A DNA stretch of 64,000 nucleotides, taken from positions 248,001 to 312,000 of the forward strand of contig NZ_QKOB01000002.1 of the NCBI RefSeq assembly GCF_003226535.1. The letters run 5' to 3'. Below are positions 1 through 64,000 of this stretch, piece after piece. The stretch comes from Meiothermus sp. Pnk-1 (GTDB lineage: Bacteria > Deinococcota > Deinococci > Deinococcales > Thermaceae). The first letter of the stretch is position 1. Each line of letters opens with the position of its first letter. A model generated the notes under the pieces. It saw only the letters and a list, made by a program, of their open reading frames with translations, searched no databases and was not told where the DNA came from. A program made the position numbers and the translations under genes.

Positions 1-668
1 TGGTATAGCTCAAACAGTTCGGCCTTGGGGGCGGAGGGGTTATAGACCACCCGCAGTAAGGTCAGGGCCTTCTTGAGTTCGTCGTAGGGGATCTTCTTGA
101 GGTCGCCGCTAGCCCCCTGGACTTTCTGGGCGAACTCCGCCAAAAAAGCCGCTTCCGGCTGTTGGGCGCTTTCGGTTTCGCTGGGGGTCCCGGCAGCTTT
201 CTCGTAGGCGGCTAATAGCTCTTCCCGGGTGGCATCGGGGCGGGCGGGCTGGCCTAGCTCATACAGGGCCCGCTTGAGTTCGTCAGCGGGGATGCTGGCC
301 TTGTCGCTAGCCGCCTCATAGCGCTTGCGGAACTCGAGCAAGTAGGCCTGGGAGGGGTCGGTGGGGGGCTTGGCCTCGGCGGCCAGGCGGGCTTTTTCTT
401 TGGCTACGATCTCGTCGAGCGAAGGGGGGGGTGGGGTAGGCTGCCAGTCGATCCAGCGCCGTTCTGCGATGTCCCACACCCGCCAATCCTCCGGGGAGGC
501 ATCCACAAACATCTGCACGCGGGCGCGGTCAATCGGCTCCGACAGCAGCGCACCGGCCTTGTCCGAGTAGCCAAAGCGCACCCCATTCACTTTCGCCGGC
601 AGCCCGCGCCGGTGGGCGTCCTCAAGGTGTAATTGTTTTCCTGGAACCGGGGAAACCTGATAATCCAT
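1..668 (-). CDS. Phage protein with tandem HeH/LEM-like repeats (partial)
   Basis: The reading frame is open from an ATG at 668 to the window edge, so the C-terminus is missing. The start is supported by AAAGGAG seven bases upstream. The first 90 residues contain a Trp-rich stretch (EDWRVWDIAERRWIDW). After a proline-rich linker come two related helical repeats: DELKRALYELGQ with REELLAAYE, then DELKKALTLLRV with KAELFELY. This is the pattern of HeH/LEM (SAP-like) helix-extended-loop-helix modules, which are common in phage head and tail proteins and in some DNA-binding proteins. It is the last visible gene of the capsid operon, just after the major capsid protein and a terminator, so a head-completion or decoration role is inferred. 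The specific function is unknown. Confidence 0.6.
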   Translation of the reverse strand, partial: MDYQVSPVPGKQLHLEDAHRRGLPAKVNGVRFGYSDKAGALLSEPIDRARVQMFVDASPEDWRVWDIAERRWIDWQPTPPPPSLDEIVAKEKARLAAEAKPPTDPSQAYLLEFRKRYEAASDKASIPADELKRALYELGQPARPDATREELLAAYEKAAGTPSETESAQQPEAAFLAEFAQKVQGASGDLKKIPYDELKKALTLLRVVYNPSAPKAELFELY

Positions 669-746
669 GAGCTTTCTCCTTTCGGAGAGGCAGACCGGCC
701 TCATCCACAACTCAATGTCGGGGATGGAGGGGGTCAGAAATAAAAG

Positions 747-770
747 CGCCCCCGGAAGGCTCCGGGGGCG
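747..770 (-). terminator. Intrinsic terminator after major capsid gene
   Basis: A perfect GC-rich hairpin (CGCCCCCGGA, loop, TCCGGGGGCG) is followed on the minus strand by CTTTTATTT. It lies 14 bases beyond the capsid gene stop and would end capsid transcription before the next gene. Confidence 0.85.
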
Positions 771-783
771 AAACCTCTAGGGG

Positions 784-2316
784 CTAGAACGGCTTCCAGG
801 CCGCGGTCTTGGGCAGGTAGCCCTTCACCACGAAGTGGCTGCGGGGGATGCCCACCAGCGGGGCGCCGAACATCAGCACCGCCCAGGGGTAGATGGCCTG
901 ATCGGTGGGGTAGAGGGGGAAGGTGGTGAGGTCCATCAGTTGGCGCCAGGCCAGGGTAGCCTCATCCTCGAGGTTGAGCAAATAGACGTCGGTGGTGCCG
1001 GGGATGTCCTCGTTGGCGTCGTAGAAGGTTACGGGACTGGCCCCGTCGGCGGGGATGCGCTTGACTTTGCGCAGGTCGGAAGGCTGGGGGAAGAAAACGG
1101 GGTTGCGCTTAGAGCGGTAGACCACGTAGCCGGTGATGCTCCCCTGTGCGGGCGGGGTAATCGTTAGCTGGGCGATGCCGCCCTGAGGGATGGTCACCGC
1201 CTCGATGCCGCTGATGGGGCCCTCCCCGCCCTCGCCAATGCAGGCCACGGCGTAGTAGTAGGTCCCGGCCCGGTCGGCGGTGTTGAACCGCGAAACAATC
1301 CCGCTGGGCAAGGGCGTAGGGCCTACCGCAGTGACGGCCAGGGTGGGATAGGTGGGGGCCGAGGCGGGGATGCTGAGGTCCTGCAACGCCAGCCGCACGC
1401 CGATGGGGGTGGTCAGGTAATCGGCGTCGCCAAACTCGATGAACTGGTCCTGGTTGAGGGCCACTACCCCGTCCCCGAATCCGGTTTTGATCGCCTCTAC
1501 CGGCGCCCCGTAGCTGATGGCGACGGGGTTGTTGCGGTCGAGGGAGACACGCCATTGCGGGGCCAGGTGGTTGTTGAGGTCGAGTTGGAGCGCGTTGGAA
1601 ACGAAGGCGTCGGTGATGCGGTTGAACCCGCCCGCGAAGCCCACCGCCTTGGAAGAAGCCTCCATGATCTTCTGGAACAGCTCCTCGGTGTCGGAGGAAC
1701 CGTTGAGGTCAAAAATGTTCTGCGGGCGCTGCTTCTCTAGGGTGGCCTTGATCCCGTCGTACTCGTAGGGGTTTACGCTCTCATCGCCGTTGAACAGGCC
1801 CCACTCAACGGTAGACAGCAGGGAGAGGGTAGCCGCCTCGTTGTGCTGCGCCTTGAGATCGTTGACGATGGTTTCCTGCTGGGCGGCCACCATGCTGATG
1901 CCGGTGCGCTCCATGAGGTACTTGATGCGCAGCACGCCGCGGTTGTACTGGGGAATCCCGCCGCGGATGGTGCTCATCTCCCCGTGGAAGCTCGAGCCGA
2001 TATCGCGGCCCAGGCCGGAGAGGGTGGCCCATTCGGTGATGGAGCTGCCGGTGTTCTTGCTCTTCAGGCGGTTGAACAGCTTGAACTCTTTCTTGCGCAC
2101 CACAATCGAGCGCAAGAGGGTTTCGAGCGATTCGGGGCGGATCGCCGGTACGCCGGTGAGGCCCGCCTTGAAGTCCAGCGCGTGGGGGTCTCCGGCGGTC
2201 TGCACCGCCTTCATGAACTGCTGCCACTGATCAACGGTTGCCAGTTGGCCGGGGAACATCCCTGCGAGCGGGCCCTGATAGCCGCCGAAGGATGCGAGGG
2301 GGGTGAGTGGATTCAT
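784..2316 (-). CDS. Probable phage major capsid protein with Ig/FN3-like insert
   Basis: This 510-residue protein lies directly behind an acidic scaffold-like gene, with the ATG two bases after that stop codon and GGAG upstream. The N-terminal 300 residues (LRSIVVRKKEFKLFNRL, SSITEWATLSG, IKYLMERTGISMVAAQQ) resemble capsid proteins of the HK97-fold group found in myoviruses and some Thermus phages. Residues about 330-430 form a beta-rich module (TYYYAVACIGEGGEGPIS, GYVVYRSKRNP, VTFYDANEDIPG) like an Ig or fibronectin III domain, followed by a return to capsid-like sequence (YPWAVLMFGAPLVG). Such surface domains usually decorate the capsid exterior. The capsid assignment rests on gene order, size and sequence character; the exact family is uncertain. 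Confidence 0.75.
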   Translation of the reverse strand: MNPLTPLASFGGYQGPLAGMFPGQLATVDQWQQFMKAVQTAGDPHALDFKAGLTGVPAIRPESLETLLRSIVVRKKEFKLFNRLKSKNTGSSITEWATLSGLGRDIGSSFHGEMSTIRGGIPQYNRGVLRIKYLMERTGISMVAAQQETIVNDLKAQHNEAATLSLLSTVEWGLFNGDESVNPYEYDGIKATLEKQRPQNIFDLNGSSDTEELFQKIMEASSKAVGFAGGFNRITDAFVSNALQLDLNNHLAPQWRVSLDRNNPVAISYGAPVEAIKTGFGDGVVALNQDQFIEFGDADYLTTPIGVRLALQDLSIPASAPTYPTLAVTAVGPTPLPSGIVSRFNTADRAGTYYYAVACIGEGGEGPISGIEAVTIPQGGIAQLTITPPAQGSITGYVVYRSKRNPVFFPQPSDLRKVKRIPADGASPVTFYDANEDIPGTTDVYLLNLEDEATLAWRQLMDLTTFPLYPTDQAIYPWAVLMFGAPLVGIPRSHFVVKGYLPKTAAWKPF

Positions 2317-2318
2317 GC

Positions 2319-2954
2319 TTACGCTCCTTTCATGGCAGACAGTCCAAGGGCTTCAAGTTGCCGGGGGCTGAACTTGGTGAGCACTTCCTGAATGCTCCCC
2401 GCGTTGGCGTAGTGGTTGAGCCGGGCCATATCGGAAACCGAAAACAGCGCGGTATTTCCTTCGGCCTTGGCGATGATCTCGGTCCAATTGATCGCGGGCG
2501 CGGCTTTGGCGATGGGCTGGCCCTGGGTGAAGCTGGCCTTGGGCTTGCGGGGCTGTTTGAGGAAGCGTTCGAGAGTGCTTACCCGCTGTTCCAGGCCCTC
2601 TATGCCGCCGAGCTTTTTGCCGATCTCCTCGAGCATCCCTCCGAGTTCCACCACGGCTTTGGCGAGCAGGGTGCTTTGCTCCTTGAGCGAGGCTAGATCG
2701 CGGGAGCTATCCTCGAGGGCTTCGGAGATGGCCTTGACGATGGGGGTAGCATCCACGTCCTCGTCCTGGTCCTCATCGTCCCGGTCCTTATCGGCCTCTT
2801 CCTTATCCTTGTCCTCGTCCTCGAGGTCGTCGTAGTCGGAAAAGTCCATCTCGAGGTCGTCGTCCTCGACCTTTTGGGCTTTGGCGAAGGTTTCGCCGCC
2901 CGCGGGCTCGAGGAGTTCACGAAGTGCGGCCAAGCCGCGCTTGGGGGTGTTCAT
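2319..2954 (-). CDS. Acidic scaffold-like phage protein
   Basis: This 211-residue protein has an extremely acidic stretch at residues 30-70 (runs of Asp/Glu/Lys such as LEDEDKDKEEADKDRDDED). A predicted coiled coil follows at about 75-130, and the C-terminal part ends in SPRQLEALGLSAMKGA. Its place immediately before the capsid gene and its charged, helical make-up are typical of head scaffolding proteins, which fill the procapsid during assembly and are removed afterwards. No catalytic motif is visible. The start has GAGGAGAGC just upstream. Function is inferred from position and composition. Confidence 0.6.
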   Translation of the reverse strand: MNTPKRGLAALRELLEPAGGETFAKAQKVEDDDLEMDFSDYDDLEDEDKDKEEADKDRDDEDQDEDVDATPIVKAISEALEDSSRDLASLKEQSTLLAKAVVELGGMLEEIGKKLGGIEGLEQRVSTLERFLKQPRKPKASFTQGQPIAKAAPAINWTEIIAKAEGNTALFSVSDMARLNHYANAGSIQEVLTKFSPRQLEALGLSAMKGA

Positions 2955-2998
2955 GCTCTCCTCCTCATGCTATTAGCCTTGGCGGGGGCGGGGGTCAG

Positions 2999-3031
2999 AA
3001 AAACCCCCGAGGGTAATCCTCGGGGGTTTTT
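2999..3031 (-). terminator. Symmetrical intrinsic terminator
   Basis: A stem of AAAAACCCCCGAGG against CCTCGGGGGTTTTT with a 5-base loop has A and T tracts on both sides and so could work in both directions. On the minus strand it separates the small gene at 3046-3342 from the scaffold/capsid pair, so the latter needs its own transcription start between 2955 and 2998. Confidence 0.85.
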
Positions 3032-3045
3032 CCTTTCTGCCACCC

Positions 3046-3342
3046 CTACGGGTGCAGCGCGTTCAGCGCGCGGGCGATGCCTGCTATCTCCCAAACTCGC
3101 CAATTGATCCGAACCGTATTCCCGTGCGCATCGTAGCCAGCGTCGGGGAGGCCTTCCTCCACCCGCCAGAACAATGCCTCACCGGTGCGCGGGTTCACGG
3201 CGACCAGAATGTCGTGTGGGGAGATGTCGTCTCCATCGGGGTGGTAGTCGATCAAAACAAAATCTGCGTGGCAACCACGCAGCCCCTCGGAGACCACCGT
3301 ACCAGCGTCCGACAGCGAAATATGGAAGTTCTCATTTGTCAT
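3046..3342 (-). CDS. Small phage protein of unknown function
   Basis: The protein has 98 residues from the start chosen here (MTNENFHISLSDAG), which has GGAGAACT before the ATG. An in-frame ATG at 3369 also has a strong site (GGAGGTGT), giving 107 residues. The second start exists because a 27-base segment is duplicated upstream. The protein has a central strand-rich stretch (ADFVLIDYHPDGDDISPHD, ALFWRVEEGLPDAGYD) and no motif I recognise. It lies between the probable prohead protease and the scaffold gene, in the head module, so a minor role in capsid assembly is possible but not shown. Confidence 0.6.
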   Translation of the reverse strand: MTNENFHISLSDAGTVVSEGLRGCHADFVLIDYHPDGDDISPHDILVAVNPRTGEALFWRVEEGLPDAGYDAHGNTVRINWRVWEIAGIARALNALHP

Positions 3343-3346
3343 AGTT

Positions 3347-3397
3347 CTCCGTAGGTTATCAGCCCACATACACCTCCGTAGGTTATCAGCCTACATA
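3347..3397. repeat. 27-bp period tandem duplication at a gene start
   Basis: Two 24-base copies (3347-3370 and 3374-3397) beginning CTCCGTAGGTTATCAGCC differ at one base. On the minus strand each contains a ribosome-binding sequence, and the copy spacing of 27 bases equals nine codons, so both resulting ATG starts are in frame. Confidence 0.85.
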
Positions 3398-3450
3398 TTC
3401 AGCCTAACTACGTTATAGGCGAATTGTCTATAAACACGTGTTTACAATTG

Positions 3451-4389
3451 CTAACGCAACAGCCGGTGCAACTCTTCCCCTAACCACTTAGCGCATTGGG
3501 CGGCTTCGGCCTTGCTCATCCCACATTTGGCAAACGCATCGGTCACGTCGCCCAGATCTCCGGGAATCTCCCGACGCAGGATCCGCCCAAGCACCCGTTT
3601 TTTATGCCGCCGGTAGAGGTTGCGCAAGGGGGCTCCCTCGAGGCTTTCCCGCCGCAGCGCGCTAAGGCCCTGGAGCTTGGCTTTGCCCTCCAGCCCGCTG
3701 ACCGCCGCCGTGCTGGCAACAGCCTTGGCGAAGGTGGCTAGCGACATTGCGGCTACCTTGCCCACTACCCTCACCCCCGATGCGGGCATCACGGCCTTAG
3801 CCACCACCTCCTGAAAGGGCCCGATGGGGGTGGTGCTGATCGCGGGAAGTCCGGGGTTTTGCACCCGGGGCGCAAACCCCACGCTGTACCACTCCACCGG
3901 CCCCTTGAACACCTTCACCCGCTGGCCCTTGCGGATCTCCACCTCAGCCCCCTTGGCGCTTCCTAACACCGAGGGGAACCAGCGCATGGGGGGGCGCAGC
4001 GCGGTGAGGGAATGCCAGAATAGATTGGCCCACCAGCCTGAGGTATAAGGTGTCTGCGCTTCGGCTGAGGTGGGGTTGAATATCTCCCCTAGCACGTAGA
4101 TGGCTGACCCGTCCCGCTTCACGTCAATGGGGTTGCCGATGATATATGAGGGGTCCTGCTTGAGAAAGCTGAAATGCCAGATATCCAGCGACCCCTGTTC
4201 CTTGAGCAGATTGCGGCTGTCCCATAGGGCATCAGTGGAGACCACCTCCCCCTCGCGGTCCACATAGGCATCGTTGGCGGCCTCAAAATATACCGCCCGC
4301 TGCCCCGCGCTGGTCGGGGCGGCCTGTACGTCCTGGGGTAGGGCGATGCTGAGGTGTTCAACCTCAGGGGGAAGGACCAGTAAGCTCAT
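3451..4389 (-). CDS. Probable phage prohead protease
   Basis: This 312-residue protein has features seen in capsid maturation proteases. The segment VDREGEVVSTDALWDS opens the domain, IWHFSFLKQDPSYIIGNP carries a candidate catalytic His, and GSAIYVLGEIFNPTSAEAQ leads to a helix and a Ser-containing strand (VEWYSVGFAP). The C-terminal 100 residues are basic and helical (RNLYRRHKKRVLGRILRRE). In many phages the protease is encoded just before the scaffold and capsid genes, and it cleaves the scaffold during maturation. Here only a small gene intervenes. The start has no clear ribosome-binding site, but it is preceded by a TTGACCCC motif at exactly the same distance as the start at 20325. The catalytic residues are inferred. 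Confidence 0.55.
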   Translation of the reverse strand: MSLLVLPPEVEHLSIALPQDVQAAPTSAGQRAVYFEAANDAYVDREGEVVSTDALWDSRNLLKEQGSLDIWHFSFLKQDPSYIIGNPIDVKRDGSAIYVLGEIFNPTSAEAQTPYTSGWWANLFWHSLTALRPPMRWFPSVLGSAKGAEVEIRKGQRVKVFKGPVEWYSVGFAPRVQNPGLPAISTTPIGPFQEVVAKAVMPASGVRVVGKVAAMSLATFAKAVASTAAVSGLEGKAKLQGLSALRRESLEGAPLRNLYRRHKKRVLGRILRREIPGDLGDVTDAFAKCGMSKAEAAQCAKWLGEELHRLLR

Positions 4390-4424
4390 GGCTTCAGGCT
4401 AGGGTCGCCGTGGGGTCAAGGTAC

Positions 4425-4453
4425 TTGACATGATGTGATCACTAAGTAATACT
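4425..4453 (+). promoter_or_regulatory. Sigma-70-type promoter with overlapping palindrome
   Basis: A TTGACA box at 4425-4430 and a TAATAC/AATACT box at 4447-4453 are 16-17 bases apart. An 8-base palindrome, GTGATCAC (4435-4442), lies between the boxes where a repressor could bind. It faces the plus-strand recombination cassette and diverges from the protease gene. Confidence 0.7.
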
Positions 4454-4599
4454 GTAAGCGTGAAATACATGAGCAGAAATCATACCCGTGGTGAACGTGA
4501 AATATCCGATTACATTGGTAATTCAATACAGATTCAATGTGATAACAAAAGGAATACGCAACAGGGCACTACGGGCGGCTACCGCCTCCCGATAAAAGC

Positions 4600-4633
4600 C
4601 TCCCCCCGCGGCAACGGGGGGAAAGGAGGATCT
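4600..4633 (+). promoter_or_regulatory. Leader hairpin abutting ribosome-binding site
   Basis: CCCCCC (from 4600) can pair with GGGGGG ending about 4619, immediately before AAAGGAGG and the ATG at 4634. The A/T-rich leader of about 170 bases from the promoter to this hairpin holds no convincing gene. The hairpin may modulate translation of the first cassette gene. Confidence 0.4.
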
Positions 4634-5416
4634 ATGTCCCAAAAAAGTATACACCAGACTCGAGCCCTCGCCGCCTGGCGCCGGGCCCACCCTGAAGGCC
4701 TCGTGGGCCGGTTGCTGGACCTGCACCTGCACGATCCGGCAAAAGCGCGCACCCTGGCCTACTACGCCGATAAGTACGCCCTGCAGTTCGGCCAGGGCTA
4801 TGGGCTTTTAGAAGACGTGGCGGCTTGGCCCAAGGAGGGCTCGATGTCCGCGCTAGAGGATACCCTGCGCCAAATGCTCGCCCCCGGGGTCTCCCTGGAG
4901 ATCCGGCGTTATCCCGCGCTCTACCTGGTCAAGATTGTCAGCAACGGGGTCGCGCATCATTCCTACGAGGGAGACACGAGAATCGCGGCCCTGATCCACG
5001 CCGCCTATGGTGAACTGGAGCAGTACCTGCGGTTTGCGCTATTCAACGCGATCAACAATCAACCCGTCCGGTTGCTGGCCGACCGCGAACACCTCGTGCG
5101 CCTGGTAAACCTGCTGGAAAACCTCGAGGTCATGGGCCGGGGCTTAGCCGCTAGCATGGTGTTTGCGAAAAAGCTCGAGCCCCTGCTGCGTACCTACCTC
5201 GAGCGCTGCGGTGACAAGCTCGAGGTGCGCCGCCGCGAGGGGGCTTGGTGGGTCTCGAGCAAAGACCAGGGCAAAACCTTTTCAGCGGCCCTCGCCCGCA
5301 TGGCCATCCGGCTGCTGTACTCCAAGCAGCAAGACCCCTGCCCGGTCTGCGGGGGACTCGGGCGGATCGATGATATCCCCTGCTGGAAATGCGACGGGGA
5401 GGATTGGTTGATATGA
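4634..5416 (+). CDS. Phage protein with C-terminal zinc ribbon, unknown function
   Basis: I chose the ATG at 4634 (MSQKSIHQTRALAAWRR) because AAAGGAGG lies seven bases upstream; the frame stays open upstream to 4460, but that stretch looks like untranslated leader. The 260-residue product is mostly helical with a basic N-terminus. It ends in two Cys pairs (CPVCGGLGRIDDIPCWKC), which should bind one zinc ion in a DnaJ-like or nucleic-acid-binding ribbon. It is the first gene of a four-gene plus-strand cassette ending in a Rad52-like annealing protein, and the next gene overlaps by ATGA. A replication or recombination role is plausible from context only. Confidence 0.65.
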   Translation: MSQKSIHQTRALAAWRRAHPEGLVGRLLDLHLHDPAKARTLAYYADKYALQFGQGYGLLEDVAAWPKEGSMSALEDTLRQMLAPGVSLEIRRYPALYLVKIVSNGVAHHSYEGDTRIAALIHAAYGELEQYLRFALFNAINNQPVRLLADREHLVRLVNLLENLEVMGRGLAASMVFAKKLEPLLRTYLERCGDKLEVRRREGAWWVSSKDQGKTFSAALARMAIRLLYSKQQDPCPVCGGLGRIDDIPCWKCDGEDWLI

Positions 5417-5637
5417 CCAAAGAGGACTTCAAAAATCTTCCCGAGAAAGAGTTCTCCCTGGGCGAGCAGATCCGCGAAGTTGTCTATGAACTCGCCCTGC
5501 GGGAAAACGCCTACCCCCGCTTCATTGAGCGGGGGCAGCTCAAGCCTGCGGATGCCCAGCGCCACTATCAGGCGCTCAAGGCGGTTTTGAAGACGCTGCA
5601 AGGATTGGCTAATGGGCCTATGGCCCACCGGGAGTAG
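5413..5637 (+). CDS. Small helical phage protein
   Basis: This 74-residue protein (MTKEDFKNLPEKEFSLGEQ) starts within the stop of the preceding gene (ATGA overlap), which implies translational coupling. It is predicted to be helical, with a repeated charged pattern (LRENAYPRFIERGQLKPADAQRHYQALKAVLKTLQG). No family recognised. It may be an accessory factor of the Rad52-like protein encoded two genes downstream. Confidence 0.6.
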   Translation: MTKEDFKNLPEKEFSLGEQIREVVYELALRENAYPRFIERGQLKPADAQRHYQALKAVLKTLQGLANGPMAHRE

Positions 5638-5644
5638 GGTCTAT

Positions 5645-5839
5645 ATGATGGCAATGTTTATCGCTTTGTGGCTTCTCACGGGCCTAGTGGTAGCTCGCCT
5701 GGCCCACCTCGAGGCTCGGCAGATAGGCGTGCGGATCGCCCCGCTGTGGTATGCGGGGCTGGTCTGCCTGGGTCCGGTGGTGGCTTTCGCCGCCTTACTG
5801 GCCGGGGAAGTCGAGTCGGTACTGAGGGAGATGGCATGA
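5645..5839 (+). CDS. Small membrane protein
   Basis: About 64 residues from MMAMFIALWLLTGLVVARL. Two hydrophobic stretches (residues 3-18 and about 36-56) suggest two membrane spans with a short basic loop (ARLAHLEARQIGVRIAP) between them. The start is weakly marked, and ATG codons at 5645, 5648 and 5654 are all possible. Its end overlaps the next start by ATGA. Small membrane proteins in phage early cassettes are often holin-like or exclusion factors, but nothing here identifies which. Confidence 0.5.
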   Translation: MMAMFIALWLLTGLVVARLAHLEARQIGVRIAPLWYAGLVCLGPVVAFAALLAGEVESVLREMA

Positions 5840-6345
5840 GCCCATTCGCCATCCTCACCGCCCCCCTCACCTGCGAGGAAATCGAGTGGAAGATCATCGC
5901 GGCTAAGAACGGGAGCACCACCATCGCCCCCTACATCGATGCCCGGGCGGTGATGGCCCGCTTCGACAAGGCCTTCGGGCCTATGGGCTGGCAGGTGGAC
6001 TACACCCCGGCCCTGATCGGCAACGAGCAGGGGGTCATCGCGGCTATCGCGGTGCGAAACCCCGAGACCGGGGAATGGATAGTGAAAAAAGACGGCTCCG
6101 GGCCTACCGACATGGAGTCCTACAAAGGCAGCATCTCGGGGGCCTTGAAGCGGGCCGCTACGGTGTGGGGGATCGGGCGCGAACTGTACAGCTACCCCCG
6201 GGTAATCGTCGAAGGCGAGCACAAATACATCCCCTTCAAGGTGCTCGACCGCCTCAAGGGGCTACCCAAGGCCATCGCGGAGGGCAAGCCCCTGCCGGAG
6301 GTGATCCGCCTCACCCCCGAGGGGGAATCCGCTAAAGGCCGCTAG
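5836..6345 (+). CDS. Rad52/DdrA-family single-strand annealing protein
   Basis: This 169-residue protein matches the Rad52/Rad22/DdrA pattern. It has an N-terminal region PLTCEEIEWKIIAAKNG and the core IDARAVMARFDKAFGPMGWQVDY. These are followed by strands (GVIAAIAVRNPETGEWIVKKDGSG) and the signature helix YKGSISGALKRAATVWGIGREL. Proteins of this fold bind single-stranded DNA as rings and anneal complementary strands; phage versions serve as recombinases, and the Deinococcus DdrA protein protects DNA ends. It is the last gene of the plus-strand cassette, followed by a strong terminator. No partner exonuclease is seen in the cassette. Confidence 0.85.
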   Translation: MSPFAILTAPLTCEEIEWKIIAAKNGSTTIAPYIDARAVMARFDKAFGPMGWQVDYTPALIGNEQGVIAAIAVRNPETGEWIVKKDGSGPTDMESYKGSISGALKRAATVWGIGRELYSYPRVIVEGEHKYIPFKVLDRLKGLPKAIAEGKPLPEVIRLTPEGESAKGR

Positions 6346-6359
6346 GGTTAGGCGGGCCA

Positions 6360-6388
6360 ACACCCCCCTGAAGGGGGGTGTTTTTTTA
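6360..6388 (+). terminator. Intrinsic terminator of recombination cassette
   Basis: ACACCCCCC pairs with GGGGGGTGT around a TGAA loop and is followed by seven T. It isolates the plus-strand cassette from the minus-strand head genes. Confidence 0.9.
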
Positions 6389-6619
6389 GTCCTTGCCCAG
6401 CCTCGCCGCCGCCCCCTTCTCCCGCAGGGAGTCCAGGTACGCCGCCTCGAGGCCGGGGTCTACCCCTGCGGGTTTGAGGAAACCCTGCATATCCCGGCTG
6501 CGGCGGGTGTGGTGGTCGTAGAGTTGTTGCGCCGCCCGATCCAGCCGGCGCTCACTCTCAAGGCAGCCCTGGTAGAGCGCGGCCAGCCGGGCCAGGCGTT
6601 TTTTGGCTTTGTCGATCAT
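6386..6619 (-). CDS. Small coiled-coil phage protein
   Basis: This 77-residue protein starts at the ATG at 6619 (MIDKAKKRLARLAALYQG), with GGAGGTAGC upstream. The start overlaps the stop of the 1590-residue helicase gene by ATGA, so the two are probably translationally coupled. The sequence is strongly charged and helical (CLESERRLDRAAQQLYDHHTRRSRDMQGF). No family recognised; it may be a partner of the helicase or a minor head component. Confidence 0.6.
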   Translation of the reverse strand: MIDKAKKRLARLAALYQGCLESERRLDRAAQQLYDHHTRRSRDMQGFLKPAGVDPGLEAAYLDSLREKGAAARLGKD

Positions 6620-9600
6620 GCTACCTCCTGCAAATCTTCCGGGCCGAGGGCCCGCCGGGCTCGAGCCCGGGCGATATACCCCGCTATCCCGCTGTCGTCG
6701 AGGTTGTCCCAATTGCTCTCAAACACCTGCTGGATGGCGCCCTTGCGGCTCAGGCGATCCACCGCCTCGCGGTCAAAGGCGGTATCGGTGACCAGGTTGT
6801 GTACCTCAACCGGGTGGGTCTGCCCCAAGCGGTCGATGCGGGCGTTGCGCTGGGCGTGGGTGGCATAGGTCAGGGGGAGATCGTAGTTGACCAGCCAGCG
6901 GCCCCGCTGGGCGTTGAGCCCTACCGCCCCTGCATCGGACATGACCAGGATATCCGCCCGCGGTTCGGCCTGGCCGCTGAAAAGCGCTTTTTTGCGGGCC
7001 TTCTCGTTGGACGAATCCGCCCCGGTGATGACCGCTACCCGGTGCCCGGCCTGCTCGAGGGCTTGGCGAATGTGCTCGACCGCCTCCAAGCTCCGCGCAA
7101 ACACCACCCCCGGATGGCCCTGGGCGCGCTTTTCCTCAGCCAGGCGCAAGAGGTGCTGAATCTTAGCGTTGTGCTCCGGGGGGGCCGTATCTATGGCCCT
7201 GGCCTGGGCGCTGAAGTAGAGGGTGCCCAGGCTGCGGCCTAGCTGCCGGGCGATTTCCTCGTGTTCCTCTTTCGGTTTACCGGCAAAGCTGTTCGGGGAG
7301 AGGGTCTGCATGGCCTCGAGGTCCACCTTGCCCTCGCGCAACGCCGTGCGGGCCCGCTCGTAGGCAACCTTTACCCGCTCGAGGGCCTTTTTCTGCTCGG
7401 GGTGCAGCTCGATGGGCCGGTCTCCCCGTTCCCCCCGCACCCCCCACACGTCGGTGCGGTTGGTGCCGGATTTGACGGTTTGGGAGTAGATATAGCGGCC
7501 CATCTGGCGCTTGAAGGCCTCCGCTGCGGCGGGGAAGTCCACCCCGAAATTGCGCTTGAACTCCTCCCGGCGGCCTTCCCAGCGGTCCGGGTCGAGTTTG
7601 TAGGCGATATCGTAGGCCTCCGACCAGTCGTTTTTGACTGGCGTTCCCGAGGCCAGCAGGGCGTACTTGGACTCGTGCAGGGTGGCATCGGCTACGGCCT
7701 GCTGTACCGCGTCGGGCTTGCCCTCCCGGCCCGAGAGGTTGTGCCCCTCATCCACCGGCACGTAGTCGAGCAACGCTTCCGCCCCGTGGTGGGCCAAGGC
7801 TTCGCGCAGCATCCGGCGGCGCTCTCGAGGGGTAGCAGCCATGAAGGCCGCTTCGGCTTCGGCGGGCTCGAGGCCCCGGTGGGCGGCGATCATCCGCATC
7901 ACGTCATCCCGCCAGGTCTGGTGGGTGACCACCACGAAGTGGGTTTGGGGGTCTTGATAGGCCTTGAGGCGTTCCGGCCAGGGAGCATCCTTGGCGTGAA
8001 AGCCAAACCGCCCCGGCTCGGTAAAGCGGGCCATCTCCTCGCCAAACTGATTGCGCACAATCGAGGGGGTGAGGAATAGCCCCTTGCGGGCCTTTCCGCT
8101 GCTGATAAGTTCGGTTCCGGTGCCGATCTGGATGGGGGTCTTGCCGGATCCCATGCCCAGGGCCTGATAGGACTTTTTGGCGGCCAGGGCAAACTTGATC
8201 GCCCGCTGCTGAGGGGCGTATTTGGTCCCCGCCCCCATGGTCACCTTGGGATAGACATTTGTCCCCGGGGCGGTGGGATCCAGGTTCTGGGCGACGTAGG
8301 GCAGCACCGCAGCGATTTCTCCTTCGGCCCGCTCCCCCAGGGTCAGGCGCTCGGAGAAGGGGTCCCGCACCTTCACCCCCTGCTCGGTCTGGTAACCTGC
8401 GCTTACCCACCCCCCAAATAGCGCCTTTTGCGCTTGGCGCAGCTTTTCCTTCAATTCCAGGCTGCGGTTGAGCTTTTCCTTGACCGCCCCCTCGCCCTCG
8501 GCGGCAAACTTTCCTGCGCGGCGGTCGCGCAAAGCCGCCATCTGTCTTTGCTCCTGCTCCAAGAGCTTGCGCCGCTCCTCGGGATCCACGGCGGCCTTGA
8601 AGCGTTGGGAGAGGGGGATAGCCCCCTTCCCCAGGCGCAAGGGCCGCCCGGTGAGGTTGGTGTAGTACTTGGCAAAGCGCGGGGCATAGACTCCCTTCAT
8701 GTGCTCCTGCACCGCCCGATAGGCGTTCTCCAGCCCGCGCATCCCGCTGACGAATTCGGCCCAGGCGGTCGGCCCGGCAAACTGCTCGTAGATTTCCTGG
8801 CGGCGGCGGTTCCAGTTTGACCACTCCGGGGATATGGCCTCATCGCCAAACATGGAAACGGCCATCTTCTCGGGCTCCGGCCCCAACTCCTTGAGGGCCT
8901 CCTCGAGCGCGGCCTGATCCTTGCCGGTCTTGGGGTCGAGCTTGACGATCTCGGTGTAGAAGTAGTTGCGCAATGCCCGCTGATCGGCATCGCTGAGGTC
9001 CCCTAGGGGCTTGAAGGCGGCCTGGGTGCGGGGGTCTTGCAGCAGGGCCAGGTAGGCCGCGCGGCGACTCTCCGGGCTATCCCCTACGCTCTGGGCGTGT
9101 AGCGGGGCCTGGTCGGGGTGCAGCTTGGCTACGTACTCCTCGGCCATGCGCTGGAACTTGGCCCGCAGCTCGGGGTCGGTATCCACGTTTCTGGGCTTTC
9201 CCTCAGCGTCCTGGCTTGGAAAGATCTCCTCGAGCGTGTCGGCGTAGGCCTCGTGCTGCGATTCGGGAACGTACTGCAGGGCGAAGTCTACGCTCCCCAC
9301 CTCCCGCAGGATATCGCTAGGTTTCCAGCCATCGGCCAGCCGTGAGGCCACATACTCCTGCAGGGCCTCGGCTACGGGTCGCCCCTCGCTGAAGCCGGGC
9401 GGAACCGCGAAGGGCTTGGGCTGGTCGGGGTCATTGTGAACATTCTTGGGGTAGCTGACGAATCCCTCTGGCAGCCAGTCGGGCTCATCCATCTCCCCTT
9501 TGCGAATGGCCTCCAGATGGGCTTGCAGCATCGCCTCGGAAGCGCTGGGGCGGCTCACCAGGCGGTCCAGGGCGGGCGCTTTCAGGCCAACGGTAATCCG

Positions 9601-11388
9601 CCCCTCCTCGTCGATCTGGAGGCGGTAGTCCTCTCCCTCGGATAGCCCCAAGGCCCCCAACCCCCACAGCAGTTGCTCCTTGTCTACATCGCCTAACTCG
9701 AGCGCCAACTCCCCCGGCTTGACCCGCTGCAGGGCAAGGTTCAGCGCCGCCCCGGCTTCCACCTGGCCCAGGGCCGATCCCAGGGCGTGCATGGCCTCTT
9801 CCAAATACTCCTTGCGCTGGGCGTTGAGTTCCCGCGCGGCGGCAAGGCTGGCCGCGTCGGTCACGGGGGGGAGTTCAATCTCGGCGGCGGCGGCTTCGGC
9901 TCGTTCCGCCGTGGCCAGGGCCGCGCGCATCCGCTGCACACTTTCCTGATCGTGATACTGGGCCAGGCCCGCCCGGATCGCGGCTAGCTCCTCCCCCTCC
10001 TTGTCTTTGAGCAACACCGCGGCGGCAATCTGGGCCGCGCCATTGACCCCAAAGACCTCGCTTACCAGCCGGTCCATCCCCAACCCCGACGCGCTCAGCA
10101 AGGCCGATTGCAGGTGGGTGTGGGCGCCAAACCCGTATGAGCCGCGCAAGCGCTCACGGGCCTGGGCTATCGAACCCTCGCCCGCCTGTTCCACCTTCTC
10201 CAAAAAGCTCCGGGTGAGGTCGGACTTCTCGAGTTCGGCTACATCCTGGGCCAGCCGCTGGACAAACTCAGCATCCTCCAGCGGGTGTACCTCCACCTCC
10301 ATGGGGGCTAGTTCTGCTTCCCGCAGGGCCTTGGCCAGCTTTTCCGGGTCTTTAGCGCGTTGGGGATCTAAGGCCGCGGCCTTGCGCTCGAGTTCTTTGA
10401 TCTCCTGGGCGGTTTTGAGAAACGCTTTGACTCGCTCCGCGCGCTCGCGTATTTCCTTTGGGTCAATCTCGGTTTCCGGGGTCGCCAGGCCGTCCTCGCC
10501 GCGGATGATCTGGGCCGCCTGGTGCATCCCCCGCATAAACGCCCGGGCCTCGATTACCCGCGCGGCCTTTTCGGGGTCGGTCTGCTCGAGGGCTTCGATC
10601 CGCTCGGCAAACAACCGCTCACGGCGTTCCCGGATGGCATCCGCGTCTATGCCGTGGGACTGTGCCGTAGCCCGCAGGTTTTTGCGAAAGCCCAGGGGAT
10701 TGCTCGGCTCTTCTTCGGGGTAGGGGGCGGCATCCCCCAAGACGGCCTGGCGTAGCTCGTGGTTTTCCACCAGCTCTTGCATCAGGTTGCGCTCGAGGCG
10801 CTTCAACCCCCCCAGCACCTTGCGGGATTCCTGCGCCGCTACCATTTTTGCCCCGGCTTTGAGTACCCCCTGGTCCCCGAAGCTCTCTATCAGTTGCTCG
10901 GCCCGCTTCCCGGTAAGGGCGGCTTCCGCGGTGGGGTCATCCCAGCCCGGCAATCCCAACTCGCGGGCGAGTTTGAGCTGTTCCAGGCGTTTCTTATGGG
11001 TCTGCTCTTGCAAGGCCTCGAGCATTTTTTTGGCCTCGGCCGGGGGTGGCCCCTGGCTGGCCGCCTTTTGTTTGCGGGCCTCAGCGCGGGCCTTGGCGTT
11101 TTGCTTCCACTCCTCGGGGCTTTTGAGCTTGGAAAGCTTCAGCCCGCGCAAGCCCGCCCCCCCGGAGAGGACGTGGGCGGTGCCGTCGCGGTTGACGCGG
11201 ATCTTGACCCGGACGTAGTGATCTGATCCGGGGTTAGGGTGCAGGGTGATCCAGCGCTCCTCACCCCCCTCGGCTTTGGCAAAAGCGGGGAGGTGGCGGT
11301 GTACGAAGAGCTGATACACCCCAGGGGCGAGCCTGCGGGCGTAGTTCAGGGCGGCTCGCTCGTAACGGTTGTGAAAAACCAAGCGCAT
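6616..11388 (-). CDS. Giant polyvalent phage protein with C-terminal SNF2-type helicase
   Basis: This 1590-residue protein begins with a beta-rich module (residues 1-90, RWITLHPNPGSDHYVRVKI then SGGAGLRGLKLS) of the kind seen at the start of phage and plasmid polyvalent proteins. Residues 90-1050 are largely charged helix. The helicase follows: Walker A GMGSGKT (about 1080), DEGH box (about 1213), SGTPVKND motif III (about 1250), and the second lobe ending in QRNARIDRLGQ (about 1518), the SNF2 motif VI. ATP-driven remodelling or translocation on duplex DNA is therefore expected. It sits in the head operon, so it may be packaged and injected, like DarB-type phage proteins. Start ATG has GGGGG just upstream. 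Confidence 0.8.
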   Translation of the reverse strand: MRLVFHNRYERAALNYARRLAPGVYQLFVHRHLPAFAKAEGGEERWITLHPNPGSDHYVRVKIRVNRDGTAHVLSGGAGLRGLKLSKLKSPEEWKQNAKARAEARKQKAASQGPPPAEAKKMLEALQEQTHKKRLEQLKLARELGLPGWDDPTAEAALTGKRAEQLIESFGDQGVLKAGAKMVAAQESRKVLGGLKRLERNLMQELVENHELRQAVLGDAAPYPEEEPSNPLGFRKNLRATAQSHGIDADAIRERRERLFAERIEALEQTDPEKAARVIEARAFMRGMHQAAQIIRGEDGLATPETEIDPKEIRERAERVKAFLKTAQEIKELERKAAALDPQRAKDPEKLAKALREAELAPMEVEVHPLEDAEFVQRLAQDVAELEKSDLTRSFLEKVEQAGEGSIAQARERLRGSYGFGAHTHLQSALLSASGLGMDRLVSEVFGVNGAAQIAAAVLLKDKEGEELAAIRAGLAQYHDQESVQRMRAALATAERAEAAAAEIELPPVTDAASLAAARELNAQRKEYLEEAMHALGSALGQVEAGAALNLALQRVKPGELALELGDVDKEQLLWGLGALGLSEGEDYRLQIDEEGRITVGLKAPALDRLVSRPSASEAMLQAHLEAIRKGEMDEPDWLPEGFVSYPKNVHNDPDQPKPFAVPPGFSEGRPVAEALQEYVASRLADGWKPSDILREVGSVDFALQYVPESQHEAYADTLEEIFPSQDAEGKPRNVDTDPELRAKFQRMAEEYVAKLHPDQAPLHAQSVGDSPESRRAAYLALLQDPRTQAAFKPLGDLSDADQRALRNYFYTEIVKLDPKTGKDQAALEEALKELGPEPEKMAVSMFGDEAISPEWSNWNRRRQEIYEQFAGPTAWAEFVSGMRGLENAYRAVQEHMKGVYAPRFAKYYTNLTGRPLRLGKGAIPLSQRFKAAVDPEERRKLLEQEQRQMAALRDRRAGKFAAEGEGAVKEKLNRSLELKEKLRQAQKALFGGWVSAGYQTEQGVKVRDPFSERLTLGERAEGEIAAVLPYVAQNLDPTAPGTNVYPKVTMGAGTKYAPQQRAIKFALAAKKSYQALGMGSGKTPIQIGTGTELISSGKARKGLFLTPSIVRNQFGEEMARFTEPGRFGFHAKDAPWPERLKAYQDPQTHFVVVTHQTWRDDVMRMIAAHRGLEPAEAEAAFMAATPRERRRMLREALAHHGAEALLDYVPVDEGHNLSGREGKPDAVQQAVADATLHESKYALLASGTPVKNDWSEAYDIAYKLDPDRWEGRREEFKRNFGVDFPAAAEAFKRQMGRYIYSQTVKSGTNRTDVWGVRGERGDRPIELHPEQKKALERVKVAYERARTALREGKVDLEAMQTLSPNSFAGKPKEEHEEIARQLGRSLGTLYFSAQARAIDTAPPEHNAKIQHLLRLAEEKRAQGHPGVVFARSLEAVEHIRQALEQAGHRVAVITGADSSNEKARKKALFSGQAEPRADILVMSDAGAVGLNAQRGRWLVNYDLPLTYATHAQRNARIDRLGQTHPVEVHNLVTDTAFDREAVDRLSRKGAIQQVFESNWDNLDDSGIAGYIARARARRALGPEDLQEVA

Positions 11389-11434
11389 ACCCCCAAGCTA
11401 GCCGCGCTTGGGGGTAGGGCTGGCCGCTCTGGGG

Positions 11435-11650
11435 TCAGCGGGTCTCGAGGCCCAAGGCTTCCTTGGCGTACCCGCTCAGGGTGTCTTCCAGGCTAGCCCG
11501 CTGGGAAGGGGTGAGTGCGGTGGCCTCACGAACCCGGCGGGCAAATGCCACTGCCCACTTCCGATCACCGGGTTTAGCGCGATTCAGTTCGCGCATCAGT
11601 TCATCGAAAGTAACTCCACGGGTCGTAGGGCGGTTGAGTACCGAAGGCAT
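11435..11650 (-). CDS. Small phage protein, unknown
   Basis: 71 residues from the ATG at 11650 (MPSVLNRPTTRGVTFDELMRE), chosen because GGGAGGTGC precedes it. It is helical and basic, ending RASLEDTLSGYAKEALGLETR. Its TGA stop forms the first bases of a TGACCCC motif upstream of the giant helicase gene. No family recognised. The IS200/IS605 element is inserted about 70 bases upstream of its start and may have separated it from its original promoter or neighbour. Confidence 0.6.
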   Translation of the reverse strand: MPSVLNRPTTRGVTFDELMRELNRAKPGDRKWAVAFARRVREATALTPSQRASLEDTLSGYAKEALGLETR

Positions 11651-11718
11651 GTTGCACCTCCCCCAGCCATTCTTCATCCGATAGGCCACCAAGTGGCCTC
11701 TTGTGGTCCTTACCCAGG

Positions 11719-11850
11719 TTGACACTCCCACGGCTAAAGCACGTGGGATTCTTGGTTCGTCGTCTCTTGCCTACCATGAGCAGGTCTTACAGAGACTCCC
11801 CAAGCGTTTTGCGTCTCCGTGTGCCCCACGGCGACGGGGATAGCTCGTAT
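11719..11850 (-). ncRNA. Candidate omega RNA (reRNA) of TnpB
   Basis: In this family the 3' end of tnpB plus the right end gives a guide RNA for TnpB, whose guide is the sequence just beyond the right end. Here tnpB reads into the terminal hairpin (stop within CGTGCTTTAG), the expected arrangement. The guide would then start at about 11717 reading leftward (CCTGGGTAAGGACC). This is inferred from the family; only the hairpin is seen. Confidence 0.4.
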
Positions 11851-12936
11851 CCCTTCGGCCCGGATGTTCAGGGCCGCGTTCAGGTCTCGGTCATGCACCG
11901 CCCCACACCCGCAGGTCCAAACCCTGTCCGAGAGGGTCAGGGCGGTGTGGATTGTCCCACACTCCCGACAAAGCTTGCTGCTGGGGAAGTAGCGGTCAAT
12001 CACCACCAGGTGCTTGCGATACCAGACCGCCTTGTACTCCAACTGCCGCCGAAACTCACCCGGGGCCGCATCTAGAACCGACTTGGACAGCTTGGTTTTC
12101 GCCATCCCTTTCAGGTTCAAGTTTTCAATGCACAGCCCGTCGTACTTCTGGACGAGTCCGGTGGTCAGCTTGTGCAGCCAGTCCTGCCGCTGGTTGCGGA
12201 CCTTGGCGTGGACCCTGTTCAGCCGATGCCTCGCCTTTTCCCGGTTCTTGCTACCCTTCTGCTTGCGGGAAAGCTCCCTTTGCGCCCTGCGAAGCTTGCG
12301 CTCTGCTTTGCGGTAGAACTTGGGTGGAGCTATTCTTGTACCGTCGGAAAGCACCGCGAAGTCTTTCAAGCCGAGGTCAATCCCTACCACCCGCTCAGGG
12401 TTTGCAGGGGGCAAGGGTATGTCAGGCATGGTGAATTCGGCGGTCAGGGTGACGTACCAATGCCCTTGCGTATCCCGCTTGAACGTAGCGCCCTTGATGG
12501 CGCAATCAATCGGCTGGCTCTGGCGAATCTTGACCCAACCGACCTTGGGGAGGTAAACCTTGCCTTCCTCCACCCGGACGCGCTGGGGGATTCTGAAGCT
12601 CGGCCTATCCCGCTTCTTCGACTTGAACTGGGGGAACCCGGCCCGTCGCTCGAAGAATGCCTTGAACGCGTTGTCGAGGTCTTTCAGGGCTTGTTGGAGC
12701 ATCTGGCTATCGGCTTCTTTCAGCCATGCCATTTCGGGCCGCTTCTTCAGGGCGGTCAACTCGGCGGCCTGTTGGTTGTAGGTCAACCCCTTCCCGGTGG
12801 CGGCATACGCCTCCTTGCGCCGTGCAAGGCCCCAGTTCCACACGAACCGCCGAGCTCCGGCCATACGCAGCAAAGCCTCAGCTTGGGCTTGGGTGGGTTC
12901 CATGCGGAAGCGGTAGACCTTGCGATGGACAGCCAT
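11734..12936 (-). CDS. tnpB: TnpB RNA-guided endonuclease (RuvC fold)
   Basis: This 400-residue protein has the full TnpB layout. It has an N-terminal helix-turn-helix region ([20 protein letters not shown]). The RuvC-I motif is [10 protein letters not shown] with its Asp, and RuvC-II is IENLNLKGM with its Glu. A CRECG/CGCG zinc finger follows, and RuvC-III is [11 protein letters not shown] with its Asp. All three catalytic acids are present and no frameshift is seen, so it should be an active RNA-guided DNA nuclease. TnpB proteins cut the donor joint after excision and so help retain the element. It starts directly after tnpA. Confidence 0.93.
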
Positions 12937-13353
12937 TCAGTCCCTCGTTTTTTGGGCGGCGATGTACTGCTCGATGGTTTTGCTGCTAACCATGCCCGCC
13001 GTGCTCACGAAGTACGAGCGCGTCCACAGCGCAGGAAGGCGGATGAGGTGGGGGAACTCCCGGCGCAGCACGTGCGAGGTGTAGCCCTTCAAGCGGTGAG
13101 CGACCTGATTGGGGGCCACGTCGGGGTCTACCGAGATGAACAGGTGTACGTGGTCGGGCATGATTTCCAGGGCGATGATTGCCCACTCAAGCTCAGCGGC
13201 TTTCGCTCTGAGCAAAACCTCCAAGCGCTCGGCCAACGGTCCTACCAGAATCTTGCGGCGGCGCTTGGGCACGAAAACGAAGTGGTAACGCAGCAGCGAG
13301 ACGGAGGTGTTCTTGTGTTTGTAGGCCGTAGGCACTATCACAGTATAGCACAC
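12937..13353 (-). CDS. tnpA: IS200/IS605 Y1 transposase TnpA
   Basis: This HUH-family single-strand transposase is intact at about 130-138 residues. The metal-binding motif is DHVHLFI, and the catalytic Tyr is in SSKTIEQYIAAQ. The true start is probably a GTG or ATG near TAYKHKNTSVSLL rather than the first possible codon. A TATACT-like box lies just upstream on the minus strand. It would cut and rejoin the element at the two subterminal hairpins. Its end touches the tnpB start. Confidence 0.93.
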   Translation of the reverse strand: MCYTVIVPTAYKHKNTSVSLLRYHFVFVPKRRRKILVGPLAERLEVLLRAKAAELEWAIIALEIMPDHVHLFISVDPDVAPNQVAHRLKGYTSHVLRREFPHLIRLPALWTRSYFVSTAGMVSSKTIEQYIAAQKTRD

Positions 13354-13490
13354 CTGCCGCCCACCATGCTATGTCCGCCAGGGGCGGACGTGGGGGAGTC
13401 CATGTATCCCATCCCTGAAGGGATGGGTTTTATAGCTCCCCCACACCCCCTCTTTTTTATAACTGGGAGGTAGATTTCATCCGTAAGGCA

Positions 13491-13751
13491 GTGCAGCTCA
13501 ATCGTATAAGGTTCGATCCTCACGTCTTCGAAAGACTGCTTTGTAGAAGATTTAGCGTCACCGACGCCAGACGTGTAATCCTAGAAGGAACTCCTGTACT
13601 TAAAGATCTCTCTCCCAAAAAACCGATTTACTCTGACCGAAAACCAGGGATTAACTTTGAGGGTAAGGTAGCCGACGGTAGGATGATGCGTGTCAAGGTA
13701 TCCTGGTTGGAAGGGTATGTAGTGGTCACAGCACACGAGGTGCGAAAATGA
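13491..13751 (+). CDS. DUF4258-like putative toxin
   Basis: This 86-residue basic protein has the layout of DUF4258/RelE-like small toxins. It has an early strand (IRFDPHVFERLLCRRFS), a helix with VTDARRVILEGTPVLKD, and a beta-rich end (GRMMRVKVSWLEGYVVVTAHEV). Genes of this family are frequently paired with a downstream YgiT-type antitoxin, and the next gene overlaps this one by four bases and begins with a YgiT-like segment. The start (GTG) is uncertain because the IS end lies only about 45 bases upstream. Base composition is less GC-rich than the phage genes, suggesting separate acquisition. Toxin activity is inferred. Confidence 0.55.
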   Translation: MQLNRIRFDPHVFERLLCRRFSVTDARRVILEGTPVLKDLSPKKPIYSDRKPGINFEGKVADGRMMRVKVSWLEGYVVVTAHEVRK

Positions 13752-14743
13752 GCGAGACCTTGATCGAAAAACGGGTCACGCACACCCACAAGTCACCTGA
13801 GGGAGTGATCGTGGTCGTGAGTGGGATTCCAGCCCAGTGTGCTCAAAATTCAGATGGTGAGCCGTACTTCTACGATTTCGACGTAGCCCTTCGACTTGAA
13901 GAACTCATTAACGCGGCGTTGGCCAGGAAGCCATCACCTGGGGCGGTCGTGCATGTTGCCTGGGATGAAAAGGTTGAAGCCATAAAACCCCCAGCAGACG
14001 TGGAAATCCGGGTCAGGGGAGAGGGCATTATCTTCGGCTCCACTTCGATATCTGTCTGGAGAAAGATACTCGACCGTGCACACGGCGCCTATCAGGCCGT
14101 AGCCAGGGTCTTGGCGGAAAAAGAAGGTCGACCTGTACCCCCACCCCCCGTTCTGGCATTTACCCTTCCAGGAAGCCTTGTTATTGGGCTTCGCTCTCAA
14201 GAAACGCCACTTTTCGCTGAACATGATTTAAGCTCAGAAGCCTTAAGGCTCATCGTGGAAGGTGTTCGCTGGGCGGAAGACGGGGTGCCCAAAAACGACC
14301 CTGTGCTCGAGGAGACTGTCCTGCGCGCTGTGGAGGAGTTGTCACCGAGCGGGCGTGAGGAGATTCGGGAGATAGAGATTACTTACCAGGCTCCCCACCG
14401 CTTGAGAACCCAGGCGGTTTTAACTCCTGAAACCCACAAAAAAGCAGTGGAACGTAGGGTTGAGTTAGCGCGCCAAGAAGAACAGGCAAAACCAGTGGTT
14501 TTAGCTGGCTTACTGGATGAGATAAAACTGGACGATGTCTTCCATCTGGCTCAGCTCGAGGAGTTTCCAGATCACCATCGAACCACCACGGCGCGGGTTT
14601 TTTACCCGAGAATTCTCCTCCCCATCCTTCTACAGTTGTTTGGCCAAAGGGTCCGGGTGGTAGCAGAGGGGGTAAAGAATTCGACCGGTAAATTCGAGTA
14701 TCGGGCCCTCAGCATAGAGCCCTTAGAGCCTCTGGAAAAGTAG
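13748..14743 (+). CDS. Long protein with degenerate YgiT-like N-terminus, putative antitoxin partner
   Basis: This 331-residue protein overlaps the toxin-like gene by ATGA. Residues 25-60 (VSGIPAQCAQNSDGEPYFYDFDVALRLEELI written in pieces: IPAQC, GEPYFY, DVALRLEEL) follow the YgiT/MqsA pattern IPA-x-x-C-x-x-CGE-x-Y. The second Cys and the usual N-terminal CxxC pair are missing, so zinc binding is probably lost. A conventional antitoxin would stop near residue 80. Here about 250 further residues follow, ending in a beta-barrel-like module (VVLAGLLDEIKLDDVFHL, GQRVRVVAEGVKN). The long extension is unexplained; it may sense a signal or bind a partner. The antitoxin role is inferred from pairing. 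Confidence 0.5.
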   Translation: MSETLIEKRVTHTHKSPEGVIVVVSGIPAQCAQNSDGEPYFYDFDVALRLEELINAALARKPSPGAVVHVAWDEKVEAIKPPADVEIRVRGEGIIFGSTSISVWRKILDRAHGAYQAVARVLAEKEGRPVPPPPVLAFTLPGSLVIGLRSQETPLFAEHDLSSEALRLIVEGVRWAEDGVPKNDPVLEETVLRAVEELSPSGREEIREIEITYQAPHRLRTQAVLTPETHKKAVERRVELARQEEQAKPVVLAGLLDEIKLDDVFHLAQLEEFPDHHRTTTARVFYPRILLPILLQLFGQRVRVVAEGVKNSTGKFEYRALSIEPLEPLEK

Positions 14744-14802
14744 CGGCTACAAGGGGGGATGGTATGGAAGAGGTTTACCCCTCGAGCCCCCCACAATGGC
14801 CC

Positions 14803-15817
14803 CATGCTCAGCGGAATCTACAAGGCCCAGGTGACCGCCGTCCACCCCGGTGGGGAGTCTACCGACCGCGAGACACTGCCGTATGCCGGGACACTCTCGG
14901 TGATTTTGCACAACATGATGCAGCTCGGCGGCGTGGACGCCGCTCCCCGCTTCCGCGTCAGGATGCTGCGCGAGCGCGCCCACCCCAGCGCCGGTATCTA
15001 CCGGCTGCCCGAGGTGGGCGATTGGGGGCTGGTGTGCTTCTGGGAGAACGACGCCGAAGCCGGCGTCTGGCTGGGCAGCCTCGACGACGACCTCAGAAAC
15101 CTGGTCCCCGAGGAGCTGTGGGCCAAGGACCCCTACGCCGAGGTGCACCACTGGCCCTCCGACCGCTACGCCATCTTCCACGGCGACGGCGCTGAGGAGC
15201 ACGTCTGGCCCGACGGGTCGTTCTTGAAGGTCACCACCCGCAAAGACGGGCAGCCAGGGAACCCCAGCGAGCGCTCGAGGCTCACCCCCCGCAGGATGCG
15301 GCGCAAGAAGCAGGGCGGGGAGGGCTTCGAGAGCGAGCGCCAGTCCTACCCCGGCCACGCCGAGCCCCAGGTCGACGTGGTGTTTCACCACGCCTCGGGC
15401 GCCGAGGTGCGCATCAGCGCCGACGGCTCCTTCTGGCTCACAACCGCCCTGGGAATCAGCCTGCGGCTATTCGACGACGCTGAGCAGGCTCGGCAGAACG
15501 GCCAGCCCGAGCCCCCCCAGGCCATGAGCGGCCCGAACTCGGGGCTCTACCTCGAGCTCCCCGGCTCCCGGGCCCGCATCGCCATCATCGACGAGGTGCA
15601 GCCGCGAATAGTCATCGAGGGCGCCCACGTGGAGGTGCGCTCGAGCAGGATACAGCTCGGCGGAGACGCCGGAGCCCCGGTAGCCTGTATAGGGGATGCA
15701 ATCGTGGGAGAGATCCCCCCAAACACCGTGATGACTGCCGCCGGGACACCCAACGCCGCCCCTATCCCCGTGACCGGCAGGATTGCTGGTGGCAGCAATA
15801 AGGTCACGGCGGAGTAA
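14803..15817 (+). CDS. Phage baseplate assembly protein V / spike-like protein
   Basis: This 338-residue protein starts at the ATG at 14803 (MLSGIYKAQVTAVHPGG). The N-terminal OB-fold-like half (FRVRMLRERAHPSAGIYRLPEVGDWGLVCFWENDAEAGVWLG) and the repetitive strand-rich C-terminal half (GAEVRISADGSFWLTT, GARIAIIDEVQPRIVIEGAHVEVRSS, IQLGGDAGAPVACIGD) match gpV-type spike proteins that pierce the host envelope. The end (AAGTPNAAPIPVTGRI) resembles a metal-binding spike tip. It is on the opposite strand to the head module and flanked by non-phage genes, so it may derive from another phage or from a relocated tail module. Confidence 0.7.
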
Positions 15818-15826
15818 ACCACCCCA

Positions 15827-15874
15827 CGCCCCGCCACGGCGTGGCGGGAAGCCGGGGGCTTCCGGGGGTGGTTC
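15827..15874 (+). terminator. Two adjacent GC-rich hairpins after spike gene
   Basis: CCCGCCACG pairs with CGTGGCGGG (about 15833-15851), and GAAGCC with GGCTTC follows directly. No T-run follows, so termination would have to be non-canonical. Confidence 0.4.
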
Positions 15875-15919
15875 TGGTGAACAGGATGGCCTCGAACTAG
15901 TTATGATTGACTCTACATC

Positions 15920-16742
15920 ATGGTACCCGACAAGCTTCTCCTCACCACGCCGAACCCGATCGAGGAGCGCCTCGAGGCCCTCCGCGAACTCTTCCCTGAG
16001 GCCTTCAAGGAGGGGAGGCTCGACCTCGAGACCTTCAAGTTCCTGTTAGGCGAGAAGGTGGAAACGGGGCGGGAGCGGTATGGGTTGTCATGGGCTGGGA
16101 AGGCCGAGGCCATCCGTGCGGTGCAAATCCCGAGCGGTGGGACCCTGCGACCCCGACGGGATCAATCGGTGGATTTCGACACTACCGAGAACGTGATCAT
16201 CGAGGGGGACAACCTCGAGGTGCTCAAGCTGCTGCAACAGGCCTACCACGGCAAGGTCAAGCTGATCTACATTGACCCGCCGTACAATACGGGCAACGAC
16301 TTCGTGTACCCTGACGACTTCCGGGAAGGAGTCAGGCAGTATCTCCGCTTCACCGGCCAGCTATCCGAGGATGGGGTACGCCTGACCACCGCCACCGAGC
16401 AGGGGGGGCGGGTGCACAGCAGGTGGCTCTCCATGATGTACCCCCGGCTGCAACTCGCCCGAAGCCTCCTGCGGGACGACGGGGTGATTTTCGTCAGCAT
16501 TGATGACCACGAGCTGCACAACCTCCGGGCGATCATGGACGAGATTTTCGGGGAGGAGAACTTCCTCGCCACCGTTCTTTGGCAGAAAAAGTATGCCCCC
16601 TCGAATGACACCACCGATTTTTCCTACACCCATGAATACCTGCTCTCCTATGTGAAGTCTCGTCGGTTCAACGAGCAGGGGAAGGCTGTGGCGACGCTCA
16701 AACGAATGGGGCGCACTGAGGAGCAGAACCGGCTTTATAAAA
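15920..16742 (+). pseudogene. mod: Truncated type III DNA methyltransferase (Mod)
   Basis: The first about 274 residues are a normal Mod N-terminus. They include NVIIEGDNLEVLKLLQQAY, the catalytic motif IDPPYNTGND and the helix SLLRDDGVIFVSIDDHE. Homology reaches GRTEEQNRLYK, where other Mod proteins continue with NPDNDPRG; here the frame instead runs 19 codons into unrelated phage DNA to a stop at 16801. The target-recognition half and the partner res gene are gone, so this is a remnant that cannot give a working type III system. The break at about 16740 coincides with the broken end of the minus-strand phage gene at 16698-18353. Confidence 0.85.
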
Positions 16743-18353
16743 CCCGTTGTACTCAGCGGCTAGCTCCCGCATGGCTCCCTTCAGGCCCTGCACGTCCTTA
16801 GCCCCCCGCAACGCTTCGCCGAGGCGATGGAGACCGAGAGCAAAGGCCCGTCGGGCCTGTGGGGTGTCGGCGGGGCTGGACTCCACCCGGCTCAGGATCT
16901 TCGTAGCCATGAACCCCACCCCCGCTGAGGAATTGGCCCGCAACTCGGCGGCGAACTCGAGCGGCTTTCCCACGAGGTTGTCCCGGGTTAGCAATCGCCG
17001 CGCGATGGCGGGATCCTGTTCTAGGGTCTCGAGGTCGGTTAGGCTGAGGCGGAATCCCTCTTCCTTGGCCCGGGCCTGCAGGGCGGCCAGGTCCTTGCGG
17101 GCCCCACCGATCTTTTCCCCCACGTCCCGATACTCCCCACCGTTGGCCGGGGGAGCGGGCTCGGGAGCGGGTGGGGTAGCCGGGGCCGGGGGCGCGAACA
17201 TCCCGGCATCGGCCAGCGCTTGGTGATCCTTGGGAAAATCTTTAGCCAGCACCGGCTCGAGCTTGCCGACCAGCAGCTTGGGATTCTCCAGCAGGCGCTC
17301 GGCTTTGCCCAGCGCATCCTTGCGGGGGAGCGCGGCGCTGACCGTTAGCTCCTGGCCTGAGGGGAACACACACACCACCCGCCAGGCCAGATCGGAAGCC
17401 TTGGGGGGGGATTTCTTGCCGTTCTCAAACTTTGGCTCCCCCTCCACCCGCAGCTTTATCGCGGGGCTGAAGGAATCCGGGGCCCCAGAAGGGTAAACCG
17501 ATCCCACCTCAATTCTTTTGCGGTGGTTGTAGGTAACCTCCCGTCCGTCCTTCAGCACGATAAACCCGTCCTGGCGGGTAGCCCCCAGCCGTTCCCAGGG
17601 GCTTTCCGCCGGGCCAGGGCTCGGTGCAGCGGCCTGCTGCACAAACTCGTCCAGACTGAGCGGGCTTTGGTCGGCCATTACCCGCTGGCGGTTGTTCTCC
17701 TCGTAGGCTGCCAGGGCGGCTTCCTGGTCGCCCCCGAAGCGCTTATCCACGAAATCCCGCCAGCGCTTATCGGCCTGCGCCTCAGCCTGCCGCTGGCGTT
17801 CCGCCTCGATGGCGGGATCAGGCCCCTCATCGCGCTTGGGGCGGGAAACCCCTACCTGCCCGGCGAGATCGTCCAGGGTCAATCCGGCGATAGCCACGGC
17901 CTGGCCGCGGTCGATCAGGTATAGCTGGCCGTTGCGGAAGGCCAATTGCTCGGGCCGGTCGAGCGGCCAGTAGCGCAGGTGGGTGCGCACCCCCAACTTC
18001 TTACCGGCCTCCAGGGCCCGCTGCGCCGCTTGGAAAACCTGCTGGCGGTAAGCGGCTTCGGGGTCGAGCGGGGCCTCCTCATCCACCCGCTCCCAGCGGT
18101 GATTCTCGTTGAGGCGGTAGGTCACCCCGAATACCGTTTTGGTATCGCCCACCCGTAGCCGCCCGCTCTCGATCAGCCGCGCCTCCTCGGGGGAAAGCTC
18201 GCGGGTATCCGGCCCCTGGCCGTAGGGAATGGCCTGATCGGCGGGGATCACGCGCTTGTCCCCGCTAGCGGTGGTGACCTCGTAAGCCGGGGCCCCGCCC
18301 AGGGTTCCCTGGCCGGTGATGGTGCCGGCCACCCCCGCCGTGTCGCTATACAC
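16698..18353 (-). CDS. Phage polyvalent protein, C-terminally truncated
   Basis: This 551-residue protein starts at GTG 18353 with GGGGAG upstream. It has an N-terminal strand-rich region, a charged helical middle (residues 190-260), and a segment with KIRL-type strands (GFIVLKDGREVTYNHRKRIEVG). Near residue 413 comes DVGEKIGGARKDLAALQARA, a signature repeated in large polyvalent proteins of phages and conjugative plasmids, normally followed by long toxin, nuclease or modifying domains. Here the phage sequence ends at about FYK, and the last codons (AGSAPQCAPFV) are read backwards through the broken mod gene. The C-terminal portion is therefore missing. It was probably an injected multi-domain head protein. 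Confidence 0.7.
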   Translation of the reverse strand: MYSDTAGVAGTITGQGTLGGAPAYEVTTASGDKRVIPADQAIPYGQGPDTRELSPEEARLIESGRLRVGDTKTVFGVTYRLNENHRWERVDEEAPLDPEAAYRQQVFQAAQRALEAGKKLGVRTHLRYWPLDRPEQLAFRNGQLYLIDRGQAVAIAGLTLDDLAGQVGVSRPKRDEGPDPAIEAERQRQAEAQADKRWRDFVDKRFGGDQEAALAAYEENNRQRVMADQSPLSLDEFVQQAAAPSPGPAESPWERLGATRQDGFIVLKDGREVTYNHRKRIEVGSVYPSGAPDSFSPAIKLRVEGEPKFENGKKSPPKASDLAWRVVCVFPSGQELTVSAALPRKDALGKAERLLENPKLLVGKLEPVLAKDFPKDHQALADAGMFAPPAPATPPAPEPAPPANGGEYRDVGEKIGGARKDLAALQARAKEEGFRLSLTDLETLEQDPAIARRLLTRDNLVGKPLEFAAELRANSSAGVGFMATKILSRVESSPADTPQARRAFALGLHRLGEALRGAKDVQGLKGAMRELAAEYNGFYKAGSAPQCAPFV

Positions 18354-18372
18354 CTTGCTCCCCAGGGGAAGA

Positions 18373-20325
18373 TCAGGGGGGCTGGGGGGGGGTGTCGGCC
18401 TCAGGGGCGGCGCCTCCTTGCTGGGTCAAGCCGCTTTGCTCAGCCCAATCCACAAAGGTGGGGGCATTTTCGTTAGCGGCATGGAAGGGGCCGGTAGCGA
18501 GCTTAAACCACTCGCTTTTGGGCAGGGTTACGCTCAGGCCACTGGAGTTGCGCACGGTGATGAGCGTGTCCGAGGGAAAGCGGTTGATCCCGGCATCGCC
18601 GATTGCTGAGACGGCGTTTTTGCGGCGCAGCTTCTCCCCGTTGGGGTAGACCACGAATAACCCCTCGTCGGAAGGCATCTCGTAGCGGCCTGTAGACGGG
18701 TTGTAGCGCAGGCGCTCGAGTTCGTCGGGATGCACCACCGCCCCGTTGGGCAGGGTGACATAGTAGCGTAGGGGCTTGCCGGTGGCATCGGAGGGAATGA
18801 AGTGCTCGGGGGAGTAGGGATACCCCCAGATCTCCTCACCTCGGCTGGTGAACCCCTTGTGCTCCTTTTTCAGCCCCACGTCCCGGTACCGGTCGCCAAT
18901 TTTGAGTTTTCCCTGCCGCAAGAGTTTGCGAGCCTCCTCCAGGTGTTCCGGCTGCACCTTCGGGCGGGGGGCGGGCGGTTGCCCTTGCTCTGCTTTGGGC
19001 TCCGGGGGCTCCTCACCGGGCAACCCGGCCAGAATCTCCTGGGCCGCCTGCCGGGCGGCGTTGGTCAATTGGCGCTGCCACGCGCCGTTAGAAGGGCTCC
19101 AGCGGAAGCCCCTGGCCTTGAGCTTGGCGATGACCTCGGGGGCGGGCTTGCCGGGGAAGATCAGGCGCAGGCGGTCTTGCCCGGCATCTTCCACTACCTG
19201 CACCCCTTTGACCGTGCGGGGTTGAGGACCGCCGCTTTGAGACTGCTGCGCGGCCATAGCCTCCTTGGCCCGGGCGGCCTCGGCCAGGGCCCGCACCCGG
19301 CGTATCTCCGCGCTGTTGTTCTTCAACTCGTAGTCGTGAAAGCCGATGCGCCCGGCAAAGTCGGGCGTCAGGCGCTTGTGCATATCCGCAGATGATAGCC
19401 CGTATCGGGCAAACTCGGCCTCGAGTTCGGGGGTAGCTTTGCCGCCCGCCCGGCGGATAGCGGCATTCAGGTTTTTCATCATCTCCTGTAGCCGCTCGAG
19501 GTGGGCCAGCTTGCGCTCATAGCGCTGTACCTCGCTAAGCGGGGGCTCCCCCATCTCCGTAAGCCGCTTGCGCATGGCCTTCTCGGCCCGCTCATCGAAC
19601 TCGGAGAGTTCGTTTAGTTTGCGCATCTCCGCCTCAATGCGCTTTTGGTTGCTTTCAAAGGGAAAGTTGGCGGGTCCGGCGATCATCGGGCTGGCTACCC
19701 GGGACTTAGCCGCAAGATAGTCCAGCACTTTTTCCTTGCGGCGCCGGGCGTGCTCAGTAAGCATCTGCTCCAGGGCGGCTCGCTGCTCCTCGGTCTTGGC
19801 TAGCGGTGCCAGGCGATCAATCAAGCCACTGAAGTGGTCTACCCACTCCCGCTGGTGCAGGTGGGCGCGATGTTCGGGGGACCAGCTCGTTCCGTTATGC
19901 GCCGCAAGGGCGGCATCGTAGGGGATATCTGAGCCCTGAACGGAAAAGTTGCCAAATTGTACCCGGGCGGCCTCGGCCAGGGCCCGCTTCTTTTCCGCAG
20001 ACATGTAGCCCGGCTCCTCTCCCCGTTGCGGCGCGGGGCTGGGGGGGGCTGAGGGGGCCGGGGCGGGCTGGGGCGGCTCAGCCACGGGGGTGGGCTCGAG
20101 GGGTAGCCCCATCTGCTCCCCGCGTACCTCTTTGGCCGGGAGCAAAGCCCGCGCATCCTGCTTTTTGGCCTTGGGGGCGTGTTTTGCCGGGTTGACAAAG
20201 TAGGTTTGTAGGTGGGTTTTGCCCTTTCGGTTCACCACCTTTTGGGTGGGGACCAGATGGGAGAGGGGGTGGTCAAAGATGGTGCCCTGGATGGCCTTTA
20301 GAAACAGCCGTAACCGCATTCTCAT
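18373..20325 (-). CDS. Large polyvalent head-associated phage protein
   Basis: This 650-residue protein starts at ATG 20325. Its N-terminus (QKVVNRKGKTHLQTYFVNP) closely matches that of the metallopeptidase encoded at 20660, suggesting a shared packaging or processing tag. Residues 100-330 are helical and charged. Residues about 380-440 (LRLIFPGKPAPEVIAKLKARGF then RWSPSNGAWQRQLTNAAR) match a conserved module of plasmid and phage polyvalent proteins. The C-terminal part (YRDVGLKKEHKGF, NGAVVHPDELERLRYN, VFAVYP-type strands) is unrecognised. The start is preceded by the TTGACCCC motif. A role as an injected host-takeover protein is inferred from family knowledge and the head-operon position. 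Confidence 0.7.
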   Translation of the reverse strand: MRMRLRLFLKAIQGTIFDHPLSHLVPTQKVVNRKGKTHLQTYFVNPAKHAPKAKKQDARALLPAKEVRGEQMGLPLEPTPVAEPPQPAPAPSAPPSPAPQRGEEPGYMSAEKKRALAEAARVQFGNFSVQGSDIPYDAALAAHNGTSWSPEHRAHLHQREWVDHFSGLIDRLAPLAKTEEQRAALEQMLTEHARRRKEKVLDYLAAKSRVASPMIAGPANFPFESNQKRIEAEMRKLNELSEFDERAEKAMRKRLTEMGEPPLSEVQRYERKLAHLERLQEMMKNLNAAIRRAGGKATPELEAEFARYGLSSADMHKRLTPDFAGRIGFHDYELKNNSAEIRRVRALAEAARAKEAMAAQQSQSGGPQPRTVKGVQVVEDAGQDRLRLIFPGKPAPEVIAKLKARGFRWSPSNGAWQRQLTNAARQAAQEILAGLPGEEPPEPKAEQGQPPAPRPKVQPEHLEEARKLLRQGKLKIGDRYRDVGLKKEHKGFTSRGEEIWGYPYSPEHFIPSDATGKPLRYYVTLPNGAVVHPDELERLRYNPSTGRYEMPSDEGLFVVYPNGEKLRRKNAVSAIGDAGINRFPSDTLITVRNSSGLSVTLPKSEWFKLATGPFHAANENAPTFVDWAEQSGLTQQGGAAPEADTPPQPP

Positions 20326-20384
20326 GAGGGCAGGCTAGGGCTGCCCAGGGGTCAACCCGCCCCCGGCTGCGGGGCGCGCAACGC

Positions 20385-20663
20385 CTAGTAGTCCCCTTTG
20401 GTGGGGGGGATAGGGGGGGTGGCCTCGATTACCTCGAGCCCCAACCCCCTGGCCGCGATGAGGTTGTCCTCAAAGGTTTTCAGGGGTGGGAGCTGGTCGC
20501 TCCACTTGTTTACACCCGGAAACAATTCCTTCCCGCCTGGGTCGGCAATCCCATTGAGCAGGGCTAGCGTGGCCAGGGCTAGCGGGTCATCCCCATCGCT
20601 GATCCAGGTCCCACCGGAAAAGACATACCTATGCCCACCGGGGCCTTTAGCCACAATCCTCAT
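20385..20663 (-). CDS. Small phage protein, unknown
   Basis: 92 residues from the ATG at 20663 (MRIVAKGPGGHRYVFSGGTW), with GGAGGCATC upstream. It overlaps the stop of the metallopeptidase gene by ATGA, indicating coupling. The N-terminal half looks beta-rich and the C-terminal half helical (PLKTFEDNLIAARGLGLEVIE). No family recognised. The tight coupling suggests it works with the metallopeptidase. Confidence 0.65.
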   Translation of the reverse strand: MRIVAKGPGGHRYVFSGGTWISDGDDPLALATLALLNGIADPGGKELFPGVNKWSDQLPPLKTFEDNLIAARGLGLEVIEATPPIPPTKGDY

Positions 20664-21619
20664 GATGCCTCCCCACGCAACAAGCTTATCACCAGATCGA
20701 AATGATCGGGATCTTTGCGCGCAAACGCTACCGGATTTTCGTATAGCGCCTCGATACCCATGGACAGCACCTCTCGTCCCAGGAATTCGTGTATCACGCC
20801 GTTGACCCGGCGGGTGTAAATGCGGCCCACATAAGGGTGAAAAAAGTGGTCGGGATTGGCCTGGTACCCCGGCCAGCTTTCGGTGGTTATCCAGGTCGGG
20901 GAGCTGTCGGCGGTGCGGCGGTGGTACCACTCCAGGATCCGTTCGTTGGCGCCGGGGATCAGGTCGTGCAGGACGTGACCGAGTTCGTGGGCTACGGTGG
21001 AAGGGAAGTCCTCGGGGGTTACGTAAATAGCGCCCTCGCGCTGGTGGGGAGACTCCTCCGGGGTGCGGGGGCGAATGGAAACGCTGAAGTACTCGAGCGC
21101 CTTGGGGCTTACCAGATCGCATACGAACTCAAACCCCTTGAGGGTGCGGTTGCGCTGGTCCTCGGGGAAGGGGGGGATTTCCGTTTCCCCCAGGTTGCGC
21201 TTATCAAAAAAGGGATGCCCCAATACCGGACCGTCCTCCGCCGCCAGAGCGTCCATCAACTGTTCCGAGTAATAAGCTTTTAGCGCTTGCAAGCGGTACT
21301 CTGCCCTCCCCAACTGCTCTATGACTTTGCCAGAGGGATCGGAGTCCACCCTTTGCCTCAAGCCCTCGATCTCCTCGAAGAGGGCAGTAAACTTGTGCTC
21401 AAACGATTTGGCGATTTCATCCAGTTTTTGCCGCGTCCGCCCGCCTGCGGTGGCCGGATAGGTGGGGGGTGGGGGCAGTTTGAACTCCGAGATCCCCAGC
21501 CCGGAAACCAATTTTTCTTCGGGCGGGCGCACGTGATAGGTCTGGACATGGGTCTTGCCTTTCCGGTGGACCACCTTCTTCACCGGAATCAGCGCAGATG
21601 CCTTGATGATCAGTCGCAC
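20660..21619 (-). CDS. Phage head-module HExxH metallopeptidase
   Basis: This 319-residue protein starts at GTG 21619 with GGAGGAGGAACC upstream. The N-terminal tag KKVVHRKGKTHVQTYHVRP is shared with the 650-residue protein downstream. A coiled coil follows (residues 50-120). The catalytic motif is VAHELGHVLHD (about residue 212), with a likely third zinc ligand in REVLSMGIEALYENP near residue 295, followed by DPDHFDLVISLLRG. This combination marks a phage-encoded zinc metallopeptidase of the type found with minor head or polyvalent proteins. It lies directly after portal, where minor head (MuF-like) genes normally sit. It could process packaged proteins or host targets. Confidence 0.75.
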   Translation of the reverse strand: MRLIIKASALIPVKKVVHRKGKTHVQTYHVRPPEEKLVSGLGISEFKLPPPPTYPATAGGRTRQKLDEIAKSFEHKFTALFEEIEGLRQRVDSDPSGKVIEQLGRAEYRLQALKAYYSEQLMDALAAEDGPVLGHPFFDKRNLGETEIPPFPEDQRNRTLKGFEFVCDLVSPKALEYFSVSIRPRTPEESPHQREGAIYVTPEDFPSTVAHELGHVLHDLIPGANERILEWYHRRTADSSPTWITTESWPGYQANPDHFFHPYVGRIYTRRVNGVIHEFLGREVLSMGIEALYENPVAFARKDPDHFDLVISLLRGEAS

Positions 21620-21741
21620 GGTTCCTCCTCCGGGTCGAGATCGGGGTCGGTGTCGGGATGGGGATTTTTCTCCTCTTCCTGGTCTTCCTTTTGCTCGAGG
21701 TGGGGGTTGATCCCGCAGATATAGCCTTTATGATTCACCAT
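21610..21741 (-). CDS. Tiny acidic phage protein
   Basis: 43 residues from the ATG at 21741 (MVNHKGYICGINPHLEQKEDQ), with GGGAGGGAGC immediately upstream. The C-terminal half is very acidic (NPHPDTDPDLDPEEEPCD). It overlaps the portal gene end by 14 bases and the metallopeptidase start by 10 bases, so it is embedded in a translationally coupled chain. It has two Cys. Function unknown; too small for family recognition. Confidence 0.55.
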   Translation of the reverse strand: MVNHKGYICGINPHLEQKEDQEEEKNPHPDTDPDLDPEEEPCD

Positions 21742-23452
21742 GCTCCCTCCCGGTGGGGTTGGATTGCTGAGGCGCGTTTTCGGGCGGTTGCTCCGGCTCG
21801 AGCCCGGCCCGGATGGCCGCGAGGCCCTTGGGTACCTGCCCTTCCTGCTGCGCTTCCTGCTGCGCTTCTTCCGGCGCATCCTGCTCTTTATCCGCCCCAG
21901 CTGCCTGCCCAACCGCCTGTAGGTACACGCTTTGCATGGCCGGATTGATGGGGGCCTCATCGAGGATCTTGAGGCCGGTCGCGGGCAGACCCTGCCGCTC
22001 GCGGGCCTCACGGAAGGTGAGGGTGAGCTTATCCCACTCCTGGGCCTCCTTGGGATCCTTGTCGCCGGTGAAGACGAACTCGGCCTCCTCGTCCACGGCC
22101 TGGACCAAAATGTTCATCACCCCCTGAATGTGCTGCTTGAGGGGTACGTAGCCCTTGTCCATCCCTGAGGTGATCTGGGCCTCCTTGGACCCATCGGAAA
22201 GGGTGGAGCTTTTGGTAGAGAACGACTCAAACCCGATTTCCTCGGGGTTGATGCCGTACAGGGCGCAATGGATGGCTACTAAAAAAGTGATCCACTTGGC
22301 AAACATCATCTCGTTGACTTCAATCCCGGTGCGGGTGAACTGGGCGCCCGACTCCTTGTCTTTGGAAACCATGATGGGCAGGTTCCAGGCGTTGTTCACC
22401 CCGCTGAGGTAGGCCCTGACCTCGGCTTTTAGGTCCTCGAGGTCCTGGTCGGCAAAGTCGCCAAAAATGTTCAGGATGCCGCGCGGGATATGGTTTTCCT
22501 CGTAGGCTTTGGCGTTGTACTCGGTGGCGTTGAGGAAGTTGGTCACGAAGCGCAGCATGAGTTCGGATTCCGCGATGCCGTAACCGAGCCCGTAGGTATC
22601 CGTGCGGGGGTTGCGCACTTCGTAGAGGATCTCCCCGTAGGCGTACCAGTCATACACCACGTCATCGATCACCCGCACCGCCTTTACGTCTTCCAGTTCG
22701 GGCAGCTCGTAATTGGGGTTGGTGGGCTCGTCGAGCTGGTCGAATCCCCCCGGGGGGGCGATGTACACCGTGGCCCCGTCCACATGCACAAAACCGTGTG
22801 GACGGCCTTCGCCGGTGGGGATAACCTCTACTGGCATGGCGTCCATAGCCAGGGTATCCATGGTCACCTTTTTCAGGAAGGTGGCAAAACTGTCGCGCTT
22901 CAGGCGCTCCCGCTCGAGGGGGTTGAACACCGCCCCGCAGTTCATTACAAAGCGCTCGAGCCAGCGTACCCGCTCCCGGTCCGCATCTCCCATCTCGTGG
23001 CCGGGTCGGCCCCGCAAGCGAATGCGAAAGCCGGGCTCGTGGTCAAACCGGGAGGGCTGGGCCAGGCGGGATATCTGCCGCTGACGAGTAAACACGATAG
23101 AGGACAGGATGGGATCGTGGGCGACTAGTTGCCGCAACTGCTGAAACCCGAGGGGGGCCGGACGCCCCCCGGCGGCATTGAGGGGGCGAAAGATCCCATA
23201 AGGGTCGTTCCACCCGCTCTTGGGCTGAGCCCGCATCCGTATCATCTCCAGGCGGGTGATGGCCTTGATGATGTCTACGGCCTCGAGCCGGGGCACCGCG
23301 GGGGCTACCGCCTTGGCGAGGCTTACCGTAGCGTCGTGACGCTCATCGGGTGGGGCTTGGGGGTGCTTAGCCACCGCGGCGGTTTCATGGATCAGCTTTT
23401 CCAGCGGTCTGAGGTCATCCACGCGCTTAATATCGGGGGCAAGAGGGGTCAC
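21728..23452 (-). CDS. Phage portal protein
   Basis: This 574-residue protein has the layout of tailed-phage portals: an N-terminal wing region (HDPILSSIVFTRQRQISRLA), stem strands (AYGEILYEVRNP), a helical clip region (ATEYNAKAYEENHIPRGIL, then SGVNNAWNLPIMVSK) and the typical segment ALYGINPEEIGFESFSTKSSTL. It ends in a Gln/Glu-rich tail. The portal is the dodecameric DNA entry channel of the capsid. The GTG start at 23452 has no ribosome-binding site, and no terminase gene lies upstream. The phage module therefore appears to be cut at its 5' side. Confidence 0.85.
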   Translation of the reverse strand: MTPLAPDIKRVDDLRPLEKLIHETAAVAKHPQAPPDERHDATVSLAKAVAPAVPRLEAVDIIKAITRLEMIRMRAQPKSGWNDPYGIFRPLNAAGGRPAPLGFQQLRQLVAHDPILSSIVFTRQRQISRLAQPSRFDHEPGFRIRLRGRPGHEMGDADRERVRWLERFVMNCGAVFNPLERERLKRDSFATFLKKVTMDTLAMDAMPVEVIPTGEGRPHGFVHVDGATVYIAPPGGFDQLDEPTNPNYELPELEDVKAVRVIDDVVYDWYAYGEILYEVRNPRTDTYGLGYGIAESELMLRFVTNFLNATEYNAKAYEENHIPRGILNIFGDFADQDLEDLKAEVRAYLSGVNNAWNLPIMVSKDKESGAQFTRTGIEVNEMMFAKWITFLVAIHCALYGINPEEIGFESFSTKSSTLSDGSKEAQITSGMDKGYVPLKQHIQGVMNILVQAVDEEAEFVFTGDKDPKEAQEWDKLTLTFREARERQGLPATGLKILDEAPINPAMQSVYLQAVGQAAGADKEQDAPEEAQQEAQQEGQVPKGLAAIRAGLEPEQPPENAPQQSNPTGREHGES

Positions 23453-23591
23453 AACAACCCCGCTATTGCTATTCGATAAGGAGAAAAAGCAAGAAACCCT
23501 CCAGCCAAAAGGTACCCTTCCTTCAGAAGCCTCTGGATAAGGCTTGAGTTTCCAAGAGGAAATACAACAAAACTTAGATTAGGATATCCCC

Positions 23592-25532
23592 ATGGCTAAA
23601 GACCCTACCCCGGTTGTAGAGGAAAAAGGCGAGGGGGAAGCAGCTATCACCCTTGCTCAGGAAGGCAGAATCGAGTGTTTCATCACTGGTGTGCTGCGTA
23701 AGGATACCCCCGAAGAGCGCGTTCGGCAGGAGTGGGCCCGCAAGCTAGTAGAGGAGTATGGCTACCCTAAAGATAGCATTGGGGTTGAGGTAATTATCCC
23801 TATGGGCCGGGCCCGCAAATGGGCAGACCTAGTGATCTACGAGCCCGGCGAGCCGCACGCGATTGAGCATATTCGGATCATCGTCGAAGCTAAGTCAGAA
23901 AAAGCAAAGCCCTCTGACAAGAAAGAGGGCATAGCCCAGCTCAAAAGCTACCTGGCCGCTTGTCCAAACTCTGAATGGGGTCTTTGGGTGGGCTTGGAGC
24001 GCCAAGCTTTTCAGCGGATTACCAAAGATGGAAAACACGGGTTTCTGCCCACCACCGATATCCCTCGCTTTGGTGAGAAGGCCCCCAGGCGGCTTACCTA
24101 TAAGGATCTTAAGCCTGCCGAAGGGCTCAAGCGCGAGCTTCGGCGCATCCACAATTACATTTATGCCAATCAAGGTCTGCCCAAGGACCAGGCGTTTCAC
24201 GAGCTTTTGAAGCTGGTCTTTTGCAAGGTCTACGAGGAACGCACCAAGAAAGCCCACGATCCTCTCGACTTTGACATCACTCCCGAGGAGCGGTTCAGCA
24301 CCGAGGGCAAAAAAGCGCTGAGGAAGAGGCTGGCGCGTCTTTTTGAGGGAGTTAAGGCCCAGTATCCTTACATCTTTGAAAAGGATGACCACCTCCGACT
24401 AAACGATGACGTCTTGGCCTACGCGGTAAGCGAGCTTAGGCAGTACTCGTTCCTGCGCACCCGGACCGACATCAAAGGGGCGGCCTACCAGGAGGTGGTA
24501 CGGGACAACCTGAGGGGGGACCGGGGTGAGTTCTTTACTCCCGACAACGTGTGTCAGATGGCCGTGCGCATGGGGGTGGAAATACTCATTGCGGCCAGCC
24601 GGGGGAAGAAAGGCTGGACTAACATCCGGGTTCTGGACCCTGCCGCGGGGGCCGGTGGCTTCCTGAGGGCCTTCATGAACGAGCTGAGGGCCTATCTCCT
24701 AGCCCGCGAGGAAGGGAAGTACACCCTAGAGGCTTTGGAGCAAGTTGTGATGAGCGAGCTTAGGGACGTTTGCAATCGCTACATCTTTGGCTTGGACATC
24801 AACCCCCTTCTGGTTAGGGCGGCTCAGATGAATCTGGTGATGCACGGAGATGGAAGCACCAACATATACCATGTGGAGGGCGGTAGCCTCATCCCATTCA
24901 GCCAGATGCCTGGTGAGGTTCAGGAAAAAATCCCCCCAAGCAGTGTTGACCTAATCGTTACCAATCCCCCCTTTGGGAATGGTCCTGGCCTCAAGGTGGA
25001 TAACCCCGACATTCTCGAGGCGTATGAGTTGACAAAGTACGGGCTCGAGGAAGGGCGCTCACGGAGCAGCCTTCCTCCGGAGCAGCTTTTCATTGAACGG
25101 GCTTACCAATGGCTTGCCCCAGGCGGGGTGTTGGCCATTGTGTTGCCTGACAGCATTCTTTCTAATCCGGGGCTGAAGTTCATCCGGGAGTGGATTCTGG
25201 AGAAGTTTGTTGTGGTGGCCAGTGTAGACTTGCCTATTGAGACCTTTGTAGCCTTCGGGGGTACGGGCACCCAGACCAGTGTTTTGGTGCTTCGCAAAAA
25301 GACCGAGGAAGAGATTGAACGAGAAAAGCTTTCCGGCAAGCCCCTGGAGTACGAGGTCTTCATGGCCGTACCTCGCACGATGGGCTATGACCGACGCGGG
25401 AACGACTTGTGGAAGCGAGATGAGGAAGGCCAGCTTTTGGTAGGCCAACGTGACGATGAGGTGAGTGAGGTGAGCGAGATCTTCGTGCGGTGGCTTAGGG
25501 GAGAACTCAAGGCTCGAGTGGAGGAAGCATGA
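23592..25532 (+). CDS. hsdM: Fused restriction nuclease-N6-adenine methyltransferase (type I/IIB-like)
   Basis: This 646-residue protein has an HsdR-N-like PD-(D/E)XK nuclease at residues 25-150. Its ends are VEVIIPMGRARKWADLVIY (Asp) and HIRIIVEAKSEK (Glu-x-Lys). A HsdM-type methyltransferase follows: YQEVVRDNLRGDRGEFFTP, the SAM loop LDPAAGAGGFLRAF and the catalytic NPPF in LIVTNPPFGNG. HsdS overlaps by ATGA. No HsdR translocase gene follows, so cleavage probably does not need ATP-driven translocation. This is the architecture of BcgI-like two-subunit enzymes, with one nuclease-methylase subunit and one specificity subunit. Codon use and lower GC differ from neighbours, consistent with transfer. 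Confidence 0.85.
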   Translation: MAKDPTPVVEEKGEGEAAITLAQEGRIECFITGVLRKDTPEERVRQEWARKLVEEYGYPKDSIGVEVIIPMGRARKWADLVIYEPGEPHAIEHIRIIVEAKSEKAKPSDKKEGIAQLKSYLAACPNSEWGLWVGLERQAFQRITKDGKHGFLPTTDIPRFGEKAPRRLTYKDLKPAEGLKRELRRIHNYIYANQGLPKDQAFHELLKLVFCKVYEERTKKAHDPLDFDITPEERFSTEGKKALRKRLARLFEGVKAQYPYIFEKDDHLRLNDDVLAYAVSELRQYSFLRTRTDIKGAAYQEVVRDNLRGDRGEFFTPDNVCQMAVRMGVEILIAASRGKKGWTNIRVLDPAAGAGGFLRAFMNELRAYLLAREEGKYTLEALEQVVMSELRDVCNRYIFGLDINPLLVRAAQMNLVMHGDGSTNIYHVEGGSLIPFSQMPGEVQEKIPPSSVDLIVTNPPFGNGPGLKVDNPDILEAYELTKYGLEEGRSRSSLPPEQLFIERAYQWLAPGGVLAIVLPDSILSNPGLKFIREWILEKFVVVASVDLPIETFVAFGGTGTQTSVLVLRKKTEEEIEREKLSGKPLEYEVFMAVPRTMGYDRRGNDLWKRDEEGQLLVGQRDDEVSEVSEIFVRWLRGELKARVEEA

Positions 25533-26932
25533 GCCTGGATTTCCTACGTATAGGTAGCGTCTACCTGCGGAAGGGCGAGAAACGCCTAGATTCTAGTTAC
25601 TACACCCTTGCCGTGCGGGCCCGCTGGGAGCTTGGAAGGACCCGGTGGCCGCTCCGGCCTCTGAGTGAGGTGGCCCAAATCTTTTACCCTGGCCGTTTCA
25701 AACGCCCCTATGCTCCTAAAGGCAAGGGGGTGCCCTTCGTGGGCTCGCGGGAAATGTTCTTTTGGCCCCTCCAGCCCCGAGACTCTCTCTATGGTACTTT
25801 AGACGACTGGCGCGACCTAATGGTAGAGCGCGGCTGGGTTTTGGTGAGCCGTTCGGGCACGGTAGGGCAGGTTCTTTTAGTCAGCCGGGATTTTGCCAAT
25901 ACCGCCGTTACTGAAGACGCTATACGCTTAGAAGGCCAAAAAGGCGGTTACCTATATGCTTTTCTAAGGAGCAGATACGGTCGCGACCTTCTTCAAGGTG
26001 TTCAATTTGGGGCTGTGATCAAACATCTGGAGCCCGATCAAATAGGTTCTTTCCCCGTTCCATTCTTGCCTGAAATCGTTCAGGAGCGCATTCACGCCAA
26101 CATGCTCCACGCCCTCAGCTTGCTGGAACGGGGAAGCCGCCTTTTGAAAAAAGCGGAGCGGCTTTTATACGAACTTCTTGGGCTTCCCGATCCGGGCACC
26201 TTAACGCCCCACTATCTTCCCAATGTTTCAGGGACTACAGTGCCCACCTTCGCCGTAAGACGGAGTGAGTTGGACGGTCGTTTGGACGGCTCCTACCACT
26301 TGCCCGAGGTGGAAAGCCTTTTGCGTGCCCTAAAAAAGGGTAAATATCCCCTGGTTAGCTTGGAGAACCTGACTGCTTATATCCGCATCCCCCCCAGGTT
26401 CAAACGCCACTACGTGGATCCAAGTAAGGGCGTGCCTTTCGTACGCCCCTCTGACCTGGCTACAGTACGGGTTCTAGAAAAGCGATATATCGGCAAGTGG
26501 ACTCCGGGGCTTCCTCAAGCCCTTCTAAGGCATCACGAAGTCCTCGTTAGCCGTAGTGGTAGCATAGGCGACATAGGGTTTGTCACGCGGGCTTGGGACG
26601 GTTGGGCTGGGAGTGATGACTTAGCCCGCATAGCCGCTAAAAAGTCCTTGTCCCGCCCTGGTTACCTTTACGCCTTTTTGTCTTCCGCATACGGCCAAGC
26701 CCAAATCAAAAGGGAAATTTATGGGGGGGTGATTGACCACCTGGAGGTGGAGCACCTAGCCGGGATTCGCATCCCTAGTCCACCCCTCAAGATACAGGAA
26801 GAGATTGGCAGGCGAGTCTATCAGGCTTTTTCACTTAGAGACCAGGCAAATGCGCTCGAGGAAAAGGCTATTGCCGACCTGGAAGATTTGTTGCAGACTC
26901 CGCGCCCTCCTCGACAAGGGACATCCGCATAA
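25529..26932 (+). CDS. hsdS: Type I-like specificity subunit HsdS
   Basis: This 467-residue protein has two target-recognition domains. The first begins LDSSYYTLAVRARWELG with GKGVPFVGSREMF; the second begins LDGRLDGSYHLPEVES with SKGVPFVRPSDLA. Both carry the VLVSRSG(T/S)xG strand and YLYAFLxSxYG helix typical of each half. Helical spacers (QERIHANMLHALSLLERGSRLLKKAERLLYE and QEEIGRRVYQAFSLRDQANALEEKA, given in part) separate and follow them. The protein would recognise a bipartite DNA sequence and hold the nuclease-methylase subunit. It starts within the stop of that gene. Confidence 0.9.
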   Translation: MSLDFLRIGSVYLRKGEKRLDSSYYTLAVRARWELGRTRWPLRPLSEVAQIFYPGRFKRPYAPKGKGVPFVGSREMFFWPLQPRDSLYGTLDDWRDLMVERGWVLVSRSGTVGQVLLVSRDFANTAVTEDAIRLEGQKGGYLYAFLRSRYGRDLLQGVQFGAVIKHLEPDQIGSFPVPFLPEIVQERIHANMLHALSLLERGSRLLKKAERLLYELLGLPDPGTLTPHYLPNVSGTTVPTFAVRRSELDGRLDGSYHLPEVESLLRALKKGKYPLVSLENLTAYIRIPPRFKRHYVDPSKGVPFVRPSDLATVRVLEKRYIGKWTPGLPQALLRHHEVLVSRSGSIGDIGFVTRAWDGWAGSDDLARIAAKKSLSRPGYLYAFLSSAYGQAQIKREIYGGVIDHLEVEHLAGIRIPSPPLKIQEEIGRRVYQAFSLRDQANALEEKAIADLEDLLQTPRPPRQGTSA

Positions 26933-27044
26933 TGCTCAGTGATAATTCCTCAGACTCGATTTTGCTGCTCGAATACTGTGGAAATTAGCCCATACAATGC
27001 AGTTAGTTATCTTGTGTGGAAGCCACCTCTACAGCTCGTCCCGC

Positions 27045-27073
27045 TGACCCCTTTGACCCCTATTTTGACCCCT
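27045..27073. repeat. Three TGACCCCT direct repeats near attachment site
   Basis: Copies at 27045-27052, 27054-27061 and 27066-27073 lie about 110 bases from the tRNA remnant. Short direct repeats beside an integration site are the usual form of integrase arm-binding sites. The region 26933-27180 holds no gene otherwise. Confidence 0.5.
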
Positions 27074-27180
27074 ACCGTGAGCAATCGAACCGCTTTGAAC
27101 CAGAAGGGGGTTTTGGAGAAAGCCTGTCTAGCAGCGAAACCAGACAGAACGAAACGGAATGAAACAGTAGGTGAAGCGAC

Positions 27181-27240
27181 CTCGAAAACCGGTATATCCC
27201 TTGCGGGGTATCGCGGGTTCGAATCCCGCCCCCTCCGCCA
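27181..27240 (+). other. Attachment-site remnant: 3' half of tRNA-Ser(CGA)
   Basis: The 60 bases run from the anticodon loop (CTCGAAA, anticodon CGA) through a long variable arm (ATCCC, TTGC, GGGGT), a perfect T arm (GCGGG TTCGAAT CCCGC) and acceptor strand CCCCTCC plus G and CCA. The 5' half is absent: nothing upstream can pair with CCCCTCC or complete the anticodon stem. This is how an island integrating in a tRNA leaves its far end, with the intact gene expected at the other end, left of the window. It marks the island boundary. Confidence 0.8.
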
Positions 27241-27252
27241 GCGGCGCAAGAC

Positions 27253-27283
27253 CCGCCCTTATATAGGGCGGACTTTTCTTTTG
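27253..27283 (+). terminator. Terminator of the original tRNA-Ser transcription unit
   Basis: CCGCCCT pairs with AGGGCGG around a 5-base loop, followed by TTTTCTTTT. It lies 12 bases after the tRNA remnant. Confidence 0.85.
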
Positions 27284-27346
27284 ACCCCCCCGGGTCGGAC
27301 GCGTTGCCAGCGCCTCAAGCGGCGGTTTTGCGGTAACGTAAAGAGG

Positions 27347-27757
27347 ATGTATACCGACGCTAGCCCTCTTACTGCAGCCGAACTACGGGTCGTGCTGGAT
27401 CAGCTTCCCTACCGGGTCGAGCGCATCGAAGAAGACCGTTTTGCCATCGTCTACACCACCGGCCTCAAGGCCAGCCTGGTGACCTACGGAGAGCCCGGTC
27501 GGTTGCGCAGTTTGCAACTGCGGGCGGGCTTTACCGGATTCAGCCGCGTCGAGCTGCGCCACATCAACACCTGGAACCGCCGCTACCGCTTTTCCAAGGC
27601 TTATCTCGACGGCGACAACGACCCCGTGCTGGAGTTTGATCTTTGGCTCGAGGGGGCCAGCCCTGAGCTGGTGATGGCCTTCGTGCGCGAGTTCGAGGAC
27701 TCCTGTAACCTATTTTTCTCCTACATTCGCATGATCGACGCCGAGGTGGTGGAGTAA
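27347..27757 (+). CDS. YbjN domain protein
   Basis: This 136-residue protein starts at ATG 27347 (MYTDASPLTAAELRVVLDQL) after AAAGAGG. It has the YbjN pattern: an N-terminal helix, strands (YRVERIEEDRFAIVYTTGLK, SLQLRAGFTGFS), then INTWNRRYRFSKAYLDGDNDPVLEFDL, and a C-terminal helix (VMAFVREFEDSCNLFFSYI). YbjN folds resemble type III secretion chaperones; the molecular role in bacteria is not settled. It is the first resident chromosomal gene after the island and is followed 19 bases later by the ThiF-like gene. Confidence 0.8.
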   Translation: MYTDASPLTAAELRVVLDQLPYRVERIEEDRFAIVYTTGLKASLVTYGEPGRLRSLQLRAGFTGFSRVELRHINTWNRRYRFSKAYLDGDNDPVLEFDLWLEGASPELVMAFVREFEDSCNLFFSYIRMIDAEVVE

Positions 27758-27776
27758 GAAGACGTCAGGTTGCCGT

Positions 27777-28577
27777 ATGTGGACCCGCGAAGAGCTAGAC
27801 CGTTACGCCCGGCAGATCATCCTGCCGGGGGTTGGCGCGGCGGGCCAGGCCCGACTCAAGCGGAGTGCGGTGCTGGTGGTGGGGGCCGGGGGTTTGGGGG
27901 TCCCGGTGCTGCAATACCTGGCCGCAGCGGGGGTAGGGCGGATCGGCATCGTGGAGATGGACCGAGTGGACCTCTCTAACCTTCAGCGGCAGGTCCTCTA
28001 CGGGGTGCGGGACCTCGGACGACCCAAGGCTGAAGTCGCCAAAGAGCGGCTCGAAGCCCTTAACCCCCACATCCAGCTCGATCTGTACCCGCTCCGCCTG
28101 GACTCGACCAACGCGCTCGAGGTGCTAGGTCCTTACGACTTGGTGCTAGACTGCAGCGACAACTTTCCTACCCGCTACCTGGTGAACGATGCTTGCGTAC
28201 TGCTGGATAAGCCGCTGGTCTACGGGGCTATCCACCGCTTCGAGGGGCAGATCTCGGTGTTCCATTATCGGGGTGGCCCTTGCTACCGCTGCCTCTATCC
28301 CACCCCCCCCAGGCCGGGAGCCGTCCCTAACTGCGCCGAAGCGGGGGTATTCGGGGTGCTGCCGGGGGTGATAGGGAGCCTGATGGCTTCCGAGGCCCTC
28401 AAGGCCTTGCTCGAGCTGGGCGAGGTGCTCTCCGGCCGGCTGCTTCTCTACGATGGCCTGGAGCCGGCCTTTCGCACCCTGCACCTGACCCGTAACCCGG
28501 CTTGCCCGGTTTGCGGAGATGAGCCCACCGTGCTCGAGCTGCAAGATTATGAGGTGTTCTGCGGTGTTGAGGGTTGA
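27777..28577 (+). CDS. E1-like adenylyltransferase (MoeB/ThiF/TtuC)
   Basis: This 266-residue protein has the E1-like fold: nucleotide loop VVGAGGLGVPVLQYLAAAG, DRVDLSNLQRQVLYG, and ATP/Mg2+ Asp in LDCSDNFPTRY. A structural zinc site is made by CYRCLYP and CPVCGDE. The enzyme adenylates the C-terminal Gly-Gly of ubiquitin-like sulfur carriers (MoaD, ThiS, TtuB). In Thermus one such protein, TtuC, serves molybdopterin, thiamine and tRNA thiolation. There is no C-terminal rhodanese domain, as in TtuC. The start is an ATG at 27777 (MWTREELDRYARQI). Which carriers it serves here cannot be told. Confidence 0.9.
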   Translation: MWTREELDRYARQIILPGVGAAGQARLKRSAVLVVGAGGLGVPVLQYLAAAGVGRIGIVEMDRVDLSNLQRQVLYGVRDLGRPKAEVAKERLEALNPHIQLDLYPLRLDSTNALEVLGPYDLVLDCSDNFPTRYLVNDACVLLDKPLVYGAIHRFEGQISVFHYRGGPCYRCLYPTPPRPGAVPNCAEAGVFGVLPGVIGSLMASEALKALLELGEVLSGRLLLYDGLEPAFRTLHLTRNPACPVCGDEPTVLELQDYEVFCGVEG

Positions 28578-28645
28578 AGGATGTTAGAATGCGCAGGCTT
28601 AAGCCGGTATAGCCAAGACCGGCCATAACCGAAGGAGAGAGACTG

Positions 28646-29785
28646 ATGAGCACTGCAACCATCGCCCGCGGACTGGAGGGAGTCCTTTTCACCGAAAGCG
28701 CCCTATGCTTTATTGATGGGCAGGCCGGCAAGCTGTACTACGGCGGTTATCCCATCCAGGAACTGGCCGAAAAGAGCACCTTCGAGGAAGTCTCCTTCCT
28801 ACTGCTGCATAACCGCTTACCCAAGGCTGATGAACTCAAAGCCTTCAGCGATGCGTTGGTCGCCTTGCGGGCCTTGCCCGAGGAACTCATCCAGCGGATC
28901 CGGCAGTTTCCCAAAGGCGCCCACCCCATGTCCATGCTCCGCACTGCGGTGAGCGAGCTAGGGATGCTCGATGCCCGCGAGGACGACCTCACCCCCGAGG
29001 GCCTCTACCAGAAAAGCCTCTCGCTCATCGCCAAGTTTGCCGGCATCGTAGCCGCGATCAAGCGGGTGCGCGAGGGTAAGGAGCCCCTGGCCCCTCGCCC
29101 CGACCTCTCCCACGCCGCTAATTTCCTCTACATGGCGAGCGGTACCGAGCCGGCCCCCGAGCAGGCTCGGCTGATGGACGTGGCCCTGATCCTCCACGCC
29201 GAACACGGCTTCAACGCCTCCACCTTCACCGCCATCGCCGCGTACTCCACCCAGACCGATATCTACTCGGCCATCACCGCGGCGGTGGCCTCCCTCAAGG
29301 GACCGCGCCACGGCGGGGCCAACGAAGCGGTGATGAAGATGATCGAGGAGATCGGCCCGGTAGAAAACGCCCTGCCCTGGGTGCAGAAGGTCCTAGCCAA
29401 CAAGGGCCGCATCATGGGCATGGGGCACCGGGTTTACAAGGTCTTCGACCCCCGCGCCGGAGTGCTGGAGAAATACGCCCGCCTGGTCGCCGAGAAACAC
29501 GGCAAATCCAAGGAGTACCGCATCCTCAAGACCATCGAGGAGGAGGCCGGGAAGGTGTTGGGGCCGCGCGGTATCTACCCTAACGTAGACTTCTACTCCG
29601 GGGTGGTCTACAGCGACCTGGGCTTTAGCCTCGAGTTCTTCACCCCCATCTTCGCCGTGGCCCGCATCTCCGGCTGGGCCGGGCATATCCTCGAGTACAC
29701 CCGCTTGGATAATCGCTTGCTGCGCCCGGACGCTCAGTATACGGGGGCGCTCGACCTGCCCTACGTGCCTATCGAACAGCGGTAG
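28646..29785 (+). CDS. gltA: Citrate synthase
   Basis: This 379-residue protein is the condensing enzyme of the TCA cycle (oxaloacetate + acetyl-CoA). The short bacterial/archaeal form is shown by length and by motifs: [17 protein letters not shown] (active-site His), [14 protein letters not shown], and [15 protein letters not shown] with the second active-site His, then the catalytic Asp region [23 protein letters not shown] precedes the start. A hairpin of GGGGCGGC against GCCGCCCC at 29800-29820, without a T-run, follows the gene. A TAGAAT box at about 28584 could be part of its promoter. Confidence 0.95.
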
Positions 29786-29799
29786 TCGGCTGATCAGAG

Positions 29800-29820
29800 G
29801 GGGCGGCGCTCGGCCGCCCC
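29800..29820 (+). terminator. Hairpin after gltA
   Basis: GGGGCGGC pairs with GCCGCCCC around a 5-base loop between gltA and queA. There is no T-run, so it may be only a weak or factor-dependent terminator. Confidence 0.4.
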
Positions 29821-29835
29821 AAGCCACGGTTGCCT

Positions 29836-30846
29836 ATGCTCCTGGAAGACTACGATTACCTGCTCCCTCCAGCGCTGATCGCCCAGTCTGGGGCCGAGCC
29901 GCGGGATTCTTCCCGCTTGATGGTAGTTCACCGCGGCACGGGTCAACTCGAGCACCGCATCTTTCGGGATATACCTGAGTACTTGCGGCCTGGCGATCTG
30001 CTGGTGCTGAACCAGAGCAAGGTCATCCCGGCCCGTACTTTTGCCGCCAATGCCCACGGCACGCCCATCGAGGTGTTGCTGGTACGGGAGCTCGAGCCGG
30101 ATCTTTGGGAAGCCCTGCTCAAACCGGCCAAGCGGGCCAAGGGGTTGTTGCGCTTTGCGGGCGGGCTTACGGCGGAAGTGGTGAAGGTCGAGGAGGACGG
30201 AACCCGGGTCTTGCGCTTTACCGGGGGTCTATGGGAGCACTTGGAGCGCATCGGCCAAACCCCGCTGCCACCCTACATTCATGCTTCCGTAGACCCAGAG
30301 CGCTACCAGACCGTTTACGCCAAGACCCCCGGCTCGGTAGCGGCCCCCACCGCGGGGCTTCACTTCACGCCGGAACTCCTCGAGCGGATTCGCGGGATGG
30401 GCGTGGAGGTGCGCTTTGTCACCCTCCACGTGGGCCCCGGAACCTTCAAGCCGGTAAAAGAAGATCCGGAACGGCACGTAATGCACCTCGAGCCCTACGA
30501 GATTTCCCCCGAGACCGCTCAAGCCGTCAACCGAGCCAAGGCGGAAGGGCGGCGGGTCATCGCGGTGGGGACGACGGTGGTGCGGACGCTCGAGAGCGCT
30601 TGGGAGGATTCTTCTGCCGGTGGCGGGGTGAAGGCGGGGGTGGGGGAGACCCGGCTTTTCATCCGCCCCGGCTTCGAGTTCAAGGCGACCGACGCGCTCA
30701 TCACCAACTTTCACCTGCCCAGATCCACCCTGCTCATGCTGGTCTCGGCCTTCGCCGGCCACGACCTGACCATGAGGGCTTACCGCACGGCTGTCGAGGA
30801 GCGCTACCGCTTCTACAGCCTGGGGGATGCCATGCTGATATTGTAG
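29836..30846 (+). CDS. queA: tRNA preQ1 ribosyltransferase-isomerase QueA
   Basis: This protein of about 336 residues transfers and rearranges ribose from SAM to preQ1 in tRNA, giving epoxyqueuosine. Family motifs are LEDYDYLLPPALIAQ, PGDLLVLNQSKVIPARTF, YAKTPGSVAAPTAGLHFT, VTLHVGPGTFKPV and ATDALITNFHLPRSTLLMLVSAF. The ATG at 29836 gives the usual N-terminus; an upstream TTG at 29830 is possible. No other queuosine gene is adjacent. The stop is at 30844-30846. Confidence 0.95.
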   Translation: MLLEDYDYLLPPALIAQSGAEPRDSSRLMVVHRGTGQLEHRIFRDIPEYLRPGDLLVLNQSKVIPARTFAANAHGTPIEVLLVRELEPDLWEALLKPAKRAKGLLRFAGGLTAEVVKVEEDGTRVLRFTGGLWEHLERIGQTPLPPYIHASVDPERYQTVYAKTPGSVAAPTAGLHFTPELLERIRGMGVEVRFVTLHVGPGTFKPVKEDPERHVMHLEPYEISPETAQAVNRAKAEGRRVIAVGTTVVRTLESAWEDSSAGGGVKAGVGETRLFIRPGFEFKATDALITNFHLPRSTLLMLVSAFAGHDLTMRAYRTAVEERYRFYSLGDAMLIL

Positions 30847-30908
30847 AATTTCTGTGGGCGCTACACCGGCGCCTCGGCTCATTCTTCACATAAAACTTTA
30901 GCCACATC

Positions 30909-30947
30909 TTGTCAAGATTGCTGCTTTATTTCATTTAGATTTCATTT
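30909..30947 (+). promoter_or_regulatory. Candidate promoter region with 11-bp-spaced direct repeat
   Basis: In an A/T-rich stretch, TTGTCA (30909) is followed by ATTTCATTT twice (30928-30936 and 30939-30947), exactly 11 bases apart. Direct repeats one helical turn apart are typical sites for OmpR/PhoB-type regulators. No convincing -10 box was identified. Confidence 0.35.
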
Positions 30948-30981
30948 TTGTGCCCTAGCTTCAAAATTGAGAAACTAGGCG

Positions 30982-32142
30982 TTGGAGGTGCGAAAGGTGC
31001 TACGTATCTTCGCTGCGTTGGTGTGGTGCGTTGGGATGCTGGCCTCCGCTCAGCAAAACTATCGGGGACTGGCGCTGTACACTCCCTACCCCAGCCAGAG
31101 CGTGGGCACGGAGGAGAGTGTCACCTTGCCCATCACCGTCAAGGGCTTCGGTCTGAGCCCCCAGGTGGTGCAGGTCCAGGTGACCGAGGCTGCCCCAGGC
31201 TGGAAAGCCAGCCTGCTGGGGTCGGGGCGGGTGGTGAGCGCGGTATACGTTTTACCGGACGGGGAGCAGAGCCTTACCTTGCGCCTGGAGCCTCCTTCCA
31301 AGGTCAAGCCCGGCACTTACCGCTTCCGTTTGGTGGCCGCGGGGCAGAACACCCGGGCCGAGCTTCCCATCTCGCTTACGGTGGGACAGGTGCTGCCCCG
31401 CAGGCTTAGCCTCGAGACCGACTTGCCCGTACTCAAGGGGCCTCCTTCGGCCAGCTTCCGCTACCGGGTAACCCTCAAAAACGAGAGCGACCAGGATCTG
31501 TTGGTCAACCTCGAGGCCGACGCCCCCAAGGGCTTCCAGGTAAGCTTCACCCCCTCCATCGGCAGCCAGGAGGTGACTAGCCTGCCGGTCAAGGCCGGAG
31601 AGTCCAAGGACCTGGACGTGGCGGTGACGCTGCCCCAGGACGTGGAGGCCAAGCCCTACGCGGTCACCCTGCGGGCTTTGGCCGGGGAGACCAAGGCCGA
31701 GCTGGTGGTGAACCTCGACGTGACCGGTACGCCGCAGCTCAGCCTCAGTACCCCGGAAGGCAGGCTCTCCGGACGGGCCTACGCTGGGCAGGAGAACCCC
31801 GTCAAGCTGGTGGTGAAAAACACCGGTAGCGCCCCGGCGGAGGGGGTGAGCCTCTCCTCCAGCGAGCCCTCGGGCTGGGAGGTCAAGTTTGATCCAGAGA
31901 AGATCGACAGCATCGCTCCGGGGCAGGAGTCGCAGGTCACGGCCCGGATCAAACCCTCCCCCCGGGCCGTGGCGGGAGACTACATGGTGACCCTGCGGGC
32001 CTCGGCGGGGAGCGCCTCAGCTTCCGCCGACTACCGCGTCACCGTGCAGACTTCGACGTTGTGGGGCCTGGTGGGCATAGTCCTGGTGGCCCTGGCGGTA
32101 GTGGTGGTAGGGTTCGCGGTGTCTCGCTATGGCCGGCGGTGA
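30982..32142 (+). CDS. NEW3-domain membrane protein, partner of ABC exporter
   Basis: This 386-residue protein has a signal peptide ([19 protein letters not shown]), three immunoglobulin-like repeats and a C-terminal membrane helix ([21 protein letters not shown]) followed by SRYGRR. Each repeat carries a conserved strand pattern ([42 protein letters not shown]) with the ending [20 protein letters not shown], typical of NEW3 (alpha-galactosidase-associated) domains. It should be anchored with the Ig domains outside the cytoplasmic membrane. The ATPase and permease genes follow closely, a frequent arrangement for NEW3-linked ABC-2 exporters. The start is uncertain (TTG 30982, GTG 30988 or GTG 30997). 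Substrate unknown. Confidence 0.8.
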
Positions 32143-32156
32143 GGCGGAGTGGGGGT

Positions 32157-33086
32157 ATGGTCATTCAGACGCATGGGCTGAGCAAGCGCTACGGTCGGGT
32201 AGTGGCCGTACAGGACCTTGACCTCAACATCGAGGCGGGCGAGGTGTTTGGCCTGCTGGGCCCTAACGGCTCGGGCAAGACCACCACCATCCTGATGCTG
32301 TTGGGGTTGACCGAGCCCAGCGGGGGTTGGGCCCGGGTGTTGGGCTTTGATCCGGCGCGCGAACCGCTCTCGCTCAAGCGGCGGGTGGGGTATCTGCCCG
32401 ACTCGGTGGGGTTTTACGGGGAACTCACCGCGTGGGAGAACCTGGCCTATACCGCCCGCCTCAACGCCATCCCCTCGCGCGAGGCGGAGGGGCGAATCGG
32501 GGCAGTATTGGAGCGCATGGGCCTCGGCGAGGCGGCGCACCGCCCGGTGGCGACCTTCTCGCGGGGGATGCGCCAGCGGCTAGGGCTGGCCGAGGTGCTG
32601 CTCAAAGAGCCTCAGGTGGTGATCCTGGACGAACCCACTCTGGGCCTCGACCCCGAGGCGGCCCAGGCTTTTTTAGGCATGATCCGCCAGCTCAAGGAGG
32701 AGGGCATCACCGTACTGCTCTCCTCCCACCTACTGCAGCAGGTGCAGGCGGTATGCGACCGGGTAGGGTTATTCCACCAGGGCAAGCTGGTGCTAGAGGG
32801 GAAGGTGAGCGAACTTGCCCAGCGGGTGTTGGGCGGGGCTTACCGCATTCACCTCGAGGTAGGGGCTGCGGATGGCCTAGCCGAGCGGCTACGGGCTTTG
32901 CCTGGGGTGAGCCGGGTGGAGCCCGACGGGGCCGGGCTGCGCCTGGAAGCCGCCCAGGATGTGCGGTCGCTGGTAGCCCGCACCGTGCTCGAGGCCGGAG
33001 GAGAGCTGCGCGCGTTGAGGCTGGAGATCCCCAGCCTGGACGAGGTCTATGCCCGCTATTTCCAGGAGGTGCGCCATGCTGCCTGA
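32157..33086 (+). CDS. ABC exporter ATPase (ABC-2 type)
   Basis: This 309-residue ATP-binding subunit has Walker A GPNGSGKT, signature [13 protein letters not shown], Walker [14 protein letters not shown] and the switch His in LLSSHLLQQ. The C-terminal 90 residues form the usual extra domain of ABC-2 exporters ([17 protein letters not shown]). It starts at ATG 32157 ([14 protein letters not shown]), 14 bases after the NEW3 gene. The permease gene overlaps its end by 11 bases. It powers export or membrane insertion; substrate not evident. Confidence 0.93.
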
Positions 33087-34056
33087 GGCCAAACAATCGC
33101 GCCGCTTTCGTGAGGGTTCGCCCTGGGCGGGAATGTGGGCGGTGTTCTTCAAAGAGATGGCCGACCACCTCTCGAGCGTGCGCATGCGGCTGCTCGAGGT
33201 GTTGATCTTCCTCTCGGCCATCGGCGCGGTGTACGCCAGCACCCAAACCCTGCGGCAGACGGTGGGCGAAGACCCTTTCTTGCTCCTCCAGGTATTCACC
33301 GCCGCGCAGGATCCGCTGCCTTCGTTCGTCACTTTTTTGAGCTTCTTCCTGCCGCTGGCGGCCATCGCGCTGGCCTTTGACGCGATCAACGGCGAATACA
33401 ACCGCAACACCCTTTCGCGGGTGCTCGCGCAACCGATCTACCGCGACGCCTTGCTCTCGGGGAAGTTTTTGGCCGGCCTGGCCACCTTGGGGCTGGTGTT
33501 GCTGGCGCTGTTTTTGTTGGTAGTGGGGCTTAGCCTGCTGTTCTTAGGGGTGCCTCCGGGAGGGGAGGAGGTGGGGCGGGCGCTGCTGTTTTTGCTGGCT
33601 ACGCTGGCCTACACCGGAGTCTGGCTAGGGGTGGCCCTGGTGTTCTCGGTGTTGTTTCGTAGCCCCGCCACCTCGGCGCTAGCGGCGATTGCGGTGTGGT
33701 TGTTCTTCGCCTTGTTTTGGGGGATCATCGCCCAGCTGCTGGCCCAGGCGATCGCCCCGGGGGATGCCCTCGATCCGGAAAGCGCGCTGCATCAAGCCCA
33801 GACCTTGGTGGCCGTCTCGCGCCTCTCGCCCAACACCCTCTATGCCGAGGCTTTGCAGGCCTTGCTCAACCCCGGGGTGCGCAGCCTGGGACCGGTGCTC
33901 TTCAGCCAGCTCGAGGGGGCGGTGTTGGGCACCCCGCTCTCGTTGGGGCAGAGCCTGCTGCTCGCCTGGCCGCAGCTCACCGGCCTGATCGCGCTGACCC
34001 TACTGCTGTTTGCTTTGGCCTACGTGCTGTTCCAGCGGCGAGAGGTGCGGGCCTGA
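33076..34056 (+). CDS. ABC-2 type permease
   Basis: This 326-residue membrane protein begins at ATG 33076 ([14 protein letters not shown]), inside the ATPase gene. About six hydrophobic segments are visible, starting with [14 protein letters not shown] and including [38 protein letters not shown] and [16 protein letters not shown]. The motif [30 protein letters not shown] is the conserved cytoplasmic segment of the family (NosY/ABC-2), which couples to the ATPase. A terminator follows at 34066. Confidence 0.9.
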
Positions 34057-34065
34057 AAAACGCCT

Positions 34066-34096
34066 AACCAGCGAGGGTCTCCTCGCTGGTTTTCGA
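34066..34096 (+). terminator. Intrinsic terminator of exporter operon
   Basis: AACCAGCGAGG pairs with CCTCGCTGGTT around GTCT, followed by TTTC. It lies 10 bases after the permease stop. Confidence 0.8.
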
Positions 34097-34107
34097 TTGG
34101 GGATGCC

Positions 34108-34461
34108 CTAGGCCTTGGCAGGTTCCCGCATCATGAAGCCCACGTAGCCCAACACTACTCCTATCACCAGGTGCAGGAAGTGGTCCGCCGTGTTGGTGTT
34201 GAGCAGGCTATTCATGAAGCCGGAAGCGATGAAACCCAGCACGGTCACCACCAGGTAGACGACGCCGAAGATCTGGTTGTAGCTCCTGGGCCAGCCGCTG
34301 TAGCTAGCCCAAAGGCCGAGCAACCCGCTCACCAGATGCACGATGTTGTGCAGGGCGTTGATCCCAAAGCCGAGAAGGCTGGAGCCGCTGAAGAAGCCCA
34401 CCAGCCCTACCACCGTCAGCACCGCACCGACGATCCGTGCTGCTAAGGTTTGCGTGCCCAT
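34108..34461 (-). CDS. DUF4383 membrane protein
   Basis: This 117-residue protein has four hydrophobic helices. The family signature is NALHNIVHLVSGLLGLWAS in helix 2 and NTADHFLHLVIGVVLGYVGF in helix 4. His residues occur in both (HNIVH, DHFLH), which may bind a metal or heme, but no function is established for the family. The start ATG has GGAGGTCC upstream. It is transcribed convergently with the exporter operon and divergently from the metal ATPase. Confidence 0.85.
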   Translation of the reverse strand: MGTQTLAARIVGAVLTVVGLVGFFSGSSLLGFGINALHNIVHLVSGLLGLWASYSGWPRSYNQIFGVVYLVVTVLGFIASGFMNSLLNTNTADHFLHLVIGVVLGYVGFMMREPAKA

Positions 34462-34569
34462 GATGGACCTCCTTTCTTCTGTCGTGCCCTTACTTTCTAC
34501 CCAGGGCTCCTAGAGGACAAGCTTCCAGTGCACAATTGCGCCTTGCTCCTCGAGGGCGGCGACGGACAT

Positions 34570-34630
34570 TTGACTAAGCGCTCATATATTGCTATGCTCT
34601 GCTTATAGATGAGCGGATGCTCATATATTG
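34570..34630 (+). promoter_or_regulatory. Metal-regulated promoter and ArsR/SmtB-type operator
   Basis: TTGACT (34570-34575) and TATGCT (34593-34598) are 17 bases apart. Overlapping the expected start is ATGAGC-GGAT-GCTCAT (34609-34624), the inverted repeat recognised by ArsR/SmtB repressors. The element GCTCATATATTG occurs twice, at 34580-34591 and 34619-34630, suggesting a second half-operator. The ArsR-family gene at 36854 is the likely regulator. Confidence 0.75.
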
Positions 34631-34657
34631 AGTTTCCTCTCTCAAGAAAGGAAGATT

Positions 34658-36808
34658 ATGGCCACATACTCCTCCGAGATCTCTCCACCGGAGTATTGCT
34701 ACCGGGTGGAGGGTATGGACTGCGCCGAGTGCGCCAGCAAAATCGAGACCGCGATCCGCAAGATCCCTGGGGCTAGCGATCCGCGAGCGGTGTTGGCCAC
34801 CCAAACCCTAAGGTTTCGCCTGGATGAGTCGGTTACGCCGAGGGAGCGGGTCGAAGCCAGCCTTCGGTCGCTCGGCTACCAGCCAACCCTGCAAAGCGCC
34901 CCGGGGGAAGGGCAGGCTGCGGGGCTCGAGCGCGATCACGCGCCTCGGCCCTGGTACGCTACCCCCCAGGGGCGCGGGGTGCTCTTTACCGGGGCCCTGC
35001 TGGCGGCGGCCTTCGCCTTCGGCTTCCTCGAGCCCCGCCTCGCGCACTGGGGCTATGTCGCCGCCACGCTAGCCGGGGTCTGGTCGCTGGCCCTTAAAGC
35101 CTGGGCCGGGGTGAGGCTGGGCAATCCCTTTGGCATCAACACCCTGGTCACGGTGGCGGCCATAGGCGCACTCCTCATTGGCGAGGCAGCCGAGGCCGCG
35201 GTGGTGGTTTTTCTGTTCGCGGTGGGCGAGTTATTGGAAGGCATCGCCGCCGGAAGGGCGAGGGCGGGGATCAAGGCTCTGGCTGCGCTGGCCCCCAAGA
35301 CCGCCTTTCTCCTCGAGGGGAACCGTACCCGCGAGGTCCCCGCCAGCAGCCTGCGAGTCGGGCAGGTGGTGCAGGTGCGCCCAGGTGGACGGGTTCCCGC
35401 CGACGGTACCATCCTGAGCGGGTTCTCGGCCCTGGACGACTCGCCGGTGACCGGAGAATCGGTGCCGGTGGGCAAAGGCCCCGGCGACAGCGTGTTCGCT
35501 GGCTCCATCAACACCGACGGGGTACTCACCGTACGGGTGGACAAGGACCCCTCCGACAACACCCTAGCCCGCATCATCCACCTCGTGGAGGAGGCCCAGG
35601 AAAGCAAAGCCCCCACCGCCCGCTTCGTCGACCGCTTCAGCCGCTACTATACCCCTGGGGTTCTGGCGGTCGCGGGCTTGGTCGCGGTGGTGCCCCCCCT
35701 GTTTTTGGGCGCAGCCTGGCACGAGTGGCTCTATAAGGGCTTGGCGCTGTTGCTCATCGGCTGCCCCTGCGCGTTGGTGCTCTCGGTGCCGGCGGCCATG
35801 GCTTCGGCCATCGCGGCGGGGGCGCGAAGGGGGCTTTTGCTCAAGGGTGGGGCCGTGCTGGAGACCCTCGCCCGGGTGCGCACCATCGCCTTTGACAAGA
35901 CCGGCACCCTGACCGCCGGCAAGCCCCGGGTGACCGATGTGGTTACCCTGGAAGGCTCCGAGGCCGAACTGCTGGGCCTCGCTGCTGCGGTCGAACAAGG
36001 CTCCTCCCACCCTCTGGCTAAAGCCATCGTGGAGAAGGCCGAGGAGGTGGGGGCCACGGTGCCCCCTTCCGGCAACCAGCAGGCCATCCAGGGCAAGGGG
36101 GCGCAAGCCGTCGTGCAGGGCCGAACCCTGGTGGTCGGCTCGCCCAGGTACGCAGCCGAACTCGCTCCCCTGGCCACGGAGGTGGCCGGGCAGATCGAGG
36201 CCATGGAGCTTCAGGGCAAGACCGTGGTGCTGCTCTTGGACCCTCCCGCTTTGCTAGGTCTTATCGCCATTCGCGACGAGCTTCGTCCCGATGCGCGGGA
36301 GGCCTTGAGCCAACTCAAGCGGCTGGGCGTGGAAGGGGTGATGCTCACCGGGGATAACCCTCGCACAGGCCAAGCCCTGGCGGCAATGCTGGGCATCAAG
36401 GCGTATGCTGGGCTATCGCCGGAGGACAAGCTGCGCATAGTTACAGCGCTCGAGCGCAGGGGGCCGGTGGCGATGGCGGGGGATGGCATCAACGACGCCC
36501 CGGCCTTGGCCCAGGCCGATGTGGGCATCGCCATGGGCACCGCTACCGATGTGGCGCTTGAGACCGCCGACGCGGCGGTGCTACAGGGATCGGTACGGGG
36601 GGTGGTGGGGCTGGTGCAGCTCTCGCGGAGTGCCATGCGAATCGTCGCGCAGAACATCGCCCTCGCGCTGGGCTTGAAGGCGTTGTTCCTCGCCACCACG
36701 CTGCTGGGCCTCACCGGGCTGTGGCCCGCTGTCCTAGCCGACACCGGGGCCACTGCCTTGGTCACGCTAAACGCGCTACGGTTGTTGCGTTGGCGCTCCG
36801 GATCGTGA
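34658..36808 (+). CDS. P1B-type heavy-metal ATPase (Zn/Cd/Pb class)
   Basis: This 716-residue protein starts at ATG 34658 after AAAGGAAG. It has one N-terminal metal-binding domain (GMDCAECASKIE) and the membrane metal site CPC (GCPCALVLSVP). The phosphorylation loop is DKTGTLTAGKP, with actuator TGES in SPVTGESVPV, and the nucleotide and hinge motifs are SSHPLAKAI and GDGINDAPALAQADVGIAMG. CPC together with the absence of Cu-specific residues fits export of Zn2+, Cd2+ or Pb2+. It is preceded by a metal-type operator and followed by an ArsR regulator. Exact metal is inferred. Confidence 0.92.
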   Translation: MATYSSEISPPEYCYRVEGMDCAECASKIETAIRKIPGASDPRAVLATQTLRFRLDESVTPRERVEASLRSLGYQPTLQSAPGEGQAAGLERDHAPRPWYATPQGRGVLFTGALLAAAFAFGFLEPRLAHWGYVAATLAGVWSLALKAWAGVRLGNPFGINTLVTVAAIGALLIGEAAEAAVVVFLFAVGELLEGIAAGRARAGIKALAALAPKTAFLLEGNRTREVPASSLRVGQVVQVRPGGRVPADGTILSGFSALDDSPVTGESVPVGKGPGDSVFAGSINTDGVLTVRVDKDPSDNTLARIIHLVEEAQESKAPTARFVDRFSRYYTPGVLAVAGLVAVVPPLFLGAAWHEWLYKGLALLLIGCPCALVLSVPAAMASAIAAGARRGLLLKGGAVLETLARVRTIAFDKTGTLTAGKPRVTDVVTLEGSEAELLGLAAAVEQGSSHPLAKAIVEKAEEVGATVPPSGNQQAIQGKGAQAVVQGRTLVVGSPRYAAELAPLATEVAGQIEAMELQGKTVVLLLDPPALLGLIAIRDELRPDAREALSQLKRLGVEGVMLTGDNPRTGQALAAMLGIKAYAGLSPEDKLRIVTALERRGPVAMAGDGINDAPALAQADVGIAMGTATDVALETADAAVLQGSVRGVVGLVQLSRSAMRIVAQNIALALGLKALFLATTLLGLTGLWPAVLADTGATALVTLNALRLLRWRSGS

Positions 36809-36853
36809 ACTGCTCCCACCGCTGATGTGGCATACTCGAGCGTGGAGGTAATG

Positions 36854-37222
36854 ATGCCGGTTTCCTCAGATCGGGGTGGCTGCGAGGAGCGGGGCATCCA
36901 CCCTGAAGCCCTGGAGAAGGCCCGCCAGGCGGTGCCCGACGGGGTGCAGATGGCTCGAGCTAGCCGGTTGCTCAAGGCGGTGAGCGACCCCACCCGGCTG
37001 CGCATGCTGGCCGCGCTGGCCGCGACCGAGCTGTGCGTGTGCGACCTGGCCGCCCTCACCGGCATCAGCGAGTCGGCCGTGAGCCACCAGTTGAGGCTGT
37101 TACGGGAGGAGCGTTTGGTGACTTTTCGCAAGGAGGGGCGGATGGCCTACTATCGCCTGATGGACCACCACGTCACCGAACTCATCCGTAGCGCCCTCGA
37201 GCACGCGCGAGAACTGGATTGA
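36854..37222 (+). CDS. ArsR/SmtB-family metal-sensing repressor
   Basis: This 122-residue protein starts at ATG 36854, with GGAGG five bases upstream (another ATG at 36851 is too close to it). The winged helix is clear: SRLLKAVSDPTRLRMLAALAA, then ISESAVSHQLRLLREERLVTF as the recognition helix and wing. ELCVCDLAA carries the Cys-x-Cys metal site on helix alpha3 seen in CadC/ArsR sensors. A His-rich C-terminal helix (DHHVTELIRSALEHA) provides the alpha5 site type. It lies 46 bases after the ATPase gene and is presumably co-expressed with it and represses it when metal is scarce. Confidence 0.92.
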   Translation: MPVSSDRGGCEERGIHPEALEKARQAVPDGVQMARASRLLKAVSDPTRLRMLAALAATELCVCDLAALTGISESAVSHQLRLLREERLVTFRKEGRMAYYRLMDHHVTELIRSALEHARELD

Positions 37223-37260
37223 GGGGCTGGTAAGTTGATTGGCCGCATGTCTTATGCGCC

Positions 37261-37490
37261 AAGCGCGGCTTACGTCGTACGCTGTAGGTCTTACGCTAAA
37301 CGCGGGGGACCGGCGGGGCCGGTACACCCGGGGTAGATTCCCTGTCGGGACGGGCTACGCCCGTACACCCGGAGGTAGATTCCCTTTGGGACGGCGTACC
37401 GCCGTACACCTAGGGGACGATTCCCTGCGTTCGACGTACGACGTAGGACGTTTGACGTATGACGTACAACGTCGGATAGTCGCCAGGGCA
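37261..37490. repeat. Intergenic dispersed repeat, copy 1
   Basis: The 268-base gap after the ArsR gene consists of short imperfect units. Runs of the type GACGTACGACGTAGGACG and blocks with GGGACG-GCGTACCGCC-GTACACC can fold into hairpins. A 29-base stretch at 37381-37409 recurs exactly at 49588-49616. No gene is seen here. Confidence 0.8.
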
Positions 37491-37491
37491 T

Positions 37492-38409
37492 TTAGTACTC
37501 TTCCAGCAGGTGCTCGAACTCCTGCTGGCCGCTCCGGATGGCCACAAGCCCTTCGCGGTAGAGCATGCACAGCAAGCTTGCCGTCTCTTCGGCGCTGGCT
37601 TTGACCTCCTGTCCAACCTGCTCGGCGGTGCGTTCCCCGTCGCAGGCTTTCAGGAAGAGGTTGGCTCGGATGGAAGCGGGCGGATGGTAGTTGTTACCCA
37701 GATGGGCCCGCTCCGGTACGATCAGCCGCAAACCCTGCACCGCGGCGGGCTCCAGCAGGCCTTTAGCCAGCAGGCTCCTTATCGCGGCCCGTCCTTCCGC
37801 CTGGCCTAACCCGGAAAGCTCCAGCGCACTGCCCAGGGAGCGCCGCCCGTTGAGCCAGCGCAGCAGGGACCACTCGGCCGCCTCGAGGTGGAGCGCGGCT
37901 TCGGAGCGGGCCAGCCGAAGCGGTTGGGACAGCGGCAGGGGAATTGGCTGTTCGGCGGCCTCCAGCAAGGCTTGGGCCACCGGGAGGGCGGCGGTAGGGG
38001 GGGGCAAGGGGGGGTGGCGGTAGAAGGCGTAGCGCTGATTCTGTAACCGCAGCAGGTAGCCAAGACCTTGCCGGATCTGCTGCCGTAGGGCTTCGACCAA
38101 CCCCTCCGCACTCAGCAGACCTTCTAGCAACAACCGCCGGTGGAGGTCGGGGCTGTGGGGGTTGATCCGGGCTAACGCGCTGGGGTTGACCATCCCCAGG
38201 CGCACCAGGGTTTCGCCCAGGCTCTCGACCCCCTCTAAAGCCTCCATCAGCCCCGCGCGCAGGTGAATCCGCGCCCCCGAGGGGGAGAGCACCAGCACCC
38301 CGGCGGCTTTTTCCCCCGCCAGCCGAAGCAGCGCCGATTGGATCGAGAGCTCGTCCTGGTGCCCGGTGAGCAGGGGCTCGGTGCGCAGAAAGAGGCCCTT
38401 GGTCAACAC
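37492..38409 (-). CDS. DUF4388-domain protein
   Basis: This 305-residue protein has an N-terminal DUF4388 (PATAN-like) pattern (GHQDELSIQSALLRLAGEKAAGVLVLSPSGARIHLRAGLMEALEG), here given in part, followed by helical repeats (LLLEGLLSAEGLVEALRQQIRQGLGYLL) and a second winged-helix-like half (WSLLRWLNGRRSLGSALELSG; ERTAEQVGQEVKASAEETASLLCML). PATAN/DUF4388 proteins are usually linked to two-component or gliding regulation. It is divergent from the first cyclic-di-GMP gene, whose start is 127 bases away, so shared control is possible. Function inferred only from this link. Confidence 0.7.
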   Translation of the reverse strand: MLTKGLFLRTEPLLTGHQDELSIQSALLRLAGEKAAGVLVLSPSGARIHLRAGLMEALEGVESLGETLVRLGMVNPSALARINPHSPDLHRRLLLEGLLSAEGLVEALRQQIRQGLGYLLRLQNQRYAFYRHPPLPPPTAALPVAQALLEAAEQPIPLPLSQPLRLARSEAALHLEAAEWSLLRWLNGRRSLGSALELSGLGQAEGRAAIRSLLAKGLLEPAAVQGLRLIVPERAHLGNNYHPPASIRANLFLKACDGERTAEQVGQEVKASAEETASLLCMLYREGLVAIRSGQQEFEHLLEEY

Positions 38410-38535
38410 CTTTCAAGGTAGCCGCGGCGCATCATTGCACCGTCAAACCACCGCCGGTGCAGGTGCACCCCGGAGCGGTGGCGCCCTTTGCTACCCTTAG
38501 GGGGGGTCAACCTTACCTTGGGCCCTAAGGACTGC

Positions 38536-40719
38536 ATGGCACGAATGGATCCCGGCGTCTCCCGACCAGCGGCCCACCTGAGCCTTCCCTGCGAGGTTAC
38601 CCACAGCATCTTCGTGGTGCGCACCGACCTGGAGGGCCGCATCACCTATGCCAACCGGGCCTACCTGAGCTATATGGGGTGGGAGCAGCCCCCGCTGGGG
38701 GCCGACGCGCTGGAGCAGGTGGAGCCCGATGAGCGGCCTCGCGTGTTGGAGGCCGTGCGCCAGGCCCTGAGCCGACCGGGGCAGCCGGTGTGGTTAGAGT
38801 TCGGAAAACCCCGTGCGGCTACCGCCTGGAGCCGCAGCCGGTGGGAGTTCGTGGTGGTATGCGACGCTTTGGGGCAGCCGGCGGAGGTGCAGTGTACGGG
38901 TTACGATATCTCCGACGCCTACCGCCAGGAGCGCTTTCGCGAGGAGGTGACCGCGCTGTTGGCGCGGGCCTTGCAACAGGAAACCTCCCCGGCGGCGCTG
39001 CTGCGCCGGGCCTTGGCGGCGGCGATGGGTACGGTTCCGGTGGCCCAGGCCGGTAGCGTAACCCTGAAGGGGCCCGATGGCCGTTTCCACTTTGTGGCCG
39101 CCCAGGGCTACGATCTGGCGGCGCTCTCTAAGGTGAGCCTGGATCCCTCCGAGCCGCTTTCCCTAAGCCGCCACATCCGCGCTCGGGTGTTCGGCCCCGC
39201 CGATCTGGCCAGCTTCAACGCCAGGCTGGATCCAAAGCGCAGGGAAATCCTCGAAACAGCGGGGTGCTCCAACCGCATCCAGGCCATGCTCTCGGTTCCG
39301 GTGGTGGTGGCAGGGGAGCCGCGGGCTTACCTCTACCTGGACCACTTCGAGCGCAGCGATGCCTTTGACGCGCTGGACATGCAGCACCTCGAGGCGTTGG
39401 CCTACTACGTAGCCTTGATGTTGCAGGAGAGCGATCTGCAACGGCAACTGCTCCACCTCCGCTACCACGATCCGCAGACCGGGCTGGCCAACCTGCGGCT
39501 TTTGCTGGAGCGGCTGGGGCGGCGCTTGGCCACAAGGCGGCGTCAGGATGCCACCCACCTGGCGCTGCTGGCCGTTCGCATCCCGGCCCTCGAGCGCCTG
39601 CAGGAGCTATACGGTCCGCTAGGGGGAATCACCGCCATACAGACCGCCGCTCGGCGCATCCTCGAGGCCATCCGCTCCGACGATCTCCTGGCCTGGGACT
39701 TGCGGCAGTTCTGGCTGCTCCTGGGTGGGCTGGCCCGCCCCGAGGATGTTTGGCCGATAGTGGAGCGATTGCGACAGGCCCTCTCCTCGCCGCTGCTCCC
39801 AGGGTGGGAAGGATATGCTTCTACCCCTATGCTGGGGGTAGCCCTGGCAGCTCCGGAGAGCAACCCGGAAGACTTGCTGCAACAGGCAGAGGCGGCGGTG
39901 AGCCAAGCCTCGAGGCCGGGAACGGTGGTCTTCTTCGATCCTGCCTTGCGGGAGGCGTTGCAAGAGGAGCGCTGGTTGAACGAGGCGTTGCGCCAGGCCA
40001 TCTCCCTTCGTCGGCTGGTGCTGTATTTTCAGCCGGTGGTAGAACTCTCCAGCCGGCGCCTGCTGCACCTGGAGGCCCTGTTGCGCTGGCCCCATCCCGA
40101 GCGAGGGTTCATCCCTCCTGCCCTCTTTATCCCCTTGGCCGAGCGCCAGGGCTGGATGGGGGAGCTGGGGGATTGGGTCATCGCCGAAGCCGCCCGTAAG
40201 GCTGCCGGTTGGGGGATTCCCGTAGCGGTCAACCTATCCGCGTCGCAGCTCACCCCCGCCCTCCCTCAGGCCATCGCTGCACGCTGCCGGGAAGCGGGTA
40301 TCGGACCGGAAGGGCTGATCCTGGAGATCACCGAGAGCCAGGCGCTCGAGCCCGCGGCGTTGGAGGTGCTACAGGCGCTGGCGGAGGAGGGGTATGCGCT
40401 GCACCTCGATGATTTTGGTTCCGGCTACTCCTCGCTGGAACAGATCACTCGCTTGCCCATCCGGGCAGTTAAGCTGGGCCAGGGTTTTTTGAGCAGCCTA
40501 GGAAAAGATCCCCGCCCGGAGTCTCCTCCCGCTCGGGTGCTGACCGCGGTGAAGGGCATGGGGGAGGGGTTAGGCTTGGAGGTGATCGTGGAGGGGATCG
40601 AGACCAAAGCCCAGCATCGCTATTTGCTAGCGCAGGGCTTCCGTTTCGGTCAGGGGTACTTGCTGGGTCGTCCGGTGGAGGCCCGGTTTATAGCCAGGCG
40701 GCTCAGACAAAGAGGCTGA
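38536..40719 (+). CDS. PAS-GAF-GGDEF-EAL protein, probable c-di-GMP phosphodiesterase
   Basis: This protein of about 727 residues starts at ATG 38536 after AAGGA. Domains in order are PAS (residues 20-120), GAF (130-310), a GGDEF-like domain with the signature lost (AWDLRQFWLLLGG in place of GGDEF), and EAL (480-725). EAL catalytic positions are visible: LEALLRW, NLSASQL, ITES, LDDFGSGYSSL, VKLG (the Lys), VEGIE and FGQGYLLG. It should therefore hydrolyse cyclic di-GMP, while the dead GGDEF may act as a GTP-sensing regulator. No membrane segment is seen. It is the first of three consecutive cyclic-di-GMP genes on this strand. Confidence 0.9.
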   Translation: MARMDPGVSRPAAHLSLPCEVTHSIFVVRTDLEGRITYANRAYLSYMGWEQPPLGADALEQVEPDERPRVLEAVRQALSRPGQPVWLEFGKPRAATAWSRSRWEFVVVCDALGQPAEVQCTGYDISDAYRQERFREEVTALLARALQQETSPAALLRRALAAAMGTVPVAQAGSVTLKGPDGRFHFVAAQGYDLAALSKVSLDPSEPLSLSRHIRARVFGPADLASFNARLDPKRREILETAGCSNRIQAMLSVPVVVAGEPRAYLYLDHFERSDAFDALDMQHLEALAYYVALMLQESDLQRQLLHLRYHDPQTGLANLRLLLERLGRRLATRRRQDATHLALLAVRIPALERLQELYGPLGGITAIQTAARRILEAIRSDDLLAWDLRQFWLLLGGLARPEDVWPIVERLRQALSSPLLPGWEGYASTPMLGVALAAPESNPEDLLQQAEAAVSQASRPGTVVFFDPALREALQEERWLNEALRQAISLRRLVLYFQPVVELSSRRLLHLEALLRWPHPERGFIPPALFIPLAERQGWMGELGDWVIAEAARKAAGWGIPVAVNLSASQLTPALPQAIAARCREAGIGPEGLILEITESQALEPAALEVLQALAEEGYALHLDDFGSGYSSLEQITRLPIRAVKLGQGFLSSLGKDPRPESPPARVLTAVKGMGEGLGLEVIVEGIETKAQHRYLLAQGFRFGQGYLLGRPVEARFIARRLRQRG

Positions 40720-40775
40720 GAAGGGACCCCCCTATACCAAGCCGTGGGGCCGGTCGTAGACTGGTGCAAAGCACC

Positions 40776-42980
40776 ATGCGGACGCTTTGGATCCTGTTGG
40801 GGTCGCTCGGGGGGCTCGCCGGAACTTATCTGCTTCACCTTGGCGAGGGGTACCGGTTTCCCTGGCTGTTGATCGCCGTAGCTACCCTAGCCTCGCTCTT
40901 CGGCCTGGCCTGGGGGCTGCTGGGAGCAGCCGCAGCCTGGGGGTTGGAGGGGCTGCTCCCGGGGGGCCATCCGGGGTATGCCGCGCCGGTCCTATTGGCT
41001 GCGGTGTTGCTCGCCGACTTTGGGGGCAAGGAACTGCGCCGCGCGTACCAGCGGCAAAGGGAGACCGCGGCTCAGCTGACGCTGCTGGTAGCGGCGCTGG
41101 AGGAGCTCTCCGGCCTCACCAGCCAAGAGGCCATTCTGCGGGCCTTGCCGGGGTTGCTGGGGCGCTATGACCAGGGGCACGTGGCGGTATGGCAACCTCA
41201 GCCGGGTGGGCTGCGCCTGGTATGGGTAGAAGGCCTCGATGATCAGCCTCCGCTCTGGGTTCCTGACAGCGGGGTGATGGGGCGCTGTGTGCGCGAAGGC
41301 CGGGCGGTATACGTCCCGGATGTGCGCCAAGACTCCACCTACATCGCTGCTCCCCAGCGCGGTCTCCGAAGCGAACTGGCCTTGCCGCTCAAAGAGCGCG
41401 GCCAGGTGGTGGCGGTGCTCAACCTCGAGCGCAGCCGCCCCTTTGGTCGGCACGAGCTAGAGGGGCTCGAGCGCTTCGCCCGTGCGGTGAGCTTGCAGCT
41501 TAGCCAGCTCTCCGAGCGGGCCGAGCTGCAATTTTTGAACCAGCTTTCGGCTTCGTTGGACTCGGCCAGTACCCCCTCTGGAGTAGCCGAGCGGGCCTTG
41601 GCCTTGCTAGCCCAGGCGCTGGGGGTGGATCAGGGCAGGTTGTGGATGCAGCAAGGTAGCCGGATGGTGGCGGTGGCGGGGTTTGGCGGGGTGGATGAGG
41701 CAGAGGAGATCCCTTACGGCCAGGGGTTGGTGTGGCAGGTCTACGCCACCGGTCGGCCTATCTACGCGCAAAACTACGGCGATGTCCCCCAGGCGCTACC
41801 CCGCTTTCGCGAGGCTATCGGAGGGGTGGTGGTGCACCCGGTCTTGCTGCCTAACCAAGAGCGCCCACGTCTGGTGCTTTCCCTCTACCAGGGTTCCCCT
41901 CGGCGTTGGCGGGAGAGCGAGCAGGACTTGTTGGCGGCGGCCTGCCGTACCCTGGGCCTGGCCTTGGAGGGGGTGTTGGCTGCACAACAGCGCGACGTGC
42001 TCATCTCCTTGGCGCGCGAGGCGGTGGAGATCCCCGCGGAAGCGGTGTACGAGAGGCTGCTGCGGGCAGCGGTGCACATGGTGCCGGGGGCGGAAGCCGG
42101 CAGCTTGGTGGTGCGGGAGGGATCGAGGTTTTGCTACAAGGCCCTTCTGGGCTACGAGGAGGGGCTGAGGGGCCAGTCCTTCAGCGAGGCCGAGGAGCTT
42201 CGCTGGTATGCCGGGGCGGCTGACGACTGGCGAAGGGGCGAGCCGCGTATCCTCTCCAGGCTTTCCACCGATTTCACCCGCCTCAAGGGTGAAGCTCTGG
42301 GGGCGGCGGGGCGGGTCGAGGAGATCGCAGCCAACCTGGCCTTACCCGTGGCCCACCGCGGAGAAGTGCTGGCGGTGTTGTACCTCGATAACTTGCACGA
42401 CCCTGCGGCCTTCGGTGAGGACTCCCTGTACGCGGCCCGGTTTTTCGCCGCTCCCATCGCGGCTTTGCTGCACGGGGTACGCTACCGGGAGCTTTTGGAA
42501 CAGGCCGCCACCACCGACCCGCTGACCGGGCTGGCCAACCGGCGGGCCTTTGATCAGCGCCTGGAAGAGGAGTTCGGGCGCGCAGAGCGTTACGGCCAGC
42601 CGCTTTCCCTGCTGGTGATGGACCTCTCCGGCTTCAAGCAGGTCAACGACCGCCTGGGGCACGCCAAGGGCGATGAGGCGCTGGTGGAGGTGGCCCGGGT
42701 GCTGAGGGCCAACCAGCGCGATGGCGATACCCTGTTTCGCTGGGGTGGGGACGAATTTGCGGCCCTATTGCCCCACACCGAGCTGAGCGGCGCGGTAAAA
42801 GCGGCCCAGCGCTATGCGGAGTCCATCCGGCGGATTTGTCTCGAGGGCCTCGCCCTCGGGGTAAACATCGGGGTAGCTACCTATCCGGGCGATGCGGATG
42901 ATCCCGAGGCGCTGCTGCGGGAGGCCGATGAGCGGATGTACCGGGCCAAGCGCTGCGGGGTGTCAGTGCTGGAGGCTTAG
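40776..42980 (+). CDS. Membrane GAF-GGDEF diguanylate cyclase
   Basis: The ATG at 40776 gives about 734 residues; a GTG at 40764 is an alternative. Two to three N-terminal membrane helices (LWILLGSLGGLAGTYLL, WLLIAVATLASLFGLAWGLL) precede three GAF-like domains (about 110-260, 260-420, 420-570) and a C-terminal GGDEF domain with an intact WGGDEFAALL loop. Upstream of it, RDGD at the usual five-residue distance is an RxxD inhibitory site, so product feedback is expected. It synthesises cyclic di-GMP from GTP in response to signals sensed by the GAF array. Confidence 0.92.
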   Translation: MRTLWILLGSLGGLAGTYLLHLGEGYRFPWLLIAVATLASLFGLAWGLLGAAAAWGLEGLLPGGHPGYAAPVLLAAVLLADFGGKELRRAYQRQRETAAQLTLLVAALEELSGLTSQEAILRALPGLLGRYDQGHVAVWQPQPGGLRLVWVEGLDDQPPLWVPDSGVMGRCVREGRAVYVPDVRQDSTYIAAPQRGLRSELALPLKERGQVVAVLNLERSRPFGRHELEGLERFARAVSLQLSQLSERAELQFLNQLSASLDSASTPSGVAERALALLAQALGVDQGRLWMQQGSRMVAVAGFGGVDEAEEIPYGQGLVWQVYATGRPIYAQNYGDVPQALPRFREAIGGVVVHPVLLPNQERPRLVLSLYQGSPRRWRESEQDLLAAACRTLGLALEGVLAAQQRDVLISLAREAVEIPAEAVYERLLRAAVHMVPGAEAGSLVVREGSRFCYKALLGYEEGLRGQSFSEAEELRWYAGAADDWRRGEPRILSRLSTDFTRLKGEALGAAGRVEEIAANLALPVAHRGEVLAVLYLDNLHDPAAFGEDSLYAARFFAAPIAALLHGVRYRELLEQAATTDPLTGLANRRAFDQRLEEEFGRAERYGQPLSLLVMDLSGFKQVNDRLGHAKGDEALVEVARVLRANQRDGDTLFRWGGDEFAALLPHTELSGAVKAAQRYAESIRRICLEGLALGVNIGVATYPGDADDPEALLREADERMYRAKRCGVSVLEA

Positions 42981-43033
42981 GGGATGGGCATTTTTTACAG
43001 CGCGGATGAGCCAGCCTGGGTAAGATTCTATTG

Positions 43034-45535
43034 ATGAATCCGCCCGACCCCGGCTCGGAGAAGCCCCCTTCCTTTCCCAGAGGTCAGAGGGAGGAAGTGG
43101 CGCTGCTGCTGGAGTTGAGCCGGATCTTGGCGGTCCAGCTGGAGCTACCCCAGATCTACCGCCAAGCCGTGGAGGCTGTGGCGCGCACCTTCGGCTACGC
43201 CTTGGTTTCGCTGTACACGGTGGAGGGGGCGGAGCTGGTGCTGCAGCACCAGGTGGGGTACAGCCGGTTCATCGAGCGTATCGCCCTGGGGGAAGGAACC
43301 ATGTCCCGTGCGGTGAGCAGTGGCCAGACCGTGTTTATCCCCGAGGCTGCGCGCGAGCCGGATTTCCTCTACGCCCTCCCGGGAATTACCTCAATGGTGG
43401 CGGTGCCGATCTATGCCCGAGGCCAGGTGCGCGCGGTGCTATGTGTGGAGAGCATAGGTTTCTCGCTCTGCGAAGGGGATTGCCGCCTGCTCGAGGGGGT
43501 GGCCTTGCAGGTGGGTGGGGCGGTGGAGCGGGGGTTGCTGGCTGCTGCGCTGCTGGAAGGGGAGCGGCTGTACCGTGCCCTGGTAGAGACCATGCCCGCG
43601 GCGCTGGTGCTGTTCGACGAGAAGCGCTTCGTCTACGCCAACCCCCGGGCGTTAGAACTCCTCGGGGTATGTTCTTTGGAAGGGTTGCAGCAGCGGAGCC
43701 TGGCCGACTTTAGCCACCCGGAGGCCCCCTTGAGCCTCGAGCGCTACCTCCGGGTGCTGCAAGGAGAAGCCATAGAACGCGCCGAGGACCGGCTAAACAA
43801 CCTGCGGGGGGAGGTGATTGACTTCGAGGTGAGCGCGTACCCCGTAGAGCTAGATGGGAGGGTTCTGGGGCTGGCCATGGGGCAGGACATCACCCAGCGC
43901 AAGCGGGCCGAGGCCGCCCTCAGGCGCAGCGAGAACCTGCTGCGTACCCTGATGCAGCATAGCCGTGAGGTGGTGCAGATCCTTGACCCCCAGGGAAACT
44001 TGCTCTACACCTCGACAAACGCCGCGGTGCTGGGGTTTGGCACTTCGCAAAGCCTCCTCAGCTGGGTGGTTCCCGAGCATCGGGACAAGGCCGGCCACCT
44101 GTTCGCGGAGGCCTTGGGCCGTACTGAAGGGGTGGGACCGGCGATCTTGCCCCTGCAAAACCCCTCTTCCCCGGAGGAATGGGCGTGGTTCGAGGTCTCC
44201 TGGGAGAACCGGTTGGCCGATCCCGACATCGGAGGGATCGTGCTGCGGGCGCGGGATGTTAGCGAGCAAAGGGCTTACCAGGCCACCATTCAACATCTGG
44301 CTTACCACGACGAACTCACCGGTCTGCCCAACCGCCGCAGCTTCCACGAGCAGGCCGCGGCAATACTGCGTCGCGCGGCATCGGAGGGGAGTGGGTGTGC
44401 GCTACTTTACCTGGACTTAGACCAATTCAAGGGCATCAACGATTCATTGGGGCACGCCGCGGGGGATAAGCTCTTGTTGCAGGTGGCTCGTCGGCTGGAG
44501 CGGTGCGTACGGGAGGGGGATCTGCTGGCTCGGCTGGGTGGCGATGAGATGGCCATTATGGCAAAAGGAGTTGGCGAGGCCGGTGCTCAAGCCCTGGCTG
44601 GGCGGGTGCGCAGCGCCTTCGCCGAGCCCTTTTCGCTGAGCGGGTTGCAGGTGGTGGTGACCGTCAGTATCGGCATAGCCCTGTTTCCTCAGCATGGGGC
44701 GGACCTGGACGGGCTGATGCGGGCGGCCGATCTCGCCATGTACGCCTCCAAGGAGGGGCGGGACCGGTGGACGGTGTATCAGCCGCGCTTCTATCGCGCA
44801 TCGCGGCGTCAGCTCGAGCTGCTGCAAGACCTGCGCAAAGCCTTGCGGGAGGACGCCCTCAAGCTGGTGTATCAGCCAATCCTGCCCCTGCGACAGGAGC
44901 TGGCGCCAAAGGCCGAGGCGTTGTTGCGCTGGGTTCACCCTGCGCGCGGTCTTATCCCTCCGACGGAGTTTATCCCTCTGGCCGAGGTCCACGGTCTGGC
45001 CTCGGCCCTGGACACGTGGGTGCTCAGGCAGGCGCTACGGGAGGGGCCCTCGAAATCGTTTCAGATAGGCGTCAACCTTTCGGCCATAACCCTGCTAAAC
45101 CCCCGCCTGGTCCGGTGGCTGAACCGCGCGCTGCGTTCGGCCAAGCTAGATCCCAGCAGCTTGTACCTCGAGGTGACCGAGACCAGCTTGCTGCGCGACT
45201 TTGCCTCCGCCCGGGCCAACCTCGAGGCGGTGCGCCAGCTAGAGGTACAGGTGGCCTTGGACGACTTTGGCGTAGGGCACACCACCCTGGCTTACCTTAG
45301 CCGCCTGCCGGTGGATCTGGTCAAGGTGGACCGCAGCTTTACCGCAGGCATCGGTAACCCTTCGGGAGAGGCGCTCTTGGCGGGCATTCTATCCCTGGCA
45401 AAGGGGCTGGGGATGTCTACGGTGGTCGAGGGGGTGGAGACCCCCCCTCAGCTCGACTGGCTGCGGGCTAACGGTTGCGACTACGTGCAGGGCTACTTTA
45501 TAGCCAAGCCCGGCGGGCGGGAGGAGTTAGCCTGA
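43034..45535 (+). CDS. GAF-PAS-PAS-GGDEF-EAL c-di-GMP protein
   Basis: This 833-residue soluble protein starts at ATG 43034. Domains are GAF (20-170), PAS (180-290), PAS (295-420), GGDEF (420-580) and EAL (590-830). The cyclase signature reads RLGGDEMAIM, with Met replacing the final Phe, and REGD five residues before gives an RxxD site. The EAL half keeps AEALLRW, NLSAITL, VTETS, LDDFGVGHTTL, VKVDRSF and VEGVE, so it should be active. The protein may be bifunctional or act mainly as a phosphodiesterase. Its stop overlaps the convergent mgtE stop by nine bases. Confidence 0.9.
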   Translation: MNPPDPGSEKPPSFPRGQREEVALLLELSRILAVQLELPQIYRQAVEAVARTFGYALVSLYTVEGAELVLQHQVGYSRFIERIALGEGTMSRAVSSGQTVFIPEAAREPDFLYALPGITSMVAVPIYARGQVRAVLCVESIGFSLCEGDCRLLEGVALQVGGAVERGLLAAALLEGERLYRALVETMPAALVLFDEKRFVYANPRALELLGVCSLEGLQQRSLADFSHPEAPLSLERYLRVLQGEAIERAEDRLNNLRGEVIDFEVSAYPVELDGRVLGLAMGQDITQRKRAEAALRRSENLLRTLMQHSREVVQILDPQGNLLYTSTNAAVLGFGTSQSLLSWVVPEHRDKAGHLFAEALGRTEGVGPAILPLQNPSSPEEWAWFEVSWENRLADPDIGGIVLRARDVSEQRAYQATIQHLAYHDELTGLPNRRSFHEQAAAILRRAASEGSGCALLYLDLDQFKGINDSLGHAAGDKLLLQVARRLERCVREGDLLARLGGDEMAIMAKGVGEAGAQALAGRVRSAFAEPFSLSGLQVVVTVSIGIALFPQHGADLDGLMRAADLAMYASKEGRDRWTVYQPRFYRASRRQLELLQDLRKALREDALKLVYQPILPLRQELAPKAEALLRWVHPARGLIPPTEFIPLAEVHGLASALDTWVLRQALREGPSKSFQIGVNLSAITLLNPRLVRWLNRALRSAKLDPSSLYLEVTETSLLRDFASARANLEAVRQLEVQVALDDFGVGHTTLAYLSRLPVDLVKVDRSFTAGIGNPSGEALLAGILSLAKGLGMSTVVEGVETPPQLDWLRANGCDYVQGYFIAKPGGREELA

Positions 45536-46894
45536 GAGGTGGAGCAGCCAGCGCGCCATGCTCAAATAGATCACTAGCCCGGTGATGTCGCTTAGGGTAG
45601 CGATGAGCGGGTTGGAGATGAGGGCGGGGTCGAGGCCGACTTTTTTGATCCCGATGGGCAGCAGCGCGCCAAGGATGTTGGTCGCGGTCATCAGCACCGC
45701 CAGCGAGGCCGCCACCACCAACAAGATTTCCCCGTGGCCGTCTATCCATACCTTGATGGAAAGCAAAGCCGCCAGGGTGATGCCCAGCAGGGCTCCTACC
45801 GAGAATTCCTTGAGCAGAATCCGCCACCAATCCCGGCCCCGGATGTCTCCGGTGGCGAGCGCTCGTACGATGAGTGTGCTGGATTGGTTGCCGGTGTTGC
45901 CACCAGCGCCGAGCAGGATAGTGATGTAAAAGGTCAGGGCGGTCACCGCCTGGAGAGTTTTTTGAAAACCTTCCAATATGCTGCTGGAGAACATCGCCCC
46001 CACGATCAGGATCACCAGCCAGCGCACCCTAGCGCTCCACAAGTCCCATACGCTGCTGCGGCTGTACACCAGCTCGGGCGACTCCACCGCCCCCAGGCGG
46101 TATATGTCCTCCGTGGCTTCCTCTTGGATCACGTCCACCACGTCGTCAATGGTGATGATCCCGGAGAGTACTCCTTCCTCGTCCACCACCGGCAGCACCG
46201 TGAAGTTGTAGTCGGCCATGAGCCGGGCTACTTCCTCTTGGTCGGTATCGGTGCGCACCCGTACCACGTCGGGGTTCATGATCTCGCGGACTTTGGTCTT
46301 GGGATCGGCTACGATCAGATCGCGCAAGGAGAGCACCCCCTCGAGCCGATTCGCCGCGTCTACCACGTAGAGGTAGTAGACCTGTTCGGCGTCGGGGGCC
46401 GCCCGGCGCAGGAAGCGAAAAACCTCGTCCACCGTCATCGAATCGCGCAGGGCGATGTACTCCGGGGTCATCAGCCCCCCGGCTTCGTCCTCTTCGTACT
46501 CGGAGAGCTCCTCCACCTCGGCCCGCGTCTCGGGGTCCAGCTGCTCGAGCAGGGCCTCGGCCTGCTGGGGGTTCTCCTCCTCAACAGCTTGAAGGGCATC
46601 GGTCAGGTCATCGAGAGAGAGCTCGCCCAGCAGCTCTTTGACCCGCCAAGGCGGTAAGGCCTCCAACAACTCGGTCTGCTCGCCTTCCTCGAGGTGGCTG
46701 AAAACCTCGGCGGCCTCCTCAGGGGGCAGCAGGGTCAGCACGGTAAAGCGCTGCTCTCGGGAGAGCTCGTCCCAGTGCTCCAGGAGCTCCTGCGGGTAGA
46801 GCTCGCCTAGGGCTTGCTGCACCTGTTGCGCATCGCCCCCGGCCAAAGCTTGCCGCAAAGCCTGCCATCCGGCCTGTACATCCATCTCCGGCAT
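45527..46894 (-). CDS. mgtE: Mg2+ transporter MgtE
   Basis: This 455-residue protein matches the well-studied Thermus MgtE in length and layout. It has an acidic N-domain of helical repeats (LGELYPQELLEHWDELSREQRF, LPPEEAAEVFSHLEEGEQ). A CBS pair follows (MTPEYIALRDSMTVDEVF; IMNPDVVRVRTDTDQEEVARLMADYNFTVLPVVD given in part). A long plug helix and five membrane helices complete it. The pore selectivity Asp lies in SNPLIATLSDITGLV. Mg2+ bound to the acidic N-domain and CBS pair closes the channel. A structured leader lies upstream (46920-47100). Start ATG has GGGGGAAAC before it. Confidence 0.95.
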   Translation of the reverse strand: MPEMDVQAGWQALRQALAGGDAQQVQQALGELYPQELLEHWDELSREQRFTVLTLLPPEEAAEVFSHLEEGEQTELLEALPPWRVKELLGELSLDDLTDALQAVEEENPQQAEALLEQLDPETRAEVEELSEYEEDEAGGLMTPEYIALRDSMTVDEVFRFLRRAAPDAEQVYYLYVVDAANRLEGVLSLRDLIVADPKTKVREIMNPDVVRVRTDTDQEEVARLMADYNFTVLPVVDEEGVLSGIITIDDVVDVIQEEATEDIYRLGAVESPELVYSRSSVWDLWSARVRWLVILIVGAMFSSSILEGFQKTLQAVTALTFYITILLGAGGNTGNQSSTLIVRALATGDIRGRDWWRILLKEFSVGALLGITLAALLSIKVWIDGHGEILLVVAASLAVLMTATNILGALLPIGIKKVGLDPALISNPLIATLSDITGLVIYLSMARWLLHLSG

Positions 46895-46944
46895 GTTTCC
46901 CCCTTTCCGCGTAAGACAGCGTGGTTCGCTGCGGGAGAAAGCAT

Positions 46945-47081
46945 CCGTGGCCTTCTGCGAATTGTCAGAGGGGAGCTATTCGGTGCCTGAGTGAGGCACC
47001 GTCTCACTCTGACGACTCGAACTGGAATCTTCCACGGTACCTCCTCGGCAAAGACAACCCGGCTAGACCTGTTCTAGCGGG
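46945..47081 (-). ncRNA. Structured 5' leader of mgtE, candidate riboswitch
   Basis: Within the 240-base leader several helices fold in nested order. GTCAGAG (46964-46970) pairs with CTCTGAC (47007-47013). Inside this, CGGTGCCT pairs with AGGCACCG (46981-47001). CCGTGG (46945-46950) can pair with CCACGG (47032-47037) to close the whole structure, but those bases also form a TGGAA/TTCCA hairpin (47023-47034), giving two exclusive folds. A further hairpin lies at 47058-47081. I do not recognise the M-box or another known class. Regulation is inferred from structure and position. Confidence 0.5.
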
Positions 47082-47100
47082 TGGCAAAAAAGCCTCTGTT

Positions 47101-47130
47101 AGATTAGCACCGGGGAGTTTTCCTAAGCAA
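47101..47130 (-). promoter_or_regulatory. Candidate promoter of mgtE leader
   Basis: On the minus strand TTGCTT (47125-47130) and TAATCT (47101-47106) are 18 bases apart, giving a leader of roughly 200 bases before mgtE. Confidence 0.45.
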
Positions 47131-47135
47131 GCTTT

Positions 47136-47678
47136 TTATTGGCTGCGGATCAGCAGCGCTTGGAGCTTCTCGAGATGGGCGGTTTCGTCTGCGATTAGGG
47201 ACTGGGCCAGCGCCGCAATCTTTGGGTTTCGGGAACGGGCCTCCACCATCTTGGCCATATTGACGGTGGAAAAATGGTTGGTGAGCATCAGGTTGGCGAA
47301 CACCGAATGGACGTTTTCGCTCTTTTGGCTTTCCCGAAGGTTTACCCAGTCTTTATACATCTCGCGCTTCATCGTGGCCTCGGCGCTGGGCTCGAGGCCC
47401 CCTAGCTGCTGGAGGAGGGCTTTCCATTCGTTGATGCGCTCTTTTCGCTCCTTGATGAGGGCCTGCACCCAGCTTCGCATCTGGGGGTCTTGCGCTTGGG
47501 GCAGGTAAGCTTCGGCCATGTCTAGCATTCCCTGGTAGTGGGGAATCAGCATGGAGACCAGCACCCGGTCAAAGTTGCGGCTGGGGGATCTGTTCAGCAC
47601 CTCCCAGATGTCAGAGCCACTGAAGCCGCACCCCAAGGCCGATCCAATGAGAACCACCAACCCCGCCAGCTTGCGCAT
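47136..47678 (-). CDS. DUF305 lipoprotein
   Basis: This 180-residue protein starts at ATG 47678 (MRKLAGLVVLIGSALGC) with GGAGG upstream. The N-terminus is a lipoprotein signal with Cys after GSAL, so it should be anchored at the membrane surface. The DUF305 domain, a ferritin-like four-helix fold, is shown by NFDRVLVSMLIPHYQGMLDMAEAYL, with MLTNHFSTVNMAKMVEA and ADETAHLEKLQALL. Its Met/His-rich helices often bind copper or silver. No metal gene is adjacent; the function is inferred from the family. Confidence 0.85.
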   Translation of the reverse strand: MRKLAGLVVLIGSALGCGFSGSDIWEVLNRSPSRNFDRVLVSMLIPHYQGMLDMAEAYLPQAQDPQMRSWVQALIKERKERINEWKALLQQLGGLEPSAEATMKREMYKDWVNLRESQKSENVHSVFANLMLTNHFSTVNMAKMVEARSRNPKIAALAQSLIADETAHLEKLQALLIRSQ

Positions 47679-47896
47679 CGCTCCAACCTCCGGGGGCCAC
47701 CCCGAGCCCATTGTGGTCCTCGAGGGTCGGTTATAGCAAGCCATGCCGACCCAAGTTGATATTGACACGCTCAAGGTCTTGCTGCTACCCTGGCGGTCGG
47801 CCTTGAAGAAGTGGGCCGGAAATCACACAAAAAGCTTGAGTGATTTCTTGAGGCCACGCAGGCGGGTCCGGGCTTTTGAAGTAGGGTGAGTTACGC

Positions 47897-49201
47897 ATGT
47901 TCGAGACGCTAAGCCAACGCATCCGCGCAGCGGTAGACAAGCTGCGCGGGCGGGGTCGGATCAGCGAGGCCGACCTCAAGACCACCCTGCGCGAGATCCG
48001 CATGAGCTTGCTCGAGGCCGATGTGAACTTCGAAGTGGCGAAGGCTTTTGTCGGCGCCGTGCAGGAGAAGGCCTTGGGGGCTCGGGTGCTGGAGAGCCTC
48101 ACGCCCGCCGAGCAGATCTTGACCATCGTCTACAACGAACTGGTCCAGACCCTGGGTGGCGAGGCCAGGCAGCCCACCTTGAAAAGCGAGGGCAACCTGT
48201 GGTTCATGGTGGGTTTGCAGGGTTCGGGCAAGACTACCACCAGCGGCAAGCTGGCGGCTTTCTATAAGTCCAAAGGCCGCCGCCCCCTGCTGGTAGCCGC
48301 CGATACCCAGCGCCCCGCGGCCCGCGAGCAGCTTAGGATCTTGGGGGAGAAGGTGGGGGTGCCGGTGCTCGAAGTGGCCGACGGGGAGCGCCCCGAGGTC
48401 ACTGCCCGCCGCCTCCGGGAACACCTTACCTTCGACTACCGCGACCTGGTAATCGTGGACACCGCCGGGCGCTTGCAGATTGACGAGGCCCTGATGGGCG
48501 AACTCGCCAGGCTCAAAGAGGTGCTGCGCCCTACCGAGACTTTCTTGGTAATAGATGCCATGACCGGCCAGGAGGCGCTCAACGTCTCCAAAGCCTTCGA
48601 CGAGCGCATCGGGGTCAGCGGGCTGATCCTCACCAAGCTCGACGGCGACGCCCGGGGTGGGGCGGCGCTCTCGGCGCGGCACGTCACGCAAAAGCCCATC
48701 GTCTTCGCCGGGGTCTCGGAGAAGATCGAGGGCCTCGAGCCCTTCTACCCCGACCGTCTGGCCCAGCGCATCCTGGGCATGGGCGACCTCCAGACCCTTC
48801 TGGAGAGGGCCAAGGCTGCCGAGCTCGAGGCCCCCCCCAAGGCTCCCGGGGAGATCACGCTCGAGGACCTGATTGCCCAGATGCGCCAGATGCGCAAGAT
48901 GGGCTCTTTTGCCGACATCCTCAAGATGATCCCGGGGGTTTCCCGGGCGTTGCCGCCCGGGTTCACGGTGGACGAAAAGGCCGTCAACCGGCTCGAGGCC
49001 ATCGTGCTCTCGATGACCCCAGCGGAGCGCCGCGACCCCCGGATCCTCAACGCCTCGCGCCGCAAGCGCATCGCGGCGGGTTCCGGCACCAGCGTGCAGG
49101 AGGTCAACCGGCTCATCAAAACCTTCGAGGAGACCAAGAGCCTGATGAAATCTTTGGCCAAGCAAAGGGGGCGGGGCTTCCGCAACCCGTTTGGAAGATA
49201 G
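47897..49201 (+). CDS. ffh: Signal recognition particle GTPase Ffh
   Basis: This 434-residue SRP54 homologue has an N domain, a G domain with [15 protein letters not shown] (P-loop), [18 protein letters not shown] and [10 protein letters not shown], and a Met-rich M domain ([23 protein letters not shown]) ending in [11 protein letters not shown]. It binds signal sequences and 4.5S RNA and targets ribosomes to FtsY at the membrane. GGTGAG precedes the start. rpsP follows 17 bases downstream, as in many bacteria. Confidence 0.97.
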
Positions 49202-49218
49202 CGCAAAAGGAGAACCTC

Positions 49219-49470
49219 ATGACCAAGATCCGTCTTTCCCGTTTTGGCTCCAAAGGCAACCCCCACTACCGCATCGTGGTGGTGGACGAGCGCAGCAAGC
49301 GCGATGGGGCTTACATCGAGCGCATCGGCTACTATGATCCTCGCAAAACCACCAAGGATTGGCTCAAGGTGGACGCCGAGCGGGCCAAATACTGGCTCGG
49401 CACCGGGGCTCAACCCACCGATACCGCCCGGAAGCTCCTAAAGCAGGCCGGGGTGATCGAAGACAAATAA
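49219..49470 (+). CDS. rpsP: 30S ribosomal protein S16
   Basis: This 83-residue protein is recognised by the universal N-terminus [26 protein letters not shown] and by [15 protein letters not shown] and [21 protein letters not shown] (given in part). S16 is an early assembly protein of the 30S subunit. AAAAGGAGAAC lies just before the start, and ffh ends 17 bases upstream, so the two are probably one transcript. An intergenic repeat region separates it from khpA. Confidence 0.97.
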
Positions 49471-49512
49471 TACCCCTTTATGCTGTACCCTTCACCCGTG
49501 ACCGTGGCCGAG

Positions 49513-49672
49513 CGAAGTGTCGTACGTCGTACGCCATACGCAAGACGCTAAACGCTGAACGCTGAACGCCAAACGCGGGGGACGATCCCCTTTGGGACGG
49601 CGTACCGCCGTACACCCAAGGGACGATCCCCTATCGGGACGGAGGAGGCTCCGTACACCGGGGGTGAGGGAA
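49513..49672. repeat. Intergenic dispersed repeat, copy 2
   Basis: The 287-base gap between rpsP and khpA contains short units of the type AACGCTGAACGCC and blocks GGGACGATCCCC-TTTGGGACG with an inverted repeat GGCGTACCGCC. The stretch 49588-49616 is identical to 37381-37409. No gene is seen here. It interrupts an otherwise tight operon. Confidence 0.8.
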
Positions 49673-49757
49673 TCTGCATGAAAGGGTATAACCACACTTG
49701 CGTGAGCTGATAGCCCCAACCCTCGAGGCTATCGGCTGTTTGCTATAAGCTATCGGC

Positions 49758-49976
49758 ATGAAGGATTTAGTCGAATACCTGGCCAAGGCCGTGGTGGACC
49801 AGCCCGAAGCGGTACGCGTGGACGAACGCCGGGGCCGCGAGGGGCTGATCTATTACGTGGAAACCGCCCCCTCCGACAAGGGCCGCCTGATTGGCCGTCA
49901 AGGCCGGGTCATCGAGAGCATCCGCACCGTGGTGCGGTCTTTTGCCAAGGGGCGAGTCTCGGTGGAGGTGAGGTAG
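49758..49976 (+). CDS. khpA: KH-domain RNA-binding protein KhpA
   Basis: This 72-residue protein matches the small KhpA/YlqC family. It has LVEYLAKAVVDQPEAVRVDE, strand GLIYYVETAPSDKGRLIGRQGRVIESIRTVV (given in full length less than the limit per piece: GRLIGRQGRVIESI holds the GxxG loop), and VSVEVR at the end. It binds RNA and in several bacteria pairs with KhpB to affect cell division and ribosomal steps. It lies between rpsP and rimM, its conserved position. The gene start is ATG 49758. Confidence 0.93.
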   Translation: MKDLVEYLAKAVVDQPEAVRVDERRGREGLIYYVETAPSDKGRLIGRQGRVIESIRTVVRSFAKGRVSVEVR

Positions 49977-49992
49977 GGGCTGAGTTTTTCCC

Positions 49993-50484
49993 ATGCGAAG
50001 AATTGAGGTTGGACGGGTAGGGTCTCCCTATGGCCTCGAGGGGGGCTTCAAGTTCCGCGGCGAGCCCTGGGTGGCGGATCTGCCGCGCATCTACCTCCAG
50101 GGCCTCGGCTACCGGAACCTCGAGGAGGCTTACTGGGTAGGCGAGGAGCTGGTTCTTCATCTAAGCGGGGTAGAAGATCGCACCGACGCGGAGGCCTTGG
50201 TAGGGCTTGCGGTCTACGTGGACGAGGGCGATCTGCCTGAACTGGAGGAGGGTTCTTTCTACTACTACCAGCTCGTCGGCAGGAAGGTCTTTGTAGACGG
50301 TGCGCCCTTCGGCGAGGTGGTTGAGGTACAGGAAGCCGGGGCCCAGGACCTCTTGGTGGTCAAGCGCTTTGGGACTTCTCTTCGTGCGCGCTCGAAGACC
50401 TACTTGGTTCCCTTTCAGGCTCCGTATGTCACGGTGAGGGATGACGGGATCCACATCGAGGCGATCCCGGGGTTGTTTGACTGA
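49993..50484 (+). CDS. rimM: 16S rRNA processing factor RimM
   Basis: This 163-residue protein starts MRRIEVGRVGSPYGLEGGFK. The N-terminal RimM barrel carries VGxxGxPxGLxG, and the C-terminal PRC barrel is marked by FYYYQLVGRKVFVDGAPFGEV and YLVPFQAPYVTVRDDG. RimM binds S19 and assists 30S head maturation. It follows khpA by 16 bases and precedes trmD by 15. Confidence 0.95.
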   Translation: MRRIEVGRVGSPYGLEGGFKFRGEPWVADLPRIYLQGLGYRNLEEAYWVGEELVLHLSGVEDRTDAEALVGLAVYVDEGDLPELEEGSFYYYQLVGRKVFVDGAPFGEVVEVQEAGAQDLLVVKRFGTSLRARSKTYLVPFQAPYVTVRDDGIHIEAIPGLFD

Positions 50485-50499
50485 GAGGCCGCCTGCCCT

Positions 50500-51222
50500 A
50501 TGCGCTACACGATCCTGACCCTCTTTCCCGCCCTGATCCGGCCCTGGACGGAGGAGTCTATCCTGCAAAGAGCCATCGAGAGAGGCCTGATCTCGGTGGA
50601 CGTGCGCGACATCCGCGACCACGCCGAGGGGAAGCACCGCGTAGTGGATGATACCCCCTACGGCGGCGGGGCCGGTATGGTGATGCGGGTGGATGTGGTG
50701 GTACGAGCCATCGAGGCCGCTTTACCTGCCGACGAGGTGATCTTGCTTTCTCCGGCGGGGAAGCCCTTCAACCAGCGGATGGCCGAGGAGTTGGCACAGA
50801 AAGATCACCTGGTCTTGGTCGCGGGCCGTTATGAGGGGATCGATGCCCGCGTCGAGCACTTCGTCACCCGCGAGGTCTCTATCGGAGATTACGTGCTGAT
50901 GGGGGGGGAGGTGGCGGCGCTGGCGATTTTGGAAGCCACCGCCCGGCTTGTCCCGGGGGTCATCAAGGAGGCCCAGAGCCACCAGCAGGATTCGTTTTCC
51001 ACCGGTTTGTTGGACTATCCTCATTACACTCGCCCGCCCGAGTTTCGGGGTTTGGGTGTGCCGGAAATCCTGATCTCGGGGCACCACGCTAAAATTGCCG
51101 AGTGGCGGCGTAAGCAGGCGCTCAGGCGCACCCAAACGCGCCGCCCGGACCTCCTCGAGCAGGCCGAACTCACCCCCCAGGACCTAGCCTGGCTCGATGA
51201 GTTTGACGCAGGCCCCGAGTAG
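50500..51222 (+). CDS. trmD: tRNA (guanine-N1)-methyltransferase TrmD
   Basis: This 240-residue protein methylates G37 of tRNAs with SAM. Signature motifs are [50 protein letters not shown] (trefoil-knot SAM site), [20 protein letters not shown] and [20 protein letters not shown]. It is the usual neighbour of rimM and rplS. GAGAGG upstream and the length agree with the family. Confidence 0.97.
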
Positions 51223-51332
51223 CTGCTATACTCACCAACTGCTGACGTTCGAGTATCTGCCCAAGCGGGTACGTTGGAGAACGCAAAATTCCTAAGAACC
51301 CCCGAAGGTTCCGCTGGGAACAGGAGAACCCT

Positions 51333-51746
51333 ATGAACCGTGGTGCCCTGCTCAAAGTCGTCGAAAGCAAGTACACCCGTGCCGATATACCCGAGTTCAA
51401 GGCTGGGGATACCGTTCGGGTCAACTACAAGGTGCGCGAAGGGAACCGCACCCGCACCCAGGCCTACGAGGGCGTGGTGATCAAGATCAAGCGCAACGGT
51501 TTCAACTCTTCCTTCACCGTGCGCAAGATCTCCTTCGGCGAGGGAGTGGAGCGGGTTTTCCCGTTCAACAGCCCGCTCATTGACAGCGTGGAGGTAGTGG
51601 CGCGGGGCAAAGTGCGGCGGGCCAAGCTGTACTACCTCCGTGAACTGCGCGGCAAGGCGGCGCGCATCAAGTCTGACCGTAAGCGCACCAACGAGGACGT
51701 TTCGGCGCGCAATGCGGAAGGCCCCAGGGAAACTCAAGAAGAATAA
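51333..51746 (+). CDS. rplS: 50S ribosomal protein L19
   Basis: This 137-residue protein matches L19 with [50 protein letters not shown] and [11 protein letters not shown]. The C-terminal tail after [18 protein letters not shown] is longer than in most bacteria, as in Thermus L19. AACAGGAGAAC precedes the start. The 110-base gap after trmD contains a TATACT box (51227-51232) and a GGTTCC/GGAACA hairpin shortly before the gene, so rplS may also have its own promoter and leader. Confidence 0.96.
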
Positions 51747-52031
51747 GAGATCTTCTTGCCCCTAGCGCAACGCTACCCCGTCCTACGGTCGGCGAAACAG
51801 ACACCTCGGGTGGGGTTCATATTCGATTAGACAGGTGGCGTCTTAGGCCGGTGGCTGAAGGCGCCGCCACATCATTTGGAGCCTCTGGCCGACCTCGAGC
51901 GGTTTTTGGCGAGGCCCCCGGGCTATCGCCAGCCCGAAGGCCCCAGCGGACGATTCCCTCCGCATTCCCTGAACCTAGCCCCTGGCGCCCGCCGCAACTA
52001 GGTTCCATAACCCCTAGGCCGCGGTGTCGCC
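51747..52031. other. Intergenic region between rplS and carB
   Basis: About 285 bases without a supported gene. A weak AAGAAGA/TCTTCTT inverted repeat lies just after rplS at about 51738-51760. I see no clear promoter, and the genes on both sides end here (convergent). Confidence 0.5.
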
Positions 52032-55163
<3,132 letters not shown>

Positions 55164-55226
55164 CGTGTCCTCAGCTCTCCAGCCGGTCAGCCTACCACTT
55201 TTGGCCGCCCTCGGCTCCAAGCGCCC

Positions 55227-55256
55227 ATGCTACCCGAATAAAGATGTCGGGTTCAA
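55227..55256 (-). promoter_or_regulatory. Promoter of carB
   Basis: On the minus strand TTGAAC (55251-55256) and TAGCAT (55227-55232) are 18 bases apart, about 65 bases before the carB start. Confidence 0.5.
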
Positions 55257-55263
55257 GCATAAA

Positions 55264-55295
55264 CTTTCAATCCACGCCGCCCATGCGCGGGACGG
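55264..55295 (-). repeat. Solitary type I-C-like CRISPR repeat
   Basis: Read on the minus strand this segment ends in GGCGTGGATTGAAAG after a GC-rich inverted repeat, which is the form of type I-C repeats (GCGTGGATTGAAAC end). It is a single unit, lying about 57 bases before the first repeat of the array and upstream of the carB promoter. Confidence 0.45.
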
Positions 55296-55351
55296 GGCAG
55301 GCCACGCACACACCTAGTCTTGCGACCGGACCACGGCCATGATGCCGCCTG

Positions 55352-55898
55352 GTTGCAATCCCCTTGCGGGGCTTTTTGTTTGCGACGGGCGAGGTTCGTG
55401 GCCCCGGCGAGCTGCCCCGGTGGGTGGCGTTGCAATCCCCTTACGGGGCTTTTTGTTTGCGACCGTGAGTATGCGGGTGCTCACCCGGCGGAAATAGCCC
55501 CGCGTTGCAATCCCCTTACGGGGCTTTTTGTTTGCGACGAGGTCATTCAAGAGACCGATTGGCTGGCCGTGGTGGAGTTGCAATCCCCTTACGGGGCTTT
55601 TTGTTTGCGACGGGTGGTACTTGAACAAGTGGGCGGGACGCAGCGGTGACGTTGCAATCCCTTTGCGGGGCTTTTTGTTTGCGACGGCGGTGGTGGTGGA
55701 CCCCTACCCCTGCGTTGCAATCCCCTTACGGGGCTTTTTGTTTGCGACATCTCGGCGACCAAGGTATCCGCCGAGAATGCGCGGACGAGTTGCAATCCCC
55801 TTACGGGGCTTTTTGTTTGCGACGCGCGCCGAGTATGCGGAGATGCTTCGCAAGGCGGAGCAGGTTGCAATCCCCTTACGGGGCTTTTTGTTTGCGAC
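55352..55898 (+). CRISPR. Orphan CRISPR array, 8 repeats and 7 spacers
   Basis: The 35-base repeat starts GTTGCAATCC, has the palindrome CCCCTTACGGGG near its centre, and ends TTTGTTTGCGAC. Copies begin at 55352, 55429, 55504, 55577, 55651, 55714, 55789 and 55864. Copies 1 and 5 are variants (TTGCGGGG). Spacers are 42, 40, 38, 39, 28, 40 and 40 bases. A half-repeat ending TTGCGAC is visible at 55318-55326. No cas gene is in the window, so a distant cas locus must serve it. Repeats of this form accompany type III and I systems in Thermaceae. Direction is not determined. Confidence 0.95.
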
Positions 55899-55963
55899 AG
55901 CATACCCCATAAAACCCCGTCCTGTACAGGGGTGCCGGAGGGTAGATTTATGAGAAAGTGGAG

Positions 55964-55988
55964 TTATCCACAGCCTCCCTGTGGATAA
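55964..55988. promoter_or_regulatory. Inverted pair of consensus DnaA boxes
   Basis: TTATCCACA (55964-55972) and TGTGGATAA (55980-55988) are perfect DnaA-box consensus sequences facing each other across seven bases. They lie 66 bases from the CRISPR array and can also form a hairpin. No origin features (A/T-rich repeats, dnaA gene) are nearby. Confidence 0.65.
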
Positions 55989-56275
55989 GCGAGGTGAAAA
56001 GCGGGATTTATGCCGATGGGTGCTTACTTCCCTGCACATTTAGATTTTGTGTCGCAGGGATTTGCGATGGAGAAGGGAAAAACTGGCTTTCAAGGTGCGC
56101 TGCGGGTGGCCCCGCTAGGAGGATTATAGCATTTTGCGCAAAACATAACGCCGGGTTTTGAGAAGCGGGCTTTGTGCCCTTCCAGACAGGGATGGTGCCC
56201 ACTTTTTCCAGCGAGGGGGTGCGATCGCGCAGGGATTTTTTGCGGGTTTCCCCTTGGCCGACGTATCCTGGGGGT

Positions 56276-56563
56276 ATGCGTAACCTCAAAGCCGAGATGC
56301 TCGAGACCTTCCTCCGGGAAAACCCCCTCATCGTGGACGTGCGGCCCGAGGCCGAGTACCTGCGAGGGAGCCTCGAGGGGGCCATCCACCTGCCGGTGCA
56401 GGCCATCCAGCACGGCGATCACGACCTGCCCAAAAACCGCCCGATCCTGCTCGTCTGCGAGCGGGGAGCTATGAGCGAGCTGGCCGGGCTTTACCTCGAG
56501 GCCGCCGGCTACGAGCAGGTCTATAACCTCGAGGGCGGCCTGCGGGCCCTGAGAAAAGCATAG
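56276..56563 (+). CDS. Single-domain rhodanese
   Basis: This 95-residue protein starts at ATG 56276 (MRNLKAEMLETFLRENPLIV). DVRPEAEYLRGSLEGAIHLP is the rhodanese CH2A-like segment. The active-site Cys sits in LLVCERGAMSELAGLYLEAAGY and is followed by YNLEGGLRAL. It carries persulfide sulfur between donors and acceptors. It converges with the large rhodanese gene 36 bases away. Some upstream starts are possible, but this one follows GGGGGT and gives the usual length. Confidence 0.88.
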   Translation: MRNLKAEMLETFLRENPLIVDVRPEAEYLRGSLEGAIHLPVQAIQHGDHDLPKNRPILLVCERGAMSELAGLYLEAAGYEQVYNLEGGLRALRKA

Positions 56564-56599
56564 GGGCGCACCACGGTGCGCCCCGGCAGCCTGAAGAGC

Positions 56600-57460
56600 T
56601 TACTCCTCCGGCCCCTTAGCGATGGGCACGCCCACGCTGTTGCCCCACTCCGTCCAGCTCCCGTCGTAGTTCTTCACGTGCGGGTAGCCCAGCAGGTACT
56701 TGAGCACAAACCAGGAGTGCGACGAGCGCTCGGCGATGCGGCAGTAGGTGATGACCTCTTTGTCGGGGGTCACACCCTTGGGTTCGTACAGGGCCCGCAA
56801 CTCCTCTACGGGCTTGAAGGTGCCGTCCGGGTTGACGGTGCTGGCCCAGGGGATGCTCTTGGCCCCGGGAATGTGACCGCCGCGCAGTACCCCCTCCTGC
56901 GGGTACTCGGGCATGTGGGTCTTCTCGCCGGTAAACTCCGCCGGGCTACGCACATCCACCAAGGCACCTTGCCCGGCTTTTACCTTCTCCAGGTGTTGCA
57001 ACACCTCGTCGCGGAAGGCCCGCAAGGCTGGGTCGCGCTTTCCTGGGGTGTAAGAGCCCTTGGGGTAAGTGGGCTTTTCGGTGGTGAGGGGTTTGCCCTC
57101 TTGGATCCACTTGATCCGCCCGCCGTTCATCAACTTGAGGTGCTGGTGGCCATTGTAGCTGAAAAACCAAAAGGCGTAAGCGGCCCACCAGTTGTTCTTG
57201 TCGCCGTACAAGACGATAGTGGTGTCGTTGGAGATCCCTAGGCGTTCAAAAAGCTGCGCCAGCTCTTCGGGCTGGATGAACTCGCGAATCACCGGGTCCC
57301 ACAGGTCGGCTTGCCAGTCGATCTTTTGGGCGCCGGGGATGTGGCCGGTGTCGTAAAGCAGGATGTCCTCGTTGACCTCGAGGACGCGGATGTTGGGGTC
57401 ATTGAGGTGTTCTAGTACCCAATCGGTGCTGACCAAGACTTCAGGGTGGGCATAGCTCAT
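56600..57460 (-). CDS. Thiosulfate sulfurtransferase (tandem rhodanese)
   Basis: This 286-residue protein has two rhodanese domains. The N-terminal domain ([31 protein letters not shown]) is structural. The C-terminal domain has [11 protein letters not shown] and the catalytic Cys in [22 protein letters not shown], with the CR(I/Y)(G/A)ERSSHTW pattern of thiosulfate sulfurtransferases. It moves sulfur from thiosulfate to cyanide, thioredoxin or other acceptors. It is divergent from the Rrf2 regulator, whose palindrome at 57546 probably controls both. GGAGG precedes the start. Confidence 0.92.
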
Positions 57461-57545
57461 ACCTTCCTCCTTATGTGGGCTAGCTGCTTGGGTCGCCTCG
57501 CAGCGGCTTCCGCGTAAAACGACCCCACTGCCGCTACACTAACAC

Positions 57546-57566
57546 AGTTTACAAACCCTGTAAACT
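57546..57566. promoter_or_regulatory. Palindromic operator for Rrf2-type regulator
   Basis: AGTTTACA and TGTAAACT form a perfect 8-base inverted repeat around AACCC, six bases before the Rrf2 gene start and about 85 bases before the divergent sulfurtransferase start. Confidence 0.7.
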
Positions 57567-57572
57567 ATATTT

Positions 57573-58073
57573 ATGCGTCTTTCCACTACCGATATCTACG
57601 CTTTCAAGGCGTTGGGCTACCTAGGCACTCAGCCTCCTGGGCGCTATGTAGGGAGCGAGGAGCTGAGCCGGGCCACCGGGGTGCGGCGCACCTACTTGGT
57701 ACGGATCCTGGCGGCTTTGGTCGCCCAGGGGTTGGTGGCTTCCAAGAAGGGGGCCGGTGGGGGTTATGCCCTGCCCCGGCCTCCTCAGGAGATCAACCTG
57801 CGCGACGTGATCCGGGCAGTGGACGGACCTATTGCTCCGCTGTCTTGCGTGAGCCTGAAGTGGCCTAAAGTCTGTCTTGAAGAAGGCCGCTGCCATGCCC
57901 GCAATCGGATCTGGATCAAGGTACGCGACGCGGTGCTGGAGGCGTTGAGCCAGGTCAGCGTGGCCGATCTGGCCGAGGACTTCCATCAGGGCGTGGGGTA
58001 CGATGAGTGCTTGGAGCACCTGTTGCCCCCCAGCGAACTCTTCAAAGGGGCTTACCTGCCAGTGGGGCAGTAG
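57573..58073 (+). CDS. Rrf2-family transcriptional regulator
   Basis: This 166-residue protein starts [18 protein letters not shown]. The winged helix is [40 protein letters not shown], given in part, with the Rrf2 [10 protein letters not shown] wing. Three Cys in [17 protein letters not shown] are spaced as Fe-S or persulfide-sensing ligands of the IscR/CymR type. Placement opposite a sulfurtransferase suggests it senses sulfur or Fe-S status. The gene lies directly downstream of the AGTTTACA palindrome, consistent with autoregulation. Confidence 0.9.
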
Positions 58074-58143
58074 GAGCCGGAAGACTCAGGGGTCCGGTAA
58101 CGCGCCCTTCGGCCAGGCGAGGCGGGTCCACTGCGTCTGGCGC

Positions 58144-59907
58144 TTAGCGTTTGTACACCCGCCGCTCGGCCTCGATGGCGCGCTGGGTTTCTTGAATTTC
58201 CCGTAGGAGCTCCACGCTGGGCCTGGACTTGAGTTCTTGCTTGAGCTTGTCCAGCCGGATCTCGTAGTAGACCTCGCGTAGCCGAGCCATGCTGAGGTGG
58301 AGCTGGTTCTCGAGATCGCTGGGGATCTCGTCGGGCCGTTTCATCAAGGCATCGAAGAGCCGGTCCCCCTCGCCCCGTTCCTGGAAGTGGCGGATCACCC
58401 GGGCTTTCCCCACTCCCGACTTCGCTACCTGCATGAACTCGGCAAGCAAGCTTCCCTCAGGCGGCCAGGTGTGGTCTTCCACGTACTGCGCCCACTGCGC
58501 AAACTCTTCATCGGGGGCCGAGTAGAGCAGGGCGATTACGTCCAGCTCGCGTAGCAGGCGCTTTTCGGTGAGGTCGGGGCGGGCTAGGCCAAAAGCGGTG
58601 CCGGGATTAGGCTGGGGCTCGCGGCGGCTGGGGGGGGCCTTGCGGCTCCTAAGGTAGTCTTCTAAAGCCCGGCGCTCGAGCCCGAGCCGCTCCTGCACCA
58701 CCCGTTTGAGCGCTTCGGCTACCCCATCCAGCGGATCGTTGGAGAGCAAGCGGGGTAACAGCGCCTCGAGCACCCGCCGCTTCCCCTCCACCGACTCCAG
58801 GTTGACCCCTTGGGCCGCCGCTTGGAAGCGGAACTCCACCTCGGGGAGCGCCGCCTCGAGCGCCCGTTGGTAACGCTCAGGCCCATCTGGGAGCAAGAGC
58901 AGGTCGCCGGGATCCTTGCCCCCCTCCAGCGCCACCGCGTACACCAAGAAGCTGCGGGCAATCTCCAGCTCGAGGCTTTGTAGCGTGGCCTTGCGCCCAG
59001 CCTCGTCGGCGTCGAAGGAAAGATAGATTTCGCGGACTTCGTGCCGCTTGAGGAGCAACCCCTGTTCGGGGGATAACCCTGAACCCAGCACCGCCACCGC
59101 CTCGGTGAAGCCCATCTGGTGCAGGGCGATCACGTCGAACAGGCCTTCCACCACGATGGCCCGGCCCCGTTCGCGCAAAGAGGGACGGGCTTGGGGGAAG
59201 CCGTAGAGCAGTAGGCTCTTTTTGAAGAGAGGGGTCTCGGGAGAGTTGAGGTATTTGGGGCCGTCCTCCTTGCCGAGGGTCCGCGCAGTGAAGGCCACCG
59301 TGCGGCCCAGCGGGTCCTGGATGGGGAAGGTGATGCGGTGGCGGAAGCGGTCAAAGTAGCGCCCCTCCCGTTCGGCCAGCACCCCGGCGGCTAGCCCCTC
59401 TTCGGGGCTCACGCCCTTGCTGCTCAGGAACTTGATCAGCCCGTCCCAGCTTTGCGGCGCGTAGCCCAACCCGAACTTCTCCACCGCCTCATCGCGCAAT
59501 CCCCGCCCCCTCAAGTAGGCGAGGGCTTCGGTTTTGAGGTTTGCCCGGAAGTATTCCTGGGCCAGGTTCAAGACCTCGTACAGCTCCCGCTTTTTGCCCT
59601 GGCTCCTGGCTTCGGGGAGCTCCACCCCCGTCTCTTGCGCCAGCCGCTCGAGCGCCTCACGGAAATCTATCCCTTCAATCTTCTGCAAAAACCCGAAGAT
59701 GTCTCCGCCGGCTTTGCAGCCGAAGCAGTAGCACAGGCCCTTGGTCTCGTCCACATGGAAGGAGGGGGTCTTTTCCTGGTGGAAGGGACACAACCCTTTC
59801 CAGCGTCCCTTGCCGGCTGGCTTGAGGGCTACGTAACGTCCCACCAGCTCGCGGATAGGCATCCGTGAGCGGATGAGTTCGACAGCTTGGCTGCTCCTCG
59901 AGTCCAT
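58144..59907 (-). CDS. dnaG: DNA primase DnaG
   Basis: This 587-residue primase has an N-terminal zinc finger ([18 protein letters not shown] then [11 protein letters not shown]), the RNA polymerase domain ([25 protein letters not shown]) and a TOPRIM-like core with [15 protein letters not shown] and [12 protein letters not shown] metal residues. A C-terminal helical domain binds DnaB helicase. It makes RNA primers at the replication fork. The start [18 protein letters not shown] is at 59907. No rpoD or rpsU follows, unlike in Proteobacteria. Confidence 0.96.
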
Positions 59908-60118
59908 GGCGGAAACTACGGGAAACCAAAGGCTAGGGCCAAGTCTAGGGCTTGGTCGGGGTGGGGCCAGGAGACGTGCTGGACGGCACGGACCGACTCC
60001 TGAAAGACCCGAGGGGGTCTACCGGATCAGGATACTCTAAGCTCGAGGGTGGTAGGTTAGAACAGCCCGCCCGCTGCCGGCACGAACCCTACAAATCCCG
60101 GCTGGGGCGCTTGGGGCT

Positions 60119-62095
60119 TCAGCCCGTACCGGGATGCAATATGTTGCCGTCGTGCTGGGTGATTTTTTGGGCTTGGATCTGGAGGCGGGCTTGGGTTTTG
60201 AGGTGCTCGCTGTCCTCGTCCTCGAGGGTTTCCAGCCAACTCAGGGCCTGCAGAGCCTGCCCCGCTTCCAATAAGCGGCGCGCCACCTCCTGACGGAGGC
60301 TACGGTTCAGGGCGGGGCTGGGAACGATGAGCAGAGCTTCGTTGTAGGCCTCCAGGGCCTCAGCCCTGCGGCCTCGGAACCAGCGTTCTTGCGCTACCAG
60401 CCGCCACAACCGGAAAGCAGCCGCTTGTTCCCCGGCCATACTCAAGTAGAGAGCGGCTTGTTCAAGCTGCCCGACTCCCTGACACCACTCCGCGGCCTCG
60501 AGCCACCACCGCTTGGCTTGCTCGGGGCTCACCAAGGTCAGGGCCGTTTCGCGCAGGTAGGGTGCGGCAAACACCAACCGCTCTCCCTGGAACTCGAGGA
60601 AGCCCTCTTCCACCAGACGGTGGAGGTGGGCTTCGCCGTTTAGCAAATGGCGTACCAGCGCCAAATCGGCCCCCTCGCCCAGCACGGCTATGCACAGCAG
60701 GGCAGAGCGAGCGGGACGAGGTAGGCTGTCGAGCCGCGGCTGGTAGGCCCAGCTTCCCCAGGCGGCCAGATCGGCCAGAGGGTCTTGATTCCCCTGGCTG
60801 CGCGAGAGGGCTTGGAGCATCAGGGGCAGGCCACGGCTCTTGAGGGCCAGGATCTGATGGGCCGCTTCTTCGAGGTCGGGGCGCAACTCGCGGGCACAGG
60901 CCAGGGTGCCCGCCTCGTCCAAGGGCGCCACTGTTAGCACCTCCACGCTTCCTGCTTCCCACAGGTTGCGCCGGGAGGTGCTCAACAGCAGAACCCGGCC
61001 ACGCGGGCGGTGGTGGAGCAGTTGGATCAGGAAAGGGTCGGCGGCGTGGAGGTCTTCCAGCAAGATCACCAGGGGTTGGGATTCGGAGAGCAAGGCCAGA
61101 AGCTGCAACCAGCCCTCGATCATCAGCCGCTCCAGCTCGATTTTGGGCGCAGGAGCCTGGGGCAACAAACCTACGCTGTAGGCCAAGGCTTGCTTGAGGG
61201 AAGGAGGCAGCGGCGTTCGCCCCAACCACTCCCCCACATCCCCCTCGATCAGCTTGTGCAGCGCCAGGTATAAGCTGTGGCGTAGAGAGCCTTCCCTGCT
61301 GAATCGGGGGGCTAGAACACCCCGCACTCCGGCGGGAAGATGGCCCAGGAAATGCCGGGCCAGGTGGGTTTTGCCGCTACCCAAAGGGCCCACCAGGGCC
61401 AGGTGTTGGCCCAAACCGTGCCGAGCCGCCTCGAGGGCCTCATGCAGCCGCAGAATTTCGGCCTCACGCCCTATCAGGTTATGGATGCGTTCCTCGAGGC
61501 CCAGGTAGCGGTGGGGGCGTAGGGGGCCGCCCTGGCCTTTGAAGACTTGGAGCTCGAGGGGGTGGTGGCGGCAGAGCGGGACCAGCCGCAAGGTGACGGC
61601 GTCGCTCCAGACTTCTCCTGGCGGGGCGGCTTGGGAGAGCCGCTGGGCCAGGTTGACGGCGGGACCCAACACCGTGGAGGACCCTGCCTGTCCATCCCCC
61701 AAAGGGGCCCGCAACACCAGCCCGCTGGCTACTCCGGCGCGGGCCGGGAGGGGGCTCCCGGTTACCATGGCCAGCGCTGCTTCCAAAGCGGCCCCGGCGT
61801 CGTTTTCGCGGCTGCGGGGAGCGCCGAATACCGCTAGGAGCCCATCGCCCAAATACTTGTCGACGTGCCCACCGTAGCGGCGGACCTGGGTTGCGGCCTC
61901 CGAAAGGGTGCGCCTTACGGCCCTCCAGGTGATTTCCAAAGGGTTTTCGAGGGCGAACTCGCTAAAGCGGGAAAGGTCGAAAAAGACCACGCTGACCCAG
62001 CGGCGCTCATGAACCAGAGCGTGTTCGCTGATGCCGCACCCGCAGTTTCCAGCATCGTAGACATAGTGACCGCAGTCAGGGCAGCGCATGGTCAT
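60119..62095 (-). CDS. Zinc ribbon-class III cyclase-AAA-helical repeat protein
   Basis: This 658-residue protein has a Cys cluster at residues 4-20 (CPDCGHYVYDAGNCGCG). A class III cyclase domain (30-190) follows, with metal Asp in FFDLSRFSEF, Lys and second Asp in DKYLGDGLLAVFG, and Asn/Arg in NLAQRLSQA, so it looks catalytically complete. An AAA/STAND-type ATPase then has P-loop GPLGSGKTHLARHFL and later VILLEDLHAADPFL. TPR-like helices follow (ALYLSMAGEQAAAFRLW, RRAEALEAYNEALLI). It resembles signalling proteins that pair cyclase and ATPase domains. It overlaps the next gene by ATGA. Confidence 0.85.
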   Translation of the reverse strand: MTMRCPDCGHYVYDAGNCGCGISEHALVHERRWVSVVFFDLSRFSEFALENPLEITWRAVRRTLSEAATQVRRYGGHVDKYLGDGLLAVFGAPRSRENDAGAALEAALAMVTGSPLPARAGVASGLVLRAPLGDGQAGSSTVLGPAVNLAQRLSQAAPPGEVWSDAVTLRLVPLCRHHPLELQVFKGQGGPLRPHRYLGLEERIHNLIGREAEILRLHEALEAARHGLGQHLALVGPLGSGKTHLARHFLGHLPAGVRGVLAPRFSREGSLRHSLYLALHKLIEGDVGEWLGRTPLPPSLKQALAYSVGLLPQAPAPKIELERLMIEGWLQLLALLSESQPLVILLEDLHAADPFLIQLLHHRPRGRVLLLSTSRRNLWEAGSVEVLTVAPLDEAGTLACARELRPDLEEAAHQILALKSRGLPLMLQALSRSQGNQDPLADLAAWGSWAYQPRLDSLPRPARSALLCIAVLGEGADLALVRHLLNGEAHLHRLVEEGFLEFQGERLVFAAPYLRETALTLVSPEQAKRWWLEAAEWCQGVGQLEQAALYLSMAGEQAAAFRLWRLVAQERWFRGRRAEALEAYNEALLIVPSPALNRSLRQEVARRLLEAGQALQALSWLETLEDEDSEHLKTQARLQIQAQKITQHDGNILHPGTG

Positions 62096-62556
62096 CTCTG
62101 GGCGTCGGGGCGGAAGGCCATCAGCGGGGGGGCGGTTACCACCCGAAGTGGCCCGGAGAACAGGTCGGGGCCGATGAGATGGCTGGGTAGGCCGAGCACC
62201 ACCGGAACCCCTATGTCCATCAGGTAGAGGTTCCGGGCCAAAGCCTGCACCACCCGACCGCGCAACTCGTAGCGGCCCCGCTCCATGGGGTAGGCTCCGG
62301 GACTGGCTTCTCCGCCGTAAGACAGGTGTTCAACCTCAGCGTGAAGAAGGAGCCGGGCCCGCCCGGTAGGGGCTGGAGGCAGACCCCGATCAAAAGCCAG
62401 GAACACCCCTGCGGAGGTGACGACCTCGAGCACCGGGCTGCCCTGGGGCTCGGGGGCCAGATTGGCCTCCAGCGCATAGGCGGCGAAGCGCTCGAAGAAA
62501 CCTTCGGGGGTGTCCTCGAGCACGGTGGGCCGTTGGCTTAGGGCTTCCACATCCAT
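62092..62556 (-). CDS. Uncharacterised partner of cyclase-AAA protein
   Basis: This 154-residue protein starts at ATG 62556 (MDVEALSQRPTVLEDTPEGF); the longer frame to 62628 looks non-coding. It overlaps the cyclase-AAA gene by ATGA, so the two are translationally coupled. The fold looks beta-rich (SPVLEVVTSAGVFLAFDRG, RARLLLHAEVEHLSYGG, RGRVVQALARNLYLMDIGVP). No family recognised. Its function is probably tied to the cyclase protein, perhaps as a regulator or effector. Confidence 0.65.
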   Translation of the reverse strand: MDVEALSQRPTVLEDTPEGFFERFAAYALEANLAPEPQGSPVLEVVTSAGVFLAFDRGLPPAPTGRARLLLHAEVEHLSYGGEASPGAYPMERGRYELRGRVVQALARNLYLMDIGVPVVLGLPSHLIGPDLFSGPLRVVTAPPLMAFRPDAQR

Positions 62557-62630
62557 AGCATTATGAAAAATCTTAAACAAAATATAAAAACGTAAATCAA
62601 AGATACATCCTTTGCCCTGGCGTGTCAAAA

Positions 62631-62658
62631 AGCAGGGCTCGCTTTAGCGAGCCCTGCT
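62631..62658 (-). terminator. Terminator of bamA-like gene
   Basis: AGCAGGGCTCGC pairs with GCGAGCCCTGCT around TTTA, followed on the minus strand by TTTTTG. Confidence 0.85.
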
Positions 62659-62677
62659 GGGTTTCGTGGGTGCTGGC

Positions 62678-64000
62678 TCAGAACAGCGGCCCCAGGCGGA
62701 AGTGGAACTTCCCTTGGGCTTGCCCCTCTACGAACCCCACCCCGTAGTCGAAACGGATCGAGGGCAACAGGGCCCCGAAGAGGTTTAGGTCGAGCTGGAG
62801 GCCTAGGCCAAACCCCATGTGGAGCTGGGGTTGGGGGTTGGCCGCGCTTCCCCAAGCGGTTCCCAGGTCGGTAAAGGCGATCCCGATGACGTTAGTACCG
62901 CCGCTTTCCGAGAAGCGGAAGTCATAGCGGTACTCGAGCGAGCTGGTGAAAAAGTACCGACCTGTCTGGAACCGCGTATCGTAGCCGCGCAGGGTCAAGG
63001 CCTCGTCGAGGGTGCCGCCCACCCCGAAAAGGGCTTCGCTAGGGATGGTCCCCGCCACCCCCAGCATGGTCCCGGTAGAGACCCGCAGGGCCAGGGCTTG
63101 GCGCTTAGCCTGATCCAGGCTCCAGTAAGTTTTGCCGGTGAGGCTGAAGGGGATGTACTGCGAACTGCTTCCGTTGCGAGGGAGGGTCAGCACGTAGCTG
63201 GTTTGGGCGCTGGCCCCGAGACCCTGGGTGGGGAAGCTGGGGTTGTCGGCGTTGGAGTAGGTGGCGGAGAGGCTCAGGGAGAAGTTGTTGCTGGGAGAGG
63301 GAAGCAGGGCTCGAGCTTGATCTTCGGTGACGCCGGTGTAGCTGGGGTCGCTACACTGCGGTTTTTGGGTGTTGTTGGGGTCGTTGACACAGGGGCGGTT
63401 GGGGTCGTAGATCTCGAGGCTGGGCGATTTGTACTCATAGCGCAGGGAGGTGCCCAGGCGCAAGTTGGGTAAGCTTGCGGAGAGCGGGCGAGAAAGCCCA
63501 AACTCGAAGCCGGTGCTGCGCTGGGTGTACTGCCAGCCGGTTTTATTGCCGTTGGAGTCGTAAAGGTCGTAGTTGGGCACCGGGCGGCTGAAGACGCTGA
63601 AGCTGGCCGCGGTGCGAACTTCTTTGAAGTCGGCGAAGTCCAGGTAAACCCAGGGAATCTGGTAGGCCAGCGAAAGCGAGAGGTTATCGCCGGACTCGTT
63701 GAACCCGAAGGAAAGCTCGGCGCTCAGCTTGTGGTTGAGGCCCCACAGGTTCCCCTCATTGTACGTGACGGAACCGCTCCACCCCTCCAGGCTGCTCCAG
63801 CCGATGGAGGGCACGAAGGCCCCGGTGCGCCCCTCTTTGAGGCCTAGCACGATGATGATCTCGTCGGGTTTCTCCCCCGGCTCCACCGTGCGCGAAGGCG
63901 GCTCGGCCAAGACCCCGGTGCGCAGCACGTTGGAAAGCCCATTGAGGAAGGCCCGGACCGAGAAGAGGGTGCCCGGCTTGGGCAGCTCGCGCAGGATCAC
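62678..64000 (-). CDS. bamA: BamA/Omp85-family outer-membrane protein (partial)
   Basis: The frame is open at the right edge, so the N-terminus is missing. The first about 60 residues (LSNVLRTGVLAEPPSRTVEPGEKPDEIIIVLGLKEGR) are the end of a POTRA module. The rest is a 16-strand barrel with alternating residues, GRTGAFVPSIGWSSLEGWSG, the conserved VRGY-like loop (LRGYDTRFQTG), and GIAFTDLGTAWG, ending in a C-terminal Phe. These features identify the Omp85 assembly factor that inserts outer-membrane proteins, as known in Thermus. A terminator follows at 62631-62658. Confidence 0.9.
   Translation of the reverse strand: MILRELPKPGTLFSVRAFLNGLSNVLRTGVLAEPPSRTVEPGEKPDEIIIVLGLKEGRTGAFVPSIGWSSLEGWSGSVTYNEGNLWGLNHKLSAELSFGFNESGDNLSLSLAYQIPWVYLDFADFKEVRTAASFSVFSRPVPNYDLYDSNGNKTGWQYTQRSTGFEFGLSRPLSASLPNLRLGTSLRYEYKSPSLEIYDPNRPCVNDPNNTQKPQCSDPSYTGVTEDQARALLPSPSNNFSLSLSATYSNADNPSFPTQGLGASAQTSYVLTLPRNGSSSQYIPFSLTGKTYWSLDQAKRQALALRVSTGTMLGVAGTIPSEALFGVGGTLDEALTLRGYDTRFQTGRYFFTSSLEYRYDFRFSESGGTNVIGIAFTDLGTAWGSAANPQPQLHMGFGLGLQLDLNLFGALLPSIRFDYGVGFVEGQAQGKFHFRLGPLF

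Follow-up and report, generated by a model that had tools for sequence, protein, structure and literature searches.

The mgtE gene of Meiothermus sp. Pnk-1 is preceded by a leader that is real, conserved and undescribed in the sources that we searched. It probably acts as a translational attenuator under the control of an upstream ORF (uORF), with Mg2+ as the most likely signal, and it is best read as a further form of the uORF-controlled Mg2+ transporter leaders, a kind already known. The gene lies within a stretch of 64,000 nucleotides (the window, whose coordinates are used throughout).

The mgtE locus and its leader

The mgtE gene (45527–46894, minus strand) encodes a 455-amino acid Mg2+ transporter with the Pfam domains MgtE_N, CBS and MgtE, for which a structure search returned 2yvx (MgtE) as the closest solved chain (E = 2.9e-180). 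As a bacterial Mg2+ transporter, MgtE has been studied in depth, and the window's genome contains a single site matching the family. The region upstream of the gene, which is present in a single copy in the genome, measures 241 bases and reaches back to the end (at 47136) of a DUF305 gene (Pfam) on the same strand. An earlier note on this DNA had read the leader on the plus strand; since mgtE is on the minus strand, the RNA is the reverse complement, and the leader runs from 47094 to 46895. The helix arms are palindromic, which made the helices visible on the plus strand as well. Moreover, the leader folds below dinucleotide shuffles on either strand (z of –3.3 for plus and –2.6 for minus, with 1/200 shuffles equally good for each), so that the choice of strand rests on gene position and conservation and not on folding energy.

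A candidate promoter was identified by eye at 47101–47130 (minus strand), consisting of a –35 box TTGCTT (47130–47125), an 18-nt spacer and a –10 box TAATCT (47106–47101), and would place the transcription start at approximately 47095. A comparable arrangement (TTGCTTG..TGCTANNCT) precedes the leaders of most relatives; a sigma-70 consensus scan of 46700–47900 reported no promoter.

All features described below lie on the minus strand. The uORF (46976–47035; VEDSSSSRQSETVPHSGTE) has a GTG start and 19 codons followed by TAG, and is preceded by its own SD, AGGAGG (47040–47045). Three nested helices described in the earlier note (CCGTGG/CCACGG, GTCAGAG/CTCTGAC and a third pair) are indeed present. 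In the first of these, P1a, the 5′ arm CCGUGG (47032–47037), which includes the uORF start codon, pairs with CCACGG (46945–46950), and P1a continues outward into P1b, where GAGGAGGUA (47038–47046) pairs with 46943–46935. Because the uORF SD is part of this P1b arm, it also acts as an anti-anti-SD. Nested inside P1 are P2, formed by GUCAGAG (47007–47013) and CUCUGAC (46964–46970), and the P3 hairpin (CGGUGCCU...AGGCACCG, 46981–47001), which ends two bases 5′ of the uORF stop codon. A proposed lengthening of P2 outward, into the region of the uORF stop, was poorly conserved and was dropped. The anti-SD (UGCUUUCUCCC, 46933–46943) pairs either through 46943–46935 with the uORF SD (P1b) or through 46940–46933 with the mgtE SD region (GGGGGAAA, 46896–46903), the latter being the 3′ arm of P4. 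Sharing the anti-SD makes P1b and P4 mutually exclusive.

A conserved pair of exclusive structures, P1 versus P4, thus bears out the proposal that the leader has two alternative folds, but the second fold originally named, TGGAA/TTCCA (UGGAAGAUUCCA, 47034–47023), was found only in the two genomes of the window's own genus. In the other 20 leaders, this site reads UGGAAGAYCACA, UGGAAGAUUACA or otherwise, and it is therefore not a conserved alternative fold.

Distribution of the leader

DNA 5′ of mgtE was taken from relatives, among them those in three Meiothermus-type genera, i.e., g1 (the window's own), g2 and g4, the last of which includes Meiothermus rufus, hypogaeus, luteus and taiwanensis. 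Of the 22 genomes in these genera, 21 had a related leader 5′ of mgtE; M. granaticius (G015; L004 / L093) has no leader before mgtE, although its genome groups with Meiothermus. A genome from a different family (G039) carries a diverged leader, which was assigned by position and by eye and was missed by a covariance model. This model, trained on ten g4 (Meiothermus) leaders only, recovered out of sample both the window leader (32.8 bits, E = 2e-5 per genome) and the g2 leaders (approximately 70 bits). Across the 111 genomes of the class, it matched in 21, once in each and every time before mgtE, the sole additional match being the opposite strand of the leader site in G019; none of the Thermus genomes among the 111 was matched. 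A 14-base uORF start motif occurred in the same 21 genomes, in one copy each at mgtE, next to eight further scattered, background-like matches elsewhere.

The absence of an M-box consensus from the leader, as remarked on in the earlier note, was confirmed: none of 4227 Rfam families, M-box (RF00380) included, reached its gathering score in the window or at any of eight related loci, and the 351-base leader region returned no match up to E = 10. A search for a known class, which had been named as a way to disprove novelty, thus yielded none in Rfam. Likewise, a literature search that had most subscription journals outside its scope returned no description of mgtE leaders in Thermus or Meiothermus, nor of the regulation of mgtE in these bacteria. 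Of the suggested new RNA class in Thermaceae, what is borne out is a structured leader conserved beyond one species; it does not extend to all Thermaceae, as the Thermus leader differs.

Support for the pairings

Since the MAFFT alignment (A1) puts P2 and P1a out of register in g1 and G039, pair counts were redone on 22 leaders (including G039) with registers set by hand, which biases these counts towards pairing. With these registers, pairing was found in 131/132 cells of P1a, 110/110 of P1b, 105/105 of P2, 109/110 of P3 and 175/175 of P4. Two-sided changes between lineages occurred in two of the five compared pairs of P2 and in four pairs of P4, and one pair of P3 also changed on both sides, all of these resting on few lineages. 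P1 varied on its 3′ side only, as expected from a 5′ side that consists of an SD and a start codon, and all changes were compatible except one (in G007). Since any anti-SD complements any SD, P1b is not independent evidence, and it is the contiguous P1a that provides specific evidence for P1.

In A1 itself, pairing reached 87.9%, vs. 33–50% for slid partners, and neither the paired-cell percentage nor the covariation score was reached by any shuffle. In the covariation analysis called for in the earlier note, compensatory changes between lineages occurred in P4 under the hand-set registers, but the A1 count of pairs with two-sided change (4) was not above the shuffles. Covariation was weak in Meiothermus alone. 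RNAalifold, run unsupervised on the MAFFT alignment, chose the pairing of uORF SD and anti-SD unaided. When the uORF SD and start codon were compared against a shuffled downstream region, a partner was found with P-values of 0.004–0.019 in 8/9 leaders (0.12 in G007), and the mgtE SD had a partner with P-values of 0.002–0.04 in 7/9 leaders, the test being not significant in the two g1 genomes with the segments as cut. Sequence comparison shows a conserved uORF together with P1, P2, P3 and P4, of which P1 and P4 overlap in the anti-SD.

The upstream ORF

Start, stop and frame of the uORF are intact in 21/22 leaders. Its length amounts to 17, 18, 19, 21 or 23 codons, the differences being multiples of three, and its stop lies 3′ of P3. 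Over the first ten codons, pN/pS was 0.36 in frame vs. 0.72 and 1.07 in the other frames; over the full uORF, it was 0.65 in frame vs. 0.63 in one control frame, so that the frames were not separable. As with mgtL, corL and mgtQ, the leader of this Mg2+ transporter gene thus has a uORF with its own SD that is conserved in frame, with a modest coding signature. The N-terminal pattern V-E-D-x-S-(S/D)-S-R is present in g1, g2 and all g4 leaders but two, and most Meiothermus-type peptides have an acidic start (M-E-D; i.e., VED with V read as fMet), which is suggestive of ribosome destabilisation at low Mg2+, with no strong EPDP-like run in the peptide of the window. Many bases of the Meiothermus leaders are invariant outside the helices and at wobble positions, beyond what the uORF needs. 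In G007, the RNA structure is kept and the uORF frame is lost. This leader (L021, 2998–2866, minus strand) has an ATG-TGA start-stop pair right after the SD, and its GTG frame overruns the mgtE start.

Predicted folding and proposed mechanism

In transcripts ending 5′ of the mgtE SD, the uORF SD and the anti-SD were predicted to be paired with a probability of 1.00 at 37 °C in 22/22 leaders. In full-length folds, the P1 and P4 states were within approximately 5 kcal/mol of each other in 21/22 leaders, and, at equilibrium and with no ribosome, P4 was preferred in most Meiothermus leaders, so that the on state depends on co-transcriptional folding. Blocking the uORF start to mimic a bound ribosome made the mgtE SD approximately 100% paired in all ten leaders folded, and a further blocked-start run agreed in every lineage except G007. 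Exclusive structures that tie occupancy of the uORF to the signals of the transporter gene, as in mgtL, corL and mgtQ, are thus found in the P1/P4 choice of the anti-SD and in the blocked folds.

From these data we infer that the uORF is translated, that its translation sets mgtE on or off in the direction outlined here, and that Mg2+ is the signal. The anti-SD would have two possible partners, i.e., the uORF SD with its start codon (P1) or the mgtE SD (P4). A ribosome on the uORF start would block P1 and leave the anti-SD to take the mgtE SD, switching mgtE off. If the uORF were not initiated, or lost its ribosomes early, P1 would form before the mgtE SD is transcribed, and mgtE would be on. 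Low Mg2+ would then most likely act by impairing translation of the uORF, the product of which has an acidic start, as has been proposed for mgtL and mgtQ.

Alternative explanations

The uORF SD and start codon form one arm of the switch, which favours control by uORF translation over a ligand-binding aptamer. A true riboswitch, in which P1–P2–P3 and the conserved bases would bind Mg2+ or another ligand, P1/P4 would be the expression platform and the uORF would be incidental, is in our view rather unlikely. It would fit the very high nucleotide conservation in Meiothermus, which extends to unpaired segments like AAACCGUGUACC and to third positions of uORF codons, as well as the retention of the structure in G007 without the uORF frame. 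It also has a precedent in the pe20 M-box of M. tuberculosis, which is translational and has the same SD1/anti-SD/SD2 platform, with the uORF SD as anti-anti-SD (PMC12810186). Nevertheless, no Rfam family matched, and the uORF retains its SD, start, frame and stop in lineages that differ in stem lengths and loops. Moreover, Mg2+ generally stabilises long helices, which should favour P1 as the longer helix and turn mgtE on at high Mg2+, i.e., in the wrong direction. Direct binding of Mg2+ by the leader RNA would still be compatible with the sequence.

The Ser- and Arg-rich peptide (VEDHSSSRR), and the many leader peptides that sense amino acids or drugs, could instead point to a uORF attenuator responding to a cue other than Mg2+, such as a lack of charged tRNA for Ser or Arg, or a drug that targets the ribosome. 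However, a Mg2+ transporter is encoded downstream in every case and the uORFs of Thermus and f5 are of other composition, and we regard such a cue as unlikely. The position of the mgtE SD inside a stable hairpin in thermophilic hosts would also suit a constitutive or thermosensing RBS mask with a short ORF that merely sets basal expression. This is very unlikely, given that every lineage retains two exclusive anti-SD partners, a feature superfluous for a simple RBS hairpin, and that the folding model still shows strong masking at 60 °C. Finally, the region could be the end (terminator) of the DUF305 gene that lies upstream on the same strand, accompanied by chance hairpins. A terminator scan of 46700–47900 found no such site, however, and the element precedes mgtE even in relatives whose sequence differs further upstream; its conservation with mgtE contradicts this explanation, which we deem scarcely credible.

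Relation to known Mg2+ transporter leaders

By analogy, the uORF-run attenuator of the window would work most like corL and mgtL, and like mgtQ in its RBS masking. In corL and mgtL, expression of the transporter runs counter to translation of the uORF, which acidic or proline codons render sensitive to Mg2+; both act via Rho-dependent transcription termination (PMC11552253). The leaders of corA (corL) and mgtA (mgtL) share with that of the window a short ORF before a Mg2+ transporter gene, two exclusive structures and an inverse uORF effect (predicted for the window), whereas the visible output in the window is masking of the mgtE SD instead of Rho termination. The mgtQ leader of Salmonella, whose uORF has acidic codons and in which the mgtB RBS is masked (PMC8092293), resembles it in the AGGAGG SD, the short ORF, the acidic second residue, the stem-masked transporter RBS and the two exclusive foldings, but belongs to another phylum, with another transporter type and another sequence. 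In addition, abolishing uORF initiation lowers mgtB expression (PMC8092293), whereas it is predicted to raise that of mgtE, and in mgtQ the uORF's own SD has not been reported as the freeing partner, the role proposed for it in the window leader.

The M-box (ykoK, RF00380) likewise occurs in the leader of an MgtE-type transporter gene (ykoK), and its pe20 member shares the SD/anti-SD/SD layout; the window leader differs in lacking the M-box aptamer, as judged by Rfam. The Thioalkalivibrio mgtE motif SRC-65-1, a strong riboswitch candidate reported only from Thioalkalivibrio (PMC11109978), is also a structured mgtE leader that includes the mgtE SD and start codon, but no uORF is mentioned in the part of its description available to us, and the comparison with the window leader is by description only. 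Competition of a uORF SD and a transporter SD for one anti-SD makes for a compact design. Should the leader prove responsive to Mg2+, sensing of Mg2+ by the ribosome would be a recurrent solution and not an enterobacterial peculiarity.

Leaders of Thermus and family f5

The Meiothermus-type element is absent from Thermus mgtE leaders, 25/26 of which have an ATG-started uORF of 11–13 codons, typically encoding M-x-(E/G)-A-L-P-S-S-P-R-P or a near variant. The stop codon of this uORF touches the first of the three segments of a putative switch, GAAGGCCGCC / GGCGGCCUUC / GGAGGCCGCC, the last of which includes the mgtE SD. In the folds, a ribosome placed at the stop of the uORF hid the mgtE SD in all folded leaders, and one at codon 6 left it free (0.52–0.96) in all but two (G026 and G030). 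In this folding model, completion of the uORF would therefore switch mgtE off and early ribosome loss would switch it on, i.e., the same logic with a different structure. The coding test did not separate the frames of the Thermus uORF (0.66 vs. 1.28 and 0.49). A –10-like TAGGCT lies approximately 10 bases 5′ of the uORF ATG in Thermus leaders such as L023, L024, L026 and L056, and because of this spacing the Thermus uORF may be nearly leaderless.

Four genomes of family f5 have other uORFs before mgtE, containing ADPEP (L044 and L046) or MEPIPSSG (L045 and L047), and these peptides resemble acidic/proline sequences said to destabilise ribosomes; the folds of the f5 leaders were uninformative. 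Tentatively, leader-peptide Mg2+ sensing before mgtE might have arisen in Deinococcota independently of the enterobacterial mgtL, corL and mgtQ, in at least two architectures (those of the Meiothermus-type and Thermus leaders), with f5 as a possible third. Most uORF peptides of the Meiothermus-type, Thermus and f5 leaders contain Ser-Ser (Ser-x-Ser in g2), in many cases with Arg or Pro-Arg after it, which may reflect either chance or a common origin.
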